34,013 nucleotides of DNA from Candidatus Melainabacteria bacterium (lineage in GTDB: Bacteria > Cyanobacteriota > Vampirovibrionia > Obscuribacterales > JAKAZS01): positions 1 to 34,013 of the forward strand of contig DAHXLC010000216.1 of assembly GCA_027371815.1 (NCBI GenBank). The letters run 5' to 3'. Made by a program: the position numbers and the translations under genes. The notes below the pieces were generated by a model. It searched no databases. It was not told the origin of the DNA and worked only from the letters and a program-made list of their open reading frames with translations. Numbering within the stretch: position 1 is the stretch's first letter; the number at the start of each line of letters is the position of its first letter. Positions 1 to 34,013 of the stretch are shown piece by piece.

Positions 1-232
1 TGTTAAATAATTCTAAATCACGTGAAATTTTTTCACTTTGATAAACTGGTAAATTCAGCTTTAAAGCTAAGTTTTTAACCGGGCACATTGAAATATGTTT
101 GCCGCGACCACTTGGCCTATCTGGTGGACAAATTACCCCAATCACCTCAAATTCCTGGTATAAATTCTCAAGATTTACAGCAGCAAATTCAGATGTTCCA
201 AAAAATAACGTTTTAAATTTATTTTTTAACAC
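1..232 (-). CDS. fmt: methionyl-tRNA formyltransferase, N-terminal part (truncated by window edge)
   Basis: Manual reverse-strand translation from GTG at 232: VLKNKFKTLFFGTSEFAAVNLENLYQEFEVIGVICPPDRPSGRGKHISMCPVKNLALKLNLPVYQSEKI; matches the Fmt N-terminal pattern (FFGTxEFAA...PDRPxGRGKxxxxxPVKxLAL). Not in the ORF track because it runs off the window. Confidence 0.93.
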   Translation of the reverse strand, partial: MLKNKFKTLFFGTSEFAAVNLENLYQEFEVIGVICPPDRPSGRGKHISMCPVKNLALKLNLPVYQSEKISRDLELFN

Positions 233-422
233 TTATTTCAATGACATGATCATAGTTTAAACAAACTTTATCATCAAGCATAATATACATTAGCCTAGAT
301 CCATCAAAAACAATGTTGGTAAGCATTCCAGCATAGTTTTGCTCTTTCATGGTGGTTACACTTACAGTTTCACCGACCCATTGCCTAAGATATATAAGCT
401 TTTCTTTGGTAAATTGATTCAT
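219..422 (-). CDS. small protein, possible Sm-like beta-barrel fold
   Basis: 67-aa ORF with a good SD (GGAGGA) just upstream of ATG; overlaps fmt start by 14 nt; strand pattern GETVSVTTMKEQNYAGMLTNIVFDGSRLMYIMLDD resembles the Sm1 motif. Confidence 0.65.
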   Translation of the reverse strand: MNQFTKEKLIYLRQWVGETVSVTTMKEQNYAGMLTNIVFDGSRLMYIMLDDKVCLNYDHVIEISVKK

Positions 423-514
423 TTATCCTCCTCCAACAATGTAGAACTAAAATATAAAATTAGATATAATAGATTAACAGATCTATAACATAATTACTAT
501 TTTATTATCTAAAA

Positions 515-1375
515 TTGCAAAATAGCTTAAAAATTCAGAAATATTTACCCTATATTTTAATTTCACCAGCTTTTGCCTGGTTGTCAGTATTGGTTTTACT
601 ACCTTTAATAATTTTATTATATTATTCATTTTGTGAACGTACATTACTTGGAACCATTCTTCCTGTTTACAACCTGGATTCTTATCTTAAATTTTTTTCC
701 ATCCCCTATTTAAGTTGTTTTTGGCGATCGTTTATTTTAGCAAGTGTAACCAGCATAATATGTTTAGTAATCTGTTTACCATTATCAATTTATCTAGCAT
801 TTTATGCATCAGCTAAATATAAAAACTTACTGTTAATCTTAACAACTTTACCAATGTGGGTATCGTTTTTATTAAGAATTTATGGCTGGATGAGTATTTT
901 ACGACATAATGGCCTATTAGATTCTCTGGTTAAACTGATATTCCATTTTAAACTTATCTCAATACTATATTCTAGCTGGGCCATTTTATTAGGTATGGTA
1001 TATAATTACATACCTTATATGATCTTACCCTTATATGCCACCATAAGTAAAATCAACAAATCGTATATTGAAGCTGCTCTTGATTTAGGTGCAAATCCAT
1101 TACAGATACTTTTTAAAATTATTTTACCATTAAGTAAAACAGGAATTCTGGTTGGTTTAATTATGATTTTTATGCCAAGTCTAGGTGATTATGTGACTCC
1201 AGATCTTATGGGTGGAGCCAAAGAACTATATTTGGGCAATTTAATTCAAAACCAATTTCTTTTAGTTCGCGATTGGCCGTTTGGAGCAACCATAAGTATA
1301 ATTCTCATAGGATTTATTGCCTTAATTTTAGTATTCTTTGCCCAAAACAAACAATTTACTAAATATGAAATTTAA
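515..1375 (+). CDS. potB: ABC transporter permease, spermidine/putrescine (PotB)-like
   Basis: 286 aa, multi-TM, EAALDLGANPLQILFKIILPLSKTGI (EAA motif) and SLGDYVTPDLMGG typical of PotB/PotH. TTG start. Confidence 0.85.
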   Translation: MQNSLKIQKYLPYILISPAFAWLSVLVLLPLIILLYYSFCERTLLGTILPVYNLDSYLKFFSIPYLSCFWRSFILASVTSIICLVICLPLSIYLAFYASAKYKNLLLILTTLPMWVSFLLRIYGWMSILRHNGLLDSLVKLIFHFKLISILYSSWAILLGMVYNYIPYMILPLYATISKINKSYIEAALDLGANPLQILFKIILPLSKTGILVGLIMIFMPSLGDYVTPDLMGGAKELYLGNLIQNQFLLVRDWPFGATISIILIGFIALILVFFAQNKQFTKYEI

Positions 1376-1429
1376 CTTTTAAAGTAATCATTATATTGAG
1401 GTCTCATTAATTTATCTACTAATAATACC

Positions 1430-2710
1430 TTAGCTAGTGGACAAATTATAAATATTGCTTAAAGCCTTATAGCAAACTTCAAGCGTTTTTTCAATATGTT
1501 CTAACTTATGAGCCTTGGATATACAAGCAGCATCAACAGCTGATGGCGGTAAATAAATTCCCCTATCGAGTAAATAATGAAAAAACTGGGCAAATTTTAT
1601 GGTATCAATCATTAAAGAATCAGCATAATTTAAAACCGGCTTAGCGCTAAAAACAATTGAAAACATTGAGCCAACACGTTGAATATGTATAGGATAATTT
1701 TTACTTTGACAAAATTGCGTTAAATTACTAGCAAAAATATGCGTCATATCTTCAAGGTATTCATAAACGCCGTCTTCACTTAAAGCATTCAAAACTGCTT
1801 TTCCACAAGCCATACTAAGAGGATTTCCGGAAAAAGTCCCAGCTTGGTAGACTAATCCAAGCGGCATTAAATAATCCATGATTTGGGCTTTGCCACCATA
1901 GGCACCAATAGGCATGCCACCGCCAAGAATTTTACCTAAACAAGTTAAATCTGGTTTAACTCCCGATAATGATTGAGATCCACCTAAGGCAACTCGAAAA
2001 CCTGTTAATACTTCATCAAAAATAAGAATTGTCTTTTGTTCAATACAAATTTTGCTTAACTTATGCAAGAATTCATGATTAGCTTCAATTACGCTCATTG
2101 ATCCAGCTACGGGTTCAATGATTACACAGGCAATTTTATTAGCGTGTTTTTTAAATAATAATTCAACACTGTCAATATCATTATATTTAGCCATAACCGT
2201 ATTAATTTTGACATTATCCGGAATACCAGTTGAAGACTGATGGTTTTCACTAACTAAAGTAATGTCTAGATGCCCATGATAACCACCTTCAAACATCATA
2301 ACATAATCACGTTTAGTATATCCTCTAGCTAATCTAATAGCACTCATACAGCTTTCGGTACCAGAATTAACGAAACGGATTTTTTCTAGGCTAGGCATAA
2401 TTTTATTCAATTTAAAAGCTAATTCATATTCTAATTCATGAGGCGCTCCCGTTACCATAACTTTATCCGTAATATCTTTTAGCGCATTCATTATCTTTTG
2501 GGGTCGATGGCCTAAAATTAGTGGACCCCAAGCACCCACATAATCAATATATTCATTGTCATCAACATCTTTTATAATAGCACCAAGACCTGATTTCATA
2601 AAAATAGCCTTACCACCTACTTCATGAAAAGAGCGAAATGGACTATTAACTCCACCAGGAATTAATTTATTGGTTAATTGATAAAATTTATCCGATATTA
2701 CATGTTTCAT
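1430..2710 (-). CDS. hemL: glutamate-1-semialdehyde 2,1-aminomutase
   Basis: 426 aa; GGVNSPFRSF, GAWGPLILGH, FVNSGTESCMSAIRLAR, IFDEVLTGFR, CLGKILGGGMPIGAYGG are HemL signature segments. Confidence 0.95.
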   Translation of the reverse strand: MKHVISDKFYQLTNKLIPGGVNSPFRSFHEVGGKAIFMKSGLGAIIKDVDDNEYIDYVGAWGPLILGHRPQKIMNALKDITDKVMVTGAPHELEYELAFKLNKIMPSLEKIRFVNSGTESCMSAIRLARGYTKRDYVMMFEGGYHGHLDITLVSENHQSSTGIPDNVKINTVMAKYNDIDSVELLFKKHANKIACVIIEPVAGSMSVIEANHEFLHKLSKICIEQKTILIFDEVLTGFRVALGGSQSLSGVKPDLTCLGKILGGGMPIGAYGGKAQIMDYLMPLGLVYQAGTFSGNPLSMACGKAVLNALSEDGVYEYLEDMTHIFASNLTQFCQSKNYPIHIQRVGSMFSIVFSAKPVLNYADSLMIDTIKFAQFFHYLLDRGIYLPPSAVDAACISKAHKLEHIEKTLEVCYKALSNIYNLSTS

Positions 2711-3618
2711 TTTTGGCGTTTTTTTATCCAGTCAGCAATTTTTTGCCATAATGTTAATGGCTCAGGACTTTGACTAGCTTCAAGAACTAGGCCAGGAATA
2801 CTAGTTTGGGTCTGGCGTTGATACCCTTTAATTTCCTTAAATATCTCTTTTAATTCCAGCATAACGACTTGAGCTGTTGCAGGCCGATCATCAATATTGT
2901 AATTTGTTAAGCGAAAAATAAGATCATTTAAATGTAAATTTATAGTTTTATTATCTTTTAAGGGATTACTTTGAGTTAGTGGTTTTGGTTTTATACCAGT
3001 TAATAAATGACCCAAGGTTACACCTAGAGCATAAAGATCCGATCGCGGTTCAGGCTTGCCATAGTATTGTTCTGGTGGGGAATAACCAGAAGTAACGACT
3101 TTTGTAGCAGCCTGATTAAAGTTAACAATTCTGGCTATGCCAAAATCAATAAATACGACTCGGCCTTCTGGGGTCAAGATTAAATTACTGGGTTTTAAAT
3201 CACGATATATAATTGCCGGAACCTGTAAATGAATGTAACTAAGCACCTGACAACATTGAATGCCAATTTCAACCACAGCTTCACTGTCAAAAGCGCCAAA
3301 ATTCTTTAAAACAACACTTAAGTCTTTACCCTTAATATAATCCATTACTAAAAAATATTTACCATCGCTACTAGCATGGTAGTCTAAAATTGGTACAATT
3401 CCAGGGTGATTAAGTTTACTTAAAATTTTAGCTTCGCGTTTAAATAGTCTAATAGCTTCACTATTCTCATATGGGTCATTAGATTTTGACATAAGTTGCT
3501 TAACTACAACTTCACGGCTGAAATCAATAGCATAAGCCAGATAGACTATCCCCATTCCACCACTACCGATGGGTTTTAAGAATTTATAGTTTTGAAACCA
3601 ATTTTTTACATTATCCAA
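2707..3618 (-). CDS. serine/threonine protein kinase
   Basis: 303 aa; GSGGMGIVYLAY (G-loop), VVKQL, YRDLKPSNLIL, FIDFGIAR, APE-like SPPEQYYGKPEPRSDLYALG. Stop overlaps hemL start (ATGA). Confidence 0.92.
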   Translation of the reverse strand: MDNVKNWFQNYKFLKPIGSGGMGIVYLAYAIDFSREVVVKQLMSKSNDPYENSEAIRLFKREAKILSKLNHPGIVPILDYHASSDGKYFLVMDYIKGKDLSVVLKNFGAFDSEAVVEIGIQCCQVLSYIHLQVPAIIYRDLKPSNLILTPEGRVVFIDFGIARIVNFNQAATKVVTSGYSPPEQYYGKPEPRSDLYALGVTLGHLLTGIKPKPLTQSNPLKDNKTINLHLNDLIFRLTNYNIDDRPATAQVVMLELKEIFKEIKGYQRQTQTSIPGLVLEASQSPEPLTLWQKIADWIKKRQK

Positions 3619-3623
3619 AAATA

Positions 3624-3697
3624 CACCCTCGGAGGGATTCGAACCCCCGACACCCGCCTTAGGACGGCGGTGTTCTATCCAGCTGAACTACGAGGGC
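3624..3697 (-). tRNA. tRNA-Arg (anticodon CCT)
   Basis: Reverse strand GCCCTCG-TA-GTTC..GAAC-A-CCGCC GTCCTAA GGCGG-..-GGGGG TTCGAAT CCCTC-CGAGGGT-G folds as a cloverleaf; anticodon CCT; CCA not encoded; G1:U72 wobble. Confidence 0.93.
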
Positions 3698-3757
3698 AAT
3701 TATCATTTTTTTATTCTTACTATCATACCAACATATTTTACAAGATTTTTCCTGCGA

Positions 3758-5890
3758 TTAAACTTTATATCCAGCTAATTTTTTTAAAAATATAAGAATT
3801 GTAAAAAAACCAGCTTCATAAAATAATAACATAAATATTAATATGCCTAAAATGGTTGGCCATTGGATTAAATCAAGCCAATTACTTAAGAAATCAAATT
3901 CAATTAAATGAGCCCCAGGGTTTAAAAAACAAGCCATCATATAACCATTAGCCTTAAATAAGGGACTGTCAATACTATCAATTTTAACTTTCCAATGATT
4001 AGCATAACTTTGATTAAAAATTAAAAAACAAGGATTAATACAATCGGTTGACAAAGCAATATGACCTGGTTGCAAAGTCAAAGTAACAACTTTTGCCTTA
4101 ACTGGTTTGGCTTTAGCAAAAAAATTAGGCTGGTTAGCATTGGTTTTAAAATTGGCTAAATAACTATATAAATCAGGCTGAGTATTTTCGTTAGTTAATA
4201 ACTGACGCACCCGATTAATTTGTTGATACTTATTAAGATAATCAATTTCGGGTATGCTGATAATATCGTTAACGTCATTAGAAAAAAAATCCTTAACAAT
4301 AAATTGATTATTAATAAATTTAATCTGATTACTTAAATAACTCATTGGCTTTAATTCTAATGGTAAAACATACTTTTGACCCAAGGACGAGAAATTAGCT
4401 AATCTAAAGGGTTTATCAAAATTACGCTCAGTATTATAAATATATTTTGAATTAGTTAAATAGCAAAAGCGCTTTAATTTATTGATATTAATGCTTATAT
4501 TATTATTTAAAAAAGTCAAATTCGGATCAAAACATTCTTCAAATAGTTTATGGAGAAATGGCTGCCCAATACCCCAATAACTTATAGTTACGGGATTTAA
4601 ATTATGCAAATTAGTAAATGCGATATTATCATGATCAATACAAGCCAAATTAGCTTGATCTTTCATGCCGACAAATAAGGTTCGCTCTGTATATAAATTT
4701 TCTGGTAATAAACTAGGTACAGCATTATGATTAATTGCTGGAAATTTAAAATTTAAACATAAATTGGGAAATAATACTGGCAATAACACCAGGCTCAAAT
4801 AAATAAGCTTATTTTTATTTATTTTAAATTGAGGATAAATTAATATATAAGTAAATAAAATACCTAACTGAATTAAATAAGCTTTAACTGTAAAAGTATG
4901 AATCAAGGCAGTGTTAAAACATAATCCTAAAGTATTATAACCAAATAAAAATATTACGGTAGCTAAAGCATATTTATTAGCATGAGTATTCTGCTTATGG
5001 GTAAGACTGGTAAATCCTAAACCTATGACCAAAGACACTGGCATCAAACCAAGAATATAAAAGAAATTCAAATTATGCCTATTAGCTATATAGCTTAAAT
5101 AACTTAAACTATGGATATTATATAAATTATAAAACAGATCATTTAATAGGCCTAAAATAAAAAACAAAACTATTAAGCTAAGACAATGACGAAGATATTT
5201 AAAATTCTTGGTAAAACAACCTAAAATAAAAATGAACACGCAAATAGGATTATATTGAATAAAAATTTTTATATTATTTAAAGTCCCAATTACTGGTAAT
5301 ATAAAATCATTGGTTTGAAATAAACTACTTATTTGAAAGTTAAATTGAATTACCCTCAATAATCTTTCAAATAAGTAAATATATGATGGATAAGCAATTA
5401 AAGCTCCGGCCATAATTGACAGCCAATAATAAATTAGTTCTTTTTTTTGGGGCTTATAATATGGATTTGGTATTAAAATAATTCCCAAAATTAAAACCCT
5501 AAATTGTAAGGGTAAACCACAAAACATTCCCAGAGCAATTGTTAGAGAAATCAAACAAAACACCCAATATTTATGACCATTACCTTGATTTAAACGAATT
5601 TTTAAAATTCCCATTACAACTAACCAGACAAAACTTTCAAGAGAATTTAAACTAGCTAAATTAACTATCGGATAAAAAGTTATGGTTAAAATTGAAGCTG
5701 ATAATATTGCCCTATTTACAGAAGTCAGCAATAATTTATAGAAATAGGTACTTGCTAAAAAAATCAAAATCAAATGAATGCATCGTAAGATTCTTAGTGC
5801 CATTTCAGAATTCATAAAACACGTCAAATAGTTAGGCAGATAAAATATGCCCGATCCAGGAATAGCCAATTCATTGATTCCACAGGCCAC
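3758..5890 (-). CDS. multi-TM membrane protein, YfhO-like; true N-terminus probably lies upstream (see findings)
   Basis: 710 aa, many TM helices; C-terminal YANHWKVKIDSIDSPLFKANGYMMACFLNPGAHLIEFDF resembles the YfhO C-terminal domain; in-frame upstream sequence encodes NLVPAWNPYVACGIN, a YfhO/GT-C style WNP motif. Confidence 0.7.
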   Translation of the reverse strand: MACGINELAIPGSGIFYLPNYLTCFMNSEMALRILRCIHLILIFLASTYFYKLLLTSVNRAILSASILTITFYPIVNLASLNSLESFVWLVVMGILKIRLNQGNGHKYWVFCLISLTIALGMFCGLPLQFRVLILGIILIPNPYYKPQKKELIYYWLSIMAGALIAYPSYIYLFERLLRVIQFNFQISSLFQTNDFILPVIGTLNNIKIFIQYNPICVFIFILGCFTKNFKYLRHCLSLIVLFFILGLLNDLFYNLYNIHSLSYLSYIANRHNLNFFYILGLMPVSLVIGLGFTSLTHKQNTHANKYALATVIFLFGYNTLGLCFNTALIHTFTVKAYLIQLGILFTYILIYPQFKINKNKLIYLSLVLLPVLFPNLCLNFKFPAINHNAVPSLLPENLYTERTLFVGMKDQANLACIDHDNIAFTNLHNLNPVTISYWGIGQPFLHKLFEECFDPNLTFLNNNISININKLKRFCYLTNSKYIYNTERNFDKPFRLANFSSLGQKYVLPLELKPMSYLSNQIKFINNQFIVKDFFSNDVNDIISIPEIDYLNKYQQINRVRQLLTNENTQPDLYSYLANFKTNANQPNFFAKAKPVKAKVVTLTLQPGHIALSTDCINPCFLIFNQSYANHWKVKIDSIDSPLFKANGYMMACFLNPGAHLIEFDFLSNWLDLIQWPTILGILIFMLLFYEAGFFTILIFLKKLAGYKV

Positions 5891-6059
5891 ATAAGGATTC
5901 CATGCAGGGACAAGATTATGAATAATACAGTTATAGACGTATTGTAAATTCGGTATTAAATAAATAAAATCACTGAAATTTGTTTTATAGGCAAAGAAAA
6001 GATTTAAGCTGATTAAAATTAGGCAAGCTTGAAAAAAAAAACCGTCATAAATTATTTAA

Positions 6060-7619
6060 CTAAAACTCGCTGTTAGGTGAGCGGCTCTCATGACTTACAT
6101 ATAATGGTTTGATTGAAGTTTGCGATATATTCATGGTTAAATCAACTAAATTTGTACCAATTAAACAAAGCATAACTATACAAAATCCCAAAGCTGTAAT
6201 CGGACCAGTTTGCGATACCATTTGTGACTGTCTTTTATCAGGTAAAGCTTTTACAACATCACTAGGTTCACTGACTAACATTTTAATAACAACTCTGGTG
6301 TAATAGTAAATTGCGGGAATGGATGTTAATAAAGCAATCACTACTAAAAAGGAACCAATATGAGCACTGTAATTGAAGAAAATAGGAATAGTACCCATAT
6401 TAAATCCAGCTGAAAAGACAAAGAATTTAGCTAAGAATCCAGCGGGCGGAATGGGTAAACCAGCCAGATTAATCAGGCATAAGGATAAGCCAAGCGCTAA
6501 AATTGGCCGTTTTCGGATAAGACCAGCATAATCATCAATATTATCGGAATTAGTCTCATTCGTAAATAAAATTGCTGCAGCAAAAGCCCCTAAATTCATA
6601 AAACCATAAACAATCAAGTAAAACATTGCCGCACTAACGCCAACACTACTACCTTCTACGATACCAATAAGCATATAGCCAATGTGAGCTATTGAAGAAT
6701 AAGCCAGCATTCTTTTGAAAGATTTTTGACTTAAGGCAATTAAATTACCTACAACCATTGATAAAACCGCTAAAATACTTAAAATTAAAGTCCAGTAAAA
6801 AATGGCCTTGCCAAACACAACTACTAATAATCTTAATGCGATGGCAAAAGCTCCTAGTTTGGAGCCAATTGATAAAAATGCCGTTACTGGTGTTGGAGCC
6901 CCTTCAAACACATCAGGTGTCCACATGTGAAATGGGACAATCGATAATTTAAAGCCCACGGCACTAATTAATAAAACTAAAATTAATACGCTAATTAGTG
7001 AATGCGGAGCCATGTTTAAAGTTACAAACTGTTCCTGAATTACGCTAAACATGGTCGATCCGGTCAGGCCATAAATAAACGAAAAACCATAAAGCAAAGT
7101 GGAAGTTACGGCTGCAGTAGAAATTAAATACTTTAGGCAGGCTTCTTGACTTTTTACATCTTGTTTTTCAAATCCAGCTAATATGACACAGGCAATACTT
7201 AATGTTTCTAAAGCAACAAAAAGCAACACTAATTCACTGGAGCCAGCTAAAAGCATTACGGACACAATCGCTGTTAATAATATAGTGTAAAATTCACCGG
7301 CATTATCTTTTAAATGCTGTTCGTAACCCATTGTCATGAGAATAACAATAAAGCCAATTATATTAATAAAAATGCCAAATATAACGGTAAGTTTATCAAT
7401 TGTGAAAACACCGTTAAATAAACTTACCGTTCCAATATTTAACTGGAAGGCCAACATCATACTTGAAACAAAAGTTGCCAAAAGTCCAAACCAAGGAGTT
7501 AAAAATTTAAGCTTAGGGACAAATAAATTCCAGACGCTAGAAATTAAAATTGCAAGAACAATCACAAATTCAGGCAATAGTCCCAAAAAGGCATTTGTAT
7601 ATAAGTTAATATCATTCAT
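6060..7619 (-). CDS. nuoN: NADH-quinone oxidoreductase subunit N
   Basis: 519 aa; ALETLSIACVILAGF, FKLSIVPFHMWTPDVFEGAPTPVTAFLSIGSKLGAFA, FKRMLAYSSIAHIGYMLIG, NLAGLPIPPAGFLAKFFVF. Confidence 0.95.
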   Translation of the reverse strand: MNDINLYTNAFLGLLPEFVIVLAILISSVWNLFVPKLKFLTPWFGLLATFVSSMMLAFQLNIGTVSLFNGVFTIDKLTVIFGIFINIIGFIVILMTMGYEQHLKDNAGEFYTILLTAIVSVMLLAGSSELVLLFVALETLSIACVILAGFEKQDVKSQEACLKYLISTAAVTSTLLYGFSFIYGLTGSTMFSVIQEQFVTLNMAPHSLISVLILVLLISAVGFKLSIVPFHMWTPDVFEGAPTPVTAFLSIGSKLGAFAIALRLLVVVFGKAIFYWTLILSILAVLSMVVGNLIALSQKSFKRMLAYSSIAHIGYMLIGIVEGSSVGVSAAMFYLIVYGFMNLGAFAAAILFTNETNSDNIDDYAGLIRKRPILALGLSLCLINLAGLPIPPAGFLAKFFVFSAGFNMGTIPIFFNYSAHIGSFLVVIALLTSIPAIYYYTRVVIKMLVSEPSDVVKALPDKRQSQMVSQTGPITALGFCIVMLCLIGTNLVDLTMNISQTSIKPLYVSHESRSPNSEF

Positions 7620-7922
7620 TTTAAGTTTTCCTTAATTTTTAACTTTTTTCCTAACAATTTAAATTATAAATAGGATTAATCAATAATTAAGCAATTAATA
7701 AATAATTTAAATTTTATTTTCCTTTAATTTAACAGCTTATTTTAGAGTTAAAGCTTAACCTACCTTGTAATTATGTCATGTTAACAAAGCAAAGTTGCCA
7801 AGTGTCTAACGGGTAATTATTAAAATTTAAAATAGCTAAAAAATAACCATTGAATCGAGTATTATTGATTTAAATGTATAGAAAATGAATAAATTAAACA
7901 CCTGAACTTAAAAAATATTCCA

Positions 7923-9023
7923 ATGAATAATCCATTTTCACCTGTTACTGGTTATCTCGCCCTTGAAGATGGCAAAATTTTTACGGGATATCATTTTGGC
8001 TTTAACGGTCTAAGTACTGGTGAAATTGTTTTTAATACAAGTATGACTGGTTATCAAGAAATTCTTAGCGATCCAAGTTATGCTGAACAAATAATAACGA
8101 TGACGTATCCTGAAATAGGAAATTATGGCTGTAATGATTTAGATCAAGAAAGTCATTCTGTTTATGCTAAAGGCCTAGTAATAAAGAATTTAAGTCATAG
8201 TTTTAGTAATCATCTGGGCTTATATTCATTAGCAGATTATTTACTAGCTAATAAAGTAATTGGTCTTTACAATATTGATACTAGGGCTTTAACTAGGCAT
8301 ATAAGGGATCTTGGCGCTATGCGTGCGGTAATTTGTGATGCTAGTTATAATAAAGAAAACTTAGTAGATTTAGCCAGAAACTCAAAATCTATGCTGGGCT
8401 TGGATCTTACTAGTTTAGTTACGAGAAACAAACCAAGCAAAATTCAATCAGGTCGATATAAAATTGCCTGTTTAGATTATGGCATTAAAGATAGTATTAT
8501 TAACTGTTTAAAACAGTTTGACTTTGATATTACTGTTTTTCCGGCTAATACAAGATTTGCAGAATTAATGCAAATTAACCCTGATGGTTTTTTGTTATCT
8601 AATGGTCCTGGCGATCCTAGTAGCAATGAAGCAATCATAAATGAAGTAATCAAAATTAAAAATTCACATAAACCAATCTTAGCTATCTGTCTTGGTCATC
8701 AATTAATGGCCTTAGCGTGCAAAGCCAAAACATATAAACTAAAATTTGGTCATCGTGGTGGCAATCAGCCTGTTAAAAATTTACTTACTAATCAGGTTCA
8801 TATAACTGCTCATAATCATGGTTTTGCCGTAGATATAGACTCACTTCCTGACTGTTTAGTGCCAAGTTTTATAAATTTAAATGATAATTCGCTTGAAGGT
8901 TTTTTTCATAAGGAATTACCGATAAACTGTGTTCAATTTCATCCTGAGGCACATCCTGGACCAACTGATGCAATGTATTTGTTTGAAAACTTCTATAATG
9001 TGGTAAAATTAAATTACCAGTAG
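7923..9023 (+). CDS. carA: carbamoyl-phosphate synthase small subunit
   Basis: 366 aa; FNTSMTGYQEILSDPSYAEQIITMTYPEIGNYG, NIDTRALTRHIRDLGAM, LLSNGPGDPS, ILAICLGHQLMALA, VQFHPEAHPGPTDAMYLF. Confidence 0.97.
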   Translation: MNNPFSPVTGYLALEDGKIFTGYHFGFNGLSTGEIVFNTSMTGYQEILSDPSYAEQIITMTYPEIGNYGCNDLDQESHSVYAKGLVIKNLSHSFSNHLGLYSLADYLLANKVIGLYNIDTRALTRHIRDLGAMRAVICDASYNKENLVDLARNSKSMLGLDLTSLVTRNKPSKIQSGRYKIACLDYGIKDSIINCLKQFDFDITVFPANTRFAELMQINPDGFLLSNGPGDPSSNEAIINEVIKIKNSHKPILAICLGHQLMALACKAKTYKLKFGHRGGNQPVKNLLTNQVHITAHNHGFAVDIDSLPDCLVPSFINLNDNSLEGFFHKELPINCVQFHPEAHPGPTDAMYLFENFYNVVKLNYQ

Positions 9024-9036
9024 AGGAATTTAAATT

Positions 9037-9696
9037 TTGTATAAATTAGCCATATTTGATTTTGATGGAACACTAGTGGATTCAGCTCCAGGAATTGTTA
9101 CTGTAATGGAACAAGTTGCCCTAGAATATAATTTACCAACGCAAATTGTTGATGATTGGAAAAACTTAATTGGCGTACCTTTAGTTAAACAGATGCAAAC
9201 GGTTCTACCAGATAAAAATGAAGAATATTGGACACAGGTGGCTGAACGCTATCGAGCCATCTACGATCAACAGACTATTGAAATTTGTCCGCCATTTCCT
9301 TTTCTTAAGGATATGTTAGCTAAATTAACTAAAAATGATATTAAAATTTCCATTGCCTCATCTAAACGTCGTCATTTAATTGAAGAAGTTCTAGCCTACC
9401 ATAATTTATTAGACTATTTTTGCCTGGTAATTGGTGCCCAAGATGTAAACAACCATAAACCTCATCCTGAATCAGTCCAGATTACTTTAAGTAATCTTAA
9501 CATTAACTATCAAGAAGCTGTAGTCATTGGCGATTCAACTTATGATTTGGAAATGGCGAGAAATGCTAATGTTGATTCTATTGGTGTAACTACTGGTATT
9601 CATACTCGTCAAATATTACACACGGCTGGACCAAGATTTGTTGCTGATAATTTAAATGAAGTCTTAGATTTAATTTTAAATGGCCGAAAAATATAA
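9037..9696 (+). CDS. HAD-family hydrolase, phosphoglycolate phosphatase-like
   Basis: 219 aa; FDFDGTLVDSAPGI motif I, SIASSKRR motif II, VIGDSTYDLEMARNANVDSIGVTTG motif III; TTG start with GAGGAA SD. Confidence 0.88.
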   Translation: MYKLAIFDFDGTLVDSAPGIVTVMEQVALEYNLPTQIVDDWKNLIGVPLVKQMQTVLPDKNEEYWTQVAERYRAIYDQQTIEICPPFPFLKDMLAKLTKNDIKISIASSKRRHLIEEVLAYHNLLDYFCLVIGAQDVNNHKPHPESVQITLSNLNINYQEAVVIGDSTYDLEMARNANVDSIGVTTGIHTRQILHTAGPRFVADNLNEVLDLILNGRKI

Positions 9697-10630
9697 AATT
9701 TATAATGATTTTTATATTTCTCCCGTATCATGGGGTTTAGGTGATTTAGTTGTCTGTTTACCTATTATCCAAGAATTAATTAGTCGCCAAATTCCTACTT
9801 ATGGAATTTATAGTAACGCCCTACAAAAAGAAGCTTACGACAGTGTCATAGGTTTAAATGGAAGTATTTTACTTAATGATATAAACAAAATTGAAAGACC
9901 AGCACAAATTATCAATTTAAGAAATCATGATTTACAAAAAAATTACTGGTGGGGTGGAACATTATTTAAGCAAAACTATCCCAATTATCATATAAATGAC
10001 ATTCTAAAAATAATCTGTAATGATTTTAATTTACCCTTTGCTGAACATAAATTAGTTAAATTAAATCATCAAAAATTACCCCAGTATGAAAATACGCTAA
10101 TTTTTATTGCTAATAGTTTTGGCCCTTTTAAATCATGGCCAACTGAATTTTGGCTGGAAATACATCGTTTTTTAACCAAACATAATTATAACGTTATTTT
10201 ACTAGGTCGAATTAATGAATCCCAGCAATTAACTGACCTCATTAATTTAGGTGTTAAACATATTGATACGCCGCAATTATCGTCAGCAATTAATATTTTA
10301 TCTTCAGCTAAAGCCGTCCTAGCCATTGACTCTGGCTTAGCCCATATCAGTGTTAATCAAGGTACGCCAACCATAATTATGTATGGCCATAATGATGTAT
10401 ATTACCGCCCCTATCCTCATTCTTACAATATTTCAGCAAATCATTGTAGTATTTTATGTAATGAACAATATGATAAATTTTCTAATACAAGTCCAGATAA
10501 AAATTTTGCAACATTTCCACCCTGGGATTGTAAGGCGGAAATGCCACTTAAATGTATGGCTACAATTATGCCTCAAAGTGTTATTAACAAGCTGTCCATG
10601 ATCTTAAAGCTTAACAATGCTAAAGTATAA
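9680..10630 (+). CDS. glycosyltransferase family 9 (heptosyltransferase-like)
   Basis: 316 aa; WGLGDLVVCLPIIQEL, FGPFKSWPTEFWLEIHRFL, VILLG, SAKAVLAIDSGLAHISVNQGTPTIIMYG. Confidence 0.8.
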   Translation: MAEKYKIYNDFYISPVSWGLGDLVVCLPIIQELISRQIPTYGIYSNALQKEAYDSVIGLNGSILLNDINKIERPAQIINLRNHDLQKNYWWGGTLFKQNYPNYHINDILKIICNDFNLPFAEHKLVKLNHQKLPQYENTLIFIANSFGPFKSWPTEFWLEIHRFLTKHNYNVILLGRINESQQLTDLINLGVKHIDTPQLSSAINILSSAKAVLAIDSGLAHISVNQGTPTIIMYGHNDVYYRPYPHSYNISANHCSILCNEQYDKFSNTSPDKNFATFPPWDCKAEMPLKCMATIMPQSVINKLSMILKLNNAKV

Positions 10631-11741
10631 TCTTTACATTACTGATACCAATTATTGCAGCCATCTTGTTAATAGCCAAGCTGAAGGAATATTATGTCTA
10701 ACCAGCTATAAGGATAATCTTATAATCAATAATTTAGGCAAAAATATTGAATTAAGTAAATTAAACATTAACAACCATCAGTGCAAACTAAAAAAAAATG
10801 CAATCTATGATTTTTCATTTTTCTCATCGCTTGACGAAGAGTCACAATTTGACATGGATATGCATGCCTTATTAATTAAGAATAACTATCTATTTGCTTT
10901 AAATCATTATGGTATTATCCGCATATTCAATCTAAAGCAAAATTTACAACCTGAATATTTATTAAGATTTGCTAGTGATACTGAACACACTAGCATTATT
11001 AACAGACAATTACTTACTTCATCATCAAGCATTTATGGTATTAGCGATAGTCCCACAACTGGATTAATAGTATCCAATCCATTAATTACACAAACCTATA
11101 TTGAAAAAGATTTTATGAATTTAAACGAAATGGTTGCCAATATTTATCAACTAGACTATTTCACAATCTTAAATAACCTTGGTAAAATTAATATTATTGC
11201 TAACAATCCTCAACTTAATCTTTTAGCCTTAGCTAATGATACTACTTTCTTGGTCTATGCATATAATGAAAAGCCTTTTTTTAAGCTTGAGAATTTGGTA
11301 TGTTCATTCAAAATTAATTATTTAGTTAAAAACATTTGTTTTATCGATAACCATCTACTGATATCGGGATATGAAAGTAAGCAATCAGAAAAAAGTTATG
11401 ATGATATTTTTAAATATAATCAGGAATTAACTTCCCATATTCAACTATACAGCTTAACTGGCGAAAACATTTGGTCAAGGTGTGAAAATTCTACAATCGC
11501 TTGGGGATTTGGCGGCAAACCCATAACTTATGATCAAAAAAAACAAGTAATTTATTTGGTTTTACGTAATTCAACGTTAAAAATGCTTGATTTTCGCAAT
11601 GGTCAAGTTCTCGATTTAAATTCACCAGCAACCCTAACTGAACAAAATTTTGGTACGGCTAATTTAAATTTGCATCAAAATCATTTAATCTGTACCTTTA
11701 ATCGCGCCAATTACCGATTATTTCACTATAATTTTGACTAA
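10617..11741 (+). CDS. conserved-unknown protein, possibly beta-propeller-like
   Basis: 374 aa; overlaps GT9 end by 14 nt; alternating short beta-strand-like segments (LFALNHYGIIRIFNL, HLLISGYES, GENIWSR, STLKMLDFRNGQVLDL) as in PQQ/WD-type propellers. Confidence 0.6.
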   Translation: MLKYNLYITDTNYCSHLVNSQAEGILCLTSYKDNLIINNLGKNIELSKLNINNHQCKLKKNAIYDFSFFSSLDEESQFDMDMHALLIKNNYLFALNHYGIIRIFNLKQNLQPEYLLRFASDTEHTSIINRQLLTSSSSIYGISDSPTTGLIVSNPLITQTYIEKDFMNLNEMVANIYQLDYFTILNNLGKINIIANNPQLNLLALANDTTFLVYAYNEKPFFKLENLVCSFKINYLVKNICFIDNHLLISGYESKQSEKSYDDIFKYNQELTSHIQLYSLTGENIWSRCENSTIAWGFGGKPITYDQKKQVIYLVLRNSTLKMLDFRNGQVLDLNSPATLTEQNFGTANLNLHQNHLICTFNRANYRLFHYNFD

Positions 11742-11775
11742 AGTAAATTTGAACTATAATGATGAAAAATTGAAT

Positions 11776-11916
11776 TTAAACCTGTTGGTAGATTTTTTGC
11801 ATATTAGCTAAATTAAAATATTTAGTTTCACCTGATTTAATTTCACCAATTAGCTTTAATATTTTTTTATAACAGCTATCCTTAGGCTTAATAAGTCTGT
11901 CACCAAAATTTATCAT
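11776..11916 (-). CDS. possible small ORF (46 aa), MINFGDRLIKPKDSCYKKILKLIGEIKSGETKYFNLANMQKIYQQV
   Basis: Manual translation of the convergent intergenic space downstream of the 1752-aa gene; below the ORF-track length cut-off; no clear SD. Confidence 0.25.
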   Translation of the reverse strand: MINFGDRLIKPKDSCYKKILKLIGEIKSGETKYFNLANMQKIYQQV

Positions 11917-11949
11917 AAATAGTTTGTGGTATTGCTAAATTATAATAAA

Positions 11950-14900
11950 TTAACTTCCAGAATTGTTACCGGTAGTATTTGCTCCGCCACTATTGCCACT
12001 AGTATCAGTTGCAGCTGAAGACGGGGCTGGTGGCGTTTCATTTTTTATTGGTGTTTGACTTTGATCCAATAATTCTTGATATGGAGCTGCCGCAGCCGAA
12101 ACATTACTGCCTTGCTGAATTTGGAAACCATGCGTTAATGCTGACCAATAAGTTGGGGCAATAAAGGCTGATAAAGGAGTGCCAGCTTCACCAGCAACAT
12201 TCAAATGACTTATACCAGATTTAAGTGCATCAACTGGATGCGTTATCGCTGATTTTAAGGTATTTTTTAAAGATGGCGTACCCACGTCACTGGTTATATT
12301 TTTAGCAATGGCACCAGATTCTAAAAATGGTGCAATCATGGCAGCTTGGAAGAATATATTACCCATTAATTCACCCGATAAACTACCCGAATTTCTGCCA
12401 GACCAAGTAATATTTAAAAATTCCTGGCCTAGCGTATAAGGTTTACCGGTAGCAGGATTAATTTCACCTTTAAAAACATTATCATAAATGCCAGTAGGAT
12501 AGGCATAAGCTGATAATGAAGTTAAAGCGGTACCATAACCAGATAAGAAACGTCGATATTTTAAGGCATCAGCTGACGTTGTTTCAAAATCCATGGTACT
12601 AAATGGATTAATATTATGCGCTAAATTGCCAATTGATTTTGCAGTGTCCAGAGGATGAAGACCAGCATTAATTATTTTACCTGGCATAGCTTTAATTTTG
12701 CTAAACATACCGGCTACAGATTCTTTAGTCGTAGCATTTAAGGCAGTGTTTATATCGCTGATTTTGGTGCTGGGAGAAATACCACTAGTTATTTTTTGTT
12801 CAAATTCCTGAAAATTCGAAGATTTTTGTAAGTCTTCAACCGTATAAATATCATATTTACTAGCTAGATTTTTGGCAACATCGAGAGGAAAATTTGGTAT
12901 ATTTTTAAGTAATGCGGCTTTAGCTGTAGCTTCATCAGCAAATTCAGGACTAGTAGCAATAGTATCTAATTGTTTTACCCTACCCAATAACTGACCTGTT
13001 GTATATCCGGGTTCACCAATTGTAGCATTTAAAGCATCAATTTCACTTAATTGCCCAACAGTTACTTTACTGGCATCAATACCAGCAATTGCTTTAATTT
13101 CTTGGGCACTTCTTAAACCTTGCAATTTATTAAAATCAGTAATTGATTTTTCAGCAAGATTTTCACTGCCACTAACAGTAGTGGCTGCTGATTTAGGCAT
13201 GGCATCCAATGTATCTTTTAACATAGTAGCTCGAGCCGCTGCTGATTGAGGTAAAGCCTTGCCAATATCGGCAATTTTGGTATCAGCACTAATTCCAGCT
13301 AAATTACCATCAGCTAAGCTACCAAATTGATCCAACACCTTTTGGGCGTCACCAGCAGTGGTAATTCCTTTATTAGCTAAACTAGCAGCCAGTTTAGAGT
13401 CCACACCAGCTAATGAACCTATCGACGCTGAAGCATCAACTCCACTGGTAGCTGATTTTAAAACGCCTAAATGGTCTGTTAATTCACCAGCGGTTTTAGC
13501 GCCAGTCATTGCCCCACCACGAGCAATATTAGCAATATCTAAGGTCGAAGCTGAATTGTCAACGCCTTTAATAGCTATAGCACTAATTTTTTGGCCATCA
13601 AGAATTTTATTTAAATCGCCTAAATTATCTACGCCACTATTGCCGACTCTTTCTAAAAGAGCTGCTGCATCAGTGTTTGGACCTTTGAATAATAATTTAC
13701 CAAAAGTATCTTTGCCAAAATAAATAGCACCCATACCAGCTAAAGCGGCTGAGCCATGTAAGGCAGCGTCAGCTACACTTTCTTTCGATCCGCTAATATG
13801 GTTAAAGACCTCGTAGTCTGTACCTATAGCTCCAGCTAAGCCCGCTCCAACACTTAAGGCGCCTTTGCCAAGCATTAGACCTGTTTTACCAATATCAGCG
13901 CCACCAGCAACAGCTTCTTCGGCTATTTCTGGATTACGTAATAAAGCTGCAACACCTATGGCTAATCCCATACCAACAATACCGGCAGATGTATCAGCTA
14001 TAGCATGATTCCAGAATCCCGATAAATTTTCATATTTTTTCTTTAATTCTGCAGGCATATTATCAATGGTTAAAGTTGCCAATTGAGATAATAAAGGATC
14101 TTTACTGGGATCTTTATCTAAATCAATACCATAGGTAGATTTTTCAAGAGCTTTAGCTTGATTAATCAAGTCCATAGCTTGTTGAGGTTGAAATACGTCA
14201 GCCAAATCATTTTTTCCGGTCTTAGCATTGATAAGACTGCCTAAGTAAAATTGCACCAAAATTTTTCTTAAAGTTATCGGCGCATTAATATCACCAGAAT
14301 TTAAATCAGTTCCTTGAAGTTCAGTTTGGAATTTTTTTAAGCCAGCTTGATCTTGAATAAAATCAGGATTTTTAATTGCATCATTCAATAAAGAAACTTC
14401 TTCTTTCATTTGGACTATCGGTAATTTATCACTTAAATTAATGGCTTCTTGATAAACGCTAGCAGCTTTCTTATATTGTTTGTCCTGAGCTAAGGCTGCA
14501 GCATAACCTTCCATTAATTGAATGGGTTGCATGACACTGGTGAAATCAGCCTTAAGCATGGTATGAGCCGTTAATATTTCAGCTGAAGTTAAGGGTTTGC
14601 CATTTAACTGACCTGATTTTAAAATTCCTTCAATTTCATCAATTTGTTTGGTTAAAGCAACAGGATCATTTAATTTTTGGGATTCAGCAATAGCTTTTTC
14701 AAAAAATGGTTCACTAGCAATAATTCCAGATTTTTTTAATGCAGCAAGACCTTCATTAACATTTTTTTGAATTTCTTTTGGATCAACACTACCGCTTCCA
14801 GCATCAGTCCCTGGTGATTGGGGAGCCCCTGGCTGGTGAACTGTTCCAGCGGACGCAGTATCAGTTCCTGGAGCTATTGGAGCTCCTGGCTGGTGAGCTG

Positions 14901-17208
14901 TAGTCCCACCGTTACCCGTATCTGTAACTGGATGTGCTTTAGCATAGGCAGTTATATCAGCTTCGCTAATTTTCAATTTACTTGCTAAAGCCGAAACTTC
15001 TGGAGATTTTTCAAGCGCTGGCCAGATTTTGGGATCTACAACACTGAATGCCTGTAACAATTCATTTTTAGCTAGATTATCCTGGCTGGCTTCATCTAAG
15101 GCTTTAGCATATTCTAAACGTGCGTAAAACTTAGCTAATTCAGCTTCACCTTTAGCGGTATCATTTTTCTTAACTTCTGCAGTAATAGCTAATAATGGGT
15201 TTAATTTATCAGCATAAGCTTGCATATCCTTAAATAACTGGGGGTTACTTTTTTCCAAACCAGCTCGAGCAGCAGCTTTTTGGGCTGCAGTAGCTTTTGG
15301 GTCATTTAAAACGTTATATTCTTGTTGTTCAGCTGGAGTCAAGGCTTTAATATCATTATCCACAGCCGTTTTTAATGTATTCAACTCATTTTTATAAGCT
15401 GGAGTCAAATAAGGTTGAGCCTTTTGCTCAAGCTTAGCATCATCTGCAGTGACTTGCTGATTTATCGTATTAAATTCACTATCAGCTAAGGCAATAGCCT
15501 TTTCATATTCTGGTGCATATTGTTTAATAGCGGTCTGTTTATCAGTAGCTTTATTAAATCCAGCATCAGCTTGATCTAAAATACTTGAAGCCGTAGCTCC
15601 GGTATCAGCGCCGGCTTGTGGCGGTGTGGCGGCTCCAGCTGGTGGCGTATCAGCGCCTGGGGCTTGCGGTGCCCCTGGTGGTGTATCAGCGCCGGCTTGT
15701 GGCGGTGTGGCGGCTCCGGCTGGTGGCGTATCAGCACCTGGGGCTTGCGGTGCAGCTGGTGGCGTATCAGCGCCTGGGGCTTGTGACGGTGTATTTTGAA
15801 TTTCATTAGCCGGAACACCTGCATTAATAGCATCTTGACGTAATGTTTGAGCTAAGGCCGGATCGATATTTTTTTGGATAGCTGTCAGGAAATATTTTTG
15901 GGCTTGGGCTTTATCACCAGATTGCATAAGCGCATTAGCATATTCAAAACAGGTTAAAGCTGGTGCATTCTTTTCTTCACTTATTTGTAATCTAGTTTTG
16001 TTTAATTCAAATAAATTAGAGTCTAGTGGTTCAGTAATTTTATTTCGATTGGCTAAAATAGGTTGAAGCGCTGGAGCGATTTTAACCATTTCACTTTCAA
16101 CTGTATTTTGCGCATTTAAAGATGGCGCCTGAGCAAGATTTTTATATAAATCAGCTAATTCAACCTGAACATTTTGAGGATATTTGGAAGCCACCATTTG
16201 TACCTGAGCATCAATTTGACCTAAAGCACTAGCCATAGCTGGCGTTATTTGTGCATGAAGTTTACCCTTTAACACATTTTCTTGATTTAATAATTCAGGT
16301 AATATTGGTGAAGATCCCGATGTACTTTCCTGAATTGCCTTTAAAAACTCTTGATTTATGGCAGGCGTTAATTTTCCTGATTGCTGAACTTCACTTAAAG
16401 CCTGTTGAGCCTGTTCCAGTGGGCTTAAGGCATTAGCCGTACCTGAACCACCAGTAGATCCAGGTGAACCAGTTTGCCTGTCACCACCATTACCATTATT
16501 GCCACGATCTAAGCCAGCAGAACCAGCTTGGCCATTATTACCACGATCTAAGCCAGCAGTTGGAGTTTGGGCGCCATCATTACCATTAGCAAAATAAGGA
16601 TAGCCTTGAGGCACTTTTTGACCATCACTGTTCAATGCCTGTTGATATTCTCGTTGAAAATTAACATCATTAAGCATCTGGGGATTCATTTGTGATGCTT
16701 CCATTAGTAAGGTAGTAGATTTACCAGTGTGTCCTAATTTAAGCATGGCTAGCCCTAAATTAGCGCGAGTAAAGCTAGGAGCTTGCTGTAAATAAGTAAG
16801 ATCCATGTCTTCTTTAGCTAAAGCTAAAGCTTGTGGTGAATTAGGATCCTTTTGAATTTGAGCTTCAATATTACTTTTATACTTAGCAATAGCATTTTCA
16901 TCTAATCCGTCTGCAATTTTTATGGCTTGGACATAATATTGATAGGCTTCTTTCATGCCTAAACCTTTATTGACACTTTCGGCCATATTCAAATTAATAA
17001 ACAGTGCATTAAACTGATTAGCTAAATTTGGATCCTGTAAAGGACTAGCATCAAACCCTTCTGCTTTAGCATTGGCCAACATAATATTATCAGCGTGAGC
17101 TGATAAATTTGGCGTCATGCCATAAACTTCACGGTTTAAACTATTGTTTCGTGAGTTATTAGCGCCATTCAGGTTAGATTCTGGATTGTTATTAATTTCT
17201 CTTCCCAT
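11950..17208 (-). CDS. very large TPR/low-complexity repeat protein, function unknown
   Basis: 1752 aa continuous ORF; TPR-like helical pairs (YAAALAQDKQYKKAASVYQEAINL; YANALMQSGDKAQAQKYFLTAIQ), Pro/Ala/Gly/Asp linkers (APQAPGADTPPAGAATPPQAGADTPP), Gly-rich hydrophobic stretch in the middle. Confidence 0.9.
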   Translation of the reverse strand: MGREINNNPESNLNGANNSRNNSLNREVYGMTPNLSAHADNIMLANAKAEGFDASPLQDPNLANQFNALFINLNMAESVNKGLGMKEAYQYYVQAIKIADGLDENAIAKYKSNIEAQIQKDPNSPQALALAKEDMDLTYLQQAPSFTRANLGLAMLKLGHTGKSTTLLMEASQMNPQMLNDVNFQREYQQALNSDGQKVPQGYPYFANGNDGAQTPTAGLDRGNNGQAGSAGLDRGNNGNGGDRQTGSPGSTGGSGTANALSPLEQAQQALSEVQQSGKLTPAINQEFLKAIQESTSGSSPILPELLNQENVLKGKLHAQITPAMASALGQIDAQVQMVASKYPQNVQVELADLYKNLAQAPSLNAQNTVESEMVKIAPALQPILANRNKITEPLDSNLFELNKTRLQISEEKNAPALTCFEYANALMQSGDKAQAQKYFLTAIQKNIDPALAQTLRQDAINAGVPANEIQNTPSQAPGADTPPAAPQAPGADTPPAGAATPPQAGADTPPGAPQAPGADTPPAGAATPPQAGADTGATASSILDQADAGFNKATDKQTAIKQYAPEYEKAIALADSEFNTINQQVTADDAKLEQKAQPYLTPAYKNELNTLKTAVDNDIKALTPAEQQEYNVLNDPKATAAQKAAARAGLEKSNPQLFKDMQAYADKLNPLLAITAEVKKNDTAKGEAELAKFYARLEYAKALDEASQDNLAKNELLQAFSVVDPKIWPALEKSPEVSALASKLKISEADITAYAKAHPVTDTGNGGTTAHQPGAPIAPGTDTASAGTVHQPGAPQSPGTDAGSGSVDPKEIQKNVNEGLAALKKSGIIASEPFFEKAIAESQKLNDPVALTKQIDEIEGILKSGQLNGKPLTSAEILTAHTMLKADFTSVMQPIQLMEGYAAALAQDKQYKKAASVYQEAINLSDKLPIVQMKEEVSLLNDAIKNPDFIQDQAGLKKFQTELQGTDLNSGDINAPITLRKILVQFYLGSLINAKTGKNDLADVFQPQQAMDLINQAKALEKSTYGIDLDKDPSKDPLLSQLATLTIDNMPAELKKKYENLSGFWNHAIADTSAGIVGMGLAIGVAALLRNPEIAEEAVAGGADIGKTGLMLGKGALSVGAGLAGAIGTDYEVFNHISGSKESVADAALHGSAALAGMGAIYFGKDTFGKLLFKGPNTDAAALLERVGNSGVDNLGDLNKILDGQKISAIAIKGVDNSASTLDIANIARGGAMTGAKTAGELTDHLGVLKSATSGVDASASIGSLAGVDSKLAASLANKGITTAGDAQKVLDQFGSLADGNLAGISADTKIADIGKALPQSAAARATMLKDTLDAMPKSAATTVSGSENLAEKSITDFNKLQGLRSAQEIKAIAGIDASKVTVGQLSEIDALNATIGEPGYTTGQLLGRVKQLDTIATSPEFADEATAKAALLKNIPNFPLDVAKNLASKYDIYTVEDLQKSSNFQEFEQKITSGISPSTKISDINTALNATTKESVAGMFSKIKAMPGKIINAGLHPLDTAKSIGNLAHNINPFSTMDFETTSADALKYRRFLSGYGTALTSLSAYAYPTGIYDNVFKGEINPATGKPYTLGQEFLNITWSGRNSGSLSGELMGNIFFQAAMIAPFLESGAIAKNITSDVGTPSLKNTLKSAITHPVDALKSGISHLNVAGEAGTPLSAFIAPTYWSALTHGFQIQQGSNVSAAAAPYQELLDQSQTPIKNETPPAPSSAATDTSGNSGGANTTGNNSGS
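15602..15795 (-). repeat. 81-bp (27-aa) tandem repeat, about 2.4 copies, inside the 1752-aa gene
   Basis: GTATCAGCGCC... starts recur at 15602, 15683 and 15764 with few substitutions; GC-rich relative to surroundings. Confidence 0.9.
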
Positions 17209-17324
17209 GATTCTTGTCCTTATTTATAGTAGTTGTTAATTTTTGTGCTTTGTCACCTATTTAAATATATACAATATTCCCAATTCTTAGACTGGGAAAA
17301 CTACGCAATTTAGAAAAAACTAAT

Positions 17325-17353
17325 AAAATTTAATCTAATATAGATTAAATTTT
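17325..17353. repeat. perfect AT-rich palindrome AAAATTTAATCTA-ATA-TAGATTAAATTTT
   Basis: 13-bp arms with 3-nt loop upstream of the 1752-aa gene. Confidence 0.85.
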
Positions 17354-17365
17354 TAAGTAAATAAT

Positions 17366-17400
17366 AAAAAAATGAGATTTAATTTTAATCTCATTTTTTT
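17366..17400 (-). terminator. intrinsic (bidirectional-type) terminator downstream of the desaturase gene
   Basis: AAAAAAATGAGATT-TAATTTT-AATCTCATTTTTTT: perfect 14-bp stem, A-tract/T-tract flanks. Confidence 0.75.
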
Positions 17401-17426
17401 ATGTTTAAATAATAGTTATCAGTCTT

Positions 17427-18278
17427 TTATTTACCTACAGTTTCTAAAGTTTTCACTTTTTTAGGTAAATTAGGAGCTAAACTCATATTCTGCCTGGCTT
17501 CAATAACTTTACGCGTTGGTAAAACTACATCTTTAGCTAAGCCTAATTTTTCAAACAAAGCAATTGCATACCAAGTAACATCTATTTCAAACCATTGCAT
17601 ACCATGCCTGGCTGATTTAGGTATACCATGATGATTATTATGCCAGCCTTCACCCAACGTTAATAAAGCAACCCACCACACATTACGACTATTATCATTA
17701 CTGTCAAATGATTTGTAGCCATGGTTGGGCAGGTGACAGATGGTATTTACGAATTGGGTGCTAAAAAACACCATTACGGCAGCGATTACATTAGCAATTA
17801 CAGCGATTGGTCCGCCAATAATATAAAGCATAATGCGAAAAGCTACACAAGCAGTGATACATAATTGGGCTTGTGAAGCTGAATGAGTTAAACCAAGCGC
17901 CTTGTAAACTGGATCATTAACCAGGTCTTTAGCCTGACGCAATATTTCCTCATCAGTTTGAAATTGATGAACATTAGTCATCCAGCCAACTAAGGCATGC
18001 ATAAAACCATCCATTGGAGTATGTGGATCACCGGGTAAATCAGATTTTTGATGATGCAAACGATGAACCGAAACCCAGACCGCTGGTGATCCCATTAAAG
18101 CCAAATAACCTCCAGAACAAATAAGATAAGTTAACCATTTAGGTAATTTGACCGATGCATGAGTTAGTAAACGATGGTATCCCAAAGTAATACCTAAACC
18201 ATGATAGAGATATGAGGCTAAAAACCAAGCCGTAAAAGTTAAAACTGTCATTAGAGTTGGCGTCATCAAAATATGCAA
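17427..18278 (-). CDS. acyl-CoA/fatty-acid desaturase (delta-9 type)
   Basis: 283 aa; three His boxes HRLLTH, HRLHH, HNNHH plus multiple TM segments. Confidence 0.92.
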   Translation of the reverse strand: MHILMTPTLMTVLTFTAWFLASYLYHGLGITLGYHRLLTHASVKLPKWLTYLICSGGYLALMGSPAVWVSVHRLHHQKSDLPGDPHTPMDGFMHALVGWMTNVHQFQTDEEILRQAKDLVNDPVYKALGLTHSASQAQLCITACVAFRIMLYIIGGPIAVIANVIAAVMVFFSTQFVNTICHLPNHGYKSFDSNDNSRNVWWVALLTLGEGWHNNHHGIPKSARHGMQWFEIDVTWYAIALFEKLGLAKDVVLPTRKVIEARQNMSLAPNLPKKVKTLETVGK

Positions 18279-18353
18279 AATTAGCTCCTTATTAATTATT
18301 AGGCTAGTTAATAACTTTAAATTTGTAATTTATTTATAACACTATTTATCAAT

Positions 18354-18393
18354 AAAAAAAGTATTCTTGATAACTATTACAATTAAATACTTT
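18354..18393 (-). terminator. possible intrinsic terminator after aroE
   Basis: Reverse strand AAAGTATT...AATACTTTTTTT: 8-bp stem with a long AT-rich loop followed by a T run. Confidence 0.4.
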
Positions 18394-18397
18394 ACAA

Positions 18398-19291
18398 TTA
18401 TTTCAGATTATTAGATTTTAGAAGTGAATTGTAAAAAATTTCATAGTCAATTTTTAAATTAGTCCAATGTTCAAACGCTAATTTTCCTTGATAAGCAAGC
18501 ATAGAAAGACCGTCCATTGATTCAATTAAATACTTTTGGGCAAGTTTAATTGATGGTAAAACTGCTGAATTCTTAGAATAATTTAAGTCATAATATTTAA
18601 CTTTATGACTTAATTGCTTAAATAAAGCTTCGAACCAAGGCGGGATAATATTACCATAAACTCCAATCGGGCTTGCATTAATCAATAATATTGGTGAATT
18701 TTGGTCTGACTTACGACAAAATTTAGCAATTAAGGCATCGATATTATTTAAATTAATTATTTCCCAAATTTTTGATTGGTTTTTACTTGATAAATTATGA
18801 GCAAGATTTAATAAATGAACACCTGATTCAATATTACGTGAAATAATATAGACTTTATCAAAATTCCCTAAATTTGCTAATACCGCTCGACTGGCTCCAC
18901 CACTGCCAATAACTAGAGCAGTTTTAAGGTTGGGGTCAGTTAGCCAAGTATGGCAGGCTTTACCGAAACCAAAAACATCCGTATTATAACCATAGAAATC
19001 ATTATTTTCATATTTAATCGTGTTAACACAACCAGTAAGCCTTGCCTCAGTAGTTAAGTTCTGACAGCTATTTTTAGCAAGAATTTTATGCGGTATAGTA
19101 ATATTAAAGCCAATATAGTCCTGATTTTTAACTAAATGAATTAAAGTAGTCGGAAAATCTATATTGTTTACATCAATTAAATCATATTGTCCGGGCAGAT
19201 TTAATTCTTGCATAACCTGGTTATGCATTTTATGGGACAAAGATTGACTGACTGGATGTCCAAGTAAGGCAATCTTTAAATAGCTAGCCAT
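18398..19291 (-). CDS. aroE: shikimate dehydrogenase
   Basis: 297 aa; LLGHPVSQSLSHKMHNQ, FNITIPHK, GCVNTIK, GYNTDVFGF, VIGSGGASRAVLANL, DGLSMLAYQGKLAFEHWT. Confidence 0.95.
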   Translation of the reverse strand: MASYLKIALLGHPVSQSLSHKMHNQVMQELNLPGQYDLIDVNNIDFPTTLIHLVKNQDYIGFNITIPHKILAKNSCQNLTTEARLTGCVNTIKYENNDFYGYNTDVFGFGKACHTWLTDPNLKTALVIGSGGASRAVLANLGNFDKVYIISRNIESGVHLLNLAHNLSSKNQSKIWEIINLNNIDALIAKFCRKSDQNSPILLINASPIGVYGNIIPPWFEALFKQLSHKVKYYDLNYSKNSAVLPSIKLAQKYLIESMDGLSMLAYQGKLAFEHWTNLKIDYEIFYNSLLKSNNLK

Positions 19292-19296
19292 AGATA

Positions 19297-19722
19297 CTAA
19301 TAATTAGCTGCCTGTCGAGTAGCCAAACGCATTCTTTTAATACCAGCCATACGTGCAGCTGTCATTATTTCCATTACTGCATTACTTTTACAATCACCAT
19401 CGGCATTTAAAGTAACTGGTAAATCTTCATTATGGGCTTTTTTCTGGAGTTTAACTATATATTTATTAATTTCATCAGGGGTTGCATTAATTAAATATTT
19501 GCCATTAACAGCAATTTTGCCTTCTTTATCAATATCGATGGTTATACCTTTGGTTTCATTAACTTTTTTAGCATTTAAGGTTTTAGGTGGTTTTATTTTC
19601 AAATCAGACTTATCAATTAACGGGGCAATTAATATCATGATAACCAATAATACTAAAAACACATCAGTTAATGGAGTGACATTTATATCACCAAATTCTT
19701 CAAGGCTAGCCCCCATTGACAT
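19297..19722 (-). CDS. exbD: ExbD/TolR family biopolymer transport protein
   Basis: 141 aa; INVTPLTDVFLVLLVIMILIAP TM helix with the conserved Asp, periplasmic domain. Confidence 0.92.
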   Translation of the reverse strand: MSMGASLEEFGDINVTPLTDVFLVLLVIMILIAPLIDKSDLKIKPPKTLNAKKVNETKGITIDIDKEGKIAVNGKYLINATPDEINKYIVKLQKKAHNEDLPVTLNADGDCKSNAVMEIMTAARMAGIKRMRLATRQAANY

Positions 19723-19751
19723 AAGTTAATTCTCCCAGTAATTAATTGTTA

Positions 19752-20393
19752 TTAATGAACTTTAGATGGTTCATCAGAAGCGACAAAACTTAAAAATAAC
19801 AATTTTAATAAAGCAAAATCATCATTATAGCCTTTAACAATATTAGTATAGGTATTATTAAAAATAACAGCTAAAATTGCTACGATTAAACCATATCCTG
19901 TAGCGATAAGCGCTTTGGCCACACCTAAAACAACAATCGGAGTTCCGCCACCGCTAGCTCCTAACTGATTCAAGGTAAAAATAACCCCAACTACTGTACC
20001 AAATAAGCCTAAAAATGGGCAGGTGGCTCCAATAGTTCCTAAAATCGGTAAATGTTTTTCAAGTTTTCGGGTCACCAGGCCAACTGTAATATCAAAAGCT
20101 TTGGAAAAATCTTCTTTTTGTTCAGCTAAAAGTCTGACCCCTTCTTCGGCAACTTCACCAATAACTCCTCCAAGCCTGCTACAAGTAGCCTGAGCCTTTT
20201 GTAATTGACCACTTTCTAATTCACGTTGTAACTGATGAATAAAAGACGTAACATCTCTTCGGTTTTTTTGGTAGTAAAAATAACGTTCAAAAATAAAAGC
20301 AACAGTTAAAACTGAACAGATTGTAATCGGAACTGAGGCAAACCAATCGTGAACCATGAATTCCATAAAATAAGTAAAAAATATGCTTTCCAT
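19752..20393 (-). CDS. exbB: MotA/TolQ/ExbB proton channel family protein
   Basis: 213 aa; LPILGTIGATCPFLGLFGTVVGVIFTLNQLG and VAKALIATGYGLIVAILAVIFNN. Confidence 0.93.
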   Translation of the reverse strand: MESIFFTYFMEFMVHDWFASVPITICSVLTVAFIFERYFYYQKNRRDVTSFIHQLQRELESGQLQKAQATCSRLGGVIGEVAEEGVRLLAEQKEDFSKAFDITVGLVTRKLEKHLPILGTIGATCPFLGLFGTVVGVIFTLNQLGASGGGTPIVVLGVAKALIATGYGLIVAILAVIFNNTYTNIVKGYNDDFALLKLLFLSFVASDEPSKVH

Positions 20394-20439
20394 TATATAA
20401 ATTAATATCTCCTAAAAAACTAAACCCAATACTAAAATA

Positions 20440-22026
20440 TTAAAAACGACGGAACATTCCTCGGCCGCCACCACCACCACCGCCACCAAAGACGTTATAG
20501 TCAAAGGTAAATTGAATATCTACACTGTCAGCAGAACCAGTTGGTAAAGTTCGAAACGGTGCCGAGTTTTGCACTGCTTGAATGGCTGCTTGATCAGCCA
20601 TTTTAAGACCTGAAGACTTCTCTAAACGTAAATTAGATAATTCTCCATTACGATGAACGGTAAAGATTACCACAACGCGTTTCGATTCTTCGCCTCGGGG
20701 TGGGAACCAATTGCGGCGTATGCGGCGTTGTAAATCTTTCATGTAAGGTCCAAAATCCGGTTCGGCTTCAGATTTAAGTGACGATGGGCCTGGTTTGCCA
20801 TCAGCATCAGGATTACCTTTTAGACCTTCGCCACCACCGCCATTAGAACTACCACCACGAGCTAAAGATGGTGTTACTAAAGCTGGTCCAGAACTACCAC
20901 CAGAACTGCCACCACCACGAGAAGCACGAATCGGAGCAATTGGAGGTCCACCACCAGAGCTAGTTGCTCCACCACCTTTAGTTCTGGAACCACCAACAGC
21001 TACAGGAACTGGTGTTGGCGATGAATCACTTCCCGTTGAAGAGCTGGCAATTGCATTTAAAGATGGGGCAAGACTGGGTGCTAAACTAGGTGCCTGACTA
21101 CTGATTTTAGGAGCTGGCGAAATAGTAGGCGTACCAATATGAGGCATTTTTATTGGTGTAGGTACAGCTTGAGGGGATGGTGATGGTGATGGGGATGGTG
21201 AGGGGGATGGCGATGGTCTTGGACTTGGCTTAGTTGGCGTCAACATACTTGGCCGCGGTGCAGCTTGGGGCGTTGGTACTGGTGTTGGCATTGGATGCGG
21301 AGTGGGATGAGGGGTTGGTTTTTCCGATTCATGAGCAGGAGCTGGGGTTGGCTTCTTTTCAGCTGCTGGTTTTTCCGCTGCTTGCTTAGGCGCTGGTGAA
21401 GCTGGACTTACGGGCTTAGTCGGATCATGCTTACCATGATTTTCACTGGCATGGGTCGCTTTACGTTGAGAAACAATTTTCTTACGAGTTGGCGTTTGAT
21501 CAGGAATAAATTCGATATCAGTTATCTGAATTTTGGGCAATGGTGGTAAAAAGAAGAAAAAGGCTAAGATAAAACAGGTAAATAAAGCACAAAAATGTAA
21601 AATATATGAACCACTAGTAGCTTCAGAAAAATCAATAACAAATTCAGGATACAAATTACGTTTAGAATGAAAACTAGCTTTATCATAAGCATCACGCATT
21701 GCTAAACCGATAAAAACAATCACAAAAGTCAAAAATATATATGATATGGGTGAGCCCAGACGCGCCTGAGATAAAGAATCAACCAAACCTTGATTGGGTT
21801 TCATATGATATTGTAAGCCCAAGCTTTGTAAAGAGCCTAAAATTTGGGAAGTGAATACTAAAAGAGAAAAACCAACTATATTAATAATATCAACCCACAA
21901 AAACAGTAGAGCTTTACGTTTTTCACCAAGATATAACTGACCAAGACCTGGAATAATGGACAAAAACATTGCCATTGTAGGATCCTTGGTATTTGAGTTT
22001 AATTTATTATATGTAGAGGTTGTCAT
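20440..22026 (-). CDS. TonB-family energy transducer with extra N-terminal multi-TM (TM2/DUF5683-like) region
   Basis: 528 aa; N-term PTMAMFLSIIPGLGQLYLGEKRKALLFL; later TM with SYILH (SxxxH); Pro-rich linker (PSPSPSPSPSP, HPTPHPMPTPVPTP); C-term MKDLQRRIRRNWFPP...VVVIFTVHRNGELSNLRLEKSSGLKMADQAAIQAVQNSAPFRTLP = TonB C-terminal domain. Confidence 0.88.
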   Translation of the reverse strand: MTTSTYNKLNSNTKDPTMAMFLSIIPGLGQLYLGEKRKALLFLWVDIINIVGFSLLVFTSQILGSLQSLGLQYHMKPNQGLVDSLSQARLGSPISYIFLTFVIVFIGLAMRDAYDKASFHSKRNLYPEFVIDFSEATSGSYILHFCALFTCFILAFFFFLPPLPKIQITDIEFIPDQTPTRKKIVSQRKATHASENHGKHDPTKPVSPASPAPKQAAEKPAAEKKPTPAPAHESEKPTPHPTPHPMPTPVPTPQAAPRPSMLTPTKPSPRPSPSPSPSPSPSPSPQAVPTPIKMPHIGTPTISPAPKISSQAPSLAPSLAPSLNAIASSSTGSDSSPTPVPVAVGGSRTKGGGATSSGGGPPIAPIRASRGGGSSGGSSGPALVTPSLARGGSSNGGGGEGLKGNPDADGKPGPSSLKSEAEPDFGPYMKDLQRRIRRNWFPPRGEESKRVVVIFTVHRNGELSNLRLEKSSGLKMADQAAIQAVQNSAPFRTLPTGSADSVDIQFTFDYNVFGGGGGGGGRGMFRRF

Positions 22027-22330
22027 AGCGATAATATAATTTATAATACATTAATAATACACAATTTTCGGTGAATTTTGTTATTTGTTAAACTAATCTT
22101 TTGCTTAAACAGTTCCTCATAAACCAAAATAGATATTGCTGCGACAAAAAACCAAAATCTTTTCATAAATAATAAAAGGTAAAAAGTATATTTTAGGTCG
22201 ACTGATTCACAATCAAAACAAAAACTGTTAAATTGCTTAAAAAAGAGTATTTAAGTTTTAAAACAACTAATTATGTTAGAAATATAGACTATAATTTCGC
22301 AACAATGTTCCTCAATTATTGGTAGTCAAA

Positions 22331-23380
22331 CTAAGAATTTTCCATTCTTTCATAATCTTTTGACTCATTTTTATAATCTGATAAATGCTTCCAGCCCTGA
22401 TGTAAAATTAATTGATAGGCATAAATTTGTTCAAGCCAACGACGTTCAGACTCTGGCAGGTCAGGTCTTTCCAATCGGCGTTTAATACTTCCAGTTATTT
22501 GCCGAGTTTCTTCAATAGCCCTTTTATAACTGCGCGGTTTAGAATTTTGCACAGCCGATAATTGGTTAACTTCAATAATATTATCAGGTTCTGGCATTAT
22601 TGAACTTTCTAAATCATTAGTCCTTTCGATATTATCAAGTGTATCAGGATTTTTTTCCTGAAGATTATTACTTTTACTGATAACTTTATTGACTAAGGGA
22701 TGAGCAATAACACTTCTTTGCTTGTCCTGACCAGTCTTTCTTCGCTCCTTGCGTTTAACCCGATAACAATCTAAACAATCTCTTAATTTGGGATTACTAT
22801 GTTCAAAACCTTTGCCACAAGTTTGACAAGTCAATGTATGCCTTGGTTTACCTAGATTATCTTCAGTTAGGCTACCATTTTCAGCAACATTATTATCCAA
22901 ATCATTTAAATTATCGTTAACTGGTAATTTAGTATCCTCATCACCATTATTTTCGTTGAATTCAACAACAGTTTGAATCGCCGCTAAATTGTCATCAGTT
23001 ACAGTTATTGGAGCGAATTCAATACTTTCCAATTGCAATGTATCAGCTTGAATTTCATTCAATTTGGCAACTTTAGTTTTCTTACTCGGTTTCTGGGTAT
23101 TGGCCAAAGTTGTAATCAGTTCTTTGCTTTGACCACTTCTGCGATATTGCTCTAACATTTCTAACACTTTAGCATTATTAAAACCTTCTTGATCCTTAAG
23201 CCGACGAACTTCTCTTAATTCATCCATAGCTTGCTTCGGTAGTATTTTAATACCATTTTTATCTGTCTGCGTTTCAATATTAAATTCAGCTAAATATCTT
23301 CTAATTGTGACACTGGTTACATCTAGTTCTTGGGCAGCTTCAGCAATCTTGGTACCTTCTACATTACTGGTATTTCTCAT
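22331..23380 (-). CDS. putative DNA-binding regulator: N-terminal MerR-like HTH plus central zinc ribbon
   Basis: 349 aa; TKIAEAAQELDVTSVTIRRYLAEFNIETQTDKNGIKILPKQAMDELREVRRLKDQEGF is HTH_MerR-like; LTCQTCGKGFEHSNPKLRDCLDCYRVKRKERR is CxxC...CxxC. Confidence 0.75.
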   Translation of the reverse strand: MRNTSNVEGTKIAEAAQELDVTSVTIRRYLAEFNIETQTDKNGIKILPKQAMDELREVRRLKDQEGFNNAKVLEMLEQYRRSGQSKELITTLANTQKPSKKTKVAKLNEIQADTLQLESIEFAPITVTDDNLAAIQTVVEFNENNGDEDTKLPVNDNLNDLDNNVAENGSLTEDNLGKPRHTLTCQTCGKGFEHSNPKLRDCLDCYRVKRKERRKTGQDKQRSVIAHPLVNKVISKSNNLQEKNPDTLDNIERTNDLESSIMPEPDNIIEVNQLSAVQNSKPRSYKRAIEETRQITGSIKRRLERPDLPESERRWLEQIYAYQLILHQGWKHLSDYKNESKDYERMENS

Positions 23381-23394
23381 TTTTCCTCGTTTTA

Positions 23395-23412
23395 TTGCCT
23401 AACTTAAGGCAA
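23395..23412. promoter_or_regulatory. inverted repeat TTGCCT-AACTTA-AGGCAA in the divergent promoter region
   Basis: 6-bp perfect arms 15 nt upstream of the HTH/zinc-ribbon regulator start; candidate operator only. Confidence 0.4.
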
Positions 23413-23558
23413 ATATGTGACATTAACAAAATTTCAACTCTTTGGTTTTGCACATTTAGCAAATAATAAAGAATCAAATTACTAAAAATAAACTTTTAAT
23501 GTATATTTTTGAAAGTTAGTAGGCATTCCTACTTATTTTATTTTATAATAATTGATAT

Positions 23559-23595
23559 AAATATAGATTAAATTATTTTTATTTAATCTATATTT
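23559..23595. repeat. perfect palindrome AAATATAGATTAAAT-TATTTTT-ATTTAATCTATATTT upstream of the kinase
   Basis: 15-bp arms, 7-nt loop; shares the 15-mer AATATAGATTAAATT with the palindrome at 17325-17353. Confidence 0.85.
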
Positions 23596-23632
23596 TCCTT
23601 AAAGTCTTAATATTCATTCAATTAATTTAATT

Positions 23633-25852
23633 TTGTTAAACAACGAATCACCAATTACTAATCAGTCTCAAGATAAGCAGAAATGTTTAGCTTGTGGAAT
23701 TGAATTTATTGGCATTACGAATTGTCCCATTGATGGCTCGAAACTTGTTGCGGTTAGTCCTGATGAATTCCTGGGCAAAGTTATTGAAGGCAAATATGAA
23801 GTTGTGGCAAAACTGGGTACAGGCGGAATGTCCGTAGTTTACAAAGCCAGACAAATTCTCATGGATCGAATCGTGGCCATTAAATTTCTGGTTAATCAAG
23901 ATTCAGAATCGCTACGGCGTTTTCAGCTAGAAGCCAAATTAGCTTCTAGCCTATCGCATCCAAATATAATTACCATTTTCGACTTTGGTATTGCTAGCGA
24001 ACAAGGCAAGCCTTTTATTGTGATGGATTATCTAAAAGGAATTAGTCTAAGTGAAATTATAAAATCTAAGCAATATCTTAATGAAGAAGAAGCCGTGCCA
24101 ATTTTTCTCAAAATAATTGATGCCTTGGCTTATGCCCATGAAAACTCAATTCTGCACCGCGACCTAAAACCAGCTAATATTATGATTTGTGATTATAACC
24201 AAGAGGCCAAGCCTGATCAACAACTTTCTACAAGACAATTAACCGGAGCTTCGGTAGTTTTAGACGGTAAAGCCTATCTTGTAAAATTAGTAGATTTTGG
24301 CATTGCTAAACTTATTACGGAAACCGATCAAGAAGAATATAAATTAACTAAAACTGGTGAAGTTTTTGGTTCACCTATTTATATGAGCCCCGAACAATTT
24401 TTAGGTGAAAAATTAGATAACCGCAGTGATATTTATTCTTTTGGCGTTGTAATGTATGAAAGCTTAACTGGTGCTTTGCCCTTGCTTGGCAAAAATCTTA
24501 TGGACACATTAAACCGTAGGTTAAGTGAAAAACCTGAATCATTTGCGCAAATTGATCCGGAATTAAAAGTAAGTCCATATCTCGAAGATATTGTTATAAA
24601 GTGCCTCGAAAAAAATATTAATTTACGCTTCCAGTCCATGCGTGATTTACAATTGATGTTGGAAAAATTTCATACCCACAAAGTCAATGATGTTAATTTA
24701 ATAACTCAAAAAATCACTCATGCTCAATTTAAAAAACCACCTTTAACTCACCAAGCTATTAATCTAAGTAATAAGTTACTTTTAGCCAGTTCAATAAGCA
24801 TAATTTTAGTTTTAGGCATAATTCTGTTTGTTTACTTCTCATTAAATAAAACTCCTAAGCTAGCGCTTAAACCTAATAATGAACTACCAATACTGCTAAA
24901 TAAAAAAACTGCTACTCCTCTAACACTTTCTCAATTAGCCAAGGCTGATACTTTACTGGCAAACGGTAAAATTAAAGAAGCCTTAAATATTTTTGAAGAT
25001 GAATATTCAAATAATGCCTACGATCAAATTTCGCAAAACAAAATATTAACTAAATTAATCGAAGTTGCTAAAGCCTATCAAGTTATTGGAGATACCAAAG
25101 AAGCTATTAATATAAATAAACAAATTCTTACCAAGATGAATCTCAAATACGGCATGGTTAGTGCAGCTAGTCTTGACTGTTTATCAAGGCTAGCTGAATT
25201 ATATAAGTTAACCAAAGCAGATAGTGAAATGGACAAAATAAATAAAGAAATTAATATAATTAATATTGTAACCAATATAAATGAAGATTGTAATAAATTG
25301 TTTATTACAGCCCGATCAAATCTTAGTCATCACAACATTAATCAAGCTCAGCAAATAGCTAATGAAGCAATTATTAAACTAAAAAATGCTTTAACCTTAA
25401 TCAAACAAAATTTTTCTAAAGATGATTTAAGTCAAGCTGAAATTGAAAATAAAATTGGTCAGTTTTATTATCTTAAGGCTGGCGCTAAAGATGCCTTAAT
25501 CTGGCACAATAAAGCTCTAGCTATAAGCACCAAAATCTCAAGCTTAGAAGCCAAGCTAGAATCAGCCAAAGCTTTTATTGGTATTGGTACAAGTTATTTT
25601 GGTCTAAATGATTATCATAAAGCCAAATCAGCTTTTGAACAAGCGCTTAATTTAAGACAGGCAGTATTAGGCAGTCTGGATCCTGCTAATATTGAAATAT
25701 TATCATGTTTAAGCATTGTTGCCGAGAACGAACATAACCTTAATAAAGCCAAAAATTATTTAATTGAAGCCATAAATATCCAGACTCAATTTGATCCTAA
25801 GAATAATGAATTAATGGTCTTAAAACACCGTTTAAAAAAATTAAGCCATTAA
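23633..25852 (+). CDS. serine/threonine protein kinase with N-terminal zinc-ribbon-like motif, TM helix and C-terminal TPRs
   Basis: 739 aa; CLACGIEFIGITNCPIDG; LGTGGMSVVYKAR, VAIKFL, HRDLKPANIM, VDFGIAKL, SPIYMSPEQFLGEKLDNRSDIYSFG; TM LLLASSISIILVLGIILFVYF; TPR-like C-terminus. TTG start. Confidence 0.92.
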   Translation: MLNNESPITNQSQDKQKCLACGIEFIGITNCPIDGSKLVAVSPDEFLGKVIEGKYEVVAKLGTGGMSVVYKARQILMDRIVAIKFLVNQDSESLRRFQLEAKLASSLSHPNIITIFDFGIASEQGKPFIVMDYLKGISLSEIIKSKQYLNEEEAVPIFLKIIDALAYAHENSILHRDLKPANIMICDYNQEAKPDQQLSTRQLTGASVVLDGKAYLVKLVDFGIAKLITETDQEEYKLTKTGEVFGSPIYMSPEQFLGEKLDNRSDIYSFGVVMYESLTGALPLLGKNLMDTLNRRLSEKPESFAQIDPELKVSPYLEDIVIKCLEKNINLRFQSMRDLQLMLEKFHTHKVNDVNLITQKITHAQFKKPPLTHQAINLSNKLLLASSISIILVLGIILFVYFSLNKTPKLALKPNNELPILLNKKTATPLTLSQLAKADTLLANGKIKEALNIFEDEYSNNAYDQISQNKILTKLIEVAKAYQVIGDTKEAININKQILTKMNLKYGMVSAASLDCLSRLAELYKLTKADSEMDKINKEINIINIVTNINEDCNKLFITARSNLSHHNINQAQQIANEAIIKLKNALTLIKQNFSKDDLSQAEIENKIGQFYYLKAGAKDALIWHNKALAISTKISSLEAKLESAKAFIGIGTSYFGLNDYHKAKSAFEQALNLRQAVLGSLDPANIEILSCLSIVAENEHNLNKAKNYLIEAINIQTQFDPKNNELMVLKHRLKKLSH

Positions 25853-25870
25853 AATAATTAAAATTTAAAC

Positions 25871-26740
25871 TTAACCTAATTTATTTTCTTTAAAATTTGC
25901 TTGAGCTTTATTATAGGCTTCTTTAATATGTTTTTTTGATACATGGGTATAAAGTTGAGTGGTAATTACGCTAGTATGGCCAAGTAATTCCTGAACACAG
26001 CGTAAATCGGCACCATTTTCCAAAAGATGGGTTGCGAAACTATGACGTAAAGTATGAGGACTAATATTTTTAGTCAAATTAGTCTGATTGAGGATTCTTT
26101 TGGTCAGTTTCCAAACAAATATCCGCGTCAAAGGTTTATGATTAATCTCAAATACATATTCTTGGTTATTGCTTGGATATTCCTTTAGGTATAATTTAAT
26201 AGCTTTAATAGCTTGTTTTCCTATTGGTACTAGCCTTTCTTTAGATCCTTTACCAAGGCATTTTATAATCCCCTGCTTTAAATCCAGATTAGTATATTTT
26301 AAATTTACCAGTTCAGAAACCCTAAGTCCAGCACCATATAATAATTCTATGACAGCTGCGTCAAGCCGATTTGTACACGCCAAAAAAAATAAATTAATTT
26401 CATCTTGAGTTAATACATTTGGTAATTTACGAATTTTTCTTGGTGTCAGAATGAATTCATTGGGATCAAAATTAATGATATTATTAATTTTAAGATAATT
26501 AAAAAAACTTTTTAATGAAGATAAGTTTCTTATAACTGAAGCGTTTTTTTTACCCTTTTTGGCTAATTGAATAAGGTATTTACTTAAACAATATTTGTCA
26601 AATATAACATCCTCGACTTCTAGCCATTTAATAAATTGCTCAATATCAATTTGATACGATGATAATGTGTTACTAGATAAAGATTTTTCCCGGTAAAGAT
26701 AATCTAGATAAAAAGCTAAATATTGTTTTAAATTTAACAT
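25871..26740 (-). CDS. tyrosine recombinase XerC/XerD family
   Basis: 289 aa; SAM-like N-domain; ELLYGAGLRVSELVNLK, SPHTLRHSFATHLLENGADLRCVQELLGHTSVITTQLYTHVS (R...HxxR...H...Y catalytic set). Confidence 0.93.
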   Translation of the reverse strand: MLNLKQYLAFYLDYLYREKSLSSNTLSSYQIDIEQFIKWLEVEDVIFDKYCLSKYLIQLAKKGKKNASVIRNLSSLKSFFNYLKINNIINFDPNEFILTPRKIRKLPNVLTQDEINLFFLACTNRLDAAVIELLYGAGLRVSELVNLKYTNLDLKQGIIKCLGKGSKERLVPIGKQAIKAIKLYLKEYPSNNQEYVFEINHKPLTRIFVWKLTKRILNQTNLTKNISPHTLRHSFATHLLENGADLRCVQELLGHTSVITTQLYTHVSKKHIKEAYNKAQANFKENKLG

Positions 26741-26810
26741 AATAACTGGTATTAAATATATGACTATTAAATTAGATTGTGCATCATTACTCAGAATATG
26801 TCAATATTAT

Positions 26811-27119
26811 TTAATGGTTTTCAGGCATAAAATCAGAATTATTATCAATTTGCGCAAGATATGCTAAACGTTTGCGCTCAGCTTCAGAAAATGAGGATGA
26901 TTCAAGTGTAAGTAGTTTTAGCATTGATAACGGTATTATATGTTTTTCGTAATCACGATCATTCGGTTTATCTTCATTTCCATAAGATTCAAGCTCGAGG
27001 TAATCATGGCCAATTCTTAAAATACGCCCAATAAGAAAAGAGTGATCCACGAAATGAACCCTTACCCATGATTTATTATCAGCTAACTTTTCTAAACGCA
27101 ATTTTAAATTCATAACCAT
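26811..27119 (-). CDS. small protein, possible Sm-like domain
   Basis: 102 aa; VRVHFVDHSFLIGRILRIGHDYLELESYG...HIIPLSMLKLLTLES resembles an Sm-like barrel strand order; function unknown. Confidence 0.6.
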   Translation of the reverse strand: MVMNLKLRLEKLADNKSWVRVHFVDHSFLIGRILRIGHDYLELESYGNEDKPNDRDYEKHIIPLSMLKLLTLESSSFSEAERKRLAYLAQIDNNSDFMPENH

Positions 27120-27373
27120 AAAAACTCCAGTTTTAAAATTTATAAGCTATAAGACAGTTGAAACTACATATCGAAAGATGTAACCATAAGCAAATCAGCA
27201 ATATTTTTAATTATATCAGTGTTGTCAAGAAAAGATATTAAAACTTTATTATTAATTACTTGACCATCAAACATTTTTTATTTAATTGAGGATACTGATT
27301 AAATTTGTTATATTATGGGTATTAAGTATTTGAACGAATTTTACAAATATTTTAATAGGTTTTCCATAATTTT

Positions 27374-28165
27374 ATGCTAAAAAGCACTAGTATTTTTTAT
27401 GTTTTTACAATTATTTTCGTAACTAGCTTTAGCTGTAAAGCAGTGGCAAATGAAGACTGTTATATTCTAACTCAAAGAAGTCAGTCGCTTGGTGATTTAT
27501 ATTTATATGTATGTAAAGATGGCCTTAAGTTTTTTGTCCCAAAACGTAATTTTGGTATGGTGTCAAGAGCCCCGAATTGGCAGATAAACTTATTTAATGA
27601 ATCAACTAAAAAATACTTTCAAACTACCATGGAAAAATATGCCGGTAATACTGCTGGTAAAATAGTTGCCTTTAAAGGCTATGATAATATTGGTAGAAAA
27701 TGGCAAACACGAAAAAAAGCCGTTATTTGTAATTATACTGCCCAAGAATATTGTTTGGAAAATCTAAGTAACAATGATTCGATTTCTAATATTCGAAATC
27801 GAAAAATTAATAATGCAAATATACATGAAATTGACTATTGGGTTTCTGATCAAATTAGTATTAGTGATAAAATAGCCGAGATGTTAAGTAAGTTTTATGG
27901 GTTACCCAATATTAAATATTTGCCTTTAAGATTAAATTATATAAATACCAAAAATGAATTAACTAATGTCTTAAATACCTATCGAATCACTAAAACACAA
28001 GCACCAATTAGTTATTTTAATAGTCCTAATGGTTATCAGTTAGTAACTAGTGAATCTGAAGTTTTACTCGACAACGATTCTCAGCAAATGCTAAAAGATC
28101 TAGCTAATGATTTGGGTACCACAGATCCATCACTAGCTAACACGTTGAGTAAAAAAATTAAATAA
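27374..28165 (+). CDS. predicted exported protein of unknown function
   Basis: 263 aa; N-terminal signal peptide-like MLKSTSIFYVFTIIFVTSFSCKAVANED; four Cys in the mature region (C29, C47, C118, C126); 18 nt before the histidine kinase. Confidence 0.7.
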   Translation: MLKSTSIFYVFTIIFVTSFSCKAVANEDCYILTQRSQSLGDLYLYVCKDGLKFFVPKRNFGMVSRAPNWQINLFNESTKKYFQTTMEKYAGNTAGKIVAFKGYDNIGRKWQTRKKAVICNYTAQEYCLENLSNNDSISNIRNRKINNANIHEIDYWVSDQISISDKIAEMLSKFYGLPNIKYLPLRLNYINTKNELTNVLNTYRITKTQAPISYFNSPNGYQLVTSESEVLLDNDSQQMLKDLANDLGTTDPSLANTLSKKIK

Positions 28166-28183
28166 TTATTTTAATGTTTTTCT

Positions 28184-30421
28184 ATGAAATTTCAACTAAA
28201 ACTATCACATAAAGGAATTATCTTAGTAAGCGTACCTTTAATTTTTGCGACAATTTTCTTGGCTTTTTTAACTTATTTATTGAATCAAGCTGAGCATGAA
28301 GTCGAAGCCCAAATTCGAGCCAAAGCTTTAGTAACCGAAGCCGGTAATTTACAAAAGTCATTTTATGATGCCGGAGTGGCTATGGCCGGTTATAGCATAA
28401 CTAAAAGCCCATTATTTGCGGATCGATTTGATGCAATTTTAAGACAGATTCCCACAATTTTAGAAAGCTTAAATTCATTGGTTGGTGATAATCCTAAACA
28501 GCAACAAGTTTTAGTTGAATTAAAATCTATTGCCTATTCAGCTTTAAAAATTCTGAAAGAAGCTAAAAATGCTGTAGCTACTGATGAAATTGATATGGCG
28601 CAAATGAAAGCTCGCAGTGTTTATAAACAGGCTAGAGCTCTTACGGACAAATTAAAAGTTACGATTAATGATTTAACGAGTGATGAATCCATGCTAGTTA
28701 ATAAAAAATCCCATCAAATTGATTCAAAACTACAAGTTAAAATTTTCTTAGCTATAGGATTTTTAATTAACATAATTATTGCCGTTTTCCTCGCTTTGTT
28801 TTTTAGTAAAGGCATTGGTAGTCGGATTGAAATTTTAACCGATAACTCAATAAGACTTGCTCGTGGTCAGGAGTTAAACGCCCTGGTTTCGGGTAATGAT
28901 GAAATTGCTCAATTAGATAAAGTTTTTCATGCTATGGCTATTAATTTACAAGAAGCTATGGAAAAGGAACGAGCTATTGTTGAAAATGCAGCTGACGTCA
29001 TTTGTTCAATTAATTCTGAAGGAAAATTTGCTGCGGTCAGTCCAGCCTGTAAAGAATTATGGGGCTATGCTCCAGACGAATTAGTCGGTCGTAAATTTGT
29101 TGATTTAGTTTTCAATGATGATTTAGCCCAAACGATTCAATCTGCCCGCCAAGTTCGTCAAAGTAAGGTTACGACTTCTTTTGAAAATCGTACTTTTAAA
29201 AAAGATGGTAGTTTAGTCACCGTTTTGTGGTCGGCATACTGGTCAGAGCGTGAACGATCGATGTTTTGCGTGGCGCATGATATCACACAGCGAAAATTAG
29301 CCGAAGAAGCTATTAAAGCTAGTGAAGAAAGAATTCGTACGATTATTGAAAACATGTTGGTTGGCTTATTAATTATAACACCAACCGGTTTTGTTGAAGC
29401 TGTGAATCCAGCAAGTGAACGAATTTTTGGTGTACCAGCTAAAGAATTACTGGGTAAACATGTTTTAAATTTATTTAGTGAATCTAAATTTATGAATGTT
29501 GATAATGAATATGATCGTAAACAGTTTTTAGAGACCTTTTTTACAAAATCCTTAAATCGTGTTGGTGAATTTGATGCTATAAAATTACTTAATACCGATG
29601 AAGATTTCCCTGTGGAAATTTCGCTCACCGAATTTAATATTGGCGGAAATTTAAAATTTATGGCCAATATTTTGGATGTCTCAGAACGCAAAGAATTAGA
29701 AAAAATGAAAAAAGAATTTGTGGCCACTGTATCGCATGAATTAAGGACACCATTAACATCTATTCGCGGATCACTTACTTTGTTATCTGTAGGTGCTTTA
29801 GGGGTTTTGCCTGAAGCTGTTAAAAAAGTGGTTGCGATAGCTGAAAGAAATACCATTAGGTTAATTGGTCTAATTAATGATATTTTAGACATTGAAAAAC
29901 TTGAAGCTGGAAAACTCGACATGGTTTTTGACGATCTTGCCTTAAGTAATGTAATCGAGCGATCCCAGGAATCGGTTAAATCGTTTGCCGAACAGCATGG
30001 CGTAAATTTAATTATGGCTCAAACTGATATTAAAGTTCATGCTGATGGAGATAGACTAGTTCAGGTTTTAGTCAATTTGTTATCTAATGCTTGTAAATTT
30101 TCTCCTAAAGGCGGTAATGTCACGGTAGCAGTAGTTGACATTCCCAACTGGGTAGAAGTTAGAGTTATTGATCAAGGTCGTGGTATTCCGGCAAAATTCA
30201 AGAACTTATTGTTTCAAAAATTCCAACAAGTTGAAGCTTCTGATTCACGCAAAAAAGGTGGTACGGGTTTAGGCCTTGTCATCTGTAAAGGTATTATTGA
30301 ACAGCATGGTGGTATAATAGGAGTTGAAAGTGAAGAAGGACATGGTAGTACTTTTTATTTTCGAATTCCTAAAATTAAAGAACCTAGTGAAATAAATAAA
30401 ATATTCCTCAAACAGGCTTAA
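28184..30421 (+). CDS. membrane PAS sensor histidine kinase
   Basis: 745 aa; two TM helices flanking a helical extracytoplasmic domain, HAMP, two PAS domains, VSHELRTPLTSIRGSL H-box, LLSNACKFSPKGG N-box, DQGRGIP, GGTGLGLVICK. Confidence 0.95.
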   Translation: MKFQLKLSHKGIILVSVPLIFATIFLAFLTYLLNQAEHEVEAQIRAKALVTEAGNLQKSFYDAGVAMAGYSITKSPLFADRFDAILRQIPTILESLNSLVGDNPKQQQVLVELKSIAYSALKILKEAKNAVATDEIDMAQMKARSVYKQARALTDKLKVTINDLTSDESMLVNKKSHQIDSKLQVKIFLAIGFLINIIIAVFLALFFSKGIGSRIEILTDNSIRLARGQELNALVSGNDEIAQLDKVFHAMAINLQEAMEKERAIVENAADVICSINSEGKFAAVSPACKELWGYAPDELVGRKFVDLVFNDDLAQTIQSARQVRQSKVTTSFENRTFKKDGSLVTVLWSAYWSERERSMFCVAHDITQRKLAEEAIKASEERIRTIIENMLVGLLIITPTGFVEAVNPASERIFGVPAKELLGKHVLNLFSESKFMNVDNEYDRKQFLETFFTKSLNRVGEFDAIKLLNTDEDFPVEISLTEFNIGGNLKFMANILDVSERKELEKMKKEFVATVSHELRTPLTSIRGSLTLLSVGALGVLPEAVKKVVAIAERNTIRLIGLINDILDIEKLEAGKLDMVFDDLALSNVIERSQESVKSFAEQHGVNLIMAQTDIKVHADGDRLVQVLVNLLSNACKFSPKGGNVTVAVVDIPNWVEVRVIDQGRGIPAKFKNLLFQKFQQVEASDSRKKGGTGLGLVICKGIIEQHGGIIGVESEEGHGSTFYFRIPKIKEPSEINKIFLKQA

Positions 30422-30426
30422 AAACT

Positions 30427-30795
30427 ATGAAAGTATTAATTATTGATGATGATGAAGATAGTCGTTCCATTGCTAGATTAAGCCTAGAAAGCTTAGCCAA
30501 TGCAACTGTTATTGAAGCCAGCGGTGGTCAAGAAGGATTTGATTTAGCCAAAATCGATAAGCCTGATGTCATATTATTAGATTTACTTATGCCCAATTTA
30601 GATGGAAGAGCAACTTTTCAATTATTAAGAAGCAATGCAAGCACAGCAACTATTCCTATAATTTTTTTAACCATTAAAGGAATCTTTGATGAATTTGATG
30701 AATTAAAAGCTAACAGTAATGTTTTAGTTGATTTGATTGTCAAACCATTTGATCCAACTTTTTTAGCGCAGCAAATTCAAAGAATTTTAATCTAA
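30427..30795 (+). CDS. single-domain response regulator (REC)
   Basis: 122 aa; IIDDDEDSR, DVILLDLLMPNLDG, IFLTIK, VKPFDP. Confidence 0.93.
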   Translation: MKVLIIDDDEDSRSIARLSLESLANATVIEASGGQEGFDLAKIDKPDVILLDLLMPNLDGRATFQLLRSNASTATIPIIFLTIKGIFDEFDELKANSNVLVDLIVKPFDPTFLAQQIQRILI

Positions 30796-30826
30796 ATATT
30801 ATCGAAAATCTTTACGCTAAAATACT

Positions 30827-30887
30827 AAATAAAGGTAAAATAATATTAGTTGATTATATTAACGTTGGTAACCTTTATTTCTCTTTT
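30827..30887 (+). terminator. possible terminator/attenuator hairpin between the two REC genes
   Basis: AAATAAAGGT (30827-30836) pairs with ACCTTTATTT (30871-30880), followed by CTCTTTTTT. Confidence 0.4.
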
Positions 30888-30900
30888 TTGTAGGTGATAA

Positions 30901-31266
30901 ATGAAAGTTTTAATTATTGATGATGAAGAAGACACACGTTCAGTAGCTAGTATGAGTTTAAGCCTTTTAGGTGGATTAGATGTGATCGAAGCCGATTCTG
31001 GTGAAGAAGGTATTCGGAAAGCTTCAGTTGAAAATCCTGATGTTGTGTTACTTGACATGATGATGCCAGTAATGGATGGAGCAGCCACGCTTGACAAATT
31101 ACTTACTAATGAATTAACAAAACATATACCAGTTATCTTTTTAACAGCTAAAGCCATGACATCAGAAATTGATCGTCTAAAGCGCTTGGGTGCAAAAGGT
31201 GTAGTAACTAAACCTTTTGATCCAACGATGCTGGCATCCCAGGTACAGGCTATTTTGGAGTCGTAA
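30901..31266 (+). CDS. single-domain response regulator (REC)
   Basis: 121 aa; IIDDEEDTRS, DVVLLDMMMPVMDG, IFLTAKAM, TKPFDP; AGGTG SD. Confidence 0.95.
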   Translation: MKVLIIDDEEDTRSVASMSLSLLGGLDVIEADSGEEGIRKASVENPDVVLLDMMMPVMDGAATLDKLLTNELTKHIPVIFLTAKAMTSEIDRLKRLGAKGVVTKPFDPTMLASQVQAILES

Positions 31267-31275
31267 GAAAAATTT

Positions 31276-32964
31276 ATGCAGGCATGGCAAAGTTCATTTA
31301 AAGAAATTCAAGAACAGTATTTAAAAAATTCACGCGAACGGGTAAGTAATTTAATTGAATTACTTAGTTTAGTGCATCAGGATCCGGAAAATTATCAGTT
31401 GTTGAAAAAATTAAGTCATCATTTTCATGTTTTGGCTGGATCGGGAACTATGTATGGATTTCCTAAAGTTTCTCAACTAGGTTTAGAAGGTGAGAAATTT
31501 TGTGATCAATATACAGCTAAGTCTTTTTCAACTAATTTAAAGCCCATAAATGTTGAAAAACTCAAAGAAATTATTAATGGGATAGTAGCTAGTTTTGAAC
31601 ATTCAGGTTCTGGTTCAGGAAATACCAGTAGCAACGATACTTTAAATCTAATTGGTAATACCCAGAAGAAAGCTAGTTCTAAAAGTATTATTTTATTTGT
31701 CTGCGATAATCCCGAAGAATCTATGCTTATAAAAGAGCCACTAGCTAAATTACCGTGTGAATTAATCATAATAACCACTTTAGCTGAGGCCTTAAATGAA
31801 TTAAGAAAGAATAAAATTAGTGCTTTAATTCTTAAATTACCTCATATCAGTGGTGATGTTTATGATTTTGTCGAAAAAATCAGATCCCATGAAGTACTTA
31901 AAGATTTACCAGTTTTATTTGTAAGTGATCGGGCTGAATTTTTAGATAAAGTACGTTCAATTCACTGTGGTGCTGATGGTCATTTTGATTTTAGCTTAAA
32001 CCAACAGGCCTTTACAAACCGACTTATGCATTTATTAAAAAAACAATCACGTGATCCCTATAAAATTATGTCAGTTGAAGATGATATTGATCAAGCTGCA
32101 TTTATTCGCGTATTTCTTGAATCAGTTGGTTACCAAGTTAAAACCTGCCCTCATCCTAAAGATTTTGAAAATACCTTATCTTCATTTCAACCTGATTTAG
32201 TACTTTTAGATGTTAATTTACCCGAAGTTAATGGGTATGAATTAGCTAAATATTTACGTCAGGATGAGCGTTACGCTACTTTGCCAATTTTATTTTTAAC
32301 TACAGAGTCTAAATTAGAGGCTCGCGTAGAATCAGCCTTATCTGGTGCGGATGATCACTTAGTTAAACCCGTTCCCCCAGCTTTATTACTATCATCAGTT
32401 TCAGCCAAATTAGAGCGATCAAGTTTTTTAAAGTCATTACTGCAAAAGGATGCTTTAACCCAATTACTTAATCACTCAGCACTTATGGAATTTGCCAAAA
32501 AATTAATTTCTAAGTCAACTCGAGCCAACCAAAGTCTTGTTTTAATCATGTTTGATATCGACTTTATGAAACTGGTTAATGAGAAATATGGTTTTACTAC
32601 TGGCGATAGAGTTCTTAACAACTTAGCTAACCTATTAAAAAAACGGGTTCGGCAGTCGGATGTTGTTGCTCGCTATGGTCTTGATGAATTTGCCATTATT
32701 GCCGAAGGTATTAATCCTGAAGAATCATTAGCCTTATCGAATCGTATTGTCAAAGAGTTTTCTTCAATTAAACAAAGTATTGCCAATCAGCCAGGATTTT
32801 TTGTAACGATAAGTGCTGGCATCAGTCTGTTTGATCCTAAAGGAATGAATTTAGTAAAGTGGTTTGAATCAGTTAATTCAGCTCTTAAAACGGCTAAAGC
32901 ATCAGGACGTAATCAGGTTGTGGTTTATGATGCAGCTAAAACTGATATAAGTTTATTTAGCTAA
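31276..32964 (+). CDS. Hpt-REC(degenerate)-REC-GGDEF signalling protein
   Basis: 562 aa; Hpt LSHHFHVLAGSGTMYGF; first REC lacks phospho-Asp (ALILKLPHISG); second REC has SVEDD, LVLLDVNLPEVNG, LVKP; C-terminal GGDEF with ARYGLDEFAII. Confidence 0.9.
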   Translation: MQAWQSSFKEIQEQYLKNSRERVSNLIELLSLVHQDPENYQLLKKLSHHFHVLAGSGTMYGFPKVSQLGLEGEKFCDQYTAKSFSTNLKPINVEKLKEIINGIVASFEHSGSGSGNTSSNDTLNLIGNTQKKASSKSIILFVCDNPEESMLIKEPLAKLPCELIIITTLAEALNELRKNKISALILKLPHISGDVYDFVEKIRSHEVLKDLPVLFVSDRAEFLDKVRSIHCGADGHFDFSLNQQAFTNRLMHLLKKQSRDPYKIMSVEDDIDQAAFIRVFLESVGYQVKTCPHPKDFENTLSSFQPDLVLLDVNLPEVNGYELAKYLRQDERYATLPILFLTTESKLEARVESALSGADDHLVKPVPPALLLSSVSAKLERSSFLKSLLQKDALTQLLNHSALMEFAKKLISKSTRANQSLVLIMFDIDFMKLVNEKYGFTTGDRVLNNLANLLKKRVRQSDVVARYGLDEFAIIAEGINPEESLALSNRIVKEFSSIKQSIANQPGFFVTISAGISLFDPKGMNLVKWFESVNSALKTAKASGRNQVVVYDAAKTDISLFS

Positions 32965-33077
32965 CATCATCAAAAGCTTGATTCGCTAATGTATTTACCC
33001 AAAACGCTAAAACTGATATAAGTTTATTTAGCTAATATCTTCATGATAATGCGCTTTATTATTTAGTTAGCCTAAAC
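32935..33077 (+). repeat. diverged tandem duplication (~71/72 bp units) spanning the stop codon of the GGDEF gene
   Basis: GCTAAAACTGATATAAGTTTATTTAGCTAA is identical (30/30) at 32935 and 33006; units end ATTTACCCAAAAC versus ATTTAGTTAGCCTAAAC. Confidence 0.85.
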
Positions 33078-33272
33078 CATAATATTGCCAACAAATTTAT
33101 TTAAACAGAAAAATAATTAAGGTTGACAATTTATGTTTAGTTTATGTTTCTTAACAAAATATTATTGATTGAAACTATATTTAATCTGGAATTTTAAATA
33201 CATTAAGTATGTATAGTATATAATTATTCAATAATTTAACTAAAAAGGCCTTATTTAACAGGAGATAGCCTC

Positions 33273-34013
33273 GTGACATCTACGCTTAATAAAACTAACT
33301 TTAAAGAAAAACGCGATAAATATTTATTACCTTGTATTAAACATATATATAAGGATGCACCTTTATTTGTCAAGGGGAAAAATCAATTTTTATATGATGA
33401 TAATGGAAAAGAATACTTAGATTTATTTGCCGGGATTGTAACCGTTAGTGTTGGCCATTGCAATGATAAAGTATTAGCCGCCACAATTAAACAAGCTTCA
33501 ACACTTCAGCATACTTCAACGGCTTTTATGACTCAGCCAATAATTGATTTGGCTGAAAAATTAGCTAGTATTACTCCAGGTAAATTAGAAGTATCATTTA
33601 TAACTAATTCAGGCACTGAAGCAAACGAAACCGCCATTCGACTGGCTCGTTTAAAATCCAAAAAAAATGAAGTTATTGCCTTACAGCATTCTTATCATGG
33701 CGAATCACATCTAGCATCGTCTTTAACTGGAAATCATAATTGGCGACCAGAATTACCGGGAGCCAATTCGATTGTGTTTGCGGCAAACCCCTATTGCTAT
33801 CGCTGTCCATTTAATAAAACTCCGGATAATTGCTCACTTGAATGTGTAAAAGATGTTGAAAGAGTAATTCAAACACAAACACCTGGATCAGCGGCTTGCA
33901 TGATAGTTGAACCAATTCAAGGCGTTGGTGGCGCTATTACACCTCCAGCTGATTATTTTAAAGAATTACATAAAGTATTACAAAAATATGGAATTTATTT
34001 AATTGCTGATGAA
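33273..34013 (+). CDS. class-III pyridoxal-phosphate aminotransferase, N-terminal part (truncated by window edge)
   Basis: GTG start with AGGAGA SD; YLDLFAGIVTVSVGHCNDKV, FITNSGTEANETAIRLAR, ALQHSYHGES, IVEPIQGVGGAITPP, LIADE; acetylornithine/alanine-glyoxylate aminotransferase type. Not in the ORF track because it is open at the edge. Confidence 0.92.
   Translation, partial: MTSTLNKTNFKEKRDKYLLPCIKHIYKDAPLFVKGKNQFLYDDNGKEYLDLFAGIVTVSVGHCNDKVLAATIKQASTLQHTSTAFMTQPIIDLAEKLASITPGKLEVSFITNSGTEANETAIRLARLKSKKNEVIALQHSYHGESHLASSLTGNHNWRPELPGANSIVFAANPYCYRCPFNKTPDNCSLECVKDVERVIQTQTPGSAACMIVEPIQGVGGAITPPADYFKELHKVLQKYGIYLIADE

Follow-up and report, generated by a model that had tools for sequence, protein, structure and literature searches.

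In the window examined here, a 34,013-nucleotide contig (C210) of a 334-contig, 2.77 Mb assembly (G000), the gene for a YfhO-like membrane protein follows nuoN on the minus strand and is out of frame with the ATG at its head. We favour, with moderate confidence, a vertically inherited start that depends on slippage of the RNA polymerase at a tract of ten T just inside that ATG. From the geometry of the start region, its conservation in a sister species, the coding constraint on the segment upstream of the annotated start and the avoidance of runs of sense T in this genome, we infer that slippage occurs at T10, that the RNA polymerase, and not the ribosome, is what slips, and that the ATG serves as the start codon.

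The long open frame of the YfhO-like gene (3758..6055, minus strand) is closed upstream by a TAA at 6058–6056. It begins ATA ATT TAT GAC GGT TTT TTT TTT CAA and stays open to 3758, and only ATA, ATT, TAT, GAC and GGT precede the all-T codons. An earlier note, made from the letters of the window, had stated that this frame contains no ATG, GTG or TTG before a stop, and we confirmed this from the TAA down to the GTG at 5890–5888, where the ORF caller starts a 710-aa ORF. The first canonical start of the frame lies at codon 55, as compared to 32 codons or fewer from the frame opening in all of the 54 other long ORFs sampled. The probable initiation codon is the ATG at 6048–6046. The order on the minus strand is GAG TTT TAG (the nuoN stop, 6062–6060), TTAAATAATTT and then this ATG, followed after 4 nt by the candidate slippage tract (6041–6032), a run of exactly ten T. 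Read without slippage, the ATG frame (ATG ACG GTT TTT TTT TTC AAG CTT GCC TAA) gives the 9-residue peptide MTVFFFKLA and stops at the TAA at 6021–6019. One extra U in the mRNA would link the ATG to the 760-codon frame and yield a protein of 763 aa. The earlier note, which had described the gene as one T short of a complete N-terminus, was thus right on this point, and had placed the ATG, the T10 and both frames correctly to the base. As for other explanations of the site, a nuoN readthrough fusion is ruled out by stops in the relevant frames, no hairpin of an intrinsic terminator was found at the T run, and the RNA-family matches within the window consist of a tRNA only.

The T10 junction is covered by two sequences, the window and contig JAKAZS010000083.1 of a same-genus MAG (G002, isolate ZJ1.bin59), which represents a sister species. 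They share about 94% nucleotide identity over the contig (~6% divergence) and 94% amino acid identity, and are identical from the nuoN stop through T10. Past the tract, the zero frame reads MTVFFFKLA-stop in the window and MTVFFFRLA-stop in G002, so that the ATG, the tract length and the stop of the unslipped frame are all kept. The canonical codons of the long frame are not: at the annotated GTG, G002 has ATA, and where G002 has its own first in-frame canonical codon, a GTG 16 codons further upstream, the window has GTC. The first such codons common to both species are a TTG and an ATG at codons 78 and 82, past the conserved Asp and the WNPY motif. On the best reading of these sequences, the T10 arrangement predates the split of the two species of the genus and has been vertically inherited. 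In a third species (G001, 47% identity) the contig ends at residue 160, without the junction, and a search of genome contigs for further junction sequences gave only the two known relatives. Both sister assemblies break within the YfhO-like gene, G002 (contig C134) after residue 355 and G001 (contig C81) before residue 160.

The segment between T10 and the annotated start (6031–5891) contains the first transmembrane helix, a near-invariant Asp and the WNPY motif, and evolves as coding sequence. Between the window and G002, the 47 codons before the GTG carry 3, 2 and 10 substitutions at codon positions 1, 2 and 3, respectively (10/15 at the third position, P=0.0085), with a dN of 0.075, a dS of 0.309 and a dN/dS of 0.24. 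The rest of the gene has a dN of 0.020 and a dS of 0.179, and for the part of the gene that is shared, dN/dS comes to ~0.14. When residues are counted from the first Phe, which makes the GTG residue 51, L14, Y18, D24, P30, P45, W47, N48, P49 and Y50 of the upstream segment are near-invariant among sister-family relatives of 18–20% identity. These relatives are single ORFs with the same N-terminus, the homology pattern described by Baranov 2005, as compared to the 763 and 9 aa of the slipped and unslipped products here. They start roughly 50–70 residues before WNPYV and the region is kept, contrary to the pattern that the earlier note had named as refuting its reading, homologues that begin at WNPYV. 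In one of them (L092), an ATG start stands directly before the first transmembrane helix, matching the proposed arrangement. A start at the GTG would lose a transmembrane helix, the near-invariant Asp and the WNPY motif, which the GTG itself directly follows. Given that the upstream segment is under coding constraint and conserved in relatives, the annotated GTG start is very probably wrong.

The gene immediately upstream, nuoN (6060..7619, minus strand), encodes complex I subunit N (PF00361, E=1.8e-72; TIGR01770 above its cut-off), with 11 nt between its TAG stop and the ATG. For the window NuoN, the NCBIfam model with the top score, though below the cut-off of that model, is NF002701 (NAD(P)H-quinone oxidoreductase subunit N). 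This is a cyanobacterial-type model, a hint that the organism may be a relative of cyanobacteria that does not photosynthesize. Among 20 fetched relatives, the upstream gene is nuoN in all 12 readable cases (L091–L094, L096–L099, L102, L103, L105 and L110). The YfhO-like genes of the relatives start with ATG, GTG or TTG, commonly 12 nt or less from the nuoN stop, and most of them show no clear Shine-Dalgarno sequence. This sister-family layout suggests that translation of a glycosyltransferase-like gene is coupled to that of a complex I subunit. The ATG at 6048–6046 also has no Shine-Dalgarno sequence, which counts against the slippage-dependent start; other genes of the same genome have similar Shine-Dalgarno-less start contexts of the form ...AATTTATG. 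On the same strand, the YfhO-like gene is followed (1430–3698) by a tRNA-Arg (CCT), then a Ser/Thr-kinase-like ORF and a class III aminotransferase.

The name YfhO-like, proposed in the earlier note, holds through the relatives but not through the window protein itself, which has no Pfam or NCBIfam match and does not reach the PF09586 (YfhO) gathering score of 28.5 bits. Two relatives pass this threshold (L092, 29.7; L096, 31.7) and two come close without reaching it (L093, 27.5; L101, 22.2). The predicted structure of the window protein is too weak to be of much use (pLDDT 49), and its top PDB match, the oligosaccharyltransferase chain 6ezn_F, is not significant (E=0.11). The near-invariant D24 is a candidate for the GT-C-like acidic residue of the first outer loop. 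Like Bacillus subtilis YfhO and PF09586 proteins, the protein has many predicted helices and a large loop before the last helix, and is linked to them by weak homology via its relatives. B. subtilis YfhO is a proposed lipoteichoic acid glycosyltransferase of the GT-C fold (PMC5836110). Unlike it, the window protein lacks a direct Pfam match and is encoded behind nuoN rather than a csbB-type gene. On these comparisons the product is probably a YfhO-like, GT-C-type glycosyltransferase.

To place the T10 tract in its genomic context, we counted homopolymer runs in 259 ORFs (298 kb of coding sequence) within 341 kb of G000 stretches (the window and L155–L174), with synonymous-codon shuffles as the expectation. 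Sense T runs are depleted with increasing length, with observed/expected ratios of 0.76, 0.68 and 0.34 for lengths 7, 8 and 9, and none of 10 or more as compared to 3.0 expected. The corresponding ratios for sense A runs are 1.10, 1.17, 0.76 and 1.08; the A10 count is inflated, as most of the sampled stretches were chosen for their 10-base tracts, a choice that should matter little at lengths 7–9. The whole 2.77 Mb assembly holds 30 A/T runs of at least 10 nt; 11 of them fall within ORFs of at least 150 aa, and in each of these the sense strand carries the A. A T10 in the sense direction at the start of a gene is therefore rare in this genome. Since replication slippage is blind to the strand, the asymmetry between T and A points to RNA. 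The heptamers separate the processes further, since slippage by the ribosome should make a slippery heptamer scarce in genes: U_UUU_UUC is not avoided (8 observed, 8.3 expected), whereas A_AAA_AAG is strongly avoided (2 observed, 16.3 expected) and A_AAA_AAA is not, so that the sensitivity to the T run looks transcriptional. The depletion of T runs is strongest in one codon phase, and codon-pair bias may contribute part of it. E. coli RNA polymerase slips on poly(T) from 7 T upwards and less on poly(A) (PMC6260861), and the depletion of T runs of at least 7, but not of A runs, in this genome follows the same preference.

These observations suggest the following course of expression. Ribosomes finishing nuoN would re-initiate at the ATG 11 nt downstream, and on faithful U10 transcripts would make the 9-residue peptide only. 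The RNA polymerase would at times slip on the T10 tract, and transcripts with a net +1 change (U11, but also U8 or U14) would bring the ATG into register with the 760-codon frame and give the full 763-aa YfhO-like, probably GT-C-type, glycosyltransferase. Two further signs of a slippage-dependent gene given by Baranov 2005 are present: T10 at 6041–6032 is an A or T run no shorter than 9 that sits where two frames join, and the genes of this organism show signs of selection against runs of this kind, with T runs of at least 7 depleted and A runs not. Slippage frequencies published for comparable tracts are 15–55% (PMC4256274), which we estimate would be enough for a working gene. That the arrangement is a selected throttle at codons 3–6 of a gene coupled to nuoN, in which the T10 length is kept so as to limit the membrane glycosyltransferase to a constant, low share of the expression of nuoN, or to make it depend on the UTP level or the polymerase state, seems to us rather unlikely.

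The main rival to polymerase slippage, itself unlikely, is an in-frame rare start, ATT (6052–6050) or ATA (6055–6053), used by re-initiation after nuoN, with T10 as ordinary coding sequence and the ATG present by chance. Both codons are conserved in frame in both species, and T10 would be in frame from either, which would explain its constant length. Moreover, relatives often use a weak GTG or TTG near the nuoN stop, so that ATT or ATA could be the remnant of a weak start that the ancestor had. However, no Shine-Dalgarno sequence was found for such a start, the out-of-frame ATG, 1 nt past the ATT codon, should compete with it, and none of the 54 other sampled long ORFs is without a canonical start near its frame opening. 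The infC gene, whose start codon in E. coli is AUU, appears to begin with TTG in this genome.

There is a slim chance that the same 763-aa protein is made from faithful mRNA by ribosomal −1 frameshifting at U_UUU_UUC in GUU UUU UUU UUC. This heptamer, of the pattern X_XXY_YYZ, lies in the right frame in both species. On the other hand, we detected no downstream stimulatory fold (z = +1.38) and saw no Shine-Dalgarno-like sequence beside the site, and the genome, which avoids A_AAA_AAG, tolerates this heptamer. Given that the depletion is specific to sense T, that U_UUU_UUC is not avoided and that no RNA structure follows the site, slippage of the polymerase is favoured over that of the ribosome.

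The earlier note had left slippage, phase variation and assembly error side by side. The first gained indirect support from the depletion of sense T runs, and the other two did not fare well. Phase variation by replication slippage, with T10 off and T11 on and both assembled genomes caught in the off state, is very unlikely. A homopolymer just inside the gene for a probable surface-glycan enzyme is typical of a contingency locus, but T10 is present in both species at ~6% divergence, with no variation of the tract between these relatives, and A tracts of at least 10 are tolerated in coding genes, which argues that replication slippage is not strongly selected against. Long tracts also seldom differ by an indel between these two genomes. 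Of the 30 runs of G000, 15 have an orthologue of 10 nt or more in G002, and 12 of the 15 are identical in length, in a comparison that sees only runs still at least 10 long in both genomes. Two of the three length differences (L066 and L081) are edge substitutions as judged by eye, leaving a true indel in 1/15. L066, with A10 in one of the sisters and A11 in the other, was rejected as a frameshift on account of a compensating substitution, and L085 (dnaJ-like, with a 10-base tract) was rejected as a second homopolymer-split gene, since it reads in frame with its A10 and the gene after it is a separate one. As most orthologous tracts keep their length, the constancy of T10 is in itself no proof of selection.

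The same comparison bears on an assembly error, in which the true tract would be T11 in both genomes and the ATG a normal start. Both are draft MAGs and the G002 contig has a k-mer coverage of just 1.9; however, two independent identical errors would be needed, and the separately assembled sister shows the same T10, ATG and stop, with 14/15 tracts free of indels. Since independent assemblies agree on long tracts, a sporadic error at T10 is unlikely, and we regard an error common to both as highly improbable. The 710-aa ORF of the ORF caller speaks for a shortened protein that begins at GTG 5890, or for a pseudogene, but either is barely credible: G002 has ATA in place of the GTG, the upstream segment is under coding constraint, dN/dS is about 0.14 in the shared part of the gene, and the protein would lack the conserved Asp and WNPY.

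Slippage-dependent expression of the kind we favour has precedents. The Shigella genes mxiE and spa13 rely on transcriptional slippage at T/U runs, at 20–30% and 25–55%, respectively (PMC1088944, PMC5009743, PMC4256274). In these genes, as has been proven for them and is proposed here, an extra, nontemplated U within the run connects a short frame upstream with the functional one. The spa13 tract comes after 58 codons, well inside the gene, unlike the window tract, which begins 4 nt after the ATG and leaves an unslipped product of 9 residues. In Citrobacter rodentium tssM1, slippage of about 20% at an A11 run (PMC4256274) restores the full length from an interrupted gene, as it would here; unlike the window gene, tssM1 has an A run, late in the gene, and makes two protein lengths. 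For genes of Blochmannia and Buchnera, homopolymer frameshifts are reported to persist from species to species without decaying and to be rescued by slippage (PMC3017870, citing Tamas 2008 and Wernegreen 2010), much as the frameshift at T10 is conserved between species. Those are reduced, highly AT-rich genomes of insect symbionts with many long A tracts, unlike the T tract of the window, whose genome measures about 2.8 Mb and avoids runs of sense T. Slippage-dependent starts are thus already known from mxiE, tssM1 and Blochmannia, and among these the position in the window is unusual: as the tract begins so close to the start codon, the choice would be between the full protein and nothing.

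If polymerase slippage at T10 is correct, a gene which the usual ORF callers cut short, or would take to be broken, is expressed in full length through slippage. Its host, an uncultured bacterium, is no insect symbiont of extreme reduction. With the tract nearly on the start codon, slippage would act as an expression valve, not as a source of two protein forms. The asymmetry between T and A runs provides a simple genome-wide test of polymerase slippage for uncultured organisms, one that can help to tell it from replication slippage. One 2.3 kb contig of the assembly (L055, G000:C84) carries T19, T11 and T12 runs (580–598 and 1137–1163), unlike the rest of the genome, and is possibly a contaminant or a plasmid piece.
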